The translations under genes were made by a program, and so were the position numbers. Below, in pieces: positions 1 through 64,000 of a stretch of 64,000 bases of DNA. The notes beneath the pieces are model-generated. The model was not told the origin of the DNA and searched no databases. It saw only the letters and a program-made list of their open reading frames with translations. Origin of the DNA: Bacteroides neonati. Lineage in GTDB: Bacteria > Bacteroidota > Bacteroidia > Bacteroidales > Bacteroidaceae. The stretch covers positions 1,096,316 through 1,160,315 of the forward strand of contig NZ_HG726020.1 in assembly GCF_000499785.1 (NCBI RefSeq), given 5' to 3'. Position 1 is the stretch's first letter. Each line of letters opens with the position of its first letter.

Positions 1-298
1 CGAAACGCCCCAATGCTTTGGCATCAAACGAGGCAGTTATCGCTCCCTTTGCACCGGGTGCAATGGGTGTTTTCGTCCAAGAAGCTACCGAACAGGCACA
101 CGAGGTGGTTACGTTGGTTAGCACCAACGGTTTATCACCTGTATTCGTAATGGTATACTCTACCGTAACCGGACGTTTCCATTCTATCTGCCCAAAATTG
201 TGAGTTTCTTTGTTTGACGAGATACGAGGCTGTGCCAAAGCCATTACTGCACCCACAAAGGTAAAAGCAAACAGAGCGAGAATACGATTATATTTCAT
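1..298 (-). CDS. DUF1573 family secreted protein (partial, 3' part outside the window)
   Basis: Reading leftward from an ATG at 298, the frame is open to the window edge (99 codons). It begins with a signal peptide (MKYNRILALFAFTFVGAVMA, then LAQ), followed by an HNFGQI segment and a Cys-Ala-Cys at the position typical of DUF1573 proteins, which are small Ig-like (ASH-type) domains common in Bacteroidetes. The function is unknown. The start codon lies about 31 bp from the left end of the conjugative transposon, so the element now supplies its promoter region. Before insertion the gene probably followed the alpha-2-macroglobulin gene now at 49564-55317, which is on the same strand. The family call is from reading the sequence only. 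Confidence 0.8.
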   Translation of the reverse strand, partial: MKYNRILALFAFTFVGAVMALAQPRISSNKETHNFGQIEWKRPVTVEYTITNTGDKPLVLTNVTTSCACSVASWTKTPIAPGAKGAITASFDAKALGRF

Positions 299-328
299 GT
301 AGTTAGTTTCGTTTTATTGTTTAGAGAG

Positions 329-338
329 GCAAAGTTAC
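329..338 (-). other. attL core of the CTnDOT-like element
   Basis: On the minus strand this reads GTAACTTTGC, which fits the IntDOT target pattern GTAnnTTTGC. The same orientation and pattern (GTATCTTTGC) recurs at 49505-49514, so the pair forms the imperfect direct repeat expected of attL and attR. IntDOT recombines within TTTGC and tolerates different neighbouring (coupling) bases, which explains the mismatched nn. The site also matches the Bacteroides -7 promoter element TAnnTTTG and lies just upstream of the DUF1573 start. Confidence 0.75.
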
Positions 339-657
339 TACAAAAAAGTGAAATGCGGAAAGATATAGTGATAGAATTGAGTTACAAGGGTTTTGGTTGA
401 AGTGGCGATAATCCGTGAAGCCATTACAATCCCTGCCGAAGCCAAATCCTGACGCCGCTACGTTACTTGTTCGTAACCATGCCCGAAAATGCGACAAACG
501 GGTACGAATAGCGAAACAAGGCTCTAAGGAATAGTGAGTTATCCATAACTCATGCGAAAAATCAGGTTACGGAAAAAGATTGCGCCGTTCCTCCCCGTTT
601 TGCGTACCAACACCGGACTCTTCACCAACTAATTTTGAAACCCAAAAATTAAGGACA
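339..657. other. Left-end non-coding region with candidate integrase arm sites
   Basis: There is no convincing gene between the left junction and the integrase start. It holds CGTAACC at 472-478 and its inverse GGTTACG at 565-571; the same 7-mer in both orientations recurs at the right end (49382-49388, 49429-49435). Such end-clustered repeats are what IntDOT or Xis arm-type sites would look like. An 8-bp inverted repeat (TGAGTTAT cc ATAACTCA) lies at 535-552 and could be another protein site. Function is inferred from position only. Confidence 0.4.
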
Positions 658-1893
658 ATGAAGAGTACATTTTCAGTAATCTACTACCTCAAGCGTCAGG
701 TAGTGAAAAAGGACGGGACAGTTCCCGTCATGGGACGCATCACGGTGGACGGCAGCCAGACACAGTTCAGCTGCAAACTGACTGTCGATCCGAAACTGTG
801 GGACACCAAAGGTGGACGTGTCACGGGCAGAAGCACGGCGGCACTCGAAACGAACCGTATGCTTGACAAGATGCGGGTACGCATCAACAGGCATTATCAG
901 GAAATCATGGAGCGTGACAACTTCGTCACGGCGGAGAAGGTGAAGAACGCCTTTCTCGGACTGGAACACCGCTACCACACGCTGATGCAGGTGTTCCGCC
1001 AGCACAACGAGGACTACGAGAAGCAGGTGGAGGCAGGCATGAAAGCCAAAGGCACGCTGCTGAAGTACCGCACCGTTTACAAGCACATGCAAGAGTTCCT
1101 CGACATCCGCTACCATGTGAAGGACATCGCCCTAAAAGAGCTTACCCCGGCTTTCATCTCCGACTTCGAGATGTTCCTGCGCACGGACAAGCACTGCTGC
1201 ACCAATACCGTGTGGCTGTACGTCTGCCCGTTACGGACGATGGTATTCATCGCCATCAACAACGAGTGGCTGACGCGCGACCCGTTCCGCGAGTATGAAA
1301 TCAAGAAGGAGGAAACAACACGCAGTTTCCTGACCAAAGATGAGATCCGCCTGCTGATGGAGGGGAAACTGAAAAACGCCAAACAGGAATTGTACCGCGA
1401 CCTCTACCTGTTCTGCGCCTTCACGGGGCTGTCGTTCGCGGATATGCGCAACCTTACGGAAGAGAATATCCGCACCTACTTCGACGAACACGAGTGGATA
1501 AACATCAACCGCCAGAAAACGGGCGTGGTGTCCAACATCCGCCTGCTCGACATCGCCAACCGCATAATCGGCAAATACCGGGGACTGTGCGGGGACGGCA
1601 GGATATTTCCCGTTCCGCATTATAACACGTGCCTTGCCGGTATCCGTGCCGTCGCCAAGCGTTGCGGCATCACCAAGCATATCACGTGGCATCAGAGCCG
1701 CCACACGGCAGCCACGACGATATTCCTCTCCAACGGTGTTCCCATCGAAACGGTCAGCTCCATGCTCGGACACAAGAGCATAAAGACGACGCAGATTTAC
1801 GCAAAGATAACCAAAGAGAAGCTCAATCAGGACATGGAGAACCTTGCCGCAAGATTGAACGGCGTCGAGGAATTTGCAGGTTGCACCATCTAA
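658..1893 (+). CDS. int: Tyrosine recombinase IntDOT (integrase of the conjugative transposon)
   Basis: 411 residues, the length of IntDOT, starting at the ATG at 658 behind AAGGAC; the frame extends upstream to 580 but that part looks non-coding. It carries an N-terminal arm-binding region, a core-binding domain (about 100-220) and a catalytic domain. Catalytic residues are R285, K287, H345, R348, H372 and nucleophile Y381. The usual first arginine is replaced by S259 (FTGLSFADM), a known IntDOT peculiarity. It integrates and excises the element at GTAnnTTTGC sites with low requirement for homology in the crossover region. The next gene starts 11 bp downstream, and a terminator follows at 2290-2332, so the two form one short transcript. 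Confidence 0.97.
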   Translation: MKSTFSVIYYLKRQVVKKDGTVPVMGRITVDGSQTQFSCKLTVDPKLWDTKGGRVTGRSTAALETNRMLDKMRVRINRHYQEIMERDNFVTAEKVKNAFLGLEHRYHTLMQVFRQHNEDYEKQVEAGMKAKGTLLKYRTVYKHMQEFLDIRYHVKDIALKELTPAFISDFEMFLRTDKHCCTNTVWLYVCPLRTMVFIAINNEWLTRDPFREYEIKKEETTRSFLTKDEIRLLMEGKLKNAKQELYRDLYLFCAFTGLSFADMRNLTEENIRTYFDEHEWININRQKTGVVSNIRLLDIANRIIGKYRGLCGDGRIFPVPHYNTCLAGIRAVAKRCGITKHITWHQSRHTAATTIFLSNGVPIETVSSMLGHKSIKTTQIYAKITKEKLNQDMENLAARLNGVEEFAGCTI

Positions 1894-1904
1894 AAAGAAA
1901 AGCC

Positions 1905-2267
1905 ATGAAACGTGACACAATCATCATCGAGGACAAGGCAGTCAGCGTAACCGGTAACGACGTGTGGATGACCGCCACCGAAATAGCCGGATTGTTCCAT
2001 ACGACCGTCCCGGCAGTGAACGCCGCCATCAGAGCCGTCCGCAAGTCGGACGTGCTGAACGACTACGAGGTGTGCCGCTACATGCAGCTTGAAAACGGGC
2101 TGCACGCGGACGTGTACGCCCTTGAAATCATCATCCCGGTCGCTTTCAGGGTGAATACCTACAACACCCACCTGTTCCGCACATGGCTGGTGGGAAAGGC
2201 ACTCTCACAAGAGAAACGGCAGACATACGTGATGTTCATACAGAACGGAAAAGCCGGGTATTGCTGA
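1905..2267 (+). CDS. Small RhuM/KilA-N-like DNA-binding domain protein
   Basis: 120 residues starting at ATG 1905, 11 bp after the integrase. The segment DVWMTATEIAGLFHTTVPAV followed by NAAIRAV is the helix-turn-helix pattern seen at the start of RhuM-type proteins (normally VWLTQ..MAELF.....N...HI). The rest lacks recognisable motifs. It corresponds in place to orf1 of the CTnDOT excision region; no role has been firmly assigned. It shares a terminator with int. A regulatory DNA-binding role is inference. Confidence 0.75.
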   Translation: MKRDTIIIEDKAVSVTGNDVWMTATEIAGLFHTTVPAVNAAIRAVRKSDVLNDYEVCRYMQLENGLHADVYALEIIIPVAFRVNTYNTHLFRTWLVGKALSQEKRQTYVMFIQNGKAGYC

Positions 2268-2289
2268 TTGCACATACCCCATAAGACAA

Positions 2290-2332
2290 GTAAACGGGTA
2301 GCACCACAAAAGGTGTCACCCGTTTACTTTTT
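2290..2332 (+). terminator. Terminator after int and orf1
   Basis: A 10-bp perfect stem (GTAAACGGGT / ACCCGTTTAC) with an inner ACC/GGT pairing is followed by TTTTT. It lies 22 bp after the orf1 stop and separates the int transcript from the convergent minus-strand gene ending at 2345. Confidence 0.85.
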
Positions 2333-2344
2333 CATGAAACCGCC

Positions 2345-2650
2345 TCACTCCAGCGGCTTGCGGTAGTTCGCTTCCAGTACCCCGCGCAGCCCCGTTTCCG
2401 GGTAAAGCACCTTCCCTCCCAAAAGTATGAAGGGCAACACGCGGTTGTTGCGGTATTCCTGCAAGGTGCGCCGGCTCACACGGAGCAGTTCCGACACCTC
2501 GCCGTCCGTCAGGTAACGTTCCCCGTCCAGCGGAGGACGGTAGCTTTCCAGAAATGCGGACAGCCATTTCGAGCCTTTGCGCATATCCTGCACCACAGAG
2601 GCTATCGGCTCGTCTTCCATCGTAAAAACATCGTTGTTCTCGTTCATCAT
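2345..2650 (-). CDS. Helix-turn-helix (excisionase-like) domain protein
   Basis: 101 residues from an ATG at 2650 (MMNENNDV); an upstream in-frame start at 2713 would overlap the preceding gene. The C-terminal half holds LTDGEVSELLRVSRRTLQEY and then RNNRVLPF, an HTH_17/MerR-like winged-helix motif typical of excisionase-type proteins. The gene follows a similar HTH gene on the same strand and converges with int. In CTnDOT the corresponding small genes (formerly orf2a/orf2b) are not needed for excision; the exact correspondence is inferred. The fold is clear, the role is not. Confidence 0.75.
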   Translation of the reverse strand: MMNENNDVFTMEDEPIASVVQDMRKGSKWLSAFLESYRPPLDGERYLTDGEVSELLRVSRRTLQEYRNNRVLPFILLGGKVLYPETGLRGVLEANYRKPLE

Positions 2651-2681
2651 AACTTCGGATTCAGTGGGTGAATAAATCAAA

Positions 2682-2981
2682 TCATCTGCCGTGCGGATAG
2701 AGCGTGCCGACAAGCGGTATCAGCCGCTTCACCTCCTCTGGCTTGTAATAGAACCTGCGGTTTATCTGCGAGTAGCCGATAAGCCGCCTGTCACGCAGCG
2801 TCTGCAACGTGCGCGGGCTTATTCTCAACTGCCCGCAGACCTCCTCGCCCGTGAGCCATCTTTCCATGCGCCCCGTGTCGCTTTTGCGCCTCAGGGCGGC
2901 GACCTTCTCCGAGAGTGCGCCGAATGCCGCCACCATCATCTCGAAAGTCTTTTTCTCGATAGATACTATTTCCATATTCAT
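2682..2981 (-). CDS. Helix-turn-helix (excisionase-like) domain protein
   Basis: 99 residues from ATG 2981 (MNMEIVSIEKK). It has an N-terminal helix rich in charged residues, then LTGEEVCGQLRISPRTLQTL and RDRRLIGYSQINRRFYY, an HTH_17 motif with wing. This is a paralogue of the neighbouring gene at 2345-2650 and of xis2c and xis2d, so four related HTH proteins are packed in 1.6 kb. A match to the Bacteroides -7 element lies at 3000-3007, 18 bp upstream of the start on the same strand. It is divergent from xis2c and could be co-regulated with it; no function is demonstrated. Confidence 0.78.
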   Translation of the reverse strand: MNMEIVSIEKKTFEMMVAAFGALSEKVAALRRKSDTGRMERWLTGEEVCGQLRISPRTLQTLRDRRLIGYSQINRRFYYKPEEVKRLIPLVGTLYPHGR

Positions 2982-2999
2982 GTCATTTAGAGTTTGCCG

Positions 3000-3007
3000 C
3001 AAAGGTA
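3000..3007 (-). promoter_or_regulatory. -7 promoter element of the divergent HTH genes
   Basis: On the minus strand this reads TACCTTTG, an exact TAnnTTTG match, 18 bp upstream of the ATG at 2981. No good TTTG is present 19 bp further upstream, so the -33 box is weak or absent. Confidence 0.55.
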
Positions 3008-3099
3008 ACGAAACGGCATACAAGACGTATCGTTTTCCGCTGAAAGGCTGCCTGTTGCGCCGTTTGACCGGGTTACGGAGCCATCTTCCGCAAAAATCT

Positions 3100-3114
3100 T
3101 ACGTGAGTCACGTA
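3100..3114. promoter_or_regulatory. Palindrome upstream of xis2c: probable RteC binding site
   Basis: TACGTGA G TCACGTA is a perfect inverted repeat with 7-bp arms. It is centred about 54 bp upstream of the start site predicted from the -7 element at 3147-3154. In CTnDOT, RteC activates the excision operon by binding inverted half sites just upstream of the promoter, so position and symmetry both fit. Confidence 0.7.
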
Positions 3115-3146
3115 GTGAGTTGTTAAAGCCCCTTTTGTTTATTGCC

Positions 3147-3154
3147 GAATTTTG
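3147..3154 (+). promoter_or_regulatory. -7 element of the xis2c-xis2d-orf3-exc operon
   Basis: GAATTTTG matches TAnnTTTG in 7 of 8 positions and lies 29 bp upstream of the xis2c ATG. There is no TTTG at the standard distance, which fits a promoter that needs the activator RteC. Confidence 0.5.
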
Positions 3155-3182
3155 TCGCAGAAACAAAAAGAAAGGACTGAAC

Positions 3183-3545
3183 ATGAAAGTGATAACAATG
3201 GAAAGTTCCGCCTACAAGGAGATGATGGCGCAGATTGCGAACATCGCAGGGTACATCCGCGAGGCAAGGGACGAGAAGAAACGGAAGCGGGAAACCGAAG
3301 ACAAGCTGCTTGACACGGCACAGGCGGCGAAGATGCTCAACGTGAGCAAGCGCACCATGCAGCGTATGCGCACCGACCACCGTATCGAGTATGTGGTGGT
3401 ACGCGGAAGCTGCCGCTACCGCCTTTCCGAGATACTGCGGCTATTGGAGGACAACACAGTAAGGAACGAGGAAGGGACAATAGACACCCTGTTCCACAAC
3501 CACACGCTGCGCACGGGCGGCAAACCAAAAGGAAGGAGGACATAG
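3183..3545 (+). CDS. xis2c: Excision protein Xis2c
   Basis: 120 residues from ATG 3183 (AAAGAAAGGACTGAAC upstream). Residues 40-85 contain LLDTAQAAKMLNVSKRTMQR and MRTDHRIEYVVVRGSCRYR, a winged HTH of the excisionase type. It is the first gene of the excision operon; xis2d starts 3 bp after its stop. In CTnDOT, Xis2c and Xis2d are small basic DNA-binding proteins required with IntDOT to form the excision complex and they also help activate the tra promoter. The name is assigned by position, size and domain. Confidence 0.85.
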   Translation: MKVITMESSAYKEMMAQIANIAGYIREARDEKKRKRETEDKLLDTAQAAKMLNVSKRTMQRMRTDHRIEYVVVRGSCRYRLSEILRLLEDNTVRNEEGTIDTLFHNHTLRTGGKPKGRRT

Positions 3546-3548
3546 GTC

Positions 3549-3899
3549 ATGGAACTGCTCACACGAAACAACTTCGAGGGCTGGATGCAGAAGCTGATGG
3601 AACGGCTCGACCGTCAGGACGAACTGCTGCTGGCGATGAAGGCTGAGGGGAAACAGCCCACTATCACGGAAAGCATCCGCCTTTTCGACAATCAGGATTT
3701 GTGCATGTTGCTCCAGATAAGCAAACGCACCCTCCAACGCTACCGCAGCGTAGGCGCATTGCCCTACAAGACGCTGGGCAAGAAGACCTATTACAGCGAG
3801 GAGGACGTGCTGACATTCCTTTCCAACCATATCAAGGACTTCAAAAAGGAAGATATAGCCTTCTACAAGGCTCGTATCCATAATTTCTTTCATAAATAA
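3549..3899 (+). CDS. xis2d: Excision protein Xis2d
   Basis: 116 residues. N-terminal helical region (WMQKLMERLDRQDELLLAMK), then LFDNQDLCMLLQISKRTLQR and YRSVGALPYKTLGKKTYYSE, an HTH_17 winged-helix domain, and a short basic tail. It follows xis2c by 3 bp and precedes orf3 by 20 bp in one operon. Works with Xis2c and IntDOT at the element ends during excision, and with them influences tra transcription (known for CTnDOT). Identity is by synteny and fold. Confidence 0.87.
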   Translation: MELLTRNNFEGWMQKLMERLDRQDELLLAMKAEGKQPTITESIRLFDNQDLCMLLQISKRTLQRYRSVGALPYKTLGKKTYYSEEDVLTFLSNHIKDFKKEDIAFYKARIHNFFHK

Positions 3900-3919
3900 C
3901 CCATTAAAACATTTTTCAG

Positions 3920-5491
3920 ATGGCAAAGAAAAAAGACGAAAAGGACGTGCTGGTAGTCCGTGACGAGAAGACAGGCGAGATCAGCGTGGTAGCCGGGCTG
4001 AACGCGGACGGCACACCCAAGCGCACCCCCGCAAAAGCGGAGAACGCGCAGAGTTTCCTGCAATTCGACCGACATGGCGACGTGCTGGACAACTTCTTCA
4101 AGAACTTCTTCCGGCAGTGCAAGGAACCCAGCCGCTTCGGTTTCTACCGCATTGCGGCAGACCAAGCTGAAAATCTCTTAGAGGTGATGAAGCAACTGCT
4201 GAAAGACCCCGAAGCGAACAAGGAGCTGCTCGCCCCTCACAAGGTGGACACCTCCGACTATGAGAAGAAGGTGCAGGAAGAGATGGCAGCACAACAGACA
4301 GAGAAACAAGAACCTCAAAAACAGGAGAACATGGAACAACGGAAAGAACAGCAACAGGACAAATCCGAACAGATGCAGGGCAAACGTGGCTACCAGCCCA
4401 TCGACGAGAGTAAAATCAACTGGCAGGAGCTGGAGGACAGATGGGGCGTAAAGCGGGACAACCTTGAAAAGTCCGGCGACCTTACGAAGATGCTCAACTA
4501 TGGCAAGTCCGACTTGGTAAAGGTCAAACCGACCTTCGGCGGCGAATCATTCGAGCTGGACGCCCGCCTCTCCTTCAAGAAGGACGGTGAGGGAAACATC
4601 AGCCTCGTGCCGCACTTCATCCGCAAGGAGCAGAAGCTGGATGAGTACAAGGAACACAAATTCTCCGACAATGACCGGAAGAACCTCCGCGAAACGGGCA
4701 ATCTCGGTAGGGTCGTGGACATTGTGGACAGGGAAACGGGCGAGATCATCCCCTCCTACATCAGCATCGACCGCAAGACGAATGAAATCACGGACATTCC
4801 GGCAAGCAGGGTGCGCATCCCGGAGCGCATCGGCAAGACGGAAATCACCACGCAGGAGCGGGACATGCTCCGCGCCGGACTGCCCGTACGCGACAAGCTC
4901 ATCGAGCGCAACGACGGCAGAAAGTTCGTCACCACCCTGCAAGTGAACGTGGAGCAGCGCGGCGTGGAGTTCGTGCCGGGAACCGGCAAGTCGCCCCGTA
5001 CCGCACAGACACAGGAAACCAAAGGCGACACATCGAAAAGTCAGGCGCAGGGCGGGGAAAATGCCGCACAGACCAAGAAGGAGCAACGCCGCAACACGTG
5101 GACGAACGAGGACGGCAGCATCCGCCCCATCAGCAAATGGAGCGGCGTGAGCTTCACCGACCAGCAGAAAGCCGACTATGTGGCGGGTAAAGCCGTGAAG
5201 CTGGAGAACGTGACCGACAAGCAGGGCTTCCATGCCACGATGTATATCAAGTTCAACCCGGAGAAGGGACGCCCGTACCGCTACGACACGAACCCTGACA
5301 ATGCACAGCAGGTTGCTCCGTCCAACGAGAGCCGCACGCAGGTGGCGGTGAACAACGATGGCAAGACCAACGAGGCTACAAAGAATCTGAGAGAGCCGTT
5401 GCAGAAAGGTCAGACCAACCCGAAGGACGCCCGCCAGCAACAGCAGCAGGAGAAGCCGCAGAAGAAAACGGGCAAGGGCATGAAAATGTAA
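3920..5491 (+). CDS. Orf3 of the excision operon (DUF4099/DUF3945 protein)
   Basis: 523 residues. N-terminal DUF4099-like part (about 30-200, including INWQELEDRWGVKRDNLEKS) and DUF3945-like repeats further on (about 240-350 and 390-450, the second with PISKWSGVSFTDQQKADYVA). Gln/Lys/Glu-rich linkers occur at 115-155 and at the C-terminus (runs of Gln, then KKTGKGMKM). Proteins with this architecture are confined to Bacteroidetes mobile elements. In CTnDOT orf3 can be deleted without loss of excision, so its role is open. It lies between xis2d (20 bp) and exc (60 bp). Confidence 0.85.
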   Translation: MAKKKDEKDVLVVRDEKTGEISVVAGLNADGTPKRTPAKAENAQSFLQFDRHGDVLDNFFKNFFRQCKEPSRFGFYRIAADQAENLLEVMKQLLKDPEANKELLAPHKVDTSDYEKKVQEEMAAQQTEKQEPQKQENMEQRKEQQQDKSEQMQGKRGYQPIDESKINWQELEDRWGVKRDNLEKSGDLTKMLNYGKSDLVKVKPTFGGESFELDARLSFKKDGEGNISLVPHFIRKEQKLDEYKEHKFSDNDRKNLRETGNLGRVVDIVDRETGEIIPSYISIDRKTNEITDIPASRVRIPERIGKTEITTQERDMLRAGLPVRDKLIERNDGRKFVTTLQVNVEQRGVEFVPGTGKSPRTAQTQETKGDTSKSQAQGGENAAQTKKEQRRNTWTNEDGSIRPISKWSGVSFTDQQKADYVAGKAVKLENVTDKQGFHATMYIKFNPEKGRPYRYDTNPDNAQQVAPSNESRTQVAVNNDGKTNEATKNLREPLQKGQTNPKDARQQQQQEKPQKKTGKGMKM

Positions 5492-5551
5492 TCCCGTGTC
5501 CGCCACTGAATCCAAAATAAAATCCAAAGTATCAACAAAAAAGAAGAAGAC

Positions 5552-7639
5552 ATGAAGACAATCATTGCAGAAAAGCCCTCCGTGGCACGTGAAATCGCCC
5601 GCATCGTGGGCGCGACAAAGAGAGAGGAAGGATATTTCGAGGGAGGCGGTTATGCCGTGACATGGGCATTCGGACACCTCGTTCAGCTTGCCATGCCCGA
5701 CGGCTACGGCGTGCGCGGATTTGTCCGTGACAACCTCCCGATTATTCCCGACACATTCACGCTCGTCCCCCGTCAGGTCAGGACGGAGAAAGGTTACAAG
5801 CCCGACAGCGGCGTGGTGTCGCAGATAAAAGTCATCAAAAGACTGTTCGACACAAGCGAACATATCATCGTGGCGACCGATGCCGGACGCGAGGGAGAGC
5901 TTATCTTCCGCTACCTCTACCACTATACGGGTTGCACCACTCCTTTCGTGCGCCTGTGGATCAGCTCTCTCACCGACAAAGCTATCCGCGAGGGACTGCG
6001 GAAACTCGAAGACGGCAGCAAATACGACAACCTCTACCTCGCCGCCAAAGCGCGGAGCGAATCCGACTGGCTCGTGGGCATCAACGGCACACAGGCGTTA
6101 TCCATCGCCGCCGGACACGGCACGTATTCCGTGGGGCGGGTGCAGACACCAACGTTGGCTATGGTATGTGAACGCTACTGGGAGAACCGCCGCTTTACGT
6201 CCGAAGCATTCTGGCAGCTCCATATCGCAACGGACGGTTGCGACGGCGAAGTCGTGAAATTCTCATCCTCCGAGAAATGGAAAGAGAAAGAACCGGCGAT
6301 GGAACTATATAATAAGGTAAAGGCGGCAGGTTGCGCCACTGTCACGAAAGCCGAGCGCAAGGAGAAGACGGAGGAAACTCCCTTGCTCTACGACCTGACC
6401 ACGCTCCAGAAAGAAGCCAACGCCAAGCACGGCTTCACGGCGGAACAGACGCTTGAAATCGCGCAGAAACTCTACGAAAAGAAGTTGATAACCTATCCGA
6501 GAACGGGAAGCCGCTACATCCCCGAAGACGTGTTTGCCGAAATTCCCAAACTGCTCGCTTTCATCGGCACACAGCCCGAATGGAAAGACAAGGTGCGGGC
6601 AAAAGCCGCCCCGACACGCCGCAGCGTGGACGACGGCAAGGTGACAGACCACCATGCCCTGCTCGTCACGGGTGAGAAACCGCTCTTCCTCTCCAAAGAG
6701 GACAATACCATCTATCAGATGATTGCCGGGCGCATGGTCGAGGCATTCTCTGAGAAATGCGTCAAGGATGTGACCACTGTCACGGCGGAATGTGCCGGAG
6801 TGGAGTTTACCGTAAAAGGCAGCGTCGTGAAGCAAACCGGATGGCGTGCCGTCTATGGCGAGGAAAAAGAGGAAATTACCATCCCCGGCTGGCAGGAAGG
6901 CGACACGCTGACACCGAAAGGCTCGTCCATTACCGAAGGAAAGACCAAACCCAAGCCGCTGCATACCGAAGCCACCCTGCTCTCGGCAATGGAAACGGCG
7001 GGCAAGGAAATTGAGGACGACGCACTGCGGCAGGCGATGAAGGACTGTGGCATCGGTACTCCCGCCACACGCGCCTCCATCATCGAAACGCTTTTCAAGC
7101 GCGGTTACATGGAACGCTGCAAGAAGTCGCTTGTTCCCACCGAAAAAGGACTTGCCCTCAATTCCGTCGTCAAGACGATGCGCATCGCCGATGTTGCCAT
7201 GACGGGCGAATGGGAAAAGGAGCTGGCGCGTATCGAGCGCGGGGAACTGTCCGACGACACCTTCCGCAAGGAGATAGAGGCGTACACACGTGAGATAACC
7301 TCCGAACTGATCTCGTGCGACAAGCTCTTCGGCAGCCGTGACTCCGGCTGCGCGTGTCCCAAGTGTGGCACGGGCAGGATGCGGTTCTACGGCAAGGTGG
7401 TACGCTGCGACAACACGGAGTGCGGACTGCCCGTGTTCCGGCTGAAAGCGGGACGCACCCTGTCCGACGATGAAATCAAAGACCTGCTCACCGAAGGGCA
7501 TACCAAGCTGCTCAAAGGGTTCAAGAGCAAACAGGGCAAGAGTTTCGATGCTGTTGTCGCCTTTGACGGGGAATATAACACGACTTTTGTGTTCCCGGAG
7601 GCTAAAAAGGACAAGAAATTTTCAGGACGGAAGAAATAG
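5552..7639 (+). CDS. exc: Exc, a topoisomerase III (type IA) of the excision operon
   Basis: 695 residues. It starts with the TOPRIM motif KTIIAEKPSVAREIA, has the acidic TOPRIM loop ATDAGREGELIFR (about 108-120), and the active-site tyrosine Y315 in LITYPRTGSRYIP. The C-terminus carries a four-cysteine zinc motif (CPKCGTGR ... CDNTECGLP) and a Topo C-terminal repeat. Exc of CTnDOT is known to relax DNA and to be needed for excision in vivo, although its catalytic tyrosine is reported to be dispensable for that. The start follows an AATCCAAAGTA leader motif at 5521-5531. Last gene of the RteC-controlled operon. Confidence 0.95.
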   Translation: MKTIIAEKPSVAREIARIVGATKREEGYFEGGGYAVTWAFGHLVQLAMPDGYGVRGFVRDNLPIIPDTFTLVPRQVRTEKGYKPDSGVVSQIKVIKRLFDTSEHIIVATDAGREGELIFRYLYHYTGCTTPFVRLWISSLTDKAIREGLRKLEDGSKYDNLYLAAKARSESDWLVGINGTQALSIAAGHGTYSVGRVQTPTLAMVCERYWENRRFTSEAFWQLHIATDGCDGEVVKFSSSEKWKEKEPAMELYNKVKAAGCATVTKAERKEKTEETPLLYDLTTLQKEANAKHGFTAEQTLEIAQKLYEKKLITYPRTGSRYIPEDVFAEIPKLLAFIGTQPEWKDKVRAKAAPTRRSVDDGKVTDHHALLVTGEKPLFLSKEDNTIYQMIAGRMVEAFSEKCVKDVTTVTAECAGVEFTVKGSVVKQTGWRAVYGEEKEEITIPGWQEGDTLTPKGSSITEGKTKPKPLHTEATLLSAMETAGKEIEDDALRQAMKDCGIGTPATRASIIETLFKRGYMERCKKSLVPTEKGLALNSVVKTMRIADVAMTGEWEKELARIERGELSDDTFRKEIEAYTREITSELISCDKLFGSRDSGCACPKCGTGRMRFYGKVVRCDNTECGLPVFRLKAGRTLSDDEIKDLLTEGHTKLLKGFKSKQGKSFDAVVAFDGEYNTTFVFPEAKKDKKFSGRKK

Positions 7640-7642
7640 TAT

Positions 7643-7650
7643 TAACTTTG
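7643..7650 (+). promoter_or_regulatory. Exact -7 promoter element after exc
   Basis: TAACTTTG, an exact TAnnTTTG match four bases past the exc stop. TTTT at 7619-7622 is near the -33 spacing. Transcription would start near 7657 and run first into the hairpin at 7717-7746, then into the DUF1896 gene. Confidence 0.5.
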
Positions 7651-7716
7651 CCACTTGTTCAGAGTAATGAATTGTTCTTCGATACCGGATTACACTCATA
7701 CTTTGGATTTAGTGGT

Positions 7717-7746
7717 GGCACTCGGAGGGATACCGAGTGCCTTTTT
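7717..7746 (+). terminator. Strong hairpin terminator upstream of the DUF1896 gene
   Basis: GGCACTCGG agggata CCGAGTGCC followed by TTTTT: a perfect 9-bp stem and U-run. It can end exc transcription. Because an exact -7 element precedes it at 7643 it could also act as an attenuator in the leader of the DUF1896-helicase operon. Confidence 0.85.
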
Positions 7747-7780
7747 CTTCCTTTTTCCAACCGATTATCCCGTTAATTAT

Positions 7781-7803
7781 CAATCCGCTAAATCCAAAGT
7801 AAT
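7781..7803 (+). repeat. 23-bp leader repeat, copy 1 (before DUF1896 gene)
   Basis: These 23 bases, containing CCGCTAAATCCAAAGTA, are identical to the reverse complement of 30361-30383, directly before mobA. In both places a start codon follows immediately. The shorter core AATCCAAAGTA also precedes exc (5521) and traI (37170), and a variant with one extra A precedes traN (41146). See findings. Confidence 0.8.
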
Positions 7804-8254
7804 GAACAACAAGAAGAAAAACGAGGGTCAGACCGACTTTTCCTATTACGGTCTGTACCTGCTGGACTATCTCCGCACGAACAAGTTTGAACAGGCTGAC
7901 GACACCGCTTTCATACGGGAACGGGCCGACCGTGCCGCCGAAACGTATGAGAGGGCACGGCTTGAAGGCTATCCCGCCGATGGTGCGCAGGAACTGGCGA
8001 TGGACACGCTGCTGCGCGGGCTGCATTATTCCCGTTACGCCATCCTCCGCGAAGTCGTGGAAAACGAGTTTGCCGATGAAGTGCCGGAAGAGAAGCGTGA
8101 AGCCTTTGTCCTGAAACTGCTGCCGCTTGTCGGCAACGTGTTCTCCGTCTATGACCTCTCGGATGACAATTTCGCCCTGTCTTCCGATTACGACCTGCTC
8201 TACACGGAGCTGACGGGAGCAACCGTCCTTTACTTAGACGAATATGGCGTTTAA
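7802..8254 (+). CDS. DUF1896 family protein
   Basis: 150 residues from ATG 7802; the frame is open farther upstream but the 23-bp leader repeat marks this start. It is acidic and helical (for example [20 protein letters not shown]), without catalytic motifs. DUF1896 proteins are found almost only next to the large methylase-helicase gene of Bacteroidetes conjugative transposons. Here the two coding regions overlap by 11 bp, so translation is probably coupled and the products may act together. Function unknown. Confidence 0.82.
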
Positions 8255-11200
8255 CCGCAAACAGAAACTGCGGGACAACATCGAGGCGATACGGACGGCA
8301 TTCATCCTTGACAGGGAAAATAGGACAGCGACAACCGAAGAGCGTGCCATACTTCAAAGGTACTGCGGTTTCGGCGGTCTGAAATGTATCCTCAACCCTG
8401 CAAAGGAACTGACGGATGCCGTCCGGTGGGCGAAATCCGACCTCGAACTGTTCGCCCCGACGGTGGAGCTGCACAGGCTTATCCGTGAGAACAGCAAGGA
8501 CGAAACAGAGTACAAGCGGTTTGTGGATTCGCTGAAAGCGTCCGTGCTGACCGCTTTCTACACCCCCAAAGAGATAACCGACACCATCGCGGACGTGCTG
8601 GCAGATTACAGCGTCCGCCCCGCCCGTATGCTCGAACCGTCGGCAGGTGTCGGCGTGTTCGTGGATTCCATGCTGCGGCACAGCCCCAATGCGGATGTGA
8701 TGGCTTTCGAGAAGGATCTGCTCACGGGTACAATCTTGAGGCATCTCTATCCCGACCAGAAAATGCGCACCTGCGGTTTTGAGAAAATCGAAAGACCGTT
8801 CAACAATTATTTCGACTTGGCGGTGTCCAACATTCCGTTCGGTGACATTGCCGTGTTCGACGCGGAGTTTCAGCGGAGCGACTCTTTCGGCAGACGCTCC
8901 GCCCAGAAAACCATCCACAACTATTTCTTTCTCAAAGGACTGGATGCCGTGCGTGACGGCGGTATCGTGGCGTTCATCACCTCGCAAGGGGTATTGAATA
9001 GCACCAAGACCTCCGTGCGTAACGAGCTGTTCAGTCAGGCCAATCTGGTATCCGCGATACGCCTGCCCAACAACCTGTTCACGGACAACGCGGGCACGGA
9101 GGTGGGCAGTGACCTGATTGTCCTGCAAAAGAACCTCAGCAAGAAGGAAATGTCGCAGGACGAGCGGCTGATGACCGTGATACAGACGGACACGAAAACC
9201 GCCCTGACCGACAACGCCTATTTCATCCACCACCCGGAACGCATCGTGCATACGATGGCGAAACTTGACACAGACCCCTACGGGAAGCCCGCTATGGTTT
9301 ATCTGCACGAGGGCAAGGCAGCAGGCATCGCCGGGGATTTGCGCCGTATGCTCGACGAGGATTTCCATTACAGGCTTGCCATGCGCTTGTATTCGGGTTC
9401 AATCCGGCAGGCAGGAACGGAAGAAAAAGTTGCCGTTCAAAATAAAGTAGAGCGTCCTGCCATAAAATTGGAAACAGTATCCTCGGCGCAGACGGTGGAA
9501 ACTCCGACAGAAAAGCCGCAACCCGCAGATGAAAAGCCGGAGATAGAACCGCGCCCGCAATATTCCGCAGGCGTGCAGCTCACCCTGCTTGACCTCTGGG
9601 GGATGACGGAAGAGGTCAGCCAACCGAAAACCTCCAAAAAGAAAAAGACGGTGAAAAAGGCAGTTACGGCAAAGTCCACTCCGCCCAAACCGAAAGTCAC
9701 GGTTACACCGACAGCTCCAACTGCAAAACCCGCAATGGAGAATAAGGAGGTGAAAGCGGAGAACACCGCCAAGCCTGCCGACCCGGACGACATCTATGCC
9801 ACACTGGACTGGGATACCAATCCTCCCATCAACGGTTTCTATGAAATGATGATGGGTTTGACGCCGGAGCGTAGGAAAGAACTTCGGGAACTGGCAAGGC
9901 AGCATAACGAGAAACAAGTGGCGGAAAAGACGGAAGTGAAAGCCGTGCCGGAAACTTCCCGTGAGCAGCCACGACAGGAGGAAACACAGCCGGAGGCAGT
10001 CGCCGCACCTGCCGTTACAGATACCCCATCGGAAGCGGTGGGGACTTTCCTTTTCCCCGACATCGAAGCGGAAAAGCCGAAGGAGGAAGTCGTGGACCTT
10101 TCTCCGCGTGCCTACCACCGCACGCCGGAGATGCACCTGCGCGAAGGGTCGCTGGTGGCTGACCGGGGGCGTCATAACATCGGCTACCTGAAAGACATCA
10201 CGCCATACGGGGCGACATTCCAGCCGCTCGACCTGAAAGGATACCAGAAGGAAAAGGCGTTGTTGTATGTGTCGCTGCGTGACGCCTACGAGCGTCTGTA
10301 CCGTTATGAATCGCTCCGGCGCGAGGCAAATGTTCCGTGGCGAGAGCATCTGAATACCTGTTACGATGAGTTTGTCATGCGCTACGGCAACCTCAACGCC
10401 AAGCAGAACGTGAAGTTAGTGATGATGGATGCGGGCGGGCGCGACATCCTTTCGCTGGAACGGATGGAAAACGGAAAGTTCGTCAAGGCGGACATCTTCG
10501 AGCATCCTGTTTCCTTCGCGGTGGAGAGCCATGCCAACGTAGGCTCTCCCGAAGAAGCCCTGTCTGCGTCGCTCAACAAATATGGTACGGTCAATCTCGA
10601 CTATATGCGGGAGATAACCGACAGCACGGCGGAGGATTTGCTCACTGCCCTGCAAGGGCGCATCTACTACAATCCGCTCGTGACCGGTTACGAAATCAAA
10701 GACCGTTTCATCGCCGGAAATGTCATAGAGAAAGCGGAACGCATAGAGGCATGGATGGGTGACAATCCCGAAAATGAGCGTATGCCGGAGGTGAAGCAGG
10801 CGTTGGAGGCTCTGAAAGATGCCGAGCCGCAGCGCATCGCCTTCGAGGATCTGGACTTCAATTTCGGGGAACGCTGGATTCCGACGGGTGTCTATGCCGC
10901 CTACATGAGCCGGCTGTTCGACACGGAGGTGAAAATCGCCTATTCCGCAAGCATGGACGAGTTTTCGGTGGTGTGCGGCTACCGCACCATGAAAATCACG
11001 GACGAGTTTCTGGTGAAGGGGTATTACCGGAACTATGACGGTATGCACCTCCTAAAACACGCCCTGCACAACACCTGCCCTGACATGATGAAGTCCATCG
11101 GCAAGGACGAGCATGGCAACGACATCAAGATGCGCGACAGCGAGGGAATACAACTCGCCAACGCCAAGATTGACGAGATACGAAACGGCTTCTCCGAATG

Positions 11201-14060
11201 GCTCGAAGAGCAGTCGCCGCAGTTCAAGGAGCGGCTTGTGACGATGTATAACCGCAAGTTCAACTGTTTCGTGCGCCCGCGCTACGACGGCTCCCATCAG
11301 ACCTTTCCCGACCTCAACCTGAAAGGGCTGGCAAGCCGGGGTATCAAGAGCGTCTATCCCTCACAGATGGATTGCGTCTGGATGTTGAAACAGAACGGCG
11401 GCGGAATTTGCGACCACGAGGTGGGAACCGGTAAGACGCTGATAATGTGCATCGCCGCGCATGAGATGAAGCGTCTGAATTTGGCACACAAGCCGATGAT
11501 TATCGGGCTGAAAGCCAACGTTGCGGAGATTGCAGCCACCTATCAGGCGGCATATCCCAACGCACGTATTCTGTACGCTTCGGAGAAGGACTTTTCGACC
11601 GCCAACCGTGTGCGCTTCTTCAATAATATAAAGAACAACGACTACGATTGCGTCATCATGTCGCACGACCAGTTCGGCAAGATACCGCAGTCGCCGGAAT
11701 TGCAGCAGCGCATCCTGCAAGCAGAGCTTGACACGGTGGAGGAAAACCTCGAAGTGCTACGGCAGCAGGGAAAGAACGTGTCGCGGGCGATGCTGAAAGG
11801 ATTGGAGAAGCGCAAGCACAACCTTGAAGCGAAGCTGGAGAAGGTGGAACACGCCATAAAGTCACGCACGGACGACGTGGTGGATTTCAAGCAGATGGGC
11901 ATCGACCACATCTTCATAGATGAGAGCCACCAGTTCAAGAATCTGACTTTCAACACGCGCCACGACCGTGTGGCGGGATTGGGAAACAGCGAGGGAAGCC
12001 AGAAGGCACTTAACATGCTCTTTGCCATACGCACCATACAGGAGCGCACAGGAAAAGACTTGGGTGCGACCTTCCTCTCCGGCACGACTATCAGCAACTC
12101 ACTGACTGAATTGTACCTGCTGTTCAAGTACCTGCGCCCGAAGGAGCTGGAACGGCAGGACATAAGGTGTTTCGACGCTTGGGCGGCGATATTTGCCAAG
12201 AAGACGACGGATTTTGAATTTAACGTGACGAACAATGTGGTCCAGAAGGAGCGTTTCCGCTACTTCATCAAAGTGCCGGAGCTTGCCGCCTTCTATAATG
12301 AAATCACGGACTACCGCACGGCGGAGGATGTGGGCGTTGACCGTCCTGCCAAGAACGAGATACTGCACCATATACCGCCCACGCCGGAACAGGAGGACTT
12401 CATACAGAAACTGATGCAGTTCGCCAAGACGGGCGATGCCACCTTGTTGGGCAGGCTGCCGCTTTCGGAAACGGAAGAAAAGGCGAAGATGCTCATCGCC
12501 ACGGACTATGCCCGGAAAATGGCACTCGACATGCGCATGATAGACCCGAATTACGAAGATCATCCCGACAACAAAGCGAGTCACTGTGCCAAGATGATCG
12601 CGGAGTATTATCAAAAATACGACGCCCAGAAAGGCACGCAGTTCGTTTTCTCTGATTTGGGGACATACCAGCCGGGCGACGGGTGGAACGTCTATTCGGA
12701 AATCAAGCGCAAACTGACGGAGGACTACGGTATACCGCCAAGCGAGGTGCGCTTCATTCAGGAGTGCAAGACCGACAAGGCGCGGAAGGCGGTGATAGAC
12801 GCCATGAACGCCGGGACGGTGCGTGTGCTGTTCGGCTCTACCTCTATGCTCGGAACGGGTGTGAACGCCCAGAAACGGTGTGTGGCTATCCATCATCTCG
12901 ATACGCCGTGGCGACCGTCCGACTTGCAACAGCGTGACGGACGCGGAGTTAGGGCAGGTAATGAGATTGCCAAACATTTCGCCGGGAACAACGTGGATGT
13001 AATCATCTACGCGGTGGAGAAGTCACTGGACAGCTACAAGTTCAACCTCCTGCACTGCAAGCAGACTTTCATAAGCCAGCTCAAAAGCGGTGCGATGGGT
13101 GCGCGTACCATCGACGAGGGGGCAATGGACGAAAAATCGGGCATGAATTTCTCGGAATACATGGCGTTGCTCTCCGGCAATACCGACCTGTTGGACAAGG
13201 CGAAACTGGAAAAGCGGATCGCATCGCTCGAAGGGGAACGCAAGTCGTTCAACAAGGGCAAGCGTGATTCGGAGTTCAAGCTGGAGTCAAAGACCGGCGA
13301 GTTGCGCAACAACACGGCTTTCATAGATGCCATGACGGAGGACTGGAACCGCTTCCTGTCGGTGGTGCAGACCGACAAGGAGGGCAACCGCCTTAATATA
13401 ATAAAGGTGGACGGAGTGGATTCCGCCGATGAGAAGGTCATCGGAAAGCGTTTGCAGGAGATAGCCAAGAATGCCACGACCGGAGGGTTGTACACGCAGG
13501 TCGGTGAACTTTACGGTTTTCCGATAAAGGTGGTGAGCGAAAGGATACTCAAAGAGGGATTGGAGTTCACCGACAACCGCTTCGTGGTCGAGGGGAACTA
13601 CAAGTACACCTACAACAACGGGCATCTGGCGATGGCTGACCCGTTGGCCGCCGCCCGCAACTTCCTCAACGCGATGGAGAGGATACCCTCCATCATCGAC
13701 CAGTACAAGGCGAAGAACGAGGTGCTGGAGATGGAGATACCGCAGTTACAGGAGATAGCGGGTAAGGTGTGGAAGAAGGAGGACGAGCTGAAGCAGTTGA
13801 AGTCCGAACTTGCCGCCCTTGACCGAAAAATTCAGCTGGAGCTTGCGCCACCCACGCCCGAAGTCGCAGAAAAGGAGAATGAAGGGCAACAGCTCAAGCC
13901 GGAAGCGGAAGATGTGAGGAACAGGCAGGCGCAATATCCCGAAAATGCACCGCCGCAGATACGCAGTCCGGCGGATAGTATCGTTGCCAACCATGTCATA
14001 ATCGGGCGTCCGGGACTGTATGCCAAGGAGGAAACCCGGTCCAAAGGATTGAAAATATAA
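8244..14060 (+). CDS. Giant N6-methylase-fold / SNF2-helicase fusion, DarB-like
   Basis: 1938 residues. The N-terminal part has a Rossmann methyltransferase fold: motif [11 protein letters not shown] at 130-139 and motif IV as SNIPFG (N196), a variant of NPPF. Residues about 385-620 are a Pro/Lys/Glu-rich linker. The second half is a superfamily 2 helicase: Walker A VGTGKT with K1064, DESH at 1226-1229, a GTTISNS motif III, and motif [13 protein letters not shown] with arginines R1564 and R1567. Coiled coil follows (about 1640-1700 and 1810-1860). No nuclease or target-recognition domain is visible. The order methylase, linker, helicase resembles phage P1 DarB, which is packaged and protects DNA from type I restriction, so protection of the transferred strand in the recipient is a reasonable hypothesis. 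Single uninterrupted frame; the codon use matches the tra genes. Confidence 0.88.
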
Positions 14061-14089
14061 CCTAAGGAATTTTATCTGAAGTATTAATA

Positions 14090-14181
14090 AGGGCTATCCC
14101 AAAAGGTCTAAAAGTAAATTTTATCCTTTCTGCAAGTATCTATAGGATGGCAACTGCATTTTTTTCTTTTTGGGCAGCCCT
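14090..14181. mobile_element. 92-bp miniature inverted-repeat element between the helicase gene and tetQ
   Basis: The ends are imperfect inverted repeats (AGGGCTATCCCAAAAG at left, AGGGCTGCCCAAAAAG read from the right). The element is flanked by TA on both sides (14088-14089 and 14182-14183), and the flanks TTAA TA / TA TTAA would rejoin to a palindromic site. TA duplication and this size suggest a MITE of an IS630/mariner-type transposon. There is no coding capacity. It marks the junction between the GC-rich excision module and the AT-richer tetQ module. Confidence 0.6.
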
Positions 14182-14183
14182 TA

Positions 14184-14550
14184 TTAAAATTTATTCTTAT
14201 TTTAGGTTATATACATTCATGTCCATTTATGTAAAAAATTCCTGCTGACCTTGTTTATGTCTTGTCAGTCACCATTTGCAAAACCATATTTGACCCTCAA
14301 AGAGGCTGAATTTGATAAGTAACTTGCTACATACTCATAATAAGGAGCTAAATAGAACACGAATGGGAAATACACAAATGCTAAACTAAAGAAGATATTG
14401 GCCAAAATAAACGCTATACCGAGAGAGAAACTTGATTTTTCAACTTCCTAAAACGGTGTTGTTCAAACATTTCTACTTATTTGTACTTGCCAGTTGAACC
14501 TACGCTTCCCTAATAAAATGTCTATGGTAAAAAGTTAAAAAATCCTCCCA
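14184..14550. other. AT-rich non-coding stretch before the tetQ promoter
   Basis: No gene, clear promoter or strong hairpin is visible here. It may be residual DNA from acquisition of the tetQ module. Confidence 0.4.
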
Positions 14551-14552
14551 CT

Positions 14553-14583
14553 TTTGTTAGATATATTTTTTTGTGTAATTTTG
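14553..14583 (+). promoter_or_regulatory. Promoter of the tetQ-rteA-rteB operon
   Basis: TTTG at 14553-14556, a 19-bp spacer, and TAATTTTG at 14576-14583: an exact match to the Bacteroides consensus TTTG-N19-TAnnTTTG. The predicted start near 14588 gives a leader of about 130 bases to the tetQ ATG, the length reported for CTnDOT. Confidence 0.92.
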
Positions 14584-14591
14584 TAATCGTT

Positions 14592-14603
14592 ATGCGGCAG
14601 TAA
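14592..14603 (+). CDS. Three-residue leader peptide of tetQ (Met-Arg-Gln)
   Basis: ATG CGG CAG TAA, only a few bases from the predicted transcript start. Three possible leader peptides have been described in the CTnDOT tetQ leader, one of 3 and two of 16 residues; only the 3-residue one is needed for tetracycline control. The 16-residue frames are also visible here, from ATG 14647 and from GTG 14670, the latter in frame with tetQ. Confidence 0.75.
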   Translation: MRQ

Positions 14604-14706
14604 TAATATACATATTAATACGAGTTAGTAATCCTGTAGTTCTCATATGCTACGAGGAGGTATTAAAAGGTGCGTTTCGACAATGCATCTACTGTAGTAT
14701 ATTATT
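14602..14706 (+). promoter_or_regulatory. Translational attenuator (Hp1/Hp8 hairpin) of tetQ
   Basis: AATAATATAC at 14602-14611 pairs perfectly with GTATATTATT at 14697-14706. The loop between them is 85 bases, as reported for the Hp1-Hp8 hairpin of CTnDOT. The right arm lies just upstream of the tetQ ATG at 14718 and would hide its ribosome-binding region. Slowed translation of the leader peptide by tetracycline is thought to favour other pairings and open the tetQ start. Confidence 0.85.
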
Positions 14707-14717
14707 GCTTAATCCAA

Positions 14718-16643
14718 ATGAATATTATAAATTTAGGAATTCTTGCTCACATTGATGCAGGAAAAACTTCCGTAACCGAGAATCTGCTGTTTGCCAGTGG
14801 AGCAACGGAAAAGTGCGGCCGTGTGGATAATGGTGACACCATAACGGACTCTATGGATATAGAGAAACGTAGAGGAATTACTGTCCGGGCTTCTACGACA
14901 TCTATTATCTGGAATGGAGTGAAATGCAATATCATTGACACTCCGGGACACATGGATTTTATTGCGGAAGTGGAGCGGACATTCAAAATGCTTGATGGAG
15001 CAGTCCTCATCTTATCCGCAAAGGAAGGCATACAAGCGCAGACAAAGTTGCTGTTCAGTACTTTACAAAAGCTGCAAATCCCGACAATTATATTTATCAA
15101 TAAGATTGACCGTGCCGGTGTGAATTTGGAGCGTTTGTATATGGATATAAAAACAAATCTGTCGCAAGATGTCCTGTTTATGCAAACTGTTGTCGATGGA
15201 TCGGTTTATCCGGTTTGCTCCCAAACATATATAAAGGAAGAATACAAAGAATTTGTATGCAACCATGACGACGATATATTAGAACGATATTTGGCGGATA
15301 GCGAAATTTCACCGGCTGATTATTGGAATACGATAATCGCTCTTGTGGCAAAAGCCAAAGTCTATCCGGTGCTACATGGATCAGCAATGTTCAATATCGG
15401 TATCAATGAGTTGTTGGACGCCATTTCTTCTTTTATACTTCCTCCGGCATCAGTCTCAAACAGACTTTCAGCTTATCTCTATAAGATAGAGCATGACCCC
15501 AAAGGGCATAAAAGAAGTTTTCTTAAAATAATTGACGGAAGTCTGAGACTTCGAGACGTTGTAAGAATCAACGATTCGGAAAAATTCATCAAGATTAAAA
15601 ATCTAAAGACTATTTATCAGGGCAGAGAGATAAATGTTGATGAAGTGGGTGCCAATGATATCGCGATTGTAGAAGATATAGAAGATTTTCGAATCGGAGA
15701 TTATTTAGGTGCTAAACCTTGTTTGATTCAAGGATTATCTCATCAGCATCCCGCTCTCAAATCCTCCGTCCGGCCAAATAAGCCCGAAGAGAGAAGCAAG
15801 GTGATATCCGCTCTGAATACATTGTGGATTGAAGACCCGTCTTTGTCCTTTTCCATAAACTCATATAGTGATGAATTGGAAATCTCGTTATATGGTTTGA
15901 CCCAAAAGGAAATCATACAGACATTGCTGGAAGAACGATTTTCCGTAAAGGTCCATTTTGATGAGATCAAGACTATCTACAAAGAACGACCTATAAAAAA
16001 GGTCAATAAGATTATTCAGATCGAAGTACCACCCAACCCTTACTGGGCCACAATAGGGCTGACTCTTGAACCCTTACCGTTAGGGGCAGGGTTGCAAATC
16101 GAAAGTGACATCTCCTATGGTTATCTGAACCATTCTTTTCAAAATGCCGTTTTTGAAGGGATTCGTATGTCTTGCCAATCTGGTTTACATGGATGGGAAG
16201 TGACAGATCTGAAAGTAACTTTTACTCAAGCCGAGTATTATAGCCCGGTAAGTACACCTGCTGATTTCAGACAGCTGACCCCTTATGTCTTCAGGCTGGC
16301 TTTGCAACAGTCAGGTGTGGACATTCTCGAACCGATGCTCTGTTTTGAGTTGCAGATACCCCAAGTAGCGAGTTCCAAAGCTATTACAGATTTGCAAAAA
16401 CTGATGTCTGAGATTGAAGACATCAGTTGTAATAATGAGTGGTGTCATATTAAAGGGAAAGTTCCATTAAATACAAGTAAAGACTATGCCTCAGAAGTAA
16501 GTTCGTACACTAAGGGCTTAGGCATTTTTATGGTTAAGCCATGTGGGTATCAAATAACAAAAGACGGTTATTCTGATAATATCCGCATGAACGAAAAAGA
16601 TAAACTTTTATTCATGTTCCAAAAATCAATGTCATTAAAATAA
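14718..16643 (+). CDS. tetQ: Ribosomal protection protein TetQ (tetracycline resistance)
   Basis: 641 residues from ATG 14718; a GTG at 14670 behind AGGAGG would add 16 residues (the 657-residue annotation). It is an EF-G-like GTPase that removes tetracycline from the ribosome. G1 is AHIDAGKT (10-17), with the switch/G3 segment [10 protein letters not shown], and G4 FINKIDR. The EF-G domains II-V follow. First gene of the operon; its stop overlaps the rteA start by one base (TAATG), so rteA is translationally coupled. Base composition is more AT-rich than the flanking excision and tra genes, consistent with separate acquisition of this module. Confidence 0.98.
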
Positions 16644-18961
16644 TGGAGCGGTCAGGAAATTTCTATAAGGCAATACGGTTGGGATATATACTTATCTCCA
16701 TTCTTATCGGATGTATGGCATATAATAGCCTCTATGAATGGCAGGAGATAGAAGCATTAGAACTTGGCAATAAAAAAATAGACGAGCTCCGAAAAGAAAT
16801 AAACAATATCAATATTCAAATGATAAAATTTTCTCTATTGGGTGAAACAATACTGGAATGGAACGATAAAGATATCGAGCATTACCATGCACGGCGTATG
16901 GCAATGGACAGTATGCTCTGCCGTTTCAAGGCCACCTATCCAGCAGAGCGCATCGATAGTGTGCGCAGTCTTTTAGAGGATAAGGAACGACAGATGTTCC
17001 AGATAGTCCGGTTAATGGATGAACAACAATCTATTAACAAGAAGATAGCCAATCAAATTCCGGTTATTGTACAGAAAAGTGTGCAGGAACAGTCCAAAAA
17101 GCCAAAACGAAAAGGTTTCTTAGGCATATTCGGCAAAAAAAAGGAAGTAACTCCAGCAGTATCAACCACTATCCTTCATTCGGTCAATAGAAACGTAATC
17201 AGCGAACAGAAAGTGCAGGATCGCCAATTGTCGGAACAAGCCGACAGCCTTGCAGCTCGTAATGCAGAACTTAACAGACAACTGCAAGAATTGATTTGCC
17301 AAATAGAAGAAAAGGTACAAACCGAACTGCAAAGCCGGGAAAACGAAATAGTTGCCATGCGTGAAAAGTCATTTATGCAAGTAGGCGGTTTAATGGGATT
17401 CGTTCTTCTATTGTTGTTAATTTCCTACATCATCATACATCGTGATGCAAAAAGCATTAAACAATACAAGCACAAGACAACTGATTTGATAAGGCAACTG
17501 GAACAATCCGTACAACGGAACGAGGCACTGATAACGTCAAGGAAGAAGGCGGTACATACTATCACCCATGAACTGCGCACACCGCTGACAGCAATAACAG
17601 GCTATGCCGGACTGATACGGAAAGAACAGTGTGAGGATAAGTCCGGGCAGTATATCCAAAACATACTGCAATCCTCCGACCGTATGCGGGATATGCTTAA
17701 CACTTTGCTTGACTTCTTCCGCCTGGACAACGGCAAGGAACAGCCCCGTCTGTCACCCTGCCGGATTTCAGCAATCACGCACACACTTGAAACGGAGTTC
17801 ATGCCTGTTGCCGTGAACAAAGGGCTGTCCTTGTCCGTGAAGACTGGACACGATGCCATTGTATTGACCGACAAAGAGCGAATAATACAAATCGGGAATA
17901 ACCTGCTGTCAAACGCTGTCAAGTTCACAGAAGAAGGCGGTGTTTCTTTGATTACTGAATATGATAATGGAGTTCTGACACTGGTCGTTGAAGATACAGG
18001 TACAGGCATGACAGAAGAGGAACAGAAACAAGCGTTCGGTGCGTTTGAACGTCTATCAAATGCCGCCGCAAAGGAGGGTTTCGGGCTTGGGCTTGCCATA
18101 ATGCGTAATATTGTGTCGATGCTTGGCGGAACAATCCGTTTAGACAGCAAGAAAGGGAAAGGCAGTCGTTTCACAGTTGAAATTTCTATGCAGGAAGCTG
18201 AAGAACAGCTTGGATATACAAGCAATACACCTGTTTATCATAACAATAAATTCCATGATGTTGTCGCCATTGACAATGATGAGGTATTACTTCTGATGCT
18301 GAAAGAGATGTATTCCCAAGAAGGAATACACTGCGACACTTGCACCGATGCTGCGGCACTGATGGAAATGATACGCCAGAAAGAATACAGCCTGTTGCTG
18401 ACAGACTTGAATATGCCCGATATAAACGGTTTCGAATTGCTGGAACTGTTGCGTTCGTCCAACGTGGGCAATTCACCAACAATCCCGGTGGTTGTGGCAA
18501 CCGCTTCGGGCAGTTGTAACAAAGGGGAACTATTGGCAAAAGGCTTTGCCGGATGCCTGTTCAAACCGTTCTCCATATCGGAACTGATGGAGGTTTCCGA
18601 CAGGTGTGCCATAAAAGCGACACCGGACGGGAAACCGGACTTTTCCGCCTTATTGTCCTATGGCAATGAAGCCGTCATGCTGGAAAAGTTGATAACTGAA
18701 ACAGAAAAGGAAATGCAGGCGGTACGGGATGCAGCAAAAGAAAAAGACCTGCAAAAGCTGGATTCCCTGATCCACCACCTGCGCAGTTCGTGGGAGGTGC
18801 TCCGTGCCGACCAACCGCTGAATGTACTTTACGGATTGCTTCGTGGCGATGCTCTCCCGGATGGTGAAGCGTTAAGCCATGCCGTGACTGCCGTGCTGGA
18901 TAAGGGAGTGGAAATAATACGGTTGGCAGAAGAGGAAAGGAGAAAATACGAAGATGAATAA
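16643..18961 (+). CDS. rteA: RteA, membrane hybrid sensor histidine kinase
   Basis: 772 residues. Transmembrane segments at about 11-30 and 247-268 flank a mostly helical, presumably periplasmic sensor with coiled-coil stretches. Then HisKA with H309 in HTITHELRTPL, HATPase with N box LLSNAVKF and G boxes VEDTGTGM and GFGLGLAIM, and a receiver with phosphoacceptor D588 in LLTDLNMPD. The last 120 residues include a helical HPt-like segment (SLIHHLRSSWEVL). It phosphorylates RteB, and the pair is essential for tetracycline-stimulated transfer. It overlaps rteB by 8 bp. The signal sensed is unknown. Confidence 0.95.
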   Translation: MERSGNFYKAIRLGYILISILIGCMAYNSLYEWQEIEALELGNKKIDELRKEINNINIQMIKFSLLGETILEWNDKDIEHYHARRMAMDSMLCRFKATYPAERIDSVRSLLEDKERQMFQIVRLMDEQQSINKKIANQIPVIVQKSVQEQSKKPKRKGFLGIFGKKKEVTPAVSTTILHSVNRNVISEQKVQDRQLSEQADSLAARNAELNRQLQELICQIEEKVQTELQSRENEIVAMREKSFMQVGGLMGFVLLLLLISYIIIHRDAKSIKQYKHKTTDLIRQLEQSVQRNEALITSRKKAVHTITHELRTPLTAITGYAGLIRKEQCEDKSGQYIQNILQSSDRMRDMLNTLLDFFRLDNGKEQPRLSPCRISAITHTLETEFMPVAVNKGLSLSVKTGHDAIVLTDKERIIQIGNNLLSNAVKFTEEGGVSLITEYDNGVLTLVVEDTGTGMTEEEQKQAFGAFERLSNAAAKEGFGLGLAIMRNIVSMLGGTIRLDSKKGKGSRFTVEISMQEAEEQLGYTSNTPVYHNNKFHDVVAIDNDEVLLLMLKEMYSQEGIHCDTCTDAAALMEMIRQKEYSLLLTDLNMPDINGFELLELLRSSNVGNSPTIPVVVATASGSCNKGELLAKGFAGCLFKPFSISELMEVSDRCAIKATPDGKPDFSALLSYGNEAVMLEKLITETEKEMQAVRDAAKEKDLQKLDSLIHHLRSSWEVLRADQPLNVLYGLLRGDALPDGEALSHAVTAVLDKGVEIIRLAEEERRKYEDE

Positions 18962-20276
18962 GACAAAAATAATTGTGGTGGAAGACAACATCGTGTATTG
19001 CGAATATGTCTGCAATATGCTGTCACGGGAGGGCTACCGCAATATGAAGGCTTACCACCTCTCAACCGCGAAGAAACATCTGCAACAGGCAACAGATAAT
19101 GATATCGTGGTTGCCGACCTGCGTCTGCCTGACGGCAGTGGCATAGACCTTTTGTGCTGGATGCGAAAGGAGGGAAAGATGCAGCCCTTCATCATTATGA
19201 CCGACTACGCCGAAGTTAATACCGCCGTGGAAAGCATGAAACTCGGCTCGATAGACTATATTCCCAAACAGCTTGTGGAGGATAAACTTGTCCCCCTGAT
19301 CCGTTCCATACTGAAAGAACGTCAGGCAGGACAACGCCGTATGCCTATATTCGCCCGTGAAGGTTCCGCCTTTCAGAAAATCATGCACCGCATAAGGCTG
19401 GTAGCCGCCACCGATATGAGCGTGATGATATTTGGTGAGAACGGCACGGGCAAGGAGCATATTGCCCACCTGTTGCATGACAAGAGCAAACGTGCAGGCA
19501 AGCCATTTGTGGCGGTGGACTGCGGTTCACTCTCCAAAGAGCTTGCACCGTCGGCTTTCTTCGGACACGTCAAAGGTGCATTTACAGGTGCGGACAATGC
19601 CAAGAAAGGATATTTCCATGAGGCGGAAGGCGGCACGTTGTTTCTGGACGAGGTAGGAAACCTCGCGTTGGAAACCCAACAGATGTTGCTCCGTGCCATA
19701 CAGGAGAGGCGGTATCGCCCGGTCGGAGACAAGGCAGACCGGAATTTCAATGTCCGCATCATCGCTGCTACCAATGAAGATTTGGAGGTATCGGTGAATG
19801 AAAAGCGTTTTCGGCAGGATCTTCTGTACCGCCTGCACGACTTCGGGATAACCGTTCCTCCGTTGCGTGACTGTCAAGAAGACATTATGCCGCTGGCAGA
19901 GTTCTTCCGTGATATGGCAAACAGAGAGCTGGAGTGTAGCGTGAGCGGGTTCAGTTCCGAAGCACGTAAAGCGTTGCTGACACACGCATGGCCGGGCAAC
20001 GTGCGGGAACTTCGGCAGAAAGTTATGGGTGCTGTATTGCAGGCGCAGGAAGGTGTTGTCATGAAAGAGCATCTGGAACTTGCCGTGACGAAACCGACCT
20101 CTACTGTCAGCTTCGCCTTGCGCAATGACGCGGAGGATAAGGAGCGGATATTGCGTGCGTTGAAACAGGCAAACGGCAACCGGAGTGTCGCCGCAGAACT
20201 GCTCGGCATAGGCAGGACAACACTATACAGCAAACTTGAAGAGTATGGACTTAAATATAAATTCAAGCAATCATAG
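18954..20276 (+). CDS. rteB: RteB, NtrC-family response regulator
   Basis: 440 residues: receiver domain with D55 (VVADLRLPD), AAA+ sigma54-interaction domain with Walker A GENGTGKE at 161-168, loop motif GAFTGA at 208-213, Walker B GGTLFLDEVG, and a Fis-type HTH at the C-terminus (NRSVAAELLGIGRTTLYSKL). The intact GAFTGA points to activation of sigma54 RNA polymerase. In CTnDOT it is required for rteC transcription. Third gene of the tetQ operon, overlapping rteA. Confidence 0.96.
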   Translation: MNKTKIIVVEDNIVYCEYVCNMLSREGYRNMKAYHLSTAKKHLQQATDNDIVVADLRLPDGSGIDLLCWMRKEGKMQPFIIMTDYAEVNTAVESMKLGSIDYIPKQLVEDKLVPLIRSILKERQAGQRRMPIFAREGSAFQKIMHRIRLVAATDMSVMIFGENGTGKEHIAHLLHDKSKRAGKPFVAVDCGSLSKELAPSAFFGHVKGAFTGADNAKKGYFHEAEGGTLFLDEVGNLALETQQMLLRAIQERRYRPVGDKADRNFNVRIIAATNEDLEVSVNEKRFRQDLLYRLHDFGITVPPLRDCQEDIMPLAEFFRDMANRELECSVSGFSSEARKALLTHAWPGNVRELRQKVMGAVLQAQEGVVMKEHLELAVTKPTSTVSFALRNDAEDKERILRALKQANGNRSVAAELLGIGRTTLYSKLEEYGLKYKFKQS

Positions 20277-20298
20277 CCCGTAATTCACTGAATTTGGC

Positions 20299-20306
20299 TA
20301 TCTTTG
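20299..20306 (+). promoter_or_regulatory. Promoter -7 element after rteB
   Basis: TATCTTTG is an exact TAnnTTTG match 23 bp past the rteB stop. It would start transcription near 20313, at the 5' side of the structured leader RNA. No TTTG is present 19 bp upstream. Confidence 0.6.
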
Positions 20307-20312
20307 CATAAC

Positions 20313-20528
20313 ATTTGAGAAAAACGGCGATTGGCAGGAGCTTTTCGCCGCCAACATATAGGATAAGACCGCAAGGCGTTTCAAGCGAAAATCTGGTAAA
20401 TTGGAACTACGGAGACGATTGCGTGATGCTTATGCTATGCTTACGCATAGCGTGCATTCACGTACTCTCCGTAAAGGCTTTACCAGAGCCATCGCTTGAA
20501 GGTAGTGTGAATTGCACGCTACTTTTTT
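20313..20528 (+). ncRNA. Structured leader RNA ending in a terminator, upstream of the RibD-like gene
   Basis: About 215 nt. Stem 1: CGGCGA 20325-20330 with 20345-20350 (alternatively TTGGC 20331-20335 with GCCAA 20350-20354). Then one long interrupted hairpin of stacked stems: TTCAAGCGA 20380-20388 with 20492-20500, TCTGGTAAA 20392-20400 with 20479-20487, TACGGAGA 20408-20415 with 20466-20473, CGTGATGC 20422-20429 with 20454-20462 (one bulge), and TATGC with GCATA at the tip. A terminator follows. This layout (own promoter, folded domain, terminator, gene) fits a riboswitch or attenuator, or a stand-alone small RNA. I do not recognise a known class. Confidence 0.65.
20502..20528 (+). terminator. 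Terminator of the structured leader RNA
   Basis: GTAGTGTG aattg CACGCTAC, an 8-bp stem with one G-U pair, followed directly by TTTTTT. It lies 27 bp before the ATG of the RibD-like gene. Confidence 0.85.
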
Positions 20529-20555
20529 ACCCTTGCCTAACGAAAGGAAACGATT

Positions 20556-20978
20556 ATGGGTAAAGTTCAGATTCTCGCCGTACTGACGATGGACGGATGT
20601 CTTTCTTCAGAGTTATATGATAAAGCACATCAGGATTTGTGCCTTGACCGTTGCGGTCTTGATGAAATCAGGAAGAAAGCCTTTTACCGTGTGACACCGG
20701 ACTATTCCATTTCAATGCTGCACGAATGGAGAAAAGACTGCACAAACATCCGTTACCTCGCGGAAGCCACACCGGACACGGCAGACTATATAAACGGACT
20801 GCTGCGGATGCACGCTGTGGATGAAATCATACTATACACCGTTCCTTTCATATCCGGAAGCGGACGACATTTTTTTAAGTCGGCTCTGCCAGAGCAACAC
20901 TGGACGCTTTCCTCTTTGAAAAGCTATCCCAACGGTGTATGTCGCATTATCTATATCCTTGATAAAAAAGCAAGATAG
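20556..20978 (+). CDS. RibD C-terminal / dihydrofolate-reductase-fold protein
   Basis: 140 residues from ATG 20556 behind GAAAGGAAAC. It begins KVQILAVLTMDGCLS and has HAVDEIILYTVPFISGSGRHFF, the pattern of the RibD-C (NADPH-dependent reductase) fold. It is shorter than the usual 170-220 residues, so it may be a reduced or specialised family member. It stands alone between rteB and rteC behind the folded leader RNA. A role in pterin or flavin chemistry is inferred from the fold only; a link to tetracycline response is not shown. Confidence 0.7.
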   Translation: MGKVQILAVLTMDGCLSSELYDKAHQDLCLDRCGLDEIRKKAFYRVTPDYSISMLHEWRKDCTNIRYLAEATPDTADYINGLLRMHAVDEIILYTVPFISGSGRHFFKSALPEQHWTLSSLKSYPNGVCRIIYILDKKAR

Positions 20979-20998
20979 CCAAAATGTGCGGCAAGCAT

Positions 20999-21029
20999 AC
21001 ATTTCTATTTTCAGGAATAGAATAAATGT
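20999..21029. repeat. Interrupted inverted repeat between the RibD-like gene and rteC
   Basis: ACATTT-CTATT pairs with AATAG-AAT-AAATGT around a TTCAGG loop. There is no T-run, so it is not an obvious terminator. It lies in the region where RteB is expected to act on rteC. Confidence 0.35.
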
Positions 21030-21100
21030 TCCGATTACAAACAATTTAAGTCGGAGATAATTTGTCCTTGTGAAAAAATACTGAATTTTATACCTCTGAA

Positions 21101-21136
21101 ATCCAGCACTTTGTAAAATTGAGTGTTGGATTTTTT
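21101..21136 (+). terminator. Terminator upstream of rteC
   Basis: ATCCAGCACT pairs with AGTGTTGGAT (one G-U) over an 11-base loop and is followed by TTTTTT. It ends the RibD-like gene transcript, or attenuates read-through into rteC; rteC would need a promoter at or after this point. Confidence 0.75.
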
Positions 21137-21216
21137 ATTTTCTGCCGCGTTTTTTGCCAATTATATTCATGTGCGCACGCAGAAAACAAAGTGTAATTTT
21201 CAAAATTGACAGAACC

Positions 21217-21822
21217 ATGAATTATTTCTTGCTGGCGGAAACCGACTTTTTCCGCCTGATAAACGAAGCCGGCGACTGCAATATGGAAACGGCATACACG
21301 GCTTTCGCCACCCAAGTGATCGAACTGTGCAACGGCGGCATGGACATGAACCTTACCGTCATCGCGCTTGCCTACATCGAAATCGAGTTGCAGCACCATC
21401 CCGTACGTAATCTGTCAGAAGAAAAAAGAGAGATTGCCGCCTACGTCAGCAAGGCTCTGTCTTTCGTAAGAAAGATGCAGAAATTCCTTGCCACGCCCCA
21501 AGTGCCACCACTAATATCCGCCAACAACGCAACAGAAACCACCGCCAGCCTTCTTCAATGGACGGGCAATGCCATCGACCTCGTGGAACTTATCTACGGC
21601 ATAGACGTGATGGGCTGCATCAACAACGGCAATATGCCGCTCAAACAGCTCGCCCCACTTCTCTATAAGATATTCGGGGTTGATTCTAAAGACTGCTACC
21701 GCTTCTACACTGATATCAAACGCCGGAAGAACGAAAGCCGCACCTATTTCATTGACAGGATGCAGGAAAAACTGAACGAGAGAATGTTGCGTGATGAGGA
21801 GTTGGAGCGGATGAGAAAATAA
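21217..21822 (+). CDS. rteC: RteC, activator of the excision operon
   Basis: 201 residues from ATG 21217 (MNYFLLAETDFFRL). An in-frame ATG at 21169 would give 217 residues; neither start has a clear Shine-Dalgarno. The family has a helical N-terminal half and a C-terminal winged-helix DNA-binding part, here about residues 135-195 (LKQLAPLLYKIFGVD, then FYTDIKRRKNESRTYFIDRM). RteC is made under RteB control and binds inverted half sites upstream of xis2c; the 3100-3114 palindrome is the likely target. A terminator follows at 21845. Confidence 0.92.
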   Translation: MNYFLLAETDFFRLINEAGDCNMETAYTAFATQVIELCNGGMDMNLTVIALAYIEIELQHHPVRNLSEEKREIAAYVSKALSFVRKMQKFLATPQVPPLISANNATETTASLLQWTGNAIDLVELIYGIDVMGCINNGNMPLKQLAPLLYKIFGVDSKDCYRFYTDIKRRKNESRTYFIDRMQEKLNERMLRDEELERMRK

Positions 21823-21844
21823 AAAAATATCCATTACATATGAG

Positions 21845-21874
21845 AAGACAGGAATACTCGTATCCTGTCTTTTT
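21845..21874 (+). terminator. Terminator after rteC
   Basis: AAGACAGGA with TCCTGTCTT, extended inward by ATAC/GTAT (one bulge), followed by TTTTT. It begins 23 bp after the rteC stop. Confidence 0.85.
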
Positions 21875-22033
21875 ATTTTCATTTAATTATATATTAATTA
21901 GCACAATATATGTGAGTTTTTCATTCCTATAAGGACAAATTTCAGAAACGTATGTCTGGTAAATTATTGAGTCATCATAGTATGAACATATATCATTACT
22001 AAAAACAATGAAACAACTTCCATAAGATTGTGG
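21875..22033. other. AT-rich region downstream of rteC, where rteR is expected
   Basis: In CTnDOT a ~90-nt regulatory RNA, RteR, is encoded just downstream of rteC. I cannot identify it here with confidence. The stretch shares the 11-mer TCTGGTAAATT (21957-21967) with the structured RNA arm at 20392-20402. No protein-coding frame is convincing. Confidence 0.3.
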
Positions 22034-22086
22034 TTGTAAAAATCGCCATTTAATAGCCCGTTTTTTTTGTAAAATTCGCCAATTAA
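22034..22086 (+). repeat. Two 20-bp direct repeats upstream of the cargo operon
   Basis: TTGTAAAAATCGCCATTTAA (22034-22053) and TTGTAAAATTCGCCAATTAA (22067-22086) agree at 18 of 20 positions and are 33 bp apart, about three helical turns. The second copy covers the -33 position of the promoter whose -7 box is at 22098. Arrangement and placement suggest a regulator binding site controlling the cargo genes. Confidence 0.65.
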
Positions 22087-22097
22087 AAAAATATGAT

Positions 22098-22105
22098 TAT
22101 CTTTG
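22098..22105 (+). promoter_or_regulatory. -7 element of the cargo operon promoter
   Basis: TATCTTTG, an exact TAnnTTTG match, with TTCG at exactly 19 bp upstream as a weak -33. Start of transcription is predicted near 22112, 12 bp before the first ATG. Confidence 0.7.
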
Positions 22106-22123
22106 CATTATATTTTATAAGGT

Positions 22124-23254
22124 ATGGAAACAGTAAATAGAATACTTCAAGAGAAGATTACAGCACGAATCGCGCCCAATAAAGCAGTACTGATTTTTGG
22201 TGCTCGCCGTGTTGGTAAAACGGTAATGATGCGTAAAATTGTGGACAACTATTCAGGTAGGACGATGATGCTCAACGGCGAAGACTACGACACATTAGCA
22301 CTATTGGAGAATCGCTCAATAGCCAATTATCGGCATTTATTGGATGGTATTGATTTGCTGGCTATTGATGAGGCACAGAACATACCACAAATCGGTAGTA
22401 TTCTGAAGTTGATAGTTGATGAAATACCGGGAATAAGTGTCTTGGCAAGTGGTTCTTCGTCATTCGATTTGCTGAATAAGACTGGTGAACCGTTGGTCGG
22501 CCGCAGTACGCAATTTCTCCTTACACCATTCTCGCAACGGGAAATCGCACAGACGGAAACGGCACTTGAAACCCGCCAGAACCTCGAAGCGCGCTTGATT
22601 TACGGTTCCTATCCCGAAGTAGTAATGATGGAGAACTATGAACGTAAAACAGACTACCTACGTGATATTGTCGGTGCATACCTGCTTAAAGATATCTTAG
22701 CAATTGACGGCTTAAAAAATTCGAGCAAGATGCGCGATCTACTGCGATTGATAGCTTTTCAGTTGGGCAGCGAAGTTTCTTACGAAGAGTTAGGTAAACA
22801 ACTCGGCATGAGCAAGACGACCGTTGAAAAATACCTCGACCTATTGGAAAAGGTCTTCGTTATCTATCGTCTGGGGGCTTATTCGCGTAACCTACGCAAG
22901 GAGGTTACAAAAGCTGGCAAGTGGTACTTCTACGACAACGGCATTCGCAATGCCATTATCGGGGCTTTCTCACCGCTGGCCATTCGGCAGGATGTCGGTG
23001 CGCTGTGGGAGAACTACATCATCGGAGAGCGGCGCAAAGCGAACTTCAATGAGGGACTGCACAGGGAGTTCTATTTCTGGCGCACCTACGACAAACAGGA
23101 AATCGACCTGATTGAGGAGAGTGCCGACAGTCTTACCGCCTTGGAGTTCAAGTGGGGAAATAAAATGCCGGCCGCACCGAAAGCCTTCCAAGAAGCCTAT
23201 CCCTATGCCGAGTTTCATGTGGTAAATCGGGAGAATTATTTGGAGTTCGTATAA
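22124..23254 (+). CDS. AAA ATPase with DUF4143 nuclease-like C-terminus (cargo gene 1)
   Basis: 376 residues. Walker A GARRVGKT at 26-33, Walker B LLAIDEAQNIP near 78-88, and a sensor-type VLASGSSSFDLLNK segment (AAA_14). A helical and winged-helix section follows (YEELGKQLGMSKTTVEKYLD). The DUF4143 C-terminus ends with EIDLIEES ... ALEFKWG, which has the D...ExK spacing of PD-(D/E)xK nuclease folds. Such ATPases are abundant in bacteria and archaea but have no settled function; some accompany toxins or defence genes. The gene is 16 bp ahead of the KAP NTPase gene and shares its promoter. It is not part of the CTnDOT backbone as I know it. Confidence 0.85.
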   Translation: METVNRILQEKITARIAPNKAVLIFGARRVGKTVMMRKIVDNYSGRTMMLNGEDYDTLALLENRSIANYRHLLDGIDLLAIDEAQNIPQIGSILKLIVDEIPGISVLASGSSSFDLLNKTGEPLVGRSTQFLLTPFSQREIAQTETALETRQNLEARLIYGSYPEVVMMENYERKTDYLRDIVGAYLLKDILAIDGLKNSSKMRDLLRLIAFQLGSEVSYEELGKQLGMSKTTVEKYLDLLEKVFVIYRLGAYSRNLRKEVTKAGKWYFYDNGIRNAIIGAFSPLAIRQDVGALWENYIIGERRKANFNEGLHREFYFWRTYDKQEIDLIEESADSLTALEFKWGNKMPAAPKAFQEAYPYAEFHVVNRENYLEFV

Positions 23255-23270
23255 TCAATAAATTACGTAT

Positions 23271-26200
23271 ATGGAAACAAAACTACAATCCAAACAGCAA
23301 TATCCGCGGTTTATCCAAAATAAACCGTGTGGTATTGACAAATTCGATGGAGGTTCGCAAGAAAGGTTGGCAAAAACTATTGCTCGCCATTTTTGTCAGA
23401 ATGATTCATTGGATGAGGAATGTACTTTACCTCGAATTATCGGCATCGAAGGTATTTGGGGATCTGGAAAATCCAACGTGGTTAAAATGTTGGAACGTGA
23501 ATTATCAGACGACTATTACTTTTTTGAGTATGACGCATGGGGACATCAAGAGGACTTGCAACGCCGCTCTATATTGGAATTGCTTACAAGCAAACTTATT
23601 GATGATGGTATCCTATCTGGAAATGCAACAATAAAAGTCAAAGGTGGAGGTACGAAAACCGTATCATGGTCTGAAAAGCTGAAATATTTATTAGCCCGTA
23701 AAACGGAGACCGTAACCGAAAAATATCCCCTTATCAGTAATGGTATGGTTGCGGCATTTTTGGTTGCAGTTTTAACTCCGATATTTACATTTATTGCGTA
23801 TGCAGTAAAACCTACACCCACAACATGGTGGTTTTCTTTATTGTCTATTATCATAGCTGCACTGCCAGTTCTTATTGCATTGTGCGTTTGGAAATGGGCA
23901 TATAGCAAAGATCATAAATATGGATGGAGTTATATGTTAGCTATTTATCAAGATAAAGTCGAAAAGGACGTTTGCTATGAGACTTTGAGCGAAGACGAAC
24001 CAACGGTTTACGAGTTCAAAACATGGATGCAAGACATTTCTGATTTTATCAAGGAAAAAGGACAACGTAAATTAGTCCTTGTTTTTGACAACATGGATCG
24101 TCTCCCCGCTGAAAAAGTAAAAGAATTATGGTCTTCTATCCATACGTTCTTCGCCGATAGCGGTTTTGAAAATGTTTGGGCTGTTATTCCTTTCGATGAA
24201 ACACATTTAGCTTGTGCATTCGGAGATGAGACCGACGAACAAACGAAACAACTGACCAAGTATTTTATCAATAAAACTTTCCCTATTGTTTATCGTGTTG
24301 CTCCTCCTGTTATTACCGACTATCGAAGTATATTCAACAAACTGTTTGTTGAAGCATTTGGAGAAACAGAAAATGAAGCGAAAGAAACTATAAATCGGAT
24401 ATTCAGATTGGTAAATCCTAATGCCAATGTTAGGGAAATTATATCATATATCAATGAGATGGTCGCTCTTAAACAAGAGTGGTGTAACGAAATTTTGATG
24501 ATAAACATAGCATTGTTCTGTTTGAAGAAGACGGATATTCTGGCAAATCCAGTAGAACAAATATTGTCCGGCGACTATCTGAATGGCATTCAAACAATAA
24601 TTAACAATGATCTGCAAACACAACGCGAAATTGCAGCTTTGGTATATGGTGTCGATGTTGAAGATGCTCGACAAATTCCATTGAAAAAATATATTGAAGG
24701 CTGCATCAACGGAGAAGAAGACCACGACATAAATCAATATGCAGAGACTAATAAACAATTTGACACTGTATTAGAAGAAGTTATACAATGTATGGACAAT
24801 GCGCTTATCGATAAGATTATACATTGTTTGCATAAATTAACTCGAAAGAGCGATGTTATTCTGCGTGTATGGCAAAGAATAGCACAATTGAAATTAAAAG
24901 AATCCATAGAGAAGCAGGTGTTCCCTGTCGAATACCAAGAACTGCTGTTGCATTTAGACACGGAAAGCCAAAACCATGTGATTGCTCAATTATATAAGAA
25001 GATAGTTCGGTTCAATGACTTCAATGGCGGCGACTATTTCAAAACGTTAGATGCAATAGACAGGTTTATTGCGCAAAATAAGTTGGCGTGCGATTTTACG
25101 TCATTGATTGAAGCAAAAACAGTCAAGCCAAATACATTTATCGATTATATTCAAGCTGCAAATGCAACAGATGCTGCCTATCGGGATAACGCGACAACTA
25201 AAGCATATAAATATTATCAAGTAGCAACAAATTCGGAGGCGCTCGATAATTATTTGGCAAACTTACTACCCGATAATTTCGACCATGCAGATATTGTAAA
25301 AACGTTAAAAGATAATTCTACCTATACGTTTCCAACGCTTTTGCAAGCGATCACGAATTGCATTGATGAACAGAATGTAAATAAAGATAATATAGGGGCT
25401 ATATTTACAACCTATCGTTTATTGGCATCTGACGAAGAAAGACCTTTACCTGTAACGTTAGATTCAACCTACATAAATCAGTTGCATTCTGAATTAGAAA
25501 CTGATGGCCGAAACATTAAAGAGTCTGGATATTACGATTTAGTCGCCATGCAATTGGCACATGGTCATTCCGTTTCCTTAATAGAGGGTGGAGATATAAA
25601 ATATGTTGCAGAACTCATGGACTATTATGTGGATCATGGAGACTTATTAGTAAATAGTGTGGGATGGAATATACCGCTATTAAATGAAACACTACAATAC
25701 ATGGTAAATCATAAACTTGGCTATAAATTATTGCTCTCAGACATATTGCCCCAATTTGAAGATATTAAGAACAGAATAGGTGTAACGGATGAGGTATTTA
25801 TCGAGCATTTAGCAGAGTGGAATACCGATTTGGATAAGTATATCACTAAGAACAATATTAAAGATGTAATTCCTGACGCATCTTTTTACGATTTGACCAC
25901 TAAAATAAGCAATGTCCTGACCGATCATATCAATAAAATAGCGTTCGAAGCGTTGTCTGAAATAAGTGTTGATACATTATACGCCCAAAGAACAGCACAT
26001 ACATCATATTATTGGTTTGTCGCAATAAAACATTTACTGGCTAAAATCAAATCCTTGCCAGATAACTTGACTGAATTTGGCAAAAAGATTCTGATGGATA
26101 TTGCTTCTGGAACTCAAAGTTTGAATCCTTTCCCTAATTGTTTCAAGAATATAGTTGAAAGATTGGATAAACGAAAAATTAAATCGACAGTTACCGATAT

Positions 26201-26525
26201 AAGAAATGATTTCTGCATCGGTAAAAAGACTATCAATGCAATAAAGTTTCAATTTTTCGAAACATGGCTTAGATCGCATGGTAATTTGAAAAGTCAAGCT
26301 GGAGACGTTATTGATAAAATAGTGAAACCTGTAATTTCCGATGGGGCATGCCGTTCATTGATTCTGCAAAACAAAGATTTTTATATGGATTTAATAAATA
26401 CAGCAGGGGATGATGCTTATGAATTGAAAAAGAGTCTCCGAAACCTCATACAAAAAGATTCAGATCCGCAATTGGTTAAATTTGTCAATTCGATAGATTC
26501 AGTACCTGAGGTTGAAACCGCGTAA
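23271..26525 (+). CDS. Membrane-anchored KAP-type P-loop NTPase (cargo gene 2)
   Basis: 1084 residues. Walker A GIWGSGKS at 61-68 and Walker B LVLVFDNMD at 268-276. Between them lie two transmembrane helices (about 158-179 and 186-208), the hallmark insertion of the KAP family. After the NTPase domain, from about 420 on, the protein is a long helical region without known motifs, possibly a sensor or scaffold. KAP NTPases include PifA of plasmid F, which aborts phage T7 infection, and many are found in mobile islands. The gene is clearly richer in A+T than the flanking mob and excision genes, a sign of separate acquisition. A role in phage exclusion or another membrane-linked response is inference. 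Confidence 0.85.
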   Translation: METKLQSKQQYPRFIQNKPCGIDKFDGGSQERLAKTIARHFCQNDSLDEECTLPRIIGIEGIWGSGKSNVVKMLERELSDDYYFFEYDAWGHQEDLQRRSILELLTSKLIDDGILSGNATIKVKGGGTKTVSWSEKLKYLLARKTETVTEKYPLISNGMVAAFLVAVLTPIFTFIAYAVKPTPTTWWFSLLSIIIAALPVLIALCVWKWAYSKDHKYGWSYMLAIYQDKVEKDVCYETLSEDEPTVYEFKTWMQDISDFIKEKGQRKLVLVFDNMDRLPAEKVKELWSSIHTFFADSGFENVWAVIPFDETHLACAFGDETDEQTKQLTKYFINKTFPIVYRVAPPVITDYRSIFNKLFVEAFGETENEAKETINRIFRLVNPNANVREIISYINEMVALKQEWCNEILMINIALFCLKKTDILANPVEQILSGDYLNGIQTIINNDLQTQREIAALVYGVDVEDARQIPLKKYIEGCINGEEDHDINQYAETNKQFDTVLEEVIQCMDNALIDKIIHCLHKLTRKSDVILRVWQRIAQLKLKESIEKQVFPVEYQELLLHLDTESQNHVIAQLYKKIVRFNDFNGGDYFKTLDAIDRFIAQNKLACDFTSLIEAKTVKPNTFIDYIQAANATDAAYRDNATTKAYKYYQVATNSEALDNYLANLLPDNFDHADIVKTLKDNSTYTFPTLLQAITNCIDEQNVNKDNIGAIFTTYRLLASDEERPLPVTLDSTYINQLHSELETDGRNIKESGYYDLVAMQLAHGHSVSLIEGGDIKYVAELMDYYVDHGDLLVNSVGWNIPLLNETLQYMVNHKLGYKLLLSDILPQFEDIKNRIGVTDEVFIEHLAEWNTDLDKYITKNNIKDVIPDASFYDLTTKISNVLTDHINKIAFEALSEISVDTLYAQRTAHTSYYWFVAIKHLLAKIKSLPDNLTEFGKKILMDIASGTQSLNPFPNCFKNIVERLDKRKIKSTVTDIRNDFCIGKKTINAIKFQFFETWLRSHGNLKSQAGDVIDKIVKPVISDGACRSLILQNKDFYMDLINTAGDDAYELKKSLRNLIQKDSDPQLVKFVNSIDSVPEVETA

Positions 26526-26530
26526 GTATT

Positions 26531-26663
26531 TGTCTAACAAGTCCGAATTTTACGATTTTACCCGTCAGAACTGAAGTGCCCCCCAAAAAAATTGTATCCA
26601 ACTTTTGGGGGTCACTTCAAACTTCGATAGGGATAATTTTCAATTTTGGGGACTTGTTAGACA
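26531..26663. repeat. 14-bp inverted repeat enclosing the IS-like remnant, overlapping the mobC end
   Basis: TGTCTAACAAGTCC (26531-26544) and GGACTTGTTAGACA (26650-26663) are perfect complements. The right arm contains the mobC stop codon. It was probably an intercistronic stem whose loop was later invaded by the 48-bp element. Confidence 0.75.
26572..26619. mobile_element. 48-bp palindromic IS3-type miniature element
   Basis: It begins TGAAGTGCCCCCCAAAA and ends with TTTTGGGGGTCACTTCA, complementary apart from one position in the stem, with almost no interior. It is flanked by AAC on both sides (26569-26571, 26620-26622), a 3-bp target duplication. The end sequence, read TGAAGTGACCCCCAAAAGTT, resembles termini of IS150-group IS3 elements. 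Interpreted as two IS ends joined after near-complete internal deletion. Confidence 0.65.
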
Positions 26664-28675
26664 GTCTCATTATCTGGTAGCAGTTTACACAGCACCGGAT
26701 CGTTTTTGATACGCTCCAGTTCCTCCTGCACAATCTGCTTCACCTCTTCCTTGATGCGCCGGTAGTTCGCCTGCACCGTTTCCTTCATGCGGTCGTTGCC
26801 GTCCTCGTCCGTGAAGTTTGTAATGACGGGAATTTTCTTGTAGGCACTTTCTTCCCGTTTCACCTTTTCGGCATCCACCACAATCTCGCAATGAAAAATC
26901 TTCTGCTCGATACGCTCGTTGAAGTTGTCGGATACAGAACCGACAAACATTCCCTGCGTAAGCCCGGAAATCTTACTCGGTGGAATGAGCGCGTCCATCT
27001 GCGTGTTGATGGAGGTGGAAACATCCTGCCGGTTGATGGAGATGGACTGCCGTTTCTGCAACACCTTACCGAACCGCTCGGAGAGCGTCTTGGCTGTTTC
27101 CCCCACCACCTGACCGGAGAAAATATTGCCGACAGTGTTCATCACCACTTTCGCCTCTTTGTCCCCGTAGTCACGCACTAACTGGCTGAAATCCTGAAAG
27201 CCCAGACACACGGCAACCTTGTTGCTTCGGGCGGTAGCTATAAGATTGTCCAACCCTTTGAAGTATATTGTGGGCAACTCGTCGATGATGACCGATGACT
27301 TCAGCATCCCCTTCTTGTTGATGAGCTTCACGATACGGGAATTATACAGACCGAGTGCCGCACCGTAGATATTCTGACGGTCGGGATTGTTACCCACGCA
27401 GAGGATTTTCGGCTCTTCGGGATTGTTGATGTCCAGCGTAAACTCGCTGTCTGACATCACCCAGTAGAGCTGCGGTGAAATCATCCTCGAAAGCGGGATT
27501 TTTGCCGACGCTATCTGACCCATGAGCTGCTCCGCAGCCCCTCCAAGCCACGCATCCATGAACGGCGAAAGGTAGTTCTCCAGCTCCGGATAAGAGGTCA
27601 GTATCGGAAATATATCCTCGTAACGGCGGTTCAGAAACTCGATAGCATGGGGAAACGTGCAAAACTTCCCGTTCTGATAGATTTTGAGATACCAGATAAT
27701 ACTGGCAAACAGAATGATAGGTGACTCCACGAAGAAGTCGCCCTGCTTTTGCACCCACGTTTTATTGAGGTTGAGCATTATTGTGTAGGCACTCTCATAG
27801 GCATCCGTAATATCTTCCATAAAATCCGGGTGAATGGGATTGCACCGATGAGAGCGTCGCGGGTCGTCGAAGTTGATCACATAGAACTTCGGCTTTACCT
27901 TGTAGCCGTCCGGGTGGTTCAGCAAATGGTTGTAGGCAATAGTAGATAGGTCGGGATACTTGAAATCGTAGATGTATTGACTAAAGCCCTTTTCAATCTG
28001 TTGCTTGATAAAATTGTTTACCACGGCATAGGACTTGCCGCTGCCCGGCGTACCCAACACGATGGACGCACGGAAGGGATTAACTACATTGATCCAACCG
28101 TTGTTCCAGCGTTTCCTGTAATAGAAACGTGTCGGCAGATTGACCGAATACTCGCTTTCGATAAGCCTCGTTTCCTGCATGAAACTCTCGTTCTCGTTGT
28201 TGAAAACATCCTCCATCAAATTGTGTTTCAACAGGCGGCTCATCCACAGACCACCCATCAACAGGCAGACATAGCCCGTTCCAATGGTAAGGACATACAG
28301 TCCCGTCACCGCTTCAAGCGGCAGCGGCAGGGGCAGCAACCACCAGTTCAGGAAAAACAGCACGAACCCGACGGCAAATGCTGTCCAGATTCTCCCCCAA
28401 GTGATTTTCTCACCCTTGACACCCTTCGTACCCAGACAGGACAAGGCAAGCAAAAGGACGGAAAACAGCTTCGTGTAGAGAATGGAATGGAACAGCCCCG
28501 CCGTGCGGTCGAAGTTCAGAAGGATTTTGTCCACCACGCCGATGTTCACGCCCCACAGCCGGATGGCTTCGTAGCAGAACCAGTACACGTTCATGACCAC
28601 TAAAATGATACTCACGGCACGCAGAAAATCCATGATTTTCGCCAATGCCCTCAAATCGTCTTCTTGTTGTGACAT
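26657..28675 (-). CDS. mobC: MobC, VirD4/TraG-type coupling protein
   Basis: 672 residues. Hydrophobic N-terminal part with transmembrane segments (about 14-32, 66-82, 96-112, 122-143), the YWFCYEA segment common in Bacteroidetes coupling proteins, Walker A GTPGSGKS at 208-215 and Walker B SVIIDELPTIYF. It links the relaxosome to the mating channel and powers DNA export. The start at 28675 has a GTATCAAC-type leader upstream. Last gene of the minus-strand mobABC operon; its stop lies within an inverted repeat. Confidence 0.94.
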   Translation of the reverse strand: MSQQEDDLRALAKIMDFLRAVSIILVVMNVYWFCYEAIRLWGVNIGVVDKILLNFDRTAGLFHSILYTKLFSVLLLALSCLGTKGVKGEKITWGRIWTAFAVGFVLFFLNWWLLPLPLPLEAVTGLYVLTIGTGYVCLLMGGLWMSRLLKHNLMEDVFNNENESFMQETRLIESEYSVNLPTRFYYRKRWNNGWINVVNPFRASIVLGTPGSGKSYAVVNNFIKQQIEKGFSQYIYDFKYPDLSTIAYNHLLNHPDGYKVKPKFYVINFDDPRRSHRCNPIHPDFMEDITDAYESAYTIMLNLNKTWVQKQGDFFVESPIILFASIIWYLKIYQNGKFCTFPHAIEFLNRRYEDIFPILTSYPELENYLSPFMDAWLGGAAEQLMGQIASAKIPLSRMISPQLYWVMSDSEFTLDINNPEEPKILCVGNNPDRQNIYGAALGLYNSRIVKLINKKGMLKSSVIIDELPTIYFKGLDNLIATARSNKVAVCLGFQDFSQLVRDYGDKEAKVVMNTVGNIFSGQVVGETAKTLSERFGKVLQKRQSISINRQDVSTSINTQMDALIPPSKISGLTQGMFVGSVSDNFNERIEQKIFHCEIVVDAEKVKREESAYKKIPVITNFTDEDGNDRMKETVQANYRRIKEEVKQIVQEELERIKNDPVLCKLLPDNETV

Positions 28676-28705
28676 ACATTGATTTTTTAATTGTTGATAC
28701 TCTGA

Positions 28706-29953
28706 TTACATACCCAAGCCCTTGCGTTTTTTCTTCTTTTTGCGCTTCATCGCCCGGATGAAAGCCTCTTCCTCGGCATCTACCGCCGGACCTTCGGGAG
28801 TGAGCAAGCCCATACCGCCCGATATATCTTCACTGTCGTAGGCGGTCTGCCCGTGTGCCTTGTCCGCAGCATCCACAGGGATGGATAGCGGTATCGGCGG
28901 TTGTCCGGCGTATGGCAGGGTGAAGTGTTCCTGCAAGGCATTCGCCGAAAGCTCCTTACCCATGCGCGAACCGTTCAGCACGCATCCCGTGCGGTGGTCG
29001 ATGAAGGTAGCCCCATAGATGCGCCCTTCCTCTGTGTAGCGCAGTACGGTGTCGATGCCCTTCTCTTTGAGTTGGGATACAAATTTGTCCTTGTCATAAG
29101 TGCCTTGCAGCACGGAAAGGACGGTGCGTTTCGTCATGTCTGCCAGTTTCCTATCCTTGATTTCCGATTTGGAACGGACAAACTTCTTCTGTACGGCTTC
29201 ATAGCCTGCGGACTTCCCGAAAAGCGAGGATTTGAACGGGTTGCCCACCTTGTTACCCTTGTCGTCCGTGACGGAATAGACCAGCCCGTGATACTCCCGT
29301 CCGCGCACGTTGCCCCTCGCTTCCTCCACCGTCATATTATATAAGGAAAGGAGCGCACGGTATTCGCCCATCGTCTGGAAACGGTACTGCCCATTCAGAG
29401 CCTTCACGGTGTTGCCTACCTGCTTCTTCACATCACCTGCCGATGCGGCCACCTTGCGCAACGGATTATCCAATCTCTGATTTTTACGTTCTGCCGGATG
29501 CAATCCGTACTTCTGTTCCAGTTCCCTGCGGATACGGTCGCTGCGGCGGTAGAGAAAATCCCGGTTGAGCCTTTTCCCGTTCTCGTCCACGTTGACCGTC
29601 ACGATGTGCAGGTGGTGGCGGTCGATGTCCTCGTGCTTGAATACAAGATAAGGCTGGTTTCCGAAACCGAGTTTTTCCAGATACTCGCGGGCGATATTCT
29701 GCAACTCAATATCGGTCAGCACATCCTCCGGGTGCGGGTTGAGAGAGATATGCACCACCGGCTTCTCGATCTTCATCTGCGGTGGCAGGAAGGTGAGAAA
29801 ACCCTCCATCGCCTTGCCTATGTCCACCGTTCCCGAACCGTCATTGTAGATGCGGTTGGTGGTGAGAAGCCGCCCCTGCGCCTCGTTAATCTTCTCCCCG
29901 TTGTAGGCAATCGCGCCGTACAACGAACTTCCTACACTGATTTTTGCGACCAT
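28706..29953 (-). CDS. mobB: MobB relaxase
   Basis: 415 residues. Tyrosines Y12 and Y17 (LYGAIAYN) are candidates for the nicking residue. The metal-binding three-histidine motif is HEDIDRHHLHIV with H107, H114 and H116. The C-terminal half is basic and ends KKKKKRKG. It nicks oriT and stays attached to the transferred strand. It overlaps mobA by 22 bp, so the two are translationally coupled, and mobC follows 30 bp later. Confidence 0.93.
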   Translation of the reverse strand: MVAKISVGSSLYGAIAYNGEKINEAQGRLLTTNRIYNDGSGTVDIGKAMEGFLTFLPPQMKIEKPVVHISLNPHPEDVLTDIELQNIAREYLEKLGFGNQPYLVFKHEDIDRHHLHIVTVNVDENGKRLNRDFLYRRSDRIRRELEQKYGLHPAERKNQRLDNPLRKVAASAGDVKKQVGNTVKALNGQYRFQTMGEYRALLSLYNMTVEEARGNVRGREYHGLVYSVTDDKGNKVGNPFKSSLFGKSAGYEAVQKKFVRSKSEIKDRKLADMTKRTVLSVLQGTYDKDKFVSQLKEKGIDTVLRYTEEGRIYGATFIDHRTGCVLNGSRMGKELSANALQEHFTLPYAGQPPIPLSIPVDAADKAHGQTAYDSEDISGGMGLLTPEGPAVDAEEEAFIRAMKRKKKKKRKGLGM

Positions 29954-30360
29954 TTTGCCTCCATTTCCCTTGAAAGTTCCACAATCCGGCGGCTCAGTTT
30001 CACGAGTTCGACGGTGTGTTGCTCTAATTTGTAGAGCAACGCCATCGCCTTTTTCTCTGAAAAATGCAGCCTCAGTTCCTTCACGACTTGGTTGTAATTC
30101 GTACCCACGGCACGGAATTGTGCATGAAAATCCGACAGTTTGGTGTAATAGTCCACCAACGTCTTGTCCACCTTCAGCACCTTGAACGGTTGCCCGAAGA
30201 AGTGCGCTTTGAGGAAAACAGACCGTGCATAGACACCCGATTTTCCGAACATGGCGAGGAAACGGTTGTGTTCCTCCTCGTTGAAACGGACGGTGTACCG
30301 GTACACCGCCGGATCAAGTTTGGGATTTCTCCCTGATTTGCTTTTCCTTTTCTCTTTCAT
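29932..30360 (-). CDS. mobA: MobA, relaxosome accessory protein
   Basis: 142 residues, strongly basic N-terminus (MKEKRKSKSGRNPK), then YRYTVRFNEEEHNRFLAMFG, a ribbon-helix-helix pattern, and a helical C-terminal part. Proteins of this size and position bind oriT and assist the relaxase in the CTnDOT/CTn341 mob operon. The start is preceded directly by the second copy of the 23-bp leader repeat. A -7 promoter match for the operon lies at 30625-30632. Confidence 0.9.
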   Translation of the reverse strand: MKEKRKSKSGRNPKLDPAVYRYTVRFNEEEHNRFLAMFGKSGVYARSVFLKAHFFGQPFKVLKVDKTLVDYYTKLSDFHAQFRAVGTNYNQVVKELRLHFSEKKAMALLYKLEQHTVELVKLSRRIVELSREMEAKWSQKSV

Positions 30361-30383
30361 ATTACTTTGGATTTAGCGGATTG
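30361..30383 (-). repeat. 23-bp leader repeat, copy 2 (before mobA)
   Basis: On the minus strand it is identical to 7781-7803, ahead of the DUF1896 gene. It directly abuts the mobA start codon. Confidence 0.8.
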
Positions 30384-30623
30384 ACGGCATAAGCCGCCGC
30401 TTCGGATTACAGCACCGCAGTTCTGAAAGGCTTCCCGACTTCGGAGGGAAAGCCCGCCCCCTGCAAGGGCAAGTGCTTTTCGTGGCTGCTCAAAATATTT
30501 TGAGCGGCTGAAAAGACATCTTGCTATGTTCAGGTGAACATAAAAATCCGTCAGGGGACGGATTGGGAAAATACCTTTCAGGACTCCGGGCCGCGCGTCA
30601 TCGGCGAACCCTGCTGTCCGGGT
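30384..30623. other. oriT region: cluster of hairpins between mobA and traA
   Basis: Non-coding. Perfect or near-perfect inverted repeats: GCTCAAAATATTTTGAGC (30488-30505, no loop), TATGTTCA gg TGAACATA (30525-30542), AATCCGTC aggg GACGGATT (30545-30564), and an imperfect GGCTTCCC / GGGAAAGCC (30429-30453). The position upstream of mobA agrees with oriT of CTnDOT and CTn341. The nic site cannot be fixed from the sequence alone. Confidence 0.75.
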
Positions 30624-30624
30624 G

Positions 30625-30632
30625 CAAAGTTA
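30625..30632 (-). promoter_or_regulatory. -7 element of the mobABC operon
   Basis: On the minus strand TAACTTTG, an exact TAnnTTTG match. The ten bases 30624-30633 (GTAACTTTGC on the minus strand) are identical to the attL core at 329-338. The predicted transcript would cross the oriT hairpins before mobA. Confidence 0.6.
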
Positions 30633-30639
30633 CGCCCTT

Positions 30640-31069
30640 AAAGCGGTATCGGACAGATGCTTGACCCGGTCAATGACTGCCAACCGGCGCAACGTGCCGC
30701 CACTTGCCGGAGAAGTGATACAGGTTCCAAAATATACTTGTTTATTTGCAGCATGATTCAAGAAACGAACGATTTGAAGATATGATAAACGGAACATTCA
30801 AATACCCGGAAATCCGCTTCTTCGGATACTTGCCGAAACGGATACCCGAACCGTCGGAAACCCGGTTCTCCGACAATTCGGTGACGTATGGATTCAATGA
30901 CTTCATGACGCAATGTCGTCAATCACCATTTGTCCGACGCACCGCTTCACCACAGAACCGGATACGCGACGACCCGCCTGCGTGTGTAGTCACGGAAGCG
31001 GATGGTGCGACAGCCAAATCCGTATGGAAACAGAAAAACAAATCATCAACAATTAAAATAAATGGAACT
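30640..31069. other. Leader region of the tra operon
   Basis: About 430 bp without a convincing gene. A frame open from 30746 joins traA, but its residues look like translated non-coding DNA and typical TraA proteins start at 31070. TTTATTTG at 30750-30757 is a partial match to the -7 box and could belong to the tra promoter, which in CTnDOT is activated by Xis2c, Xis2d and Exc and repressed through RteR. Confidence 0.4.
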
Positions 31070-31831
31070 ATGAGTAAGGAAATCTTCGTTGCATTCGCAA
31101 CACAGAAAGGTGGCATCGGCAAATCCACTGTCACGGCACTTGCCGCCAGCTACCTGCACAACGTGAAAGGCTACAATGTCGCCGTCGTGGACTGCGACGA
31201 CCCGCAGCACAGCATCCACGGGCTGCGCGAACACGAAATGGGGCTTATCGACAGCAGCACCTACTTCAAGGCTCTCGCTTGCGACCATTTCCGCCGGATC
31301 AAAAAGAACGCCTACACCATCGTCAAAAGCAATGCGGTGAACGCCCTCGACGATGCCGAGAGGATGATTGCCACTGAGGACGTGAAACCCGACGTGGTGT
31401 TCTTCGACATGCCCGGCACACTCCGAAGCAACGGCGTGATAAAGACGCTCTCGCAGATGGACTACATTTTCACTCCGCTGAGTGCCGACCGCTTTGTCGT
31501 GGAGAGTACCCTGAAATTCGTCACGATGTTCCGCGACAGGCTGATGACTACCGGACAGGCGAAAACAAAGGGGCTGCATCTGTTCTGGACGATGGTGGAC
31601 GGCAGGGAGAGGAACGACTTGTACGGCATCTACGAGGAAGTGATAGCCGAAATGGGCTTTCCGGTACTTTCCACCCGCTTGCCCGACAGCAAGAAGTTCC
31701 GCCGTGACCTTTCGGAAGAGCGCAAGAGCGTTTTCCGCTCCACCATCTTCCCGATGGACACGGCACTGCTGAAAGGGAGTGGCATCCGGGAGTTTTCCGA
31801 AGAGATAAGCGACATCATCAGACCGCAGTGA
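31070..31831 (+). CDS. traA: TraA, ParA/MinD-type ATPase
   Basis: 253 residues from ATG 31070. Deviant Walker A KGGIGKST near residues 14-21 with the ParA signature lysine, AVVDCDDPQ, and VVFFDMPGTL as the Walker B region. First gene of the transfer operon. Its role in Bacteroides conjugation is not well defined; ParA proteins in such operons may position the element or the mating apparatus. traB starts 2 bp after its stop. Confidence 0.93.
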   Translation: MSKEIFVAFATQKGGIGKSTVTALAASYLHNVKGYNVAVVDCDDPQHSIHGLREHEMGLIDSSTYFKALACDHFRRIKKNAYTIVKSNAVNALDDAERMIATEDVKPDVVFFDMPGTLRSNGVIKTLSQMDYIFTPLSADRFVVESTLKFVTMFRDRLMTTGQAKTKGLHLFWTMVDGRERNDLYGIYEEVIAEMGFPVLSTRLPDSKKFRRDLSEERKSVFRSTIFPMDTALLKGSGIREFSEEISDIIRPQ

Positions 31832-31833
31832 GC

Positions 31834-32274
31834 ATGGGCAGCAGGAAAGTGAACACGGAAGGCATCGACGAGGAACTGCTGTTAGCCTCCATCGGGCGGC
31901 GCACACAGGACGGGACACTGCGCCCCGCACAGGAAGTACCCGCAGCTGCACCGACCGAAGAGGACACCGCCGCACCGGAACCATCTCCTGTGCAACCCGT
32001 AACACGGGAAAAAGCGCAGAGGGAAAGTGGACGCCGGAAAAGGCAGGACGAGGACTACAACGAGCTATTCCTGCGCCGCAACGAGATAAAGACCCGCCAA
32101 TGTGTCTATATCAGCCGTGACGTCCACGGCAAGATCCTCAGAATCGTGAACGACATCGCCGGAGGGGAAATCTCAGTAGGCGGATATGTGGATACCGTGC
32201 TGCGCCAGCATCTGGAACAGCACAAGGAGAGAATCAACGAACTGTACAAGAAACAACGTGAAGATCTGATTTGA
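31834..32274 (+). CDS. traB: TraB (DUF3408 protein)
   Basis: 146 residues from ATG 31834. Pro/Ala/Glu-rich N-terminal half, basic patch (RRKRQDEDY), then the DUF3408 domain RQCVYISRDVHGKILRIVND and GGEISVGGYVDTVLRQHLEQ, a ribbon-helix-helix-like fold. It sits between the ParA-type TraA and a second DUF3408 protein, TraC, an arrangement conserved in CTnDOT-type elements. It may serve as the DNA-binding partner of TraA (inference). Confidence 0.88.
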   Translation: MGSRKVNTEGIDEELLLASIGRRTQDGTLRPAQEVPAAAPTEEDTAAPEPSPVQPVTREKAQRESGRRKRQDEDYNELFLRRNEIKTRQCVYISRDVHGKILRIVNDIAGGEISVGGYVDTVLRQHLEQHKERINELYKKQREDLI

Positions 32275-32276
32275 AA

Positions 32277-32630
32277 ATGGAAAAAGAAATGACACCGAAT
32301 GAAAAAAGACCACAGCAAGACTGCGGAGGTATGTTTACCCAAGTGCAGGCGAGTGTGGAAATACTGTCGCCTGTCCCGGTAAGCGGCAAATGCAGTGAGA
32401 AGGACTATGAACGCCTGTTCATCCGCGACCCGGAAGTAAAGGCACGTGAGGGGAAGATGGCGTATGTGCGCCCGGAGTACCACGAGCGTATCATGCGTAT
32501 CACCCGTGTAATCGGGCATGACCGGCTTACGCTGTCCGCTTACATCGACCATGTGCTGACGCACCACTTCAACCAGTGCGAAGATGCGATAAAGAGCCTT
32601 TATGCCCGAAATTACAATTCAGTATTCTAA
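32277..32630 (+). CDS. traC: TraC (DUF3408 protein)
   Basis: 117 residues from ATG 32277, 2 bp after traB. The C-terminal domain (MAYVRPEYHERIMRITRVIG, LTLSAYIDHVLTHHFNQ) is homologous to that of TraB, so the two genes look like a tandem duplication. Probable DNA-binding role, not shown. Confidence 0.87.
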   Translation: MEKEMTPNEKRPQQDCGGMFTQVQASVEILSPVPVSGKCSEKDYERLFIRDPEVKAREGKMAYVRPEYHERIMRITRVIGHDRLTLSAYIDHVLTHHFNQCEDAIKSLYARNYNSVF

Positions 32631-32646
32631 CCAAAAACGGAAGGAT

Positions 32647-33375
32647 ATGAATTACACAATCAGCATGACAGACATTCTGCTGGCGGTATCGGTCGGCTGC
32701 AACCTCTGGTTCCTGTTCCTGCTCCTTTACGAGCGCATCATGGACACGCGGATTGTCCGCTTCTTCAAGGGCATTGTCGGATTATGGCGGTCACTGGACG
32801 GGAATGAGGCTAAACGCATAGCGGCACACGAGGAAGTCCCTGCGGAAAAGGCGGACATCATCGGCAAGAGCCGTTTCAGGATGGCATCCACCCGGACAAC
32901 CGCTGCCATACCGACGCAAGAAGCCGCCACTATTGAAAAAGGCATTGAGCTGTCGGAGGAAGAGGCTACTTTTGACGACGGAAAAACGGGAAACGCATCC
33001 CGCCCGGCACAAGTCCCGGAGGAAAAACTCGATGAGACCTTCACGAGCATACCGCCGGAGGAACTGGGATACGGGGACGACGAACCGGAAGAGGACGCCT
33101 CGGACACGCCACGGGCTTCGGGCAGCAGCTTTGACGAGATTGACGACGCCTGCAAGACCGCCAAAAACCCGGACGCGACACAGGCGGAACGTGAAAAGGC
33201 GGCTAAGGTGTTCACCGACATGGAGGGCACGGAGTTGTACGAGAAAATGATGGAAGGCTCTTCGGAGATAGGCATCCGCATCAAGGGGCTTATCGAGATT
33301 CGGCTGAAGAAATCTGAAAAGGAGTTCGTCGTGCCGGACAACATCGAGGAGTTCGACATTCGCAACTATGTATGA
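32647..33375 (+). CDS. traD: TraD, single-span membrane protein
   Basis: 242 residues. One N-terminal transmembrane helix (TDILLAVSVGCNLWFLFLLL), then an acidic low-complexity middle part (about 95-165) and a helical C-terminal part. No catalytic motifs. Conserved between traC and traE in CTnDOT-type operons; function undefined. Confidence 0.85.
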   Translation: MNYTISMTDILLAVSVGCNLWFLFLLLYERIMDTRIVRFFKGIVGLWRSLDGNEAKRIAAHEEVPAEKADIIGKSRFRMASTRTTAAIPTQEAATIEKGIELSEEEATFDDGKTGNASRPAQVPEEKLDETFTSIPPEELGYGDDEPEEDASDTPRASGSSFDEIDDACKTAKNPDATQAEREKAAKVFTDMEGTELYEKMMEGSSEIGIRIKGLIEIRLKKSEKEFVVPDNIEEFDIRNYV

Positions 33376-33576
33376 CAACAATAAAAGAAATGAACATGAA
33401 AGAATGACATCAACCCACGCGGCGAGGAAACGCAAGGCGCATCCCCATCCGCAACGGACACGCCCACGTCCGTGGAAACAAACGGGCATCCACTAAAACC
33501 AAAGTAAAGAAACAAAGTATCAACCGCCCGACAAAGGACCATCCACCCTTTTGACGGCAAAAAACAAGAACAGTTT

Positions 33577-33894
33577 ATGAACAAGAACATCTTGAAAAAC
33601 AGAAAAGCAATCCTCTCCGCGGCACTTGTCATCGCCGCAACCGCCTCCGCTTTCGCGCAGGGAAACGGCATCGCGGGCATCAACGAAGCCACCTCTATGG
33701 TGAGTTCTTATTTCGACCCCGGAACTAAACTGATATACGCCATCGGTGCAGTCGTCGGGCTTATCGGGGGCGTAAAAGTGTACGGCAAGTTTTCATCGGG
33801 CGACCCCGACACCAGCAAGACAGCCGCCTCGTGGTTCGGCGCGTGCATCTTCCTGATTGTTGCCGCCACCATCCTGCGCTCATTCTTCCTTTAA
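33577..33894 (+). CDS. traE: TraE (DUF4134), VirB2-like small membrane protein
   Basis: 105 residues: signal peptide ending ASAFAQ, then two hydrophobic helices (LIYAIGAVVGLIGGVKVYG and WFGACIFLIVAATILRSFFL). Size and topology are those of a pilin/VirB2-like subunit. It begins about 200 bp after traD; that gap holds A-rich AACCAAAGTA and GTATCAAC leader-type sequences but no gene. traF follows in 10 bp. Confidence 0.92.
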   Translation: MNKNILKNRKAILSAALVIAATASAFAQGNGIAGINEATSMVSSYFDPGTKLIYAIGAVVGLIGGVKVYGKFSSGDPDTSKTAASWFGACIFLIVAATILRSFFL

Positions 33895-33904
33895 TAAATA
33901 ATGT

Positions 33905-34237
33905 ATGGCTGAATACCCAATCAACAAGGGTATCGGCCGTCCGGTAGAGTTCAAGGGCTTGAAGGCACAGTACCTCTTCATCTTCTGCGGAGGTCTGCTG
34001 GCTCTCTTCGTCCTGTTCGTCATCCTCTACATGGTCGGTATCGACCAGTGGATATGTATCGGCTTCGGCGCGGCATCGTCCTCCCTCCTTGTATGGCAGA
34101 CCTTCGCGCTGAACGCCCGGTACGGTGAACACGGGCTGATGAAATTAGGAGCGGCACGGAGCCATCCCCGATACCTTATCAACCGGCGGCGGATAACCCG
34201 TCTGTTCAAACGACAACGAAAGGAAGAAAGACAATGA
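33905..34237 (+). CDS. traF: TraF (DUF4133), VirB3-like membrane protein
   Basis: 110 residues with two adjacent transmembrane helices (YLFIFCGGLLALFVLFVILY and a following segment to WQTFAL) and a basic C-terminus (RRRITRLFKRQRK). Corresponds to VirB3 in position, directly before the VirB4-like TraG, with which it overlaps in an ATGA. Confidence 0.92.
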   Translation: MAEYPINKGIGRPVEFKGLKAQYLFIFCGGLLALFVLFVILYMVGIDQWICIGFGAASSSLLVWQTFALNARYGEHGLMKLGAARSHPRYLINRRRITRLFKRQRKEERQ

Positions 34238-36738
34238 GGAATACATCGAAAATGACAACACTGGAAAACAGGTTCCCACTTTTAGCGGTGGAGCATGGCT
34301 GCATCATCTCAAAGGACGCCGACATCACGGTGGCTTTCGAGGTGGAACTACCGGAACTTTACACCGTGACGGGTGCGGAGTACGAGGCGATACACAGTTG
34401 CTGGTGCAAGGCTATCAAGGTGCTGCCGGACTACTCCGTCGTCCACAAACAGGACTGGTTCATCAAGGAACGCTACAAACCGGAGCTTCAGAAGGACGAC
34501 ATGAGCTTTTTAAGCCGCTCTTTCGAGCGTCACTTCAACGAGCGTCCGTACCTGAAACACACCTGCTACCTCTACCTGACCAAGACAACAAAGGAGCGTA
34601 ACCGGATGCAGAGCAATTTCAGCACGCTGTGCCGGGGACATATCATCCCGAAGGAGCTGGACAGGGAAACCACGACCAAGTTCTTGGAAGCCTGCGAACA
34701 GTTCGAGCGCATCATGAACGACAGCGGGCTTGTCAGGCTGCGCCGCCTCTCCACCGATGAGATTGTGGGTACTGAGGGAAAGACGGGACTTATTGAACGC
34801 TACTTCTCGCTCATGCCGGAAGGTGACACCACCTTGCAGGACATCGAGCTTTCGGCAAGGGAGATGCGCATCGGCGACAACCGCCTGTGTCTGCACACCC
34901 TCTCCGACGCGGAAGACCTGCCGGGCAAGGTGGCTACCGACACCCGTTACGAGAAGCTCTCCACCGACCGGAGTGACTGCCGACTGTCATTCGCCTCCCC
35001 GGTGGGGCTTCTGCTCTCCTGCAACCATATCTACAACCAGTATGTGCTGATAGACAACAGTGAGGAAACCTTGCAGAAGTTCGAGAAGTCCGCCCGTAAC
35101 ATGCAGTCGCTATCTCGCTATTCAAGGAGCAACAGCATCAACCGCGAGTGGATAGACCAATACCTGAACGAAGCCCATTCCTACGGACTGACCTCGGTAC
35201 GGGCACACTTCAACGTCATGGCGTGGAGCGACGATGCGGAGGAACTGAAGCATATCAAGAACGACGTGGGCAGCCAGTTGGCAAGCATGGAATGCGTGCC
35301 GCGCCACAACACCATCGACTGCCCGACACTCTACTGGGCGGCGATACCCGGCAATGCGGCGGACTTCCCGGCGGAAGAGAGTTTCCACACCTTCATCGAA
35401 CAGGCGGTGTGCCTGTTCACAGAGGAAACCAACTACCGCAGCTCGCTCTCGCCCTTCGGCATCAAGATGGTGGACAGGCTCACGGGAAAACCGCTGCACC
35501 TTGACATCTCCGACCTGCCCATGAAGCGAGGTATCACGACCAACCGCAACAAGTTCGTGCTGGGTCCTTCGGGCAGCGGCAAGTCTTTCTTCATGAACCA
35601 CCTCGTGCGCCAATATTATGAGCAAGGCGCACATGTGGTATTGGTGGACACGGGAAACTCCTATCAGGGCTTGTGCGGCATGATCCGACGCAAGACAGGC
35701 GGAGCGGACGGTGTGTATTTCACCTACACGGAAGATAAGCCCATCAGCTTCAACCCGTTCTACACCGACGATTACATCTTCGACGTGGAGAAGAAGGACA
35801 GCATCAAGACCCTGTTGCTGACGCTCTGGAAGTCGGAGGACGACAAGGTGACAAAGACGGAGAGCGGCGAGCTGGGCAGTGCCGTGAGTGCCTATATTGA
35901 GCGCATCCAATCCGACCGTAGCATCGTGCCGTCGTTCAACACCTTCTACGAGTATATGCGTGACGACTACCGCAAGGAACTGGCACAGCGTGACATCAAG
36001 GTGGAGAAGTCCGACTTCAACATCGACAACATGCTCACCACCATGCGGCAGTATTACCGGGGCGGGCGTTACGATTTCCTGCTCAACTCCACGGAGAACA
36101 TCGACCTGCTCGGCAAGCGGTTCATCGTCTTCGAGATAGATTCGATTAAAGAAAACCGCGAACTGTTCCCCGTCGTGACCATCATCATCATGGAAGCCTT
36201 CATCAACAAGATGCGGCGGCTGAAAGGCGTGCGGAAACAGCTTATCGTGGAAGAGGCTTGGAAGGCCCTCTCATCGGCGAACATGGCTGAATATCTGCGC
36301 TATATGTATAAGACGGTCAGAAAATATTACGGCGAGGCAATCGTGGTGACGCAGGAGGTGGACGACATTATCAGTTCTCCGGTGGTCAAAGAGAGCATTA
36401 TCAACAACTCGGATTGTAAAATCCTGCTTGACCAAAGGAAATATATGAACAAGTTCGACCAGATACAGGCGTTGCTCGGACTGACGGAAAAGGAGAAGTC
36501 GCAGATACTCTCCATCAACATGGCGAACAACCCTTCACGGCTCTACAAGGAGGTGTGGATAGGCTTGGGCGGCACGCAGTCGGCGGTCTATGCCACGGAG
36601 GTCAGCGCGGAAGAGTATCTGGCGTACACCACCGAGGAAACGGAAAAAGTGGAGGTTTACCGTCTGGCGGAGAAGCTGGGCGACGACATCGAAGCCGCCA
36701 TCCGGCAGCTTGCCGAAAGGCGGAGAAACAAGGAATAA
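34234..36738 (+). CDS. traG: TraG, VirB4-type conjugation ATPase
   Basis: 834 residues. Walker A GPSGSGKS at 444-451 (K450), the region VDTGNSYQGLCGM, Walker B LIVEEAWKAL, and the downstream segment ILLDQRKYMNKFDQIQALLG typical of VirB4/TraC ATPases. It energises assembly of the mating channel at the inner membrane. This is the VirB4 homologue; the coupling protein of the element is MobC, despite the name TraG elsewhere. Confidence 0.95.
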   Translation: MRNTSKMTTLENRFPLLAVEHGCIISKDADITVAFEVELPELYTVTGAEYEAIHSCWCKAIKVLPDYSVVHKQDWFIKERYKPELQKDDMSFLSRSFERHFNERPYLKHTCYLYLTKTTKERNRMQSNFSTLCRGHIIPKELDRETTTKFLEACEQFERIMNDSGLVRLRRLSTDEIVGTEGKTGLIERYFSLMPEGDTTLQDIELSAREMRIGDNRLCLHTLSDAEDLPGKVATDTRYEKLSTDRSDCRLSFASPVGLLLSCNHIYNQYVLIDNSEETLQKFEKSARNMQSLSRYSRSNSINREWIDQYLNEAHSYGLTSVRAHFNVMAWSDDAEELKHIKNDVGSQLASMECVPRHNTIDCPTLYWAAIPGNAADFPAEESFHTFIEQAVCLFTEETNYRSSLSPFGIKMVDRLTGKPLHLDISDLPMKRGITTNRNKFVLGPSGSGKSFFMNHLVRQYYEQGAHVVLVDTGNSYQGLCGMIRRKTGGADGVYFTYTEDKPISFNPFYTDDYIFDVEKKDSIKTLLLTLWKSEDDKVTKTESGELGSAVSAYIERIQSDRSIVPSFNTFYEYMRDDYRKELAQRDIKVEKSDFNIDNMLTTMRQYYRGGRYDFLLNSTENIDLLGKRFIVFEIDSIKENRELFPVVTIIIMEAFINKMRRLKGVRKQLIVEEAWKALSSANMAEYLRYMYKTVRKYYGEAIVVTQEVDDIISSPVVKESIINNSDCKILLDQRKYMNKFDQIQALLGLTEKEKSQILSINMANNPSRLYKEVWIGLGGTQSAVYATEVSAEEYLAYTTEETEKVEVYRLAEKLGDDIEAAIRQLAERRRNKE

Positions 36739-36778
36739 CTAAAAAACAGAATGTATCAACCAAAAAAGAAAAACGCGT

Positions 36779-37159
36779 ATGAATTTACCAAAAGTGAAAA
36801 TGCTGCAAGTCAGCAAGTGCCTTATCGGATTGGCGGTCATGATGCTGCAATCCTGCGACGTGGCCGACAACCGCCGCGACATGCTGTGCGGGAACTGGGA
36901 GAGCGTGGAGGGAAAACCTGACGTGCTTATCTACAAGGAGGGCGAAGCCTACAAAGTGACGGTGTTCCGTCGTAGCGGTCTGCGCCGCAAGCTCAAGCCG
37001 GAAACCTATCTCTTGCAGGAGGAGAACGGCAACCTGTTCATGAACACCGGCTTCCGCATCGACGTGTCCTACAACGAGGCCACGGATGTGCTGACTTTCT
37101 CGCCAAACGGGGACTATGTGCGGGTGAAGCCGCAGCCGGGACATCCGACCGAAGAATAA
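36779..37159 (+). CDS. traH: TraH (DUF3876) lipoprotein
   Basis: 126 residues. N-terminal hydrophobic stretch ending in a lipobox (LIGLAVMMLQSC), so probably a lipoprotein; then GNWESVEGKPDVLIYKEG and a beta-rich part. Conserved in this position in CTnDOT-type operons. Role unknown. Confidence 0.85.
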   Translation: MNLPKVKMLQVSKCLIGLAVMMLQSCDVADNRRDMLCGNWESVEGKPDVLIYKEGEAYKVTVFRRSGLRRKLKPETYLLQEENGNLFMNTGFRIDVSYNEATDVLTFSPNGDYVRVKPQPGHPTEE

Positions 37160-37182
37160 CAACCACTAAAATCCAAAGTAAC

Positions 37183-37812
37183 ATGAGAACAAGAATAACA
37201 ATGATTATCTGCCTGTGCCTGCTTTTCGCGGGCAGGGCAAGCGCACAGTGGGTCGTAAGCGATCCGGGCAATCTAGCGCAGGGCATCATCAATGCCTCCA
37301 AAAACATCATCCATACCTCCAAGACCGCCACGAACATGGTGAGCAACTTTCAGGAGACGGTGAAAATCTATCAGCAGGGCAAGAAGTATTACGATGCCCT
37401 CAAATCGGTGAACAATCTGGTCAAGGACGCCCGCAAGGTGCAGCAGACCATCCTGATGGTGGGCGACATCACAGACATCTATGTGAACAGTTTCCAACGG
37501 ATGCTCCGTGACGGGAATTTCAGACCCGAAGAGCTTTCCGCAATCGCTTTCGGCTACACGAAACTGCTGGAGGAAAGCAACGAAGTGTTGACGGAACTCA
37601 GGAACGTGGTGAACATCACCACGCTCTCCATGACCGACAAGGAGCGCATGGACGTGGTGGAACGCTGCCACTCGAAGATGAAGCGTTACCGCAACCTCGT
37701 GAGCTACTACACGAACAAGAACATCTCCGTGAGTTACCTGCGTGCGAAAAAGAAGAACGACCTCGACCGCATCATGGGGCTGTACGGGAACATGAACGAA
37801 AGATACTGGTAG
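37183..37812 (+). CDS. traI: TraI (DUF4141), secreted VirB5-like protein
   Basis: 209 residues with signal peptide (MIICLCLLFAGRASAQ), then long amphipathic helices (ASKNIIHTSKTATNMVSNFQ onwards). Size, export signal and place before the polytopic TraJ correspond to VirB5. The ATG lies 2 bp after an AATCCAAAGTA leader motif (37170-37180). traJ begins 3 bp after its stop. Confidence 0.9.
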   Translation: MRTRITMIICLCLLFAGRASAQWVVSDPGNLAQGIINASKNIIHTSKTATNMVSNFQETVKIYQQGKKYYDALKSVNNLVKDARKVQQTILMVGDITDIYVNSFQRMLRDGNFRPEELSAIAFGYTKLLEESNEVLTELRNVVNITTLSMTDKERMDVVERCHSKMKRYRNLVSYYTNKNISVSYLRAKKKNDLDRIMGLYGNMNERYW

Positions 37813-37815
37813 CCT

Positions 37816-38820
37816 ATGAAGTTCGACAACCTTCATCAGATTTTACGTTCACTTTATGAGCAGATGATGCCGCTGTGTGGGGACATGGCTGGTGTGGCGA
37901 AAGGCATCGCCGGGCTGGGTGCGCTGTTCTACGTCGCCTACCGGGTATGGCAGTCGCTGGCGAGAGCTGAACCGATAGACGTATTCCCGATGCTCCGTCC
38001 TTTTGCCATCGGTCTGTGCATCATGTTCTTCCCGACTGTGGTGCTGGGCACGATAAACAGCATCCTCTCACCCGTCGTACAGGGCACGGCAAAGATGCTG
38101 GAGGCGGAAACGCTGGACATGAACCGATACCGGGAGCAGAAGGACAAACTGGAATACGAGGCGATGGTACGCAACCCCGAAACCGCCTACCTCGTGTCCA
38201 ACGAGGAATTTGACAAGCAACTGGAGGAACTCGGCTGGTCGCCCTCCGACATGGTGACGATGGCGGGAATGTATATCGACCGGGGAATGTACAACATGAA
38301 GAAGAGCATCCGCGACTTCTTCCGCGAGATACTCGAACTGCTGTTCCAAGCCGCCGCCCTCGTGATAGACACCGTCCGCACCTTCTTTCTCGTGGTGCTG
38401 GCGATTCTCGGTCCGATAGCCTTCGCCCTGTCGGTATGGGACGGTTTCCAAAACACGCTCACGCAGTGGATATGCCGCTATATACAGGTCTATCTGTGGC
38501 TACCGGTATCGGACATGTTCAGCACCATACTGGCGAAGATACAGGTTCTGATGCTGCAAAACGACATCGAGCGGATGCAGGCAGACCCGAACTTCTCGCT
38601 GGATTCGAGCGACGGGGTGTATATCGTATTCCTCTGCATCGGCATCATCGGCTACTTTACCATTCCCACCGTTGCGGGCTGGATTATCCAAGCCGGAGGC
38701 ATGGGCGGTTACGGTCGCAACGTGAACCAGATGGCGGGACGAGCCGGAAGCATGGCGGGCAGCGTGGCGGGTGCAGCCGCAGGAAACGCAGTCGGACGTG
38801 TCGGCAAATTGCTGAAATAA
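37816..38820 (+). CDS. traJ: TraJ, VirB6-like polytopic membrane protein
   Basis: 334 residues with about six hydrophobic segments (near 20-40, 60-80, 175-205, 215-235, 260-285) and a Gly/Ala-rich C-terminus (GRAGSMAGSVAGAAAGNAVG). It would form part of the inner-membrane channel. The start follows traI by 3 bp. Confidence 0.92.
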   Translation: MKFDNLHQILRSLYEQMMPLCGDMAGVAKGIAGLGALFYVAYRVWQSLARAEPIDVFPMLRPFAIGLCIMFFPTVVLGTINSILSPVVQGTAKMLEAETLDMNRYREQKDKLEYEAMVRNPETAYLVSNEEFDKQLEELGWSPSDMVTMAGMYIDRGMYNMKKSIRDFFREILELLFQAAALVIDTVRTFFLVVLAILGPIAFALSVWDGFQNTLTQWICRYIQVYLWLPVSDMFSTILAKIQVLMLQNDIERMQADPNFSLDSSDGVYIVFLCIGIIGYFTIPTVAGWIIQAGGMGGYGRNVNQMAGRAGSMAGSVAGAAAGNAVGRVGKLLK

Positions 38821-38851
38821 TCAATGTGCAATCATAAATTGGAAAATATAA

Positions 38852-39475
38852 ATGGAATTCAAATCACTTAGAAACATCGAATCGTCGTTCAGGCAGATAC
38901 GCCTGTTCGGTATCGTCTTCCTCTCGCTGTGCGCCGTGGTGACGGTGTGGAGCGTGTGGAACTCCTACCGTTTCGCAGAGAAGCAACGGGAGAAAATCTA
39001 TGTGCTGGACAACGGCAAGAGCCTGATGCTCGCCTTGTCTCAGGATTTGTCGCAGAACCGCCCGGCGGAGGCACGGGAACATGTGCGCCGTTTCCACGAG
39101 ATGTTCTTCACGCTATCACCTGAAAAAAGCGCGATTGAACACAACGTGAAACGTGCCTTGCTGCTGGCGGACAAGAGCGTGTACCACTATTATTCGGACT
39201 TCGCGGAGAAGGGGTACTACAACCGCATCATCGCCGGGAACATCAACCAAGTGCTGAAGGTGGACAGCGTGGTGTGCGACTTCAACGCCTATCCCTACCG
39301 TGCCGTGACCTACGCCACACAGAAAATCATCCGGCAGAGCAACGTCACCGAGCGCAGCCTCGTGACCACCTGCCGCCTGCTGAACGCATCGCGGTCGGAT
39401 GACAACCCGAACGGTTTTACCATCGAGGGTTTCACCATCATTGAGAACAAGGATTTACAGACTATCAAACGGTAA
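38852..39475 (+). CDS. traK: TraK, VirB8-like protein
   Basis: 207 residues: short cytoplasmic N-terminus, one transmembrane helix (LFGIVFLSLCAVVTVWSVWN), and a periplasmic domain with VirB8/NTF2-like size. Conserved next to TraJ, TraL and TraM, in which setting it is the bridging subunit of the channel. Confidence 0.92.
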   Translation: MEFKSLRNIESSFRQIRLFGIVFLSLCAVVTVWSVWNSYRFAEKQREKIYVLDNGKSLMLALSQDLSQNRPAEAREHVRRFHEMFFTLSPEKSAIEHNVKRALLLADKSVYHYYSDFAEKGYYNRIIAGNINQVLKVDSVVCDFNAYPYRAVTYATQKIIRQSNVTERSLVTTCRLLNASRSDDNPNGFTIEGFTIIENKDLQTIKR

Positions 39476-39481
39476 CAGGAC

Positions 39482-39790
39482 ATGAAAAGTATCAGAAAAT
39501 CAATGTGGGGCATGTATTGGAAACTCCACGACAAACGGAAACGCTTGGCGGCAAGTCTCAAAGGGTATCTGGACGGCTTGCCGCCGGAAACACGCCGCCG
39601 CATCGTGCTGGGGATGTTCGCCGCCTTCGCGGTGCTTGCCCTTTACACCTTCGGCAGAGCCGTCTATGACATCGGCAGGAACGACGGCTCACATATGGAA
39701 ACGGGACACGCCGGACGGGTGGAACTGCCGACCCCGGCGGAAACAGGCAATCACTTAACACCTTATTTATATGGAACAGACAAAGAATGA
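39482..39790 (+). CDS. traL: TraL (DUF3989), small membrane protein
   Basis: 102 residues with one central transmembrane helix (IVLGMFAAFAVLALYTFGRA). It overlaps traM by 20 bp, so the products are made together. Function unknown; probably assists the TraM core complex. Confidence 0.9.
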   Translation: MKSIRKSMWGMYWKLHDKRKRLAASLKGYLDGLPPETRRRIVLGMFAAFAVLALYTFGRAVYDIGRNDGSHMETGHAGRVELPTPAETGNHLTPYLYGTDKE

Positions 39791-41123
39791 ACCGACGAAA
39801 GAGAACAAAGCTGCTCCCGAAACGGGGAAACCGAAAAAGGAGCGCGAACCGCTGACAGAGGCGCAACGGCTGAAACGGCAGAAGATGATCGTGCTGCCCG
39901 CTATGGTGTTGGTGTTCATCGGGGCGATGTGGCTGATATTCGCCCCGTCCTCCGGCAAGGAGCAACCGCCGGGAACGGACGGATACAACACCGAGATGCC
40001 CGACGCTGACAAGGCGAACCGGCAGATTATCGGCGACAAGCTGAAAGCCTACGAGCATGGGGAGATGGAAGAGCGTCAGGAGAGCCGCAACCGTGCCATC
40101 GGGCAGCTGGGCGACATGTTCGACCGCGAGATAGCGGGAACGGAGAACGGAGTGGACTTCGACCTCGCCAATCCGGGCGGCAAGGAAGAAAGGGCAAAGC
40201 CAGCCACGCCGCAGACCATCCAGTCCTCCGCAGCCGCCTACCGTGACCTGAACGCCACGCTCGGAAACTTCTACGACCAGCCGAAAAACGACAATGCGGA
40301 GATGGACGAATTGTTGGAGCGCATCGCATCGCTGGAGTCGGAACTGGAAAGCGAGAGGGGCAAGGCTTCCTCTATGGACGAGCAGGTGGCTCTTATGGAG
40401 AAGTCCTACGAGCTGGCGGCAAAGTACATGGGCGGTCAGAACGGAGGACAGCCATCGGCGGAACAGAGGGCAGAGCCAACTACCGTGCAGAAAGGGAAGA
40501 AGAACAAGGCAATGCCTATCAGACAGGTGGAGCATCAAGTAGTTTCTTCACTCTCACAGCCTATGAGTAACGCGGAGTTTGTCGCCGCCTTATCGCAGGA
40601 ACGCAACCGGGGTTTCAACACGGCTGTCGGCACGGCGGAGGTATTGGACAGGAACACCATACCGGCGTGCGTGCATGGGGCGCAGAGCGTGACGGACGGG
40701 CAGACGGTAAGGCTGCGCCTGCTGGAGCCTATGGCGGTGGCAGGCAGGACAATACCCCGGGGTGCGGTGGTGGTCGGCACGGGCAAGATACAGGGTGAGC
40801 GGCTCGACATCGAGATTACCTCGCTGGAATACGACGGCACGATTATCCCCGTGGAGCTTGCGGTCTATGACACGGACGGACAGCCCGGCATCTTCATCCC
40901 GAACTCGATGGAGATGAACGCCGTCCGGGAGGTCGCCGCCAACATGGGCGGCTCGCTGGGAAGCAGCATCAACATCTCCACCAATGCCGGGGCGCAGCTC
41001 GCCTCCGACTTGGGCAAGGGGCTGATACAAGGCACGAGCCAGTACATCGCCAAAAAGATGCGAACCGTCAAGGTGCATCTGAAAGCCGGGTACAGGGTCA
41101 TGCTTTACCAAGAAAAATATTGA
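39771..41123 (+). CDS. traM: TraM, VirB10-like channel protein
   Basis: 450 residues. Cytoplasmic N-terminus with Lys/Glu/Pro-rich residues, a transmembrane helix (MIVLPAMVLVFIGAMWLIFA), a coiled coil (about 180-220), and a C-terminal beta domain with RTIPRGAVVVGTGKIQGERL, typical for VirB10/TraB. It would span the periplasm and energise the outer-membrane core together with TraN. Confidence 0.93.
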   Translation: MEQTKNEPTKENKAAPETGKPKKEREPLTEAQRLKRQKMIVLPAMVLVFIGAMWLIFAPSSGKEQPPGTDGYNTEMPDADKANRQIIGDKLKAYEHGEMEERQESRNRAIGQLGDMFDREIAGTENGVDFDLANPGGKEERAKPATPQTIQSSAAAYRDLNATLGNFYDQPKNDNAEMDELLERIASLESELESERGKASSMDEQVALMEKSYELAAKYMGGQNGGQPSAEQRAEPTTVQKGKKNKAMPIRQVEHQVVSSLSQPMSNAEFVAALSQERNRGFNTAVGTAEVLDRNTIPACVHGAQSVTDGQTVRLRLLEPMAVAGRTIPRGAVVVGTGKIQGERLDIEITSLEYDGTIIPVELAVYDTDGQPGIFIPNSMEMNAVREVAANMGGSLGSSINISTNAGAQLASDLGKGLIQGTSQYIAKKMRTVKVHLKAGYRVMLYQEKY

Positions 41124-41157
41124 AAACAATAAAAATTACCACTAAAATCCAAAAGTA

Positions 41158-42144
41158 ATGAGAAAAGTAATCATCATGTTTGCCCTCGCTATGGGCATCA
41201 TAACTGCCAACGCGCAGGAGAATGTAACCGTTGAAACGACCAACGGAAGTGAACAACCGACCTTGACGAAGGAGGTCTATCCGCAGAAGGAGGCGGACGG
41301 CGACCTATATCACGGGCTGTCACGCAAGCTGACCTTCGACCGCATGATACCGCCGCACGGTCTGGAAGTGACCTACGACAAGACCGTCCACGTCATTTTT
41401 CCGGCGGAGGTGCGCTATGTCGATTTAGGCTCGCCCGACCTGATTGCCGGGAAAGCCGACGGAGCGGAGAACATCATCCGTGTGAAGGCTACCGTAAGGA
41501 ATTTTCCCAACGAAACGAATATGTCCGTCATCACGGAGGACGGCAGTTTCTACACCTTCAACGTGAAGTACGCCGCCGAACCGCTGTTGCTCAACGTGGA
41601 GATGTGCGACTTCATCCATGACGGCAGCACGGTGAACCGCCCGAACAACGCGCAGGAAATCTATCTGAAAGAGCTGGGCAGCGAAAGCCCGATGCTGGTG
41701 CGCCTTATCATGAAGTCCATCCACAAACAGAACAAGCGCGAGGTGAAGCATATCGGCTGCAAGCGTTTCGGCATCCAATACCTGTTGAAAGGCATCTACA
41801 CGCACAACGGCTTGCTTTATTTCCACACGGAGATAAAGAACCAGAGCAACGTGCCTTTCGATGTGGACTACATCACTTGGAAAATCGTGGACAAGAAGGT
41901 TGCGAAGCGTACTGCCGTGCAGGAGCAGATTATTCTGCCGCTCCGCGCGCAGAACTACGCCACCCTCGTGCCGGGCAAAAAGAGCGAGCGCACGGTCTTC
42001 ACGATGGCGAAGTTCACCATCCCCGATGACAAGTGCCTCGTGGTGGAATTGAACGAGAAGAACGGCGGCCGTCACCAGTCCTTCGTGATTGAGAACGAGG
42101 ATTTGGTACGCGCGGGTACCATCAACGAACTTCAAGTACGCTGA
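41158..42144 (+). CDS. traN: TraN (DUF4138), VirB9-like protein
   Basis: 328 residues with signal peptide (MFALAMGIITANAQ). The DUF4138 domain covers most of the protein, including VTYDKTVHVIFPAEVRYVDL. It takes the VirB9 place after the VirB10-like TraM. The leader contains AATCCAAAAGTA directly before the ATG. traO begins 2 bp after its stop. Confidence 0.92.
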   Translation: MRKVIIMFALAMGIITANAQENVTVETTNGSEQPTLTKEVYPQKEADGDLYHGLSRKLTFDRMIPPHGLEVTYDKTVHVIFPAEVRYVDLGSPDLIAGKADGAENIIRVKATVRNFPNETNMSVITEDGSFYTFNVKYAAEPLLLNVEMCDFIHDGSTVNRPNNAQEIYLKELGSESPMLVRLIMKSIHKQNKREVKHIGCKRFGIQYLLKGIYTHNGLLYFHTEIKNQSNVPFDVDYITWKIVDKKVAKRTAVQEQIILPLRAQNYATLVPGKKSERTVFTMAKFTIPDDKCLVVELNEKNGGRHQSFVIENEDLVRAGTINELQVR

Positions 42145-42146
42145 CC

Positions 42147-42722
42147 ATGAGAAAGTACATCGCAATAATCATCGCGTCGCTTGCCCTTTTTACAGGGCAG
42201 GCGCACGCCCAGCGGTGTCTGCCGAAGATGCAGGGCATCGAGGTGAGGGCGGACATGGCGGACGGCTTCAATCTCGGCGGCAAGGACGGCGGGTACAGCT
42301 TCGGGGCGGCTCTCTCCACCTACACGAAGAAGGGGAACAAGTGGGTGTTCGGTGGCGAATACCTGTTGAAGAACAATCCCTACAAGGACACCAAGATACC
42401 CGTGGCGCAGTTCACGGCGGAGGGCGGCTATTACTTCAAGATACTGTCGGACGCCCGAAAGATTGTTTTCGTCTATGCCGGGGCTTCGGCTCTCGCCGGA
42501 TATGAGGCGGTAAATTGGGGGAAGAAGGTGCTGCATGACGGCTCCACGCTGCACGACCGGGACGCCTTCATCTACGGCGGTGCGCTGACGCTCGATGTGG
42601 AGTGTTACGTGGCAGACCGTATCGCCCTGCTTGCCAACCTGCGGGAGCGTTGCCTTTGGGGTGGCGACACACGGAAGTTCCACACGCAGTTCGGGGTCGG
42701 TATCAAGTTCATCATCAACTGA
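42147..42722 (+). CDS. traO: TraO, outer-membrane beta-barrel-like transfer protein
   Basis: 191 residues with signal peptide (IASLALFTGQAHAQ) and alternating beta strands ending in an aromatic-free GIKFIIN terminus, consistent with a small outer-membrane barrel. Conserved between traN and traP. Confidence 0.9.
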   Translation: MRKYIAIIIASLALFTGQAHAQRCLPKMQGIEVRADMADGFNLGGKDGGYSFGAALSTYTKKGNKWVFGGEYLLKNNPYKDTKIPVAQFTAEGGYYFKILSDARKIVFVYAGASALAGYEAVNWGKKVLHDGSTLHDRDAFIYGGALTLDVECYVADRIALLANLRERCLWGGDTRKFHTQFGVGIKFIIN

Positions 42723-42729
42723 CACGGGC

Positions 42730-43632
42730 ATGGAAAGGACGGAAATAGATGCTGTCAGAAGGATGCCGCTTGCGGATTTTCTCGCACGGCTGGGGCATGA
42801 GCCTGTCAGAAGGAGCGGTAACGAGCTGTGGTATCTTGCCCCGTACAGGGGCGAGCGCACATCCTCTTTCCGTGTGAACGTGGCGAAACAGCTCTGGTAC
42901 GACTTCGGTTTGGGCAAGGGCGGCGACATCTTCACGCTTGCCGGGGAGTTTCTGCAAAGCGATGACTTCATGAAGCAAGCGAAGTTCATAGCGGAAGCCG
43001 CCAATATGACGGTTGCCGGATGGGAAAAGCCCGTCTATCTCTCGAAGCCGACCGAATCCGTTTTTGAGGATGTGGAGGTCGCTCCGCTGCTCCGCTCACT
43101 GCTGACGGAGTATTTAGAGGAACGGGGCATCCCTTACGCCATCGCATCCCGTCACTGCTGCCGCTTGAACTACGGTGTGCGTGGGAAACGGTATTTTGCC
43201 GTTGGCTTTCCGAACATGGCAGGTGGCTATGAAGTCAGAAGCCGATATTTCAAGGGTTGCATACCTCCGAAGTCTGTATCACTGGTAAAGGCGAATGACA
43301 TCCCGGCTGACGAGTGCCTCGTGTTCGAGGGCTTCATGGACTTTCTCTCTGCCGTGACGCTTGGTGTAACCGGTAACGCTGACTGTCTTGTGCTGAACTC
43401 AGTCGCCAACGTGGAGAAGGCGGCGGGATTGCTGGACGGATACGGGCGCATCGGCTGCTTCCTCGACCGTGACGAAGCCGGACGGCGGACGCTTGCCGCA
43501 CTTACCATGCGATACGGGGAACGTGTCACCGACCGTTCCTCCCTCTATGACGGTTGCAAGGACTTGAACGAGTACCTGCAACTGACAACGAAAAAACAGA
43601 AAAACAACCATCTAAAAATCGAAGAACAATGA
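42730..43632 (+). CDS. traP: TraP, DNA primase-like TOPRIM protein
   Basis: 300 residues from ATG 42730. The N-terminus is shaped like a CHC2 primase domain (LWYLAPYRGERTSSFRVN, then WYDFGLGKGGDIFTLAGEF), but the zinc-binding Cys/His residues are missing. The TOPRIM domain follows with ECLVFEGFMDFLSA and the DxD motif FLDRDEAGR. It could prime second-strand synthesis in the recipient. It overlaps traQ in an ATGA. Confidence 0.9.
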   Translation: MERTEIDAVRRMPLADFLARLGHEPVRRSGNELWYLAPYRGERTSSFRVNVAKQLWYDFGLGKGGDIFTLAGEFLQSDDFMKQAKFIAEAANMTVAGWEKPVYLSKPTESVFEDVEVAPLLRSLLTEYLEERGIPYAIASRHCCRLNYGVRGKRYFAVGFPNMAGGYEVRSRYFKGCIPPKSVSLVKANDIPADECLVFEGFMDFLSAVTLGVTGNADCLVLNSVANVEKAAGLLDGYGRIGCFLDRDEAGRRTLAALTMRYGERVTDRSSLYDGCKDLNEYLQLTTKKQKNNHLKIEEQ

Positions 43633-44132
43633 ACATACTGAACAACAGAAACAAGAGAACATCAATATTCAAGGCAGTGGCGTTATGCCTGATAGCCGCC
43701 ATGTCATTCACCCTCGTGTCATGTGACGATGACATGGACATCCAGCAGTCCTATCCCTTCACGGTGGAGGTCATGCCCGTGCCGAACAAGGTAGTAAAGG
43801 GGCAGACAGTGGAAATCCGCTGTGAACTGAAAAAGGAGGGCGACTTTTCGGGTACGCTCTATACCATCCGCTATTTCCAGTTCGAGGGGGAAGGCTCGCT
43901 CAAAATGGATAACGGCATCACCTTCCTGCCTAACGACCGCTACCTGCTGGAGAACGAAAAATTCCGCCTGTACTACACGGCGGCGGGTGATGAGGCGCAT
44001 AATTTCATCGTGGTGGTGGAGGATAACTTTAGCAACTCCTACGAACTGGAATTTGACTTCAACAACAGGAATGTAAAGGACGACGATCTTACCATCGTTC
44101 CCATCGGCAACTTCAGCCCCTTGTTGAAATGA
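43629..44132 (+). CDS. traQ: TraQ (DUF3872) lipoprotein
   Basis: 167 residues. Lipoprotein signal ending in FTLVSC followed by Asp residues, then a beta-rich DUF3872 domain. Overlaps both traP and the lysozyme gene by 4 bp. Conserved last tra gene of CTnDOT; role unknown. Confidence 0.9.
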   Translation: MNILNNRNKRTSIFKAVALCLIAAMSFTLVSCDDDMDIQQSYPFTVEVMPVPNKVVKGQTVEIRCELKKEGDFSGTLYTIRYFQFEGEGSLKMDNGITFLPNDRYLLENEKFRLYYTAAGDEAHNFIVVVEDNFSNSYELEFDFNNRNVKDDDLTIVPIGNFSPLLK

Positions 44133-44656
44133 TGCGTGTATTCATGACAATGCTCTGTTCACTTCTGACGGTCTGTTCTGTGTCCGCGCAGATCAGCCGC
44201 CAAGAGGGAACGGACGGGCAGGCGGCAATCTACCGACTGCCGCTTATGGAACGTGCTTTTTTATGCTGCCGCTACTTTGAAGGCTGGCACTCAGAAAAAC
44301 ACTACCCATACGTCGGTTGGGGTCACAAACTTTTGCCAAACGAGAAGTATTCGGCACGAACCATGACAAAACGGGATGCGGATGAACTTTTGCGGAAAGA
44401 CCTGCGCAAATTTGTCGCCATGTTCCGTAAATTCGGGGTTGATTCGATTTTGCTTGGCACGTTAGCTTACAATGTGGGACCGGCGAAGCTGTTAGGCAGC
44501 AAAACAATCCCCAAAAGCACCTTAATCAAGAAGCTGGAAGCTGGTGACAGGAACATCTACCGTGAGTATATAGCCTTCTGCAACTACAAAGGAAAACGCC
44601 ACGCCATGCTGCTCAAACGGAGAAAGGCGGAGTTTGCGCTGTTGTATATCCCATAA
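44129..44656 (+). CDS. Phage-type lysozyme (GH24) with signal peptide
   Basis: 175 residues: signal peptide (LCSLLTVCSVSAQ), then the catalytic region FEGWHSEKHYPYVGWGHKL (Glu of FEG as the general acid) and LGTLAYNVGPAKLLGS, as in GH24 muramidases. It probably opens peptidoglycan for the mating channel. Terminal gene of the tra operon, coupled to traQ by ATGA; a terminator follows in 20 bp. Confidence 0.88.
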   Translation: MMRVFMTMLCSLLTVCSVSAQISRQEGTDGQAAIYRLPLMERAFLCCRYFEGWHSEKHYPYVGWGHKLLPNEKYSARTMTKRDADELLRKDLRKFVAMFRKFGVDSILLGTLAYNVGPAKLLGSKTIPKSTLIKKLEAGDRNIYREYIAFCNYKGKRHAMLLKRRKAEFALLYIP

Positions 44657-44675
44657 AAGGACTGACAAAACTGGC

Positions 44676-44710
44676 AAAAGACGTGCCATATTTAACTTGG
44701 CACGTCTTTT
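44676..44710 (+). terminator. Terminator of the tra operon
   Basis: AAAAGACGTGCCA pairs with TGGCACGTCTTTT: a 13-bp perfect stem with a 9-base loop, closing in T-rich sequence. Confidence 0.9.
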
Positions 44711-45047
44711 GCTCTATCACTTGATAGATTATCGTAGGATTTTCTCGTTAATTGACATCGTTGAGCCATTTTTGCCTATCGGTTTCCAAATAACACTTCA
44801 AGTTGTAAGTGTTGTGAGAGCAATACAAAACATAGTTATTAACCATAAAAAGTATAGCGAAATTATGAAGAAAGTATTTAGGAAAATTCAGAAAGGAACA
44901 ACAAAAATGATTGAACGTATCAAATCGTTGGGGGAAATGGAGACGAAGCAGAAATGTGTAGTTCAACGGTTCGAGATTATCATTCCCCTCCACCAAAAAA
45001 TAACGACCCAATATATAGCCTCCGCAAGTTTTACTTGCGGATTTTTT
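44711..45047 (+). other. Non-coding interval, possible small RNA with its own terminator
   Basis: Between the tra terminator and a second perfect terminator (TCCGCAAGT ttt ACTTGCGGA, T6 at 45042-45047) lie about 310 bases with an inverted repeat AACACTT/AAGTGTT (44792-44813) and a near -7 box CATTTTTG (44767-44774). A frame from ATG 44865 to 45110 (81 residues) runs through the terminator and has no recognisable features, so I treat it as doubtful. A short RNA is one possibility. Confidence 0.35.
45021..45047 (+). terminator. Perfect terminator hairpin in the interval before the minus-strand operon
   Basis: 9-bp stem, 3-base loop, then TTTTTT. On the minus strand the same stem could end the operon that finishes at 45144. 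A further stem, GGACAAAG / CTTTGTCC, lies at 45062-45093. Confidence 0.8.
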
Positions 45048-45143
45048 AGTTATCGCAGATTGGACAAAGGTTTCTTTGCTACTTTCTTTGTCCGCCATCA
45101 TGCTCACTGAAAGAAAGTAGGGCGGCTCTCGCCGCCCCGCCAC

Positions 45144-45452
45144 TCAAAAGCGTGTGTAAAGTCCCGTCACCATCGTGAACATTTCCTCCAGCATATCAAA
45201 ATAGATACCCTCGTGTACGGCAATGTCCTTTGTCTTGCACTCAAAGGTCTTTTTGCTGAACGTCCTGCGGTAGAAGCGCATATTGTAGAGGTCTGCCCCT
45301 TCGTCATAGATGATGTCAAGGCGGTTGGCACTTGTTTTGTTCCTTGCAAGGCTCATCCGTAAGCCGTTGCCCATATCTATGAAATCACGGCTACCTGTCA
45401 TGGCGGTGAAGCGTTTTCCGCCTATCTGCTGTAATATCGTCTTGGCTATCAT
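45144..45452 (-). CDS. Conserved hypothetical protein of the ICE right-end operon
   Basis: 102 residues from ATG 45452 (MIAKTILQQIGGKRFTAMTG). It shows alternating beta and helical stretches with SLARNKTSANRLDIIYDEGA in the middle and no catalytic motif that I recognise. Last gene of the minus-strand operon starting at 48489; frame and codon use fit its neighbours. Function unknown. Confidence 0.65.
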   Translation of the reverse strand: MIAKTILQQIGGKRFTAMTGSRDFIDMGNGLRMSLARNKTSANRLDIIYDEGADLYNMRFYRRTFSKKTFECKTKDIAVHEGIYFDMLEEMFTMVTGLYTRF

Positions 45453-45505
45453 ATCTTTTGTTTTTAGGGTTTTAAGTATTGGCGGTGCGGACACCGCCAT
45501 CCCGT

Positions 45506-45751
45506 TCAAAATTCTCGCATTTCGGAAATGGGGGTCTGCCGTTGTAGCCACTCTTTCACACATTCCATATTGTACTCGCTCGTGATGACTGCCGTATGGC
45601 TGTCGGTGGCGGTGAAACGTGTGCTTTCGTAATCATCTATCCACCCCTTGAGGGTGTCCGTTCCCCACGCTCCGGTATCGTCAAAGATACCGTCCAATGC
45701 CGTGATAGGTTCGCTGAACTTGACTATCAGCGTTTGATAGGTCGTGTTCAT
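45506..45751 (-). CDS. Small hypothetical protein
   Basis: 81 residues from ATG 45751 (MNTTYQTLIVKFSEPITALD). Acidic, containing TRFTATDSHTAVITSEYNME. Its start overlaps the stop of the DUF3873 gene in an ATGA, which supports translation. No known domain. Confidence 0.65.
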   Translation of the reverse strand: MNTTYQTLIVKFSEPITALDGIFDDTGAWGTDTLKGWIDDYESTRFTATDSHTAVITSEYNMECVKEWLQRQTPISEMREF

Positions 45752-45981
45752 AGTCTGTCCTCCTTTCCCTTCTTTGCGTTCAGCCACTTGTCCCGTGCGG
45801 CTCGGCACTCGTCCAACGTGGGTTTGACACAAGAGAACAATTCTCTGTCTATGGGGTGGCGGTAGTCGTACTGCACAAGTGTCCGCCTGCGTCTTCCGAT
45901 ACCCGATTGGAAACGCTCGTATTTCTCCGTACCTGCTTCCGCGCAGGTGCTTACTCCGTTGATGGTCATTCGTGTTGTCAT
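45748..45981 (-). CDS. DUF3873 family protein
   Basis: 77 residues with MTINGVSTCAEAGTEKYERF and a C-terminal CRAARDKWLNAKKGKE segment, the DUF3873 pattern found in Bacteroides conjugative elements. Coupled to the downstream small gene. Function unknown. Confidence 0.72.
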   Translation of the reverse strand: MTTRMTINGVSTCAEAGTEKYERFQSGIGRRRRTLVQYDYRHPIDRELFSCVKPTLDECRAARDKWLNAKKGKEDRL

Positions 45982-46000
45982 AATGTTGCTTTTTAGATGG

Positions 46001-46258
46001 TTAAAAATGTACTGACAGAACTCTGTTCTTCATCACCATTTCGGGGTTGCTTGTGTAGCGTTGGTGCAGGTAGAAATGGTGTGAGCCGAAGCCGTAAAGG
46101 AAAAACTTGTCAAGTTCGTGCTTCTCGGCAAACTCCTTTACGCTCTTTCTCAATTCCCCCTCACTCGTTGTGAGAGTGAGGAGGTTCACAAATTCAAGGA
46201 ACATCGTGGGGATTGCATCATCCCACACACAAATCATACTTTCAATTCTTACTTCCAT
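46001..46258 (-). CDS. Small hypothetical protein
   Basis: 85 residues from ATG 46258 (MEVRIESMICVWDDAIPTMF), with LRKSVKEFAEKHELDKFFLY and GFGSHHFYLHQR. It lies 19 bp from the DUF3873 gene and 24 bp from the PcfJ-like gene in the same orientation. No known domain. Confidence 0.65.
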   Translation of the reverse strand: MEVRIESMICVWDDAIPTMFLEFVNLLTLTTSEGELRKSVKEFAEKHELDKFFLYGFGSHHFYLHQRYTSNPEMVMKNRVLSVHF

Positions 46259-46282
46259 ATCAATGTTGTTTTAGGGGTTATG

Positions 46283-47614
46283 CTATGCCGCTTTCATCCG
46301 CTCACGGATAAGGTTGGCGTTCTTGTTCACAAGGTCTATGATGCGCTCGTGATATTCGGTGTCCTGGTTGTGCTTGCCGTGGCACTGCACCACTTCGAGG
46401 GTTCGCAAGTCCACCTCTACGGTTTCAATAATCTCATCGCCAATCCTTGCCGATAGTATGAGGGTGTCGGCTTTCTTGTAGTATCCACTGCCAAACACGC
46501 AGATGCCCTGCGTCTTGCCCTCGTTGTAATACTCGTCTATGCTTTCAAGCACCTTGACGATTATTTCCTCGTCCGTGATTACCAAGCCGAAGAATTTGGA
46601 TTTGTTGGCGATGAAATCCTCCGCATCTTTCTTTCGTTGGAGTTGTCGCTGTTGCTCACGCTCACGCCTTTCAATCTCCCAACGGCGTTGCTCTGCGGCT
46701 CTTTCCTTCTCGTGTATGGCTTCAATTTTTCGGGTTGCGTTGTCGTGTGCCGCCATGAAATCTTCGGGACAGATGTTCTTCGGGTTACGGAGGTCTTGAC
46801 CGAGTTTTTTGAGCATACGCAGATAGTCGCACCACATTGAGAGGTTGTCTATCTGATACTTGTGACGCTTGGCAATCAGATATGATGCCCAACATTCATC
46901 GGCAGTACGGGTATTGAAAAGAAAGTGTTTCATGACCTCAATCTCACCGCCTTTCATAAGGGTTTCAATTCTTGGGTCTGAAAGCAAGGCTTTGAAAAGA
47001 CGCACGGGGGAGATGCCGTGGAAATCGCCCTTGAAGCCGTTACGTCTGAGTTGGGGCAATATCCTCATCTTTGGATATGCACAGCTTCTTGCCACCACAT
47101 CATCGTATAGGCTGTTGTGCGGTCTTACCTCCATATCGCTGCCTAATGCCCACACATCGCAATAGCAGAAAAGGAAGCCACGGAGCAACGCCATGTCCGT
47201 AACCTTGCCGTCGGGTGAAATCCAACGCTGCACGACCTCGTGGCAGTAGAAACGCATCGGTTCGCCTTTCCTGCTCTCGCATCTGACCTGCGCCACGCGG
47301 ATTACCTGATACCCTTTGCAGGTGGTTATCACGCTGAAATTCTGCGTTTCCTTGTAGATGCGTCTGCGTGTGTCCTGCACTTTGAGTTCGGCATGGCATT
47401 TGGGGCAGGTGCAGCCTTCAAGGGTGTCGCATAGTCCGCTGTCGCTGTGCCACTCGTGACCGCAGTCGGAACAGGTGATGTTCCCTTTCTTGGTGCGGTA
47501 GCCGATATGCTCAACGCAGTGGCGGTATGCCCAATCTATTTGTGTCGCTGATATGGGGCGAAGGTTGGCGGAAAGTCTTGCCACCTCTTTCTGTATCTTG
47601 GTCTTCGGTTTCAT
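46283..47614 (-). CDS. PcfJ-like protein
   Basis: 443 residues. Near the N-terminus two CxxC pairs form a zinc-ribbon-like element (CSDCGHEWHSD ... CTCPKCHAEL); then beta-rich repeats, PHNSLYDDVVARS, and a long charged coiled coil (about 300-345, EKERAAEQRRWEIERREREQ). The overall pattern is that of PcfJ, named from the enterococcal plasmid pCF10 and widespread on conjugative elements, without a known role. Overlaps the PcfK-like gene in an ATGA. Confidence 0.8.
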   Translation of the reverse strand: MKPKTKIQKEVARLSANLRPISATQIDWAYRHCVEHIGYRTKKGNITCSDCGHEWHSDSGLCDTLEGCTCPKCHAELKVQDTRRRIYKETQNFSVITTCKGYQVIRVAQVRCESRKGEPMRFYCHEVVQRWISPDGKVTDMALLRGFLFCYCDVWALGSDMEVRPHNSLYDDVVARSCAYPKMRILPQLRRNGFKGDFHGISPVRLFKALLSDPRIETLMKGGEIEVMKHFLFNTRTADECWASYLIAKRHKYQIDNLSMWCDYLRMLKKLGQDLRNPKNICPEDFMAAHDNATRKIEAIHEKERAAEQRRWEIERREREQQRQLQRKKDAEDFIANKSKFFGLVITDEEIIVKVLESIDEYYNEGKTQGICVFGSGYYKKADTLILSARIGDEIIETVEVDLRTLEVVQCHGKHNQDTEYHERIIDLVNKNANLIRERMKAA

Positions 47615-48027
47615 AAGCCTAAATCAAATAATGAGGGTTGGGGTTGGTTTTCTTTTCTCGCTGACGGTCTGTGGCGGTTCTGCAACTTGCGGAGTTCCTC
47701 CTCTTGGTATTTGCGGACAGCGTTCTGACGTGCCTCCGCCTTTTCCTCTGCCGTGAGTTTCACAACGTGGTTCACAACCACTTGGCAGTCCATCGGTTTG
47801 CCCACCTCTATCTCGTTTTCCTCATAGTAGTGGATGGCTTGCCCGAATATCTCTCCGTCCGTGAAACCGTTGCAACCGCTTTTCTGCACATAGTTCAGAA
47901 TGTGGGTCACGCACTCGTCCATGTTCTTGGCAGGGTTGCGGTACTTCTTTGCAAATAGCGCATCTTCCTCCGCACGCTGTTCCAAGTACATATATATCGT
48001 TCTCTTGAAATGGTCTGTTCCTTTCAT
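47611..48027 (-). CDS. PcfK-like protein
   Basis: 138 residues: MKGTDHFKRTIYMYLEQRAE, a central ILNYVQKSGCNGFTDGEIFG segment, and a charged C-terminus. PcfK-like proteins accompany PcfJ on conjugative elements. Translationally coupled to PcfJ here, so the two may act together. Confidence 0.8.
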   Translation of the reverse strand: MKGTDHFKRTIYMYLEQRAEEDALFAKKYRNPAKNMDECVTHILNYVQKSGCNGFTDGEIFGQAIHYYEENEIEVGKPMDCQVVVNHVVKLTAEEKAEARQNAVRKYQEEELRKLQNRHRPSARKENQPQPSLFDLGL

Positions 48028-48040
48028 ATCGCTGTCATTT

Positions 48041-48262
48041 TTAGATTATCTGTTTCAGTATCTCTCTCCAATAGGTCGGCTCTACCTCGCTGAGAAGGAA
48101 GTCCATGAAATCCCTCCGTGCGTCCTTGTTCAGTTCGTGGTACAATCTTCGGAAAGTTTCAAAATTGCCGTTGATGTACGTTTCCACCATATACACGAAG
48201 ATGTTGTCCACCTCGTAATATCTGCACTGCTGCGCTGCCGTCTTGCTGTTTCTTTTTGCCAT
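48041..48262 (-). CDS. Small hypothetical protein
   Basis: 73 residues from ATG 48262 (MAKRNSKTAAQQCRYYEVDN), helical (FVYMVETYINGNFETFRRLY). It begins 11 bp after the membrane protein gene and lies 13 bp before the PcfK-like gene. No known function. Confidence 0.65.
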   Translation of the reverse strand: MAKRNSKTAAQQCRYYEVDNIFVYMVETYINGNFETFRRLYHELNKDARRDFMDFLLSEVEPTYWREILKQII

Positions 48263-48273
48263 GTCGGTAAGGG

Positions 48274-48489
48274 TTAAAGGGTGAATAACCAAAGGATGAA
48301 GCCAAAGAAGGCAATGGTGGAAAGGATAGCCACGATTACACCTATCGCCACTCGGAACACTCCGTTTACAATCTCTCTGATGATGCCCCAAAGGATGCCG
48401 AACACCCCGAAGGCGGTGCGCATCATCAAGCCGCATATCGCCAACCCGATGTGTTGCGCCATTTGTCTGAAATTTGCCGTTGCCGTCAT
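48274..48489 (-). CDS. Small two-span membrane protein
   Basis: 71 residues with two hydrophobic stretches (HIGLAICGLMMRTAFGVFGI and VIVAILSTIAFFGFILWLFT). First gene of the minus-strand operon. An imperfect -7 box (TAGTTTG on the minus strand, near 48555) lies upstream. Function unknown. Confidence 0.65.
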   Translation of the reverse strand: MTATANFRQMAQHIGLAICGLMMRTAFGVFGILWGIIREIVNGVFRVAIGVIVAILSTIAFFGFILWLFTL

Positions 48490-49140
48490 ATCTTCGCTGT
48501 TTTTGATTTTTTTGTTTTTAATGCGGATTCAAGAGCTGAGGGAGTTGAGTTTCAAACTATCTTATCTGCCTCTCGTTTATCCGACATTTTTTTTATGCGT
48601 CTTTCTGTCGCATCGGTCGTTTTCGTTTCGGGTGCTTGAAAAGGTAGGGATTAGGGAATGCAAGGTTTTTCGGTCAAAATACTACCCGCAGGGCTGGAGA
48701 TTTTTACCGAAAACAGGAGGCTTGACCTTGCTTTCCCGTCCAATCCCGGAATTACCTTTGCGCCCAGAACGAAAATGACTGACTGATGCGGCTTACTGAA
48801 AGGCGCAAAATGGAGGTAAACGAAAACAGAGGCAGATTGTGTAGAAAAAAACTTCAGGGGAAAATCCGTAAAAAAAAGAATCACCAAAAGGAAAAAGACA
48901 TCACCGGAAGCGTGAAAAGGGCAAACCACAACAAAGGAAGTATGATTGTTTCCGATCCGACGGAACTTGTTCAGCCGGGTGGCAACAATCATTCTTCCCG
49001 GTTTGTCCGGCTGTGTGTGGGCGCCTGTTTCATTCATGGGGCAGGCTGACACACTCTGCATTCACTTTCCGCTTCCGGCAAAAGAGACAGCGAAAAAAGA
49101 AAAATCATTTGAAAACCCGTAAAAGCACCTCTTGGCATAG
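48490..49140. other. Right-end region without a secure gene
   Basis: A plus-strand frame at 48786-49049 (87 residues, Lys/Arg-rich start) is the only candidate and I give it low weight. Within it ATGATTGTT (48942-48950) and AACAATCAT (48984-48992) form an inverted repeat, which argues for structural rather than coding DNA. Confidence 0.4.
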
Positions 49141-49150
49141 GCGCAAAAGA

Positions 49151-49206
49151 AAGGGGCATTGCTTCATCTGTCTAAACATCGTTTAGGCGTGAGGCAATGC
49201 CCTTTT
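49151..49206 (+). terminator. Large terminator-like hairpin near the right end
   Basis: GGGCATTGC (49154-49162) pairs with GCAATGCCC (49194-49202), an inner CTAAAC/GTTTAG stem closes the loop, and TTTT follows. It may insulate the element from the chromosome. Confidence 0.65.
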
Positions 49207-49216
49207 CTCCAGCTAT

Positions 49217-49282
49217 GCGGTAGTCGGCACACGTTTGTTCCAAACTCGTTTTGGGCAATGGTGTGCCGACGGACAATACCGC
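49217..49282. repeat. Long interrupted inverted repeat near the right end
   Basis: GCGGTA-GTCGGCACAC (49217-49232) pairs with GTGTGCCGAC (49261-49270) and, after a 6-base bulge, TACCGC (49277-49282). This gives 16 base pairs around a 28-base loop, 11 bp after the previous hairpin. It may be a folded RNA or a single-strand DNA structure. Confidence 0.6.
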
Positions 49283-49381
49283 TTTTACGGAAAATTCTTA
49301 TGAATGAGGGGATAAAAAACGGGAGTTTATATCAAAATCTCGAATTAAATAGCTACTTTTGCATACGAAGAGTTCTTTGAA

Positions 49382-49497
49382 GGTTACGCAACGCGCAGAA
49401 GGATAATGCAGTAGATAACTAACTAAATCGTAACCTATTACTATCAAGAGCAATTAACCTACGCTCATTTCCAATAAATTACACTCTTTTCGTAACT
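49382..49497. other. Candidate integrase arm sites at the right end
   Basis: GGTTACG at 49382-49388, CGTAACC at 49429-49435 and the near match CGTAACT at 49491-49497 repeat the 7-mer found at the left end (472-478, 565-571). Their spacing relative to attR fits arm-type binding sites of IntDOT or Xis proteins. TACTTTTG at 49354-49361 is an exact -7 match that could start transcription toward the chromosome. Confidence 0.4.
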
Positions 49498-49504
49498 TCT
49501 CCAA

Positions 49505-49514
49505 GCAAAGATAC
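49505..49514 (-). other. attR core of the CTnDOT-like element
   Basis: GTATCTTTGC on the minus strand, the second copy of the GTAnnTTTGC pattern in the same orientation as attL (329-338). It lies 50 bp beyond the 3' end of the alpha-2-macroglobulin gene. Joining this site to the flank left of 329 recreates a promoter-like sequence ahead of the DUF1573 gene. Confidence 0.72.
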
Positions 49515-49563
49515 GAATTTACGCTAAGTTTTGGGCACGTATCGGATGGATAGTGCCCAAAAA

Positions 49564-52500
49564 TTACTTCACGATTATTTGCATCCCCCGCGAATGAGCC
49601 ACAAACTCAGGGGCATAAGCACTCTGAATCGTAGCCAGACCGGTTTCGTACGTGCCAGCCCTACTAACACGATAGCCCGATTCGAGCACATATACTCCTT
49701 TATTCAATTCGTCAAAAAAGAAGTTGGTCGAAGCGTCTTTGCTATCCATATAATATCCCAACCCGTTGGACCATTGGTAGCCCGACAGACTAAGAACAGG
49801 TTCCATACAGGCAGCGAACTGATCTTTCAACTGAACAAACTGCATTGTGCGATCCAAACGGATGGTAAGGCGGGATACCACCTTATCGCCAATAGCCAAA
49901 GGCATACCCGGAGTAAGAGGCTCCAGTTGACGAACCTTATTCGTCACTCTCTCTACATAAAGTTTCTTCTCTACGGCCAACTCTCCACCTTGTTCACCGA
50001 CCCGATCGATCGCTTCCAAATACTGTCCGTATACCGCGCCCCAAGCGATGCCGCTGCTGTTCTTCTCCACAGTAATGCGTCGGGCATCGACTACCTTGGA
50101 ATCGGTAAATGTCTTTTTAATATAATCCAGTCCCGGAATGGCTCCTTGCGAAGCATTCGTTTCCATGACCTGACCGCCAATCGTTATACGTACATTGCCC
50201 TGATCGGCAAGCAGATTCACTCCGGTACTGAGCAGACCATACACCGCATCGACCGTAGCTACCGGCGAGCTCCACTGTTGTGTCTGCTTCTGTCTGAGCA
50301 ACCATATTTTCATTCCTTCGACTACGGCCGGGTCTTTGCTTACCTGTTCGAAAGCCTCCATAACTGCCACATGGGCGGGAATCTGAAGATCGTTCCAACG
50401 GGTAGGCACACCCGAACGGGCAAATGAAAGTCCCTGATCGGGCATAGGCACCAAGTGTTCTTTGAGAGAAGCCATAAAGGCATTAGCCTGCTTCGATTGC
50501 CCGGATTGCTTCAAGATAACCGCTGCCATCGCTTTATCGCGCATGTTAATGGTAGATAACATAGCAGGCAGTTGCCCCAAGAAATAGCGGTAAGCCTCTC
50601 TGTTATCCTCGGGAACCGACTCGTTAGACAGGGCTATGAGATAGAGATACTTCAACGTAGTCGCAGACAATCCTGTCTGTTTTCCTCCTTGCTCCTCAGC
50701 CTTGCGAATCGCTTTATACTCCTCCAATGCTTGGCGATGCAGGTAGCCGAAAGCCGATTGCTGCATCGCTTGTGCCTGCGCATCGAGGGGTTGCCCCGTA
50801 AGCATAGCTAAACGCACATTCGTTTCGACCACAAAATCGGTTATGAAGATGCTTCCTCTCATGCCTTTGTACCAAGACCAAGAGCCATCGGCCAACTGCA
50901 ATTCTTTGAGTTTGGCCAGTGCGGTAAAGTTGTTGTTGCGAATATTATTGAGATCGAACAAGGTACCGATACGCTCTTGTTGTTGCTGTTCGGTCTGTGC
51001 CTGCATCACCCACGGTGATTCGGCCAACAGAATATTCTTCACCTCCTGATTCTTTTGGAGGTTGCTCAGGAAAGTCTCTTTCGTACCTCCGCTACGCTTC
51101 CAGTTCTCGAACAGTGTACGAATGCGGGGCTGACTGTTCATGATATAAGAAGCCAGTGTATTGGCGTAGTGCATCGATGCCCAGTCAATGGCGTTATCGC
51201 TTTGCGGTTGAGCAAGCGATGGAAGTGCCTGTACGGCATACCAAGCAGGATTGCCTGTGAACTCGACAGTCAGTCGGCGGTTCGTAGCCGAAGAGCTGTG
51301 ACGGTTAAACAGGCTGTCAAGACCGAAGGTTCGCTTCTCTTTTCCATTCATTACCATCGGCACGGTTTCAGTTAGATTCACCTTATTGCTCAATACGGGT
51401 ATCAACTGCTGTTCGCCATCGCTAAACGTACCTCCATCGGCTACCATACGGCAACCCAGCAAATCGTATGCATTGCTAACGGTAAAACCGAAGGTTACCG
51501 AAGTCGTCTTTCCGGCTTCAACGGCAAAGGGTTGTTTGAGTGTACGAATCACCTTATCCGTCATCGGATCGAAAAGAATAAAGGTGGTTACACCATTCAT
51601 ATTCTTTCCGGTGAGGTTTGCAATGGAGGCTGCCACCGTTGTTTGGTCGCCTACACGAACAAAGCGAGGCAGATTGGGCGTAATCATAAACTCTTTGCTG
51701 GTAGTAGCCTCAGCATTGAGCATGCCCGTAAGCATTCCTTTTGTATGGGCATAACCGCGGAAGTTCCAGCGGGTCAAGCTCTGAGGCATGGTGAAGGAGA
51801 AAGCAATCTCTCCTTGCTCATTGGTGCGCAACTGCGGATAGAAGAAGGCCGTTTCGGCAAAGTTCGTGCGCAGCTCGTTATCGGCCTCAGGTAGTGTTTG
51901 ATCGACTGTACCGGCCGGGCTTTCTTCGATTACATCGGCATAAGCCTCTCGTTCAGACATCACGCCGGAGAGCTTACCGGCAAGTGGCAGATCGGCATTT
52001 CCTTTCATCAGCGAGGCTCCACGTACTACAACCTGATTATCCATGCTCGAACAAGCAAAAATCACAGACTCATCCAATCTTTGTTCAGGCAGAGCGAAAC
52101 GGTCATAAATCAGTTCGGGCACAGTAAAGGTTTTCATCGGAAAGTCATAATAGAATTGATTATCGCGTGCATATCCTTCCATCCACCGAACCGAAGGCAA
52201 TGGCAGATAATAATAGAGTTGCAGTGACTGCCGCTGGCTCCATATCTTATCGAGCGAAGCATCATACATGGTAGCCAGCATCTCGGCTGCTGCCGGCAAT
52301 GCCTGTGGAGTACGAATGGTCAGTTTCCACTCCTCCTGTCCACCGGGGCGGAGTTTATCGCGGAATACATCCCATTTCAAGGTTAGATTTTTATCCGCCA
52401 AACGTCGACGCAATTCTACTTGCCGACGGTATACCTCTTGATCTTTTACAAAACAGAAACTGATGGTCAAGCCGTCTCCGTAAGATTCGAGATAAGGATA

Positions 52501-55317
52501 ATCAAAACGGACAATCGAGTCAGACAACTGTAAAACCCTGCTTTCCAACTGCTTATTTCCGCAAAACACATCGGCCATTACATAGACATTCTTCATCGAA
52601 GTACCAAAGTAGAACAGTGCCGGATGTGCATCATCAAACGAAGTATTGGGGGCATAGAACCACTCTGCCGTATCTACCGCCGGTCGTGTATCGTGTGCCG
52701 AGAAGAGTACGATGCGGGTCTTGAAAGTCACCTCCCGTCCTTGCTCATCGTTTGCAGTGAGCACCAATTGATAGGCTCCCGAAGGCAATTGTTTCCAGTC
52801 GGGAAGCAAGCATTCCTTGTTCGATGTAAAGGTTCCCGTATAGACAGCCTGTTGAGCTACCTGAGCATCGTCCAGGTTCGACTCTTTGTCTAACTGACGG
52901 GACAAGTAAGGATAGAGTTTCACCGTACCTTGCGCGGCTATCGGTTGTTCGTTGAGGTTTATTGCCCGAAACGTAGCCGCAATGGTATCGTCTTTGCATA
53001 CATTGCCTTGCAAGGTTGTGCTGAGAATCAGCGACCGATTGCCAACAGGCAGGTTGTACGAAGCTGTTTGTGTTTCACCGGCCAGGTTCGTCACTGTGGC
53101 ATCGATACGGAACAGGTAATAGCCGTTCTCCATCTCCTTCGACCCCTCCAACGATACAGGAATACTGAAAGTACCCTCCTCGTTGAGCGATACAGTGCCC
53201 GAAGCCATCAGATCGCCTCCCGAATACGGCATTCGCCAACCAAAGCGCAGGTTACGCGTTACGGTATACTGTACCGGAAGATTTTGTAGGGAAACTCCAC
53301 TAAAGGTCTTCGCCTGTCCCTTTACCTCTACCCGATCGCCCAAACGATACGATTGAGCAGTCTGATCGAACGTAATATCAAAGGTAGGGCGTTTGTAATC
53401 TTCGACCCGAACGGTAGTCTCTCCCACCGATGTGCGTAAGGTAAACAACCCGTTAAGACAAGCCGCAGGAAGAGTAAAATTGGCCGTAAACGAACCAAAG
53501 TCATTGGTGCGCAACTCTTGTTTGGCTACCTCTTGTGCATTGGCATCGAGCAGTGTCAATGTATAGTTTGCTCCGGCCACTACCTGAGCCGTATCTAAAG
53601 ACTGATCGTACGCAATGCCTTTTACATAGATCGTCTGTCCGGGACGATACAAGGAACGGTCGGTCAATAACTTTAACTGGCTGACCGATCTACGATCCGT
53701 CCGATAAAAATATCCTCCGCGGTAAATAGACTGCAAGGCCATCGCCGTATCTTGTCCTTTGCGAGCTTTCAACTGACGGTATTCATTGTTCCATGGCAAT
53801 ACGGCCTTTCCCCGCTCGTCGGTAGTAATCAGATTGAGCTGTTGTCCGTCCTCCGAATAAAGGGTGATGATGGCATCGGCAATCGGATATCCCGTTTGCA
53901 TATCGAGTGCTACCATCTCGTATTGGCTATTGGGTAAGCTGCGGGTGAGCACGTTGAAACGCGTCACATGCAGAAACTTCTCTTCGGCTTTCACCGTTTT
54001 GGCATCGGGGATAATCTGAAGCAGATAGAGCCCTTCGGCAGGTGTAGGTAAGGTGAAGAGTGTATCGGCCATTTGGTAGTTATCGGGACGAAGCAGTTCG
54101 ATAGCCTGTTCCGATACTTTCTGACAATGTTTGCGATAGAAGTTAGCATCGATTCCACGAGCCAGTTTAGGCATCTCGGGCAAGTTCACCCGAAAGAGGT
54201 TCACCCGGAAGCCGGAAAGGTTTTTGTGACTTACGTTCAGCTTCATGGTACTGCCGGGATAAACGGTTTGTTCGACACGTACACTCAGAGCCGGGTTCAG
54301 TATTTCCTGCCGCAGATTCTTAACGGCACCGATACGTGTATAACCGGGATAGAGCCGGATGGTTTCATCGCAGATTTGCAATGCTGTCGTAGCCAGATTT
54401 TCGCTGTAAGCATAGCGAGCACGTGCCAGAAATACTTCGGCACAAATATCCTTCGACTTGAATTCACTGATCAACTTATTTAGTTCGGCCAGATAAGGGT
54501 CTTGGGTCAGCCCCATCATCCCTTTCGGAGCTTGATAAGAGCGAAAGGAGGGATCGGTTTCCCGACGCCAGTCGAGATAATCAAGCATCGTCAGTACATA
54601 CCCGTCCATGTGGTTGGCTGTGCTATCGGCTTTGAGCATGGAGCGATAGATATCGTCGATCCGAGCCTTTATCAATGAGTCTTGAGCAATCGAAGCAACT
54701 CTTCGCAGCGATTCGATAGCCCGGCTTGCCAACAGTTGATACATATTATGGTGGTAGTACTCGCCACTCGCCTTGCCGAGTTCGACAAATGGAACATAGT
54801 CGGCTGTCGAACATTCGAGCAAAAGAGCCGAGGGCTGCAACGAGGCAGCACTGTATTTCAGAATCCGGTCAATAAACTGATTGGCACTCCATTGGGCAAT
54901 ATCGGTCGAAGGCTCCTCGCCAACCACATCGGTACGTTGACGGAGCTGCCAACTATGAGAAGCACCATACTGGGCATAGATACCTGCGATAAGAGAGTTC
55001 AGTACTGCCTGCTCAGTTGGTTTATCAGACGTTGCTGCCCATCGCTGCAAGCCCTTCAAGCCTACATAAAAACTATCCGGAACCAATATTTCACGGTAAT
55101 TCATTCGCCAGGTATAGGCCTTAAGCATTTGTGGAGAGTTCTTTTCCGCTTCGGCTTTCCGATAAATTTCATCGGTCAACCGAATAATAGTTGCCGGTAG
55201 GCTGTTCTTCTCCTCTTGTGCCACCTGCTTCCATAACTTGTCATACGACTGCGCTCCTGCTGTCGATACCATGCCCAAAAGCAACATAGCTATAAACCAA
55301 ATCTGCTTCACTTTCAT
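49564..55317 (-). CDS. Alpha-2-macroglobulin-like protein without thioester
   Basis: 1917 residues from ATG 55317, with signal peptide (WFIAMLLLGMVSTAGAQ). It shows the bacterial MG-domain organisation: MG2-type LTDRSLYRPGQTIYVKGIAY, macroglobulin repeats, and a C-terminal helical thioester-domain fold (for example DNAIDWASMHYANTLASYIM). In that domain the CxEQ thioester motif is absent; AQPQSDNA occupies its place. Large periplasmic or outer-membrane proteins of this kind may trap proteases or act in surface protection. It ends 50 bp from the right end of the transposon. Confidence 0.9.
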   Translation of the reverse strand: MKVKQIWFIAMLLLGMVSTAGAQSYDKLWKQVAQEEKNSLPATIIRLTDEIYRKAEAEKNSPQMLKAYTWRMNYREILVPDSFYVGLKGLQRWAATSDKPTEQAVLNSLIAGIYAQYGASHSWQLRQRTDVVGEEPSTDIAQWSANQFIDRILKYSAASLQPSALLLECSTADYVPFVELGKASGEYYHHNMYQLLASRAIESLRRVASIAQDSLIKARIDDIYRSMLKADSTANHMDGYVLTMLDYLDWRRETDPSFRSYQAPKGMMGLTQDPYLAELNKLISEFKSKDICAEVFLARARYAYSENLATTALQICDETIRLYPGYTRIGAVKNLRQEILNPALSVRVEQTVYPGSTMKLNVSHKNLSGFRVNLFRVNLPEMPKLARGIDANFYRKHCQKVSEQAIELLRPDNYQMADTLFTLPTPAEGLYLLQIIPDAKTVKAEEKFLHVTRFNVLTRSLPNSQYEMVALDMQTGYPIADAIITLYSEDGQQLNLITTDERGKAVLPWNNEYRQLKARKGQDTAMALQSIYRGGYFYRTDRRSVSQLKLLTDRSLYRPGQTIYVKGIAYDQSLDTAQVVAGANYTLTLLDANAQEVAKQELRTNDFGSFTANFTLPAACLNGLFTLRTSVGETTVRVEDYKRPTFDITFDQTAQSYRLGDRVEVKGQAKTFSGVSLQNLPVQYTVTRNLRFGWRMPYSGGDLMASGTVSLNEEGTFSIPVSLEGSKEMENGYYLFRIDATVTNLAGETQTASYNLPVGNRSLILSTTLQGNVCKDDTIAATFRAINLNEQPIAAQGTVKLYPYLSRQLDKESNLDDAQVAQQAVYTGTFTSNKECLLPDWKQLPSGAYQLVLTANDEQGREVTFKTRIVLFSAHDTRPAVDTAEWFYAPNTSFDDAHPALFYFGTSMKNVYVMADVFCGNKQLESRVLQLSDSIVRFDYPYLESYGDGLTISFCFVKDQEVYRRQVELRRRLADKNLTLKWDVFRDKLRPGGQEEWKLTIRTPQALPAAAEMLATMYDASLDKIWSQRQSLQLYYYLPLPSVRWMEGYARDNQFYYDFPMKTFTVPELIYDRFALPEQRLDESVIFACSSMDNQVVVRGASLMKGNADLPLAGKLSGVMSEREAYADVIEESPAGTVDQTLPEADNELRTNFAETAFFYPQLRTNEQGEIAFSFTMPQSLTRWNFRGYAHTKGMLTGMLNAEATTSKEFMITPNLPRFVRVGDQTTVAASIANLTGKNMNGVTTFILFDPMTDKVIRTLKQPFAVEAGKTTSVTFGFTVSNAYDLLGCRMVADGGTFSDGEQQLIPVLSNKVNLTETVPMVMNGKEKRTFGLDSLFNRHSSSATNRRLTVEFTGNPAWYAVQALPSLAQPQSDNAIDWASMHYANTLASYIMNSQPRIRTLFENWKRSGGTKETFLSNLQKNQEVKNILLAESPWVMQAQTEQQQQERIGTLFDLNNIRNNNFTALAKLKELQLADGSWSWYKGMRGSIFITDFVVETNVRLAMLTGQPLDAQAQAMQQSAFGYLHRQALEEYKAIRKAEEQGGKQTGLSATTLKYLYLIALSNESVPEDNREAYRYFLGQLPAMLSTINMRDKAMAAVILKQSGQSKQANAFMASLKEHLVPMPDQGLSFARSGVPTRWNDLQIPAHVAVMEAFEQVSKDPAVVEGMKIWLLRQKQTQQWSSPVATVDAVYGLLSTGVNLLADQGNVRITIGGQVMETNASQGAIPGLDYIKKTFTDSKVVDARRITVEKNSSGIAWGAVYGQYLEAIDRVGEQGGELAVEKKLYVERVTNKVRQLEPLTPGMPLAIGDKVVSRLTIRLDRTMQFVQLKDQFAACMEPVLSLSGYQWSNGLGYYMDSKDASTNFFFDELNKGVYVLESGYRVSRAGTYETGLATIQSAYAPEFVAHSRGMQIIVK

Positions 55318-55376
55318 ATTTCCTAAGTTTAAGTCGTTCGTATAGAATAACAAAGAAAGGAAATAAAGTTTAAAGT

Positions 55377-55408
55377 AGAATGTTTTTTCAGTATAAAAAA
55401 ACCTATTT
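55377..55408. repeat. 31-32-bp direct repeat, copy 1
   Basis: It begins AGAATGTTTTTTCAGTATAA and ends CCTATTT, and is repeated at 56255-56285 with one A fewer. It lies between the alpha-2-macroglobulin start and the beta-barrel gene. Confidence 0.85.
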
Positions 55409-55431
55409 TACGTAGAGAAGCCAAAGTCGCA

Positions 55432-56010
55432 TCAAAAAATAAGCCCTAGACCCAACGAGATCGAACTTCTTGTATTATCATTTCGGGATGGAAGCATCGC
55501 ATCTTCTATCATAACATACGAAGGAACATTTTGAAACTGCTTCCAATTATATCCAACCTGAAAGTTAAGCCCGAAATGCCGACGAAACATTTTCTTATAA
55601 CCAACACCTAAATCCCACATGGCTCCCTTATAGGTCTCTTGTTTGCCCACTATGGCATATCCCACATTCGTATAAGTATAAAAATTGGTATGCTTCTTTA
55701 AAGGTGAATAATGTGCACTGGCAAATAAAGGAAATGTATTGTAGCCGGGATTTTCATATCTATCCGCCCCCATCCCTATACCGGCAGAAATCTGTTTTGT
55801 AATATTATACAATACTGACAGGTGAATGGAGTTACCATACATTTTACTCTCTTTCCTTGAAATGTTATAGGGCTTATGGATTTCATATAAACCCAGTCTG
55901 TAGTGATAATCTAAAAAAATATTTACTTTAGATTGTGCTTGAGAATGGAGTGCAGATGAAAATACAATGATAAAAGAAGTAAGAGTCATTTTTAACCAAA
56001 ATCGTTTCAT
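55432..56010 (-). CDS. Small outer-membrane beta-barrel-like protein
   Basis: 192 residues: signal peptide (FIIVFSSALHSQAQ), then repeated beta strands (YYRLG-like, GAMWDLGVGYKKMF, LNFQVGYNWKQF) and a C-terminal SLGLGLIF with terminal phenylalanine, the mark of outer-membrane barrels. It lies in an AT-rich segment bounded by direct repeats, so it may be an insertion. A -7 box (56133-56140) and a hairpin (56046-56067) lie upstream. The function is unknown. Confidence 0.7.
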   Translation of the reverse strand: MKRFWLKMTLTSFIIVFSSALHSQAQSKVNIFLDYHYRLGLYEIHKPYNISRKESKMYGNSIHLSVLYNITKQISAGIGMGADRYENPGYNTFPLFASAHYSPLKKHTNFYTYTNVGYAIVGKQETYKGAMWDLGVGYKKMFRRHFGLNFQVGYNWKQFQNVPSYVMIEDAMLPSRNDNTRSSISLGLGLIF

Positions 56011-56045
56011 AGATAAATTGTTTTAATTTTATAAATAAAAAGTAA

Positions 56046-56067
56046 TTCCTGCCATATCTGGCAGGAA
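56046..56067 (-). terminator. Perfect hairpin in the leader of the beta-barrel gene
   Basis: TTCCTGCCA / TGGCAGGAA with a 4-base loop; on the minus strand it is followed by TTACTTTTTATTT. As it lies after a -7 box and before the start codon it may attenuate transcription, or end transcripts arriving from upstream. Confidence 0.6.
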
Positions 56068-56132
56068 CTCATTGAAGTAGTGTTCTTGTGCCTATTATAG
56101 CATAAAGAAATCTTCAGTTCTAAGGGCTGATG

Positions 56133-56140
56133 CAAAAGTA
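56133..56140 (-). promoter_or_regulatory. -7 element upstream of the beta-barrel gene
   Basis: TACTTTTG on the minus strand, an exact TAnnTTTG match about 125 bp before the ATG at 56010. Confidence 0.5.
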
Positions 56141-56254
56141 AACAAGACGATGTATAAAACGAGTATTATACAGTGTACAAAACAAACATACAACCACCTG
56201 TAAAACAATTGAATATAAAAATAATCCATGTACAAATCTATATTATATTAATTT

Positions 56255-56285
56255 AGAATGTTTTTTCAGTATAAAAAACCTATTT
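56255..56285. repeat. 31-32-bp direct repeat, copy 2, spanning the DUF2141 stop codon
   Basis: Same sequence as 55377-55408. It contains the TAG stop of the DUF2141 gene (56280-56282), so the ancestral site was probably here and the segment 55409-56254 was gained by a repeat-generating event. Confidence 0.85.
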
Positions 56286-56693
56286 CAAGTGAATAATCAT
56301 CGTTACATCCTCCTTTAGGGCAAAAGAACACTTGTCATAAGCAGGTGCACCCATCACTCCTTCGGCATCATTACTAAATCCGAACTTCTCCAACGGTCGG
56401 CCAAAAGCACCGGTATCGAGTTTTCCATTTCCGTTTTCATCATGAAAAAGAGAAATGGCATAAACGCCCGGCTGCAACCCCTTGCAAGGAATAACCATCG
56501 CTGTATCCTTCGCCGCTACCCGAAAAGCAGCAACAGGCTGTTTCATAAACAGCTCCTGCTTGTTGTAAACAGCCACATAAATATACCCTTTGGCCGACTC
56601 AATATCTTTGACTTCCAATGTCAGGTTTTGAGAGAAGGCATACACAGAGGAAAACATACACACGAGGAAAATCATTTTGCTTTCATAATTCAT
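56280..56693 (-). CDS. DUF2141 secreted protein
   Basis: 137 residues: signal peptide (MIFLVCMFSSVYAFSQ), then GYIYVAVYNKQELF and PGVYAISLFHDENGNGKLDT, the DUF2141 signature. Such proteins often sit beside TonB receptors in Bacteroidetes. Probably co-transcribed with the receptor gene, 26 bp upstream. Role unknown. Confidence 0.85.
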   Translation of the reverse strand: MNYESKMIFLVCMFSSVYAFSQNLTLEVKDIESAKGYIYVAVYNKQELFMKQPVAAFRVAAKDTAMVIPCKGLQPGVYAISLFHDENGNGKLDTGAFGRPLEKFGFSNDAEGVMGAPAYDKCSFALKEDVTMIIHLK

Positions 56694-56719
56694 TGTTTTT
56701 AGTTATCAAAAAATGGTTT

Positions 56720-58609
56720 TTAGAAATTGGATACATCATAAGCAACCTTTTTGCCCAAGGTTATAAAGAGCCCCAGATAGAAGGAGTGGTCTTTGGGGGG
56801 CCTTACAGACCGCCCGTCGATACGACCGAATTCATTCTTACGCCCCAAGATGTTTGAAGCCGAGGCATGCAGTATCACCTTTTTGCTGAACAGATAAGTA
56901 ATGCCCAGGTCAAGACTGTTGTACGGTTTTGCTTCATCATTCATCAACCCTGCACGATCGGGGTTATGAAACGGACGTCCGCTGGCAAAACAGTTGGTAA
57001 GTCCGATAATCGTATGCAACCGCGGAATAGCGTACTTCAACACCAGCGACGCATTGTGTCGAGTAGCATAGGACGGGGTAGTCAGTTCGGTATATTCCCG
57101 GTATTTCCGCAGTGAACGGTTGAAGGAATAAGCCAACTGATACTCCAAGTTTCGCCACAAGGTAACATCGCGAAAAAAGAGATCAATGCCTTTACTGCTT
57201 CCATAACCATCGGAGGTAAGCAGAGGAACAGACAGCGCCAGCCGATCGTACCGTTTATCATATAGTTCTACTTTATAGAAGCGTCCACTGTGTTCGTATT
57301 GTACCCCTATATTGTATTGCCAACAGGTTTCGGATAGCAAGCCGGATTGTTTCAACAGATACCTGTTTTCGGGCAGTTGCGTATAGCGACCTACCGTAGC
57401 CGAGAAAAGCAACTCGCTCCATTGATAACTGATGGCCAGGCGGGGCGAAACGTTCATCTGCCTGTTCAAGCCCGTATATTCCGCCCGAACAGACACTTCT
57501 GTCTTCAACGCCTCTACCGGATAGAGGGTTGCGCTCAGAAAAGCAGCTGTAACCGACGGATGCATCACCTGGGTATCATCAACCGTCTGGTATTGATATC
57601 TGCTTTCGTAACCACGAAGAAAGGATTCGATACCCATATCTACCCGTATGAAAGGGTTAAAGCGGCGAAAGAGCTTTGTTTTAAGGTGCCACTCCTGCTG
57701 CTGCTCGCTCCATTGATCAGCATCGGTAACCGCACCACCTATCTGTTGATGATAAAAAGAGTAGGCTGCTCCGGCAAACCAATTCCATCCCGAAAGGGTA
57801 CGACGCCGAAAGGTGCTATTCAGATAGATATTATTCTCGCCCAGCTCAAAGAGGCGAGGAGACACCTCTCCGGTACGATGCGAGAAGCCCGTGCGATCAT
57901 AACCGATATAGTATTTGAAAACAGTCCGTTCATCGGGTGTATAACGGAACTGTGCAGCAGTAGAGAAGCGTTCGTAAGGTTTTACAAAGTCTACCCGCCC
58001 GGGAAACAAACGGTTGTAAGGGCTTAGGTTCTGATAGTCGAGATGTAGGGAGAGAGAACCCGTATCAAAGGATCGCGTTCCTCCTCCTCCCAAACCAACG
58101 GTCGAAAGGTTCATACCGATCTTATTGAACGGGCTTGTATCTTTCGTCTCTAACGGTAGCACTGCTGATAGAGCCTGCCCATACTCCTGCGACGCACCAC
58201 CGGTAGCCAGATTCACTCCGCTAAACATAAACGTAGAGTAACGCCCCCGGGCAGGTACATCGGTACCGGTAGTAGTATAAGGGTTGAGCACATGCATCCC
58301 GTCGATATAGGTCTGCGTTTCGGAACTGCTCCCACCGCGCACTAGCAACCGCCCACTTTCTCCCTCAACCTGTGTGCCGGGCAAGGTTTGCAATGCTTGA
58401 TAGAGATTACCGTTCGCTCCACCGATCGTAACCAGATCGAGCGGTTGCATATCGCTCCACCGGCTGTTGGCACGAGGTGTTTTAGCTGCTTTCACCACAA
58501 TCTCTTTCAATGCTACACTATCGGTATAGAGTTTCAGAAATACGGTATCGTTTTGCGCCGGTGCAATAACCGGAAGAAGAAGAAAAAAATAAAGAAGAAA
58601 ACCTTTCAT
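56720..58609 (-). CDS. TonB-dependent outer-membrane receptor
   Basis: 629 residues from ATG 58609, with signal peptide (LLYFFLLLPVIAPAQ); the frame extends to 58729 but lacks a credible start there and that part covers the promoter. TonB-box-like ALKEIVVKAAK, plug domain with LLVRGGSSSETQTYIDGMHV, and a 22-strand barrel ending in a YDVSNF terminus. There is no SusD partner and no carboxypeptidase-like N-terminal domain, so it is a metal, cofactor or peptide receptor rather than a classical SusC. Four LytTR boxes and a -7 element lie upstream. Confidence 0.9.
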   Translation of the reverse strand: MKGFLLYFFLLLPVIAPAQNDTVFLKLYTDSVALKEIVVKAAKTPRANSRWSDMQPLDLVTIGGANGNLYQALQTLPGTQVEGESGRLLVRGGSSSETQTYIDGMHVLNPYTTTGTDVPARGRYSTFMFSGVNLATGGASQEYGQALSAVLPLETKDTSPFNKIGMNLSTVGLGGGGTRSFDTGSLSLHLDYQNLSPYNRLFPGRVDFVKPYERFSTAAQFRYTPDERTVFKYYIGYDRTGFSHRTGEVSPRLFELGENNIYLNSTFRRRTLSGWNWFAGAAYSFYHQQIGGAVTDADQWSEQQQEWHLKTKLFRRFNPFIRVDMGIESFLRGYESRYQYQTVDDTQVMHPSVTAAFLSATLYPVEALKTEVSVRAEYTGLNRQMNVSPRLAISYQWSELLFSATVGRYTQLPENRYLLKQSGLLSETCWQYNIGVQYEHSGRFYKVELYDKRYDRLALSVPLLTSDGYGSSKGIDLFFRDVTLWRNLEYQLAYSFNRSLRKYREYTELTTPSYATRHNASLVLKYAIPRLHTIIGLTNCFASGRPFHNPDRAGLMNDEAKPYNSLDLGITYLFSKKVILHASASNILGRKNEFGRIDGRSVRPPKDHSFYLGLFITLGKKVAYDVSNF

Positions 58610-58638
58610 ATCGGCATGGGATTGATGTTTATGCCGAC

Positions 58639-58646
58639 AAACATAA
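58639..58646 (-). promoter_or_regulatory. -7 element of the TonB receptor promoter
   Basis: TATGTTTG on the minus strand, exact TAnnTTTG, with TTTT 19 bp upstream as -33. It gives a leader of about 25 bases to ATG 58609. Confidence 0.75.
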
Positions 58647-58675
58647 TGGAAAGGTTTCGGACAGAAAAATATCCG

Positions 58676-58747
58676 TGACAGACTGCCCGGATATGTGACA
58701 AACCGCCCGAAGGGTGTGACGAACGGCACTGTTTTGTGACGAACAGC
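58676..58747 (-). promoter_or_regulatory. Four tandem LytTR-type boxes upstream of the TonB receptor
   Basis: On the minus strand: GCTGTTCGTCAC (58736-58747), GCCGTTCGTCAC (58716-58727), GCGGTTTGTCAC (58695-58706) and GCAGTCTGTCAC (58676-58687). Start-to-start spacing is 19-21 bp, about two helical turns. The core CCGTTCGTC equals the binding sequence of AlgR, a LytTR regulator. The array ends just above the -33 region, and the LytTR gene itself ends at 58747, so that regulator is the obvious ligand. Confidence 0.8.
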
Positions 58748-59631
58748 TATCTTTCGTGCATACTTTCGATACGCCCTTTAATCTCTTTGGCGTAGGCTCT
58801 CGACACAGGTATCTCTGTTGTGCAGCCCTGTAAGCTAAGGCGATATCCCTGCGAGTTTCCGCTGACTTTGGTCACTGCATGGATATTGACCAAAAACGCA
58901 CGATGACATTTTACCACAAACGAACAGGCTTCAACCGCTTCTTCGGCCTGTTTCATGGTGGCACGCAGCAAACGCTGCTCCATTTTATCCTGCTTGCGGT
59001 AAATCACTTTGATGTAGTTGCCCTCTGCTTCAATGCAGACCAGTTGGCAAGCCTGAAGTTCGAGCACCTCTTTCGTACTTCCTTGCAGTAGTATCTGTTC
59101 TGTTTCTTGACACGACTCGGGTTGGACAACAGCACTTCGGCTATCTTGCAAATGGCGGTTCATCTCCACAGCCTCTGCCAGATGCGAGGCCAACAAACGG
59201 TTGCGGTTGATTAGCATGAAGAGAGTAACAGGAAAAAGTCCCACAATCGTAGTGACCAATAAAAAGATAAGTAAGAGCTCCCACTGCCAATGGAACCCGA
59301 AAATAAGGTTTGAATACAGCCAATTGCCTATTCCGATACATAGGAAGAGAAACAAATTATTCGCCAGATGCCTACCTACCGTCCACTTGTCTTCGTTATA
59401 GAACCGAGGAAACAGAACGGGAAACAGGTAAACGGGAATGCACTGAAACAGTGCTGTTACGCCCATATAGCCCAGCAATATCCAAAGTTTGTGATGCTCA
59501 ATTTGATGGATACCAAACGGTTGCAGCAGCAACAAGATCAGGAACACAAGTACAGACGAAGCCCATACCCCCTCTCTTCTGTGGTAGAAGAGGGGATATG
59601 GACTGCGTAAGTAGGTACCTATTTTATTCAT
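58747..59631 (-). CDS. Membrane-bound LytTR transcription regulator
   Basis: 294 residues. Four transmembrane helices in the first 145 residues (WASSVLVFLILLLLQPFGIH, LLGYMGVTALFQCIPVYLFP, NLFLFLCIGIGNWLYSNLIF, LLLIFLLVTTIVGLFPVTLF), a linker, and a LytTR DNA-binding domain from about 190 (VCIEAEGNYIKVIYRKQ, FVVKCHRAFLVNIHAVTKVS). No receiver domain, so the signal is probably sensed in the membrane. It likely controls the TonB receptor through the boxes at 58676-58747. pepD lies 8 bp upstream on the same strand. Confidence 0.92.
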   Translation of the reverse strand: MNKIGTYLRSPYPLFYHRREGVWASSVLVFLILLLLQPFGIHQIEHHKLWILLGYMGVTALFQCIPVYLFPVLFPRFYNEDKWTVGRHLANNLFLFLCIGIGNWLYSNLIFGFHWQWELLLIFLLVTTIVGLFPVTLFMLINRNRLLASHLAEAVEMNRHLQDSRSAVVQPESCQETEQILLQGSTKEVLELQACQLVCIEAEGNYIKVIYRKQDKMEQRLLRATMKQAEEAVEACSFVVKCHRAFLVNIHAVTKVSGNSQGYRLSLQGCTTEIPVSRAYAKEIKGRIESMHER

Positions 59632-59638
59632 TCTTGCC

Positions 59639-61096
59639 TTACTTGAGCGGCGTCTGCTCCAGTGTAGCTACCAAGAAGTCATAGAACTTCTGCACGGTAG
59701 GAATCAACGCACGCTCGTCGGGTGAATGGGGTGAACGCAAGGTAGGACCGAAAGAGATCATATCCAACCCGGGGATGATCGCACCGATGATGCCACACTC
59801 CAATCCGGCATGAATCACTTTCACAGCCGGCTCTACCCCGAATTGCTTCTGGTAAGAGGCTTTCATAGCGTGGAGGATGGGCGAGTTTACATTGGGTTGC
59901 CAACCGGAATAACCGCCGGTCATAGCCACCTTCATGCCTGCCATAGAGAAGCAGCATTCGAGGCTGGTGGTGAGGTACTCCTTCATGCTGTCTGAAGAAC
60001 TACGCGCCAATATCTTGACTTCGGCTTTGCCGCCACCGATGGTTATAATGGCCAGGTTGGACGATGTTTCTACCGTATCGGGTACGGTCGGAATCATACG
60101 GGTTACCCCATTCTGACAGGCAAAGATGGCATCGATCAAATTGTCTTGTATCTCCTCGGGCACTTGTCCGGCAGGTATCTCCACCCGTTCGGCCAGTACG
60201 CTGATGGGTGTTTCGATAGCCGAATACTCCTCATTGAAGAGTTCGTTGCAGTAGCTTATCAGTCCCATCAACTCTTCTTCGTTCTCGGCAGGAATAGTTA
60301 CCACAGCCGATGCTTCGCGGGGAATCGCATTGCGCATGTTGCCACCTGCCCAGCACGACAAACGAGCTTCGTAAGTAGCCACTGCTTCGCGAACAATGCG
60401 AACCAACAGTTTATTAGCATTGGCACGACCTTCATTGATCTCCAAACCGGAGTGTCCGCCACGCAACCCTTTCACGGTTACTTTGATGGCGATATCACCC
60501 TCTTCGGGTGCTACCTCTTTGTATTCGAGCGAAGCCGTTACATCCATACCACCGGCACAACCGATGTAGAGTTCGCCTTCGTCTTCCGAGTCGAGGTTCA
60601 ACAGAATCTCTCCCTTTACTGTTCCGGGCTTCAACCCGAAAGCACCGAACATACCGGTCTCTTCATCTTTCGTGATCAGTGCTTCGAGCGGTCCGTGCTT
60701 TAAATCGTTGGCCTCGAGCACAGCCATGATAGCGGCTACACCCAGTCCGTTGTCGGCTCCCAAGGTGGTTCCTTTGGCTTTGAGCCATTCGCCGTCAACG
60801 TATGTTTCTATCGGATCATTAACAAAATCGTGTACAGTATCGTTGTTCTTCTGTGGCACCATGTCCATGTGTGCTTGCAGAATAACTCCTTTGCGGTTCT
60901 CCATGCCTGGAGTGGCAGGTTTGCGGATGATGACATTGCCTGCTTCGTCGACCAATGTTTCCAGACCAAGACCTTTGCCAAAGTTAACCAGAAAGTTTGT
61001 AATCTTTTCCATGTGTCCCGACGGACGTGGAATCTGAGTGAGTGAATAAAAATGTTTCCACACATTCTGTGGAGCTAAAGAGAGGATTGTGCTCAT
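59639..61096 (-). CDS. pepD: Aminoacyl-histidine dipeptidase (M20 family)
   Basis: 485 residues, the usual PepD length. Metal-binding residues: H76 and D78 (QAHMDMVPQ), D115 (GADNGLG), E145/E146 (DEETGMFGAFG), D169 (LDSEDEGELYIGCAGG) and the late His in KVIHAGLECG. A cytosolic zinc peptidase that splits Xaa-His and other dipeptides. A -7 box is at 61147-61154. It may be co-transcribed with the LytTR gene 8 bp downstream. Confidence 0.95.
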   Translation of the reverse strand: MSTILSLAPQNVWKHFYSLTQIPRPSGHMEKITNFLVNFGKGLGLETLVDEAGNVIIRKPATPGMENRKGVILQAHMDMVPQKNNDTVHDFVNDPIETYVDGEWLKAKGTTLGADNGLGVAAIMAVLEANDLKHGPLEALITKDEETGMFGAFGLKPGTVKGEILLNLDSEDEGELYIGCAGGMDVTASLEYKEVAPEEGDIAIKVTVKGLRGGHSGLEINEGRANANKLLVRIVREAVATYEARLSCWAGGNMRNAIPREASAVVTIPAENEEELMGLISYCNELFNEEYSAIETPISVLAERVEIPAGQVPEEIQDNLIDAIFACQNGVTRMIPTVPDTVETSSNLAIITIGGGKAEVKILARSSSDSMKEYLTTSLECCFSMAGMKVAMTGGYSGWQPNVNSPILHAMKASYQKQFGVEPAVKVIHAGLECGIIGAIIPGLDMISFGPTLRSPHSPDERALIPTVQKFYDFLVATLEQTPLK

Positions 61097-61146
61097 AACA
61101 GATAATTTTAATGATTTATAGGGTTCAATATTATATTTATGAGTGT

Positions 61147-61154
61147 CAAAGCTA
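61147..61154 (-). promoter_or_regulatory. -7 element of pepD
   Basis: TAGCTTTG on the minus strand, exact TAnnTTTG, about 50 bp upstream of the pepD ATG at 61096. Confidence 0.65.
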
Positions 61155-61474
61155 CTAAAAAAGAATGGGATAGAAAGAATAAATGAAGAAGAAAAAAAAG
61201 ATACGACGCACTTTAGCTACAAATCAACATAAAAAAGATTTGTGCGATATCACCCTCTTTGTGAAAGCACTGCTTTCAATTTATTTCCCCTTTGACATTC
61301 TCCATTGATAACTTAAAAAACGATACAACTTGTTATTTTTCAGTAGTTAATATTGTATCTTTCGCCTTGAATCAATCAATATCATTCTGAAAAGATTGGG
61401 AGAATACTCCTCAAAACACACTATCCTGATGGGATGTGATACTCTACAAAGTAAAACTGACAAGCTGAATTTGT
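61155..61474. other. Intergenic region between pepD and the GH95 gene
   Basis: AT-rich, without a gene. It contains the palindrome TGAAAGCA C TGCTTTCA at 61262-61278 (8-bp perfect arms), a possible operator about 110 bp upstream of the pepD -7 box. No convincing terminator for GH95 is visible. Confidence 0.45.
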
Positions 61475-63718
61475 TTATAATAACTGAATTGTTTCTTCCT
61501 TATTCATCTTTTTTTCTATGATTTCTCCGGTAATGGGGTGAATTACCTTCAGCATGCCACCTTGCTCGGAGCGAATTTTAATACTTTTCACTTTTCCGTC
61601 TTTATAAACAGCGCTTACCAAAAAGGCTCCCATAGCTCTCATCTTATTAAAAGATACGTTTTTCCAACTTTCGGGAATAGCCGGAAAAACGCGAATGACA
61701 CCTGTATGACTTTGTAGCAACATCTCTTGTATAGCGGAAGCGTAAGCAAAATTACCCTCTAAAGTAAATGGTCGATAAGTAAAAGAAGAATAATTTTTCT
61801 TCAGTTGATCTCCGTTGAGATGAAAACTATTGGGTGAACAGAAAGCTTTCGTAAAGATATGAAGCGCACGAGCGGCAGCATCACCATCAAAGACTCTAGC
61901 TTTCATATTAGCAAGCCATGTATATGAATATCCTGTCCAAAACTCCGAACCTAGTTCTTCGATATGATGAATAGAACGTTTAATAAGTCGTTCGATATCT
62001 TTACCCTGCGATACGTCCAATAGTCCTAGAGGATGAAAGCCTAGCATATGAGAGAAGTGACGATGCGAAATGGATAACGGATAATTGGGCGCAATGGTTA
62101 GTCCGTTACTACCGATTGCAAGATCGGGCCATTCGGTCAATTGCTTTTGCCAACGTGCCGCATCTTCCGCATAACCTAGTGTTGCAGCCATTTCTGCAGC
62201 TATAGTATAGGTGAATCTAATGGAGGCAAGATCATAGTTGGTGGTTTCCTGAAACCATGATTCCAGACTATTATCATTGATTTCGGGTGAGGTAGACAAA
62301 GGCAATTTGCGCTTTCCGTCTGGTCTTCGTACTGAAATATTTTCGAAGTATCGGGCTACTTCTTTCACCCATGGATACGCTTTGTCTCTGAGGAAGATGG
62401 AGTCGGCAGAGTATTTCCATTGAAGATAAAAATGTTGGGTAAGCCATCCGCTAGTAGAGGGTTGATGTGAGTAGGGACTCCACCCGCCGATTGCTTTTCC
62501 TTCCAATGTGGCAACACATGGAATATTTAGCCCTTCTACTCCAAAGAATCGGCGAGTGAACTGCTCCCCATTTTCCTTGATTTTACAAAGCCAGTCGGTG
62601 AATACAGATGATTCTTCAAGATGATTTGACGAATAACCCGGCCAATAACTGAGTTGCGTATTCAAATCACTATGAAAGTCACCACGCCATGGAGGAGTTT
62701 GTCCGTTGTCTGCTGTCCAGACTGCTTGCAGACAGATGGGTGGTGCATTCTTTCTAGAAGATGCTCCGAACTTATACATTTCCAAATACCATTGGTTTTC
62801 GAGAATTGAATCAGGGAGCTGTATTTCACATTGAGACCAGTATTGACTCCACCAGCTAGAATGCTCTTTCAGCGCCGTCCGAAAGTCTTTATTATAAGTC
62901 TTCATTAGTTCTGCTGCCGGTTTGGATTCGCTATACCAAGTACCCACTGTAGTCAAGCAGTAAACACCTTCCAGCGTTTGCGAATCAGGATATTGCCATT
63001 GTAGGGTGACCTCATACGACACTTCCCCGTAGGCTTTCTGACGGTAAATGAGATTATTTTTCTTTCGAATGATTTCTCCATTTTTATAGCCAAGGCGTGT
63101 TAGCATATTCGTGCGGTTTTTATCTAGATGCTCAATGATCCTACCATCTTCTTCAAAGCGAGGCGTTTGTAGTGATATAGACAAGGTATCAGGTAAATTT
63201 TCAAAGCGGAAATGTCCGACCTTATCAGTAGCTCCGGTGAAAAAGTGTCCAATAGTCCCCCCTTCCCATGCAATAGTACAAACCGCCGTATGTACGTCCA
63301 ACTTCACACTTTTCACTTTACCTAGCCGGGTAGTGATGAATTCCAATGCTCCCGCCGGAATCTTAGTAGGAGCTATGTCTTTTCGAGTACGTGCATCAAT
63401 GAGAGCATGTACTTTAGACACGTCTTTCCGGTCTATTACCTCATCGCAAATAAATGAATATGAATAAGAAGGAGAATTGAACTCTTCTACCGGGCGCAGA
63501 TCCCAAAGATCGGCACGATCAAAAGCGAGTCGGAGTTTTCCTTCTTTCTCCCAAATAAGGGTTCCCATGATGCCATTTCCTAGAGGAATTCCTTCATCCC
63601 ATACTTGAGGCAGATTTTTGAATTGAAGTCCATGAAAACGTGTTGGTTGAGCATATATCCGCATGGTACACAAAACAAGCAGCACCATATACAAAGATAA
63701 ACATAGTCTTTTTCTCAT
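61475..63718 (-). CDS. Glycoside hydrolase family 95 (alpha-L-fucosidase type)
   Basis: 747 residues from ATG 63718, with signal peptide (LYMVLLVLCTMRIYAQ). GH95 pattern: N-terminal beta domain (GIPLGNGIMGTLIWEKEGKL), an (alpha/alpha)6 barrel with WRGDFHSDLNTQLSYWPGYS, whose Asn belongs to the active site, and HRHFSHMLGFHPLGLL, and a C-terminal beta domain. It removes alpha-1,2-fucose (some members cleave L-galactose) from host or plant glycans in the periplasm. It sits directly downstream of an AraC-type regulator, suggesting a small polysaccharide-utilisation unit. Confidence 0.92.
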   Translation of the reverse strand: MRKRLCLSLYMVLLVLCTMRIYAQPTRFHGLQFKNLPQVWDEGIPLGNGIMGTLIWEKEGKLRLAFDRADLWDLRPVEEFNSPSYSYSFICDEVIDRKDVSKVHALIDARTRKDIAPTKIPAGALEFITTRLGKVKSVKLDVHTAVCTIAWEGGTIGHFFTGATDKVGHFRFENLPDTLSISLQTPRFEEDGRIIEHLDKNRTNMLTRLGYKNGEIIRKKNNLIYRQKAYGEVSYEVTLQWQYPDSQTLEGVYCLTTVGTWYSESKPAAELMKTYNKDFRTALKEHSSWWSQYWSQCEIQLPDSILENQWYLEMYKFGASSRKNAPPICLQAVWTADNGQTPPWRGDFHSDLNTQLSYWPGYSSNHLEESSVFTDWLCKIKENGEQFTRRFFGVEGLNIPCVATLEGKAIGGWSPYSHQPSTSGWLTQHFYLQWKYSADSIFLRDKAYPWVKEVARYFENISVRRPDGKRKLPLSTSPEINDNSLESWFQETTNYDLASIRFTYTIAAEMAATLGYAEDAARWQKQLTEWPDLAIGSNGLTIAPNYPLSISHRHFSHMLGFHPLGLLDVSQGKDIERLIKRSIHHIEELGSEFWTGYSYTWLANMKARVFDGDAAARALHIFTKAFCSPNSFHLNGDQLKKNYSSFTYRPFTLEGNFAYASAIQEMLLQSHTGVIRVFPAIPESWKNVSFNKMRAMGAFLVSAVYKDGKVKSIKIRSEQGGMLKVIHPITGEIIEKKMNKEETIQLL

Positions 63719-63819
63719 AATACTATTATATTTAATTTCAATTATTGGGAACAAAGAAAAATAATCTTAACCAGAATACAGTGCATATAAAGTACAAAAT
63801 CGTGTCTTTTGCGTACATG

Positions 63820-64000
63820 CTATTCTTTTGGTTTTTCCTCCTCATTTGCATAATCGCATGGAGATCCTCGTCTATATGCTTGTGGCACCAAATGATATTT
63901 TTCTTTGAAACATTTGCTGAATTGGCGCGGAGAAGAAAATCCAGACCGATCTGAGATTTCGGACACATTTAGTTCGGGAGCCTCTTTTAACATGATAGCT
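63820..64000 (-). CDS. AraC-type regulator, C-terminal end (probably a hybrid two-component system; 5' part outside the window)
   Basis: The minus-strand frame entering from 64000 ends with TAG at 63820-63822 (about 60 residues). It contains ELNVSEISDRSGFSSPRQFS and KCFKEKYHLVPQAYRRG, the second helix-turn-helix of an AraC domain. Bacteroides sugar-utilisation loci often have a hybrid sensor/AraC protein here, so it probably activates the GH95 gene 102 bp downstream. Whether it is a full hybrid sensor cannot be seen. Confidence 0.8.
   Translation of the reverse strand, partial: AIMLKEAPELNVSEISDRSGFSSPRQFSKCFKEKYHLVPQAYRRGSPCDYANEEEKPKE

Follow-up and report, generated by a model that had tools for sequence, protein, structure and literature searches.

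Organization of the rteC-mobC interval

In the analysed stretch of Bacteroides neonati DNA (64,000 nucleotides, called the window), a two-gene operon for a DUF4143 ATPase and a KAP NTPase separates the transfer gene, mobC, of a Tet(Q) CTnDOT-type ICE from its regulatory gene, rteC, and the question is whether the two proteins form one defence machine or are separate pieces of cargo. The flanking genes are rteC (21154-21822; Pfam RteC) and, on the minus strand, mobC (26657-28675; NCBIfam Bacteroid_MobC, 1123 bits with a cut-off of 900). Both ORFs of the operon lie on the plus strand where the earlier note had placed them, 16 bp apart. The leader gene (22124-23254) encodes a 376-aa protein with an AAA_14 ATPase domain, a helix-turn-helix and DUF4143 (PADLOC PDC-S01), and the second gene (23271-26525) encodes a 1084-aa KAP-family P-loop NTPase with two transmembrane helices, the proposed membrane effector. 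The KAP gene had been called AT-richer than its surroundings, which agrees with GC contents of 0.361 for KAP, 0.463 for DUF4143, 0.481 for rteC and 0.502 for mobC.

The convergent 3' region of KAP and mobC (26531-26663) contains a 14-bp inverted repeat (26531/26650) flanking a hairpin, which is probably a two-way terminator, a simpler reading than a recombination site. An Rfam scan of the window at gathering scores gave no match, and a sigma-70 scan returned 19 promoter-like sites, about equal to the 17.1 found in shuffles.

The interval is a variable cargo slot

To describe the variable interval (21823-26708, from the end of rteC to the last codons of mobC), we used homology breakpoints and differing contents. 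DNA homology to six other ICEs ends at 21821-21836, that to three ICEs with Gabija continues to 23264, and it picks up again at 26708-26709 in all nine ICEs and in locus L131, the breakpoints coinciding with gene ends. For the contents, we counted the 21 related loci in which the stretch from rteC to mobC could be read, after dropping 11 of 32 mobC stretches that had no recognised rteC. It turned out that DUF4143 plus KAP is present in 4 loci, the same DUF4143 (96%) followed by a complete Gabija in 2, and at least seven other cargo types in the rest, with the slot empty in 4. In other ICEs the slot is occupied by Gabija, by AbiD-like genes or by further types of defence or toxin-antitoxin system, among them SocA/Panacea-type and Abi-type genes. 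In L103, L123 and L161 the same DUF4143 leads Gabija, which stands in KAP's place, with gajA and gajB matches at E values of 6e-189 and 2e-298. The order rteC-operon-mobC is kept in near-identical loci, one of which (L060) ends inside KAP. Between related elements, then, an interval flanked by rteC and a Bacteroides-type mobC varies, even to being empty, in agreement with the earlier claim of ICE cargo. Judged by these sequence comparisons, the DUF4143+KAP operon is one allele of an exchangeable defence-type cargo slot in CTnDOT-type ICEs.

The position between a regulatory and a transfer gene, together with the membrane helices of KAP, might also point to a function for the ICE itself, for example keeping out a second ICE or controlling transfer, instead of defence against phages. 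We regard this as very improbable, for the slot lacks any gene in some of these elements and holds unrelated genes in most others, R-M genes stand beside KAP relatives, and the exact operator motif of the promoter recurs nowhere else in the window. A phage origin was considered and rejected: among viral contigs a single KAP locus turned up, L131, which has a mobC remnant. In the same contigs a single DUF4143 query found no DUF4143 gene, and an alignment query found one distant DUF4143 (L221).

The two genes also occur apart

If the genes formed a true two-component system, in which DNA is sensed or cut by DUF4143, KAP works at the membrane and neither suffices for defence, they should be found together. 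Such a system is consistent with the single operon and its short gap, with losses of both genes among near-identical copies, and with the persistence of the pair in diverged form, in another ICE copy (L046; DUF4143 98%, KAP 87%) and outside this ICE in L061 (93% and 79%), which has neither rteC nor mobC and where DNA homology begins at the promoter repeats. However, the same DUF4143 is found with Gabija instead of KAP, a DUF4143 profile match adjoins KAP in only 1 of 15 diverged loci, and DUF4143 genes elsewhere are mostly solitary. In L131, KAP lacks DUF4143 and stands behind an AbiEii gene. Constraint on the two proteins is also very different, with dN/dS of 0.03 for DUF4143 (relative to L046) and 0.16 for KAP.

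The co-occurrence that the earlier note proposed to test is seen in diverged form in L061 and L046, but the overall picture is modular. Its central proposal, one system of two components, is not supported in view of the Gabija exchange, the rare adjacency and the solitary DUF4143 genes, and an obligate pair was rejected as the main reading on the same grounds; we consider a two-component system unlikely. From the sequences, DUF4143 and KAP seem to be independent parts that can be exchanged, rather than a fixed machine of two components.

The neighbours of KAP bear on the defence part of that proposal. Among KAP relatives (identity of 79% or less), a defence-family gene is nearby in 9 of 15 loci, a raw count with no random-gene baseline, and the other 6 loci had no recognised defence gene among the neighbours scanned. 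These defence neighbours include type I, II and III R-M, Septu and GmrSD-like genes, and the slot itself holds defence types. Weak matches (L016-L019), a C-terminal-only match (L067) and a 27-base match in G393 were dropped from the relatives. L068 was kept though the KAP profile missed it; without L068 the count is 8 of 14.

The DUF4143 leader and its promoter

The leader protein matches DUF4143 (Pfam, E 7e-44) and AAA_14 (E 2e-25), and the PADLOC model of PDC-S01 (PDLC04789) over its whole length (residues 4-376, E 1.3e-154). Its P-loop GARRVGKT (residues 26-33; 22199-22222, plus strand) has G26, R28, G31 and K32 invariant in 21 of 21 sequences. The PD-(D/E)xK-like tail claimed earlier is present as a motif, D328 ... 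E341-x-K343 (23105-23152, plus strand), likewise invariant in all 21, but its fold is unconfirmed, the predicted structure being too poor (mean pLDDT 38 from three sequences). PDB sequence searches gave nothing useful. A helix-turn-helix at about residues 220-241 (22781-22846, plus strand) is indicated by Pfam HTH_11 (E 2e-4, under Pfam's cut-off) and by covariation with the operator core; its recognition helix begins S-K-T-T at residues 230-233.

Upstream of the gene, on the plus strand, lie two operator-like repeats with the core CGCCA (22034-22053 and 22067-22086), in the tandem layout of the DUF4143 family. They are real and start 33 bp apart, as had been noted, but are imperfect copies (18 of 20 positions identical). 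The Bacteroides -7 consensus is TAnnTTTG, and the box TATCTTTG (22098-22105, plus strand) matches it exactly, as claimed. At zero mismatches, the 5-Mb genome holds only the two promoter copies of the repeat motif. Because the exact motif is unique to this promoter in the genome and a similar layout is found at other DUF4143 promoters, the repeats are beyond chance, though they were absent among the 20 repeat families listed by a general repeat search.

Many DUF4143 genes in the class Bacteroidia have tandem dyads directly upstream with a period of 32 bp. The best self-match lies at exactly 32 bp in 21 of 40 DUF4143 promoters (set B) and 27 of 30 (a later set), where 1 in 41 is expected, and in 7 of 90 control promoters (about 2 expected). 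The dyad core tracks a K/R residue of the helix-turn-helix in 44 of 45 scored DUF4143 genes; of five independent contrasts, 4 agree and 1 is unchanged (sign test, p 0.125). The perfect dyad found in other DUF4143 groups is missing from the repeats of the window. L307 (too short) and L288-L290 (identical with G105, the window and G388) were left out of the operator test, and the sets are partly dependent, since L294 and L189 are one and the same place, and L153 and L155 are near relatives of L177.

The earlier view that the operon has its own repeat-controlled promoter is therefore right, but such a promoter characterises the DUF4143 family and not the DUF4143+KAP pair. We infer that DUF4143 autoregulates, together with whatever gene lies downstream; that it represses rather than activates is a guess. 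There is, in our judgement, about an even chance that DUF4143/PDC-S01 proteins are self-addressed regulators, each with a private operator at its own promoter, a core that follows the helix, and the role of a plug-in leader for swapped effectors such as KAP and Gabija. Such a private operator would consist of two dyads 32 bp apart, and mobile elements would be the users of these leader genes.

The KAP protein and its losses

The second protein was described as a 1084-residue KAP NTPase with two membrane helices, and we found both a Pfam KAP_NTPase match (residues 46-398; E 1e-18; 67.7 bits, cut-off 20) and two hydrophobic stretches. On the plus strand, Walker A, GIWGSGKS (residues 61-68; 23451-23474), lies in a segment from W63 to N69 that is invariant in 6 of 6 sequences, and the Walker B region, VFDNMD (about residues 269-276; 24075-24098), in one from D273 to P279 that is equally so. 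The hydrophobic helix pair (about residues 153-181 and 183-212; 23727-23906), seen by hydropathy, is within the NTPase domain. Structure prediction from the single sequence reached a mean pLDDT of 42.

The KAP gene is found at 99-100% DNA identity in 13 of 399 genomes sampled within the family. Its dN/dS of about 0.15 (0.13-0.16) indicates long-term purifying selection, yet the gene is broken in 7 of 34 nearly identical copies, and because of this KAP looks costly, like an abortive-infection effector. Losses are modestly in excess (Fisher p 0.02; binomial p 0.04 to 0.17), and some of the single-base indels, being in draft genomes, may be sequencing errors. One copy (L044), which had passed a crude intactness test, was counted as broken on the frameshift seen by base-by-base comparison and on translating copy L275 from the same genome. 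A plasmid copy (L261), which diverges from the window near the KAP end and close to the end of its record, was not counted. Substitution counts omit the diverged L046 and a patch in rteB of L038 with 13 differences (8 synonymous, 5 not), taken as one event.

These losses bear on a further alternative, a toxin-antitoxin or addiction module stabilising the ICE, in which KAP would poison cells that lose the element and DUF4143 would restrain it. A promoter that looks autoregulated, the frequent breakage of KAP, and the SocA/Panacea-type and Abi-type genes in the slots of other ICEs are in its favour. However, three near-identical copies (L023, L024, L029) keep an intact KAP with a broken DUF4143, which is unexpected if DUF4143 were the only antitoxin, although polar effects could silence KAP. 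To our knowledge, the sizes and families of the two proteins also differ from those of known toxin-antitoxin pairs, and we hold such a module to be quite unlikely.

Proposed mechanism and significance

The reading towards which we lean slightly is a defence-slot allele made of a self-operator-binding DUF4143 leader and a stand-alone, Tmn-like KAP membrane effector. The DUF4143 AAA ATPase would bind the tandem operators of its own promoter through the helix-turn-helix, and binding would set the expression of itself and of the gene behind it, which is KAP here and Gabija in other ICEs. KAP would act as a stand-alone membrane NTPase. A trigger arising on infection, which the variable C-terminal half of KAP probably senses, would drive NTP-dependent assembly at the membrane, and assembled KAP would then stop the cell or block the phage. 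The cost of KAP would account for its frequent loss after transfer.

Along with tetracycline resistance, the element has reached many Bacteroidota species in nearly unaltered form, and for this reason the function of its cargo bears on the phage sensitivity of gut bacteria. Besides, if the code linking operator and helix proved readable, it would offer direct access to PDC-S01, and the exchange of KAP for Gabija behind one leader gene shows how ICEs trade defence modules.

Comparison with known systems

Tmn, in the portion of PMC11846954 drawn on here, is a known anti-phage defence gene encoding a KAP NTPase with two transmembrane domains. By that description the window KAP, a KAP-family P-loop NTPase with two transmembrane segments, is like Tmn, but it differs in its long C-terminal half and in the DUF4143 gene upstream. 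A PADLOC search with KAP (E of 0.1 or less) gave no match named Tmn, which is informative only if the library includes a Tmn model. With QatA of QatABCD, KAP shares the NTPase domain through a weak N-terminal PADLOC match (E 6e-12), whereas its NCBIfam QatA score is 27.4 bits against a cut-off of 600. QatB, QatC and QatD are not in the operon, and no further long same-strand ORF lies between KAP and the mobC end. PifA, the F plasmid protein for T7 exclusion, is also matched at the N-terminus (E 4e-7), but over 48 residues only.

PDC-S01 (AAA plus DUF4143) is a PADLOC phage-defence candidate described as a single gene, and the fourth commonest defence across prokaryotes, validation being pending for most PDCs, according to the part of PMC12988326 consulted. 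The window leader differs from that account, as far as it goes, in having a putative self-operator and in leading an operon. Finally, Gabija (GajA/GajB) is of different protein families from KAP and complete by itself, and it takes KAP's place behind the same DUF4143.

The operon and its host element

The main features of the operon that the earlier note had described were found in the window, namely the DUF4143 AAA ATPase gene (22124-23254, + strand), the AT-rich KAP NTPase gene (23271-26525, + strand), their spacing, the promoter repeats, the -7 box (22098-22105) and the rteC and mobC flanks. The KAP gene starts 16 bp past the end of the DUF4143 gene, and the two repeats (22034-22053 and 22067-22086) are identical at 18 of 20 positions with a start-to-start distance of 33 bp. 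Upstream of the operon, directly 5' of two-component regulator genes, lies a Tet(Q) ribosomal protection gene (14670-16643; NCBIfam, 1519 bits with a cut-off of 1425), and therefore the host element is a tetracycline-resistance ICE, its type being named CTnDOT in keeping with the MobC, MobB and RteC matches. Downstream, a perfect 14-bp inverted repeat (26531-26544 and 26650-26663), one arm of which overlaps the mobC stop, encloses a hairpin (26572-26619), and together they (26531-26663) are probably a two-way terminator. Elsewhere in the window, an ORF of 1929 residues (49564-55353) has no NCBIfam match at E 0.001.

Spread of near-identical copies

Pattern-based scanning with the KAP protein across 84,980 species genomes gave 40 loci, 38 of them with 100% identity over the best segment, and in a family-wide sample the KAP gene was present at 99-100% DNA identity in 13 of 399 genomes. 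The order rteC, DUF4143, KAP, mobC is kept in the near-identical loci with enough DNA, with the exception of insertions in some copies and of L060, where the window-type operon ends abruptly inside KAP. Eight family-sample copies (L263-L270) and one from a plasmid collection (L262) are intact and identical to the window. L046 represents an earlier form of this slot, with DUF4143 at 98% and KAP at 87% identity. The near-identical copies are thus one recently spread element, so the co-occurrence of genes among them is uninformative on function.

Several individual copies show further rearrangements. On the Segatella copri contig of L060, a second, diverged rteB-rteC-mobC set follows the operon break, and L038 lies on a contig labelled as an Actinomycetota MAG, by binning error or transfer. 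In L027, mobC is interrupted by about 2.4 kb of inserted DNA, and in both L029 and L052 the match to mobC breaks off at codon 308, on or close to a contig end, which suggests a recurrent insertion site in mobC. Insertions are also seen within DUF4143 in L024 (about 1.8 kb, flanking matches overlapping by 8 bp) and between rteC and the operon promoter in L045 (about 1.6 kb, 5-bp overlap).

A modular slot between rteC and mobC

A mobC relative is present in 39 of 151 genomes of the family sample. For 32 of the places listed, the stretch beyond mobC was taken, and 21 of these could be read through an rteC match; slot genes were assigned by domain-family matches, except in L100 (ORF layout) and L106 (by eye). 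Four slots contain DUF4143 and KAP as in the window (L119-L122), two contain DUF4143 (96%) with GajA and GajB of the Gabija defence system (L103, L123), and one a distant DUF4143 (26%; L129). The others hold SocA/Panacea-type genes (two; L099 from its Pfam match, L100 because its ORFs have the same starts and lengths), SLFN/AlbA (two; L102 by Pfam, L106), Abi_2/AbiD (two; L105, L107), GNAT (L101), DUF1016/YhcG (L109), NYN (L110) or one unscanned ORF (L113), and four are empty, with rteC and mobC matches 20-98 bp apart (L104, L108, L112, L117). A third ICE with DUF4143 and Gabija, L161, came from a separate search outside the 21 loci.

The Gabija ICEs are homologous to the window at the DNA level up to 23264, just beyond the DUF4143 stop, and again from 26708-26709, which lies within the last part of mobC. 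With L131 the window has 23251-26498, the KAP gene, in common, and in L131 an AbiEii gene precedes KAP in place of DUF4143. These breakpoints indicate exchange at gene ends on both sides of KAP, and the slot is modular. In L103 the gajA ORF overlaps the end of DUF4143 if read from its first possible start, and would begin about 20 bp after DUF4143 from the next methionine.

Neighbours of diverged KAP and DUF4143 genes

Fifteen diverged KAP loci (at most 79% identity; L061-L066, L068, L131, L251-L254, L285-L287) were compared. By raw count, a defence-family gene adjoins or is close to KAP in 9 of 15, or in 8 of 14 without L068, the weakest relative, which the KAP profile missed. These neighbours are DUF4143 (L061), PtuA/PtuB beside a broken KAP copy (L063), two HEC-06-like genes (L065), PDC-S73 (L066), a methyltransferase with AbiH (L068), AbiEii (L131), type III methyltransferase and restriction genes with SLFN (L285), type I methyltransferase and specificity genes at a distance of about 1.1 kb (L286), and GmrSD/HNH with an EcoRI-type methylase (L287). 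Among the six loci without a counted defence neighbour, L064 and L253 had unscanned neighbours, the upstream neighbour in L062 has no family match, and DUF4238 (L251), a caspase-domain gene four genes upstream (L252) and an AAA_15 gene 3.3 kb away (L254) were not counted. In L063 (genome G059, same genus), the broken KAP relative is directly 3' of the PtuA/PtuB-like Septu genes; in L252 (2931-11434), a same-strand row comprises the caspase-domain protein, three ORFs without Pfam match and a KAP split in two ORFs.

The earlier note had proposed that the two genes form a functional pair, which co-occurrence does not bear out: DUF4143 stands beside KAP in only 1 of the 15 diverged stretches, L061, by a profile from 21 sequences that misses the distant DUF4143 gene of L065 (PDC-S01, a PADLOC phage-defence candidate about 5 kb upstream of KAP) and may miss other distant types. 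The 17-kb stretch around the L061 pair contains neither rteC nor mobC, so DUF4143 and KAP have moved together on at least one occasion. Relatives of DUF4143 are present, often several, in 307 of 393 genomes of the order sample (E 0.001). Those of 57-91% identity (19 loci, L162-L180) are mostly solitary among chromosomal genes, with a same-strand ORF at most 50 bp after DUF4143 in two (L174, L180); in 20 further loci (L222-L241), no such ORF of at least 70 aa was found, the nearest gaps being 60 and 64 bp. In L174 (4531-7191) the ORF has a NACHT N-terminal domain, and an ORF with pentapeptide repeats follows it; the two may be parts of a single broken STAND gene.

Promoter repeats and the recognition helix

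Tandem repeats were initially spotted by eye 5' of L162-L180 (set A) and some others, an exploratory step, and were then scored in set B (40 loci, L181-L220, chosen by identity among the matches listed) and in a later set of 30, of which 26 came from a search of the whole class and 4 from the order-wide DUF4143 search. The best 20-base self-match has a lag of 32 bp exactly in 12 of the 19 promoters of set A, 21 of the 40 of set B and 27 of the 30 later ones, where equal lags would give 1 in 41; among 90 upstream regions of other ORFs in set A loci, which may include other DUF4143 promoters, it does so in 7, above the 2 expected. At lags 31-33, at least 15/20 bases match in 13 of the 40 promoters of set B and in 5 of these 90 controls. 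When lags of 28-40 are allowed, this level is reached by 14 of 40 in set B, compared with 1.75% of shuffles, and by 12 of 19 in set A, compared with 3.0%. The window, L046, L103 and L123 have their best self-match at lag 33 (15-18 of 20), and the L061 self-match is weak (12/20). The units lie 5' of the -7 box and often form dyads, for example GTCA-n6-TGAC or TTCA-n6-TGAA. Judged from these promoters, tandem repeats are a trait of the DUF4143 family.

The dyad core follows the start of the recognition helix, S-K-x-T going with GTCA and S-R-x-T with TTCA, in 44 of 45 scoreable genes, L181 being the sole misfit; the other 49 of the 94 either lack a perfect dyad of a single kind or have a different helix start. 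The rule was written after viewing the first 30 genes (29 fit) and, unchanged, fitted all 15 later ones. Shared ancestry reduces the weight of this covariation: the well-supported branches of a tree built without the helix columns provide five independent contrasts, and four agree, none opposes and one is unchanged (sign test, p 0.125). The window clade (S-K-T-T, 7 loci) has no perfect dyad and carries the core CGCCA, twice in five loci and once in two. The window motif occurs without mismatch at only two places in the genome, both in this promoter, and with three mismatches at four further places, no more than the nine of the control. On the simplest reading, each DUF4143 protein would regulate its own promoter and any gene placed behind it.

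Selection and loss

The dN/dS of KAP is 0.16 versus L046 and 0.13 versus L061, with stronger constraint on the first 430 residues than on the remainder, and that of DUF4143 is 0.02-0.03 where measurable (L046, L103). In the near-identical set (39 loci, L021-L060 minus L046), nonsense or frameshift mutations disrupt 7 of 34 complete KAP genes (six distinct events, one common to two loci). Of the complete DUF4143 genes, 3 of 37 are disrupted; the L273 KAP copy, with an altered Walker A glycine, is left out of these statistics. The two cargo genes have somewhat more than their share of disruptive events (9 of 12, p 0.038); for indels by themselves the excess is not significant (6 of 8, p 0.09), and draft-genome errors may explain some single-base indels. 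Distinct synonymous and nonsynonymous substitutions number 1:11 in KAP and DUF4143 versus 4:2 in rteB, rteC, mobC and mobB (Fisher p 0.022), omitting a patch of 13 differences (8 synonymous, 5 not) within about 36 bp of rteB in L038. Against codon-based expectation alone, neither the synonymous deficit (p 0.17) nor the nonsense excess (p 0.095) is significant. Long-term conservation with frequent loss after transfer fits a costly effector.

Comparison with known systems

Among the publications searched, none was found, as judged by titles and abstract openings, to describe the pairing of DUF4143 with KAP, the slot or the proposed operator code. The DUF4143 protein has conserved D-E-K residues, through which it might also cut DNA. 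KAP may act at the membrane as an effector similar to the anti-phage KAP NTPase Tmn, with a long, variable half as its sensor, and a self-regulating DUF4143 leader would control it. Tmn is a tested anti-phage gene whose KAP product has two transmembrane helices and whose mechanism is described as unexplored (PMC11846954), and the window KAP likewise belongs to the KAP group with two transmembrane helices.
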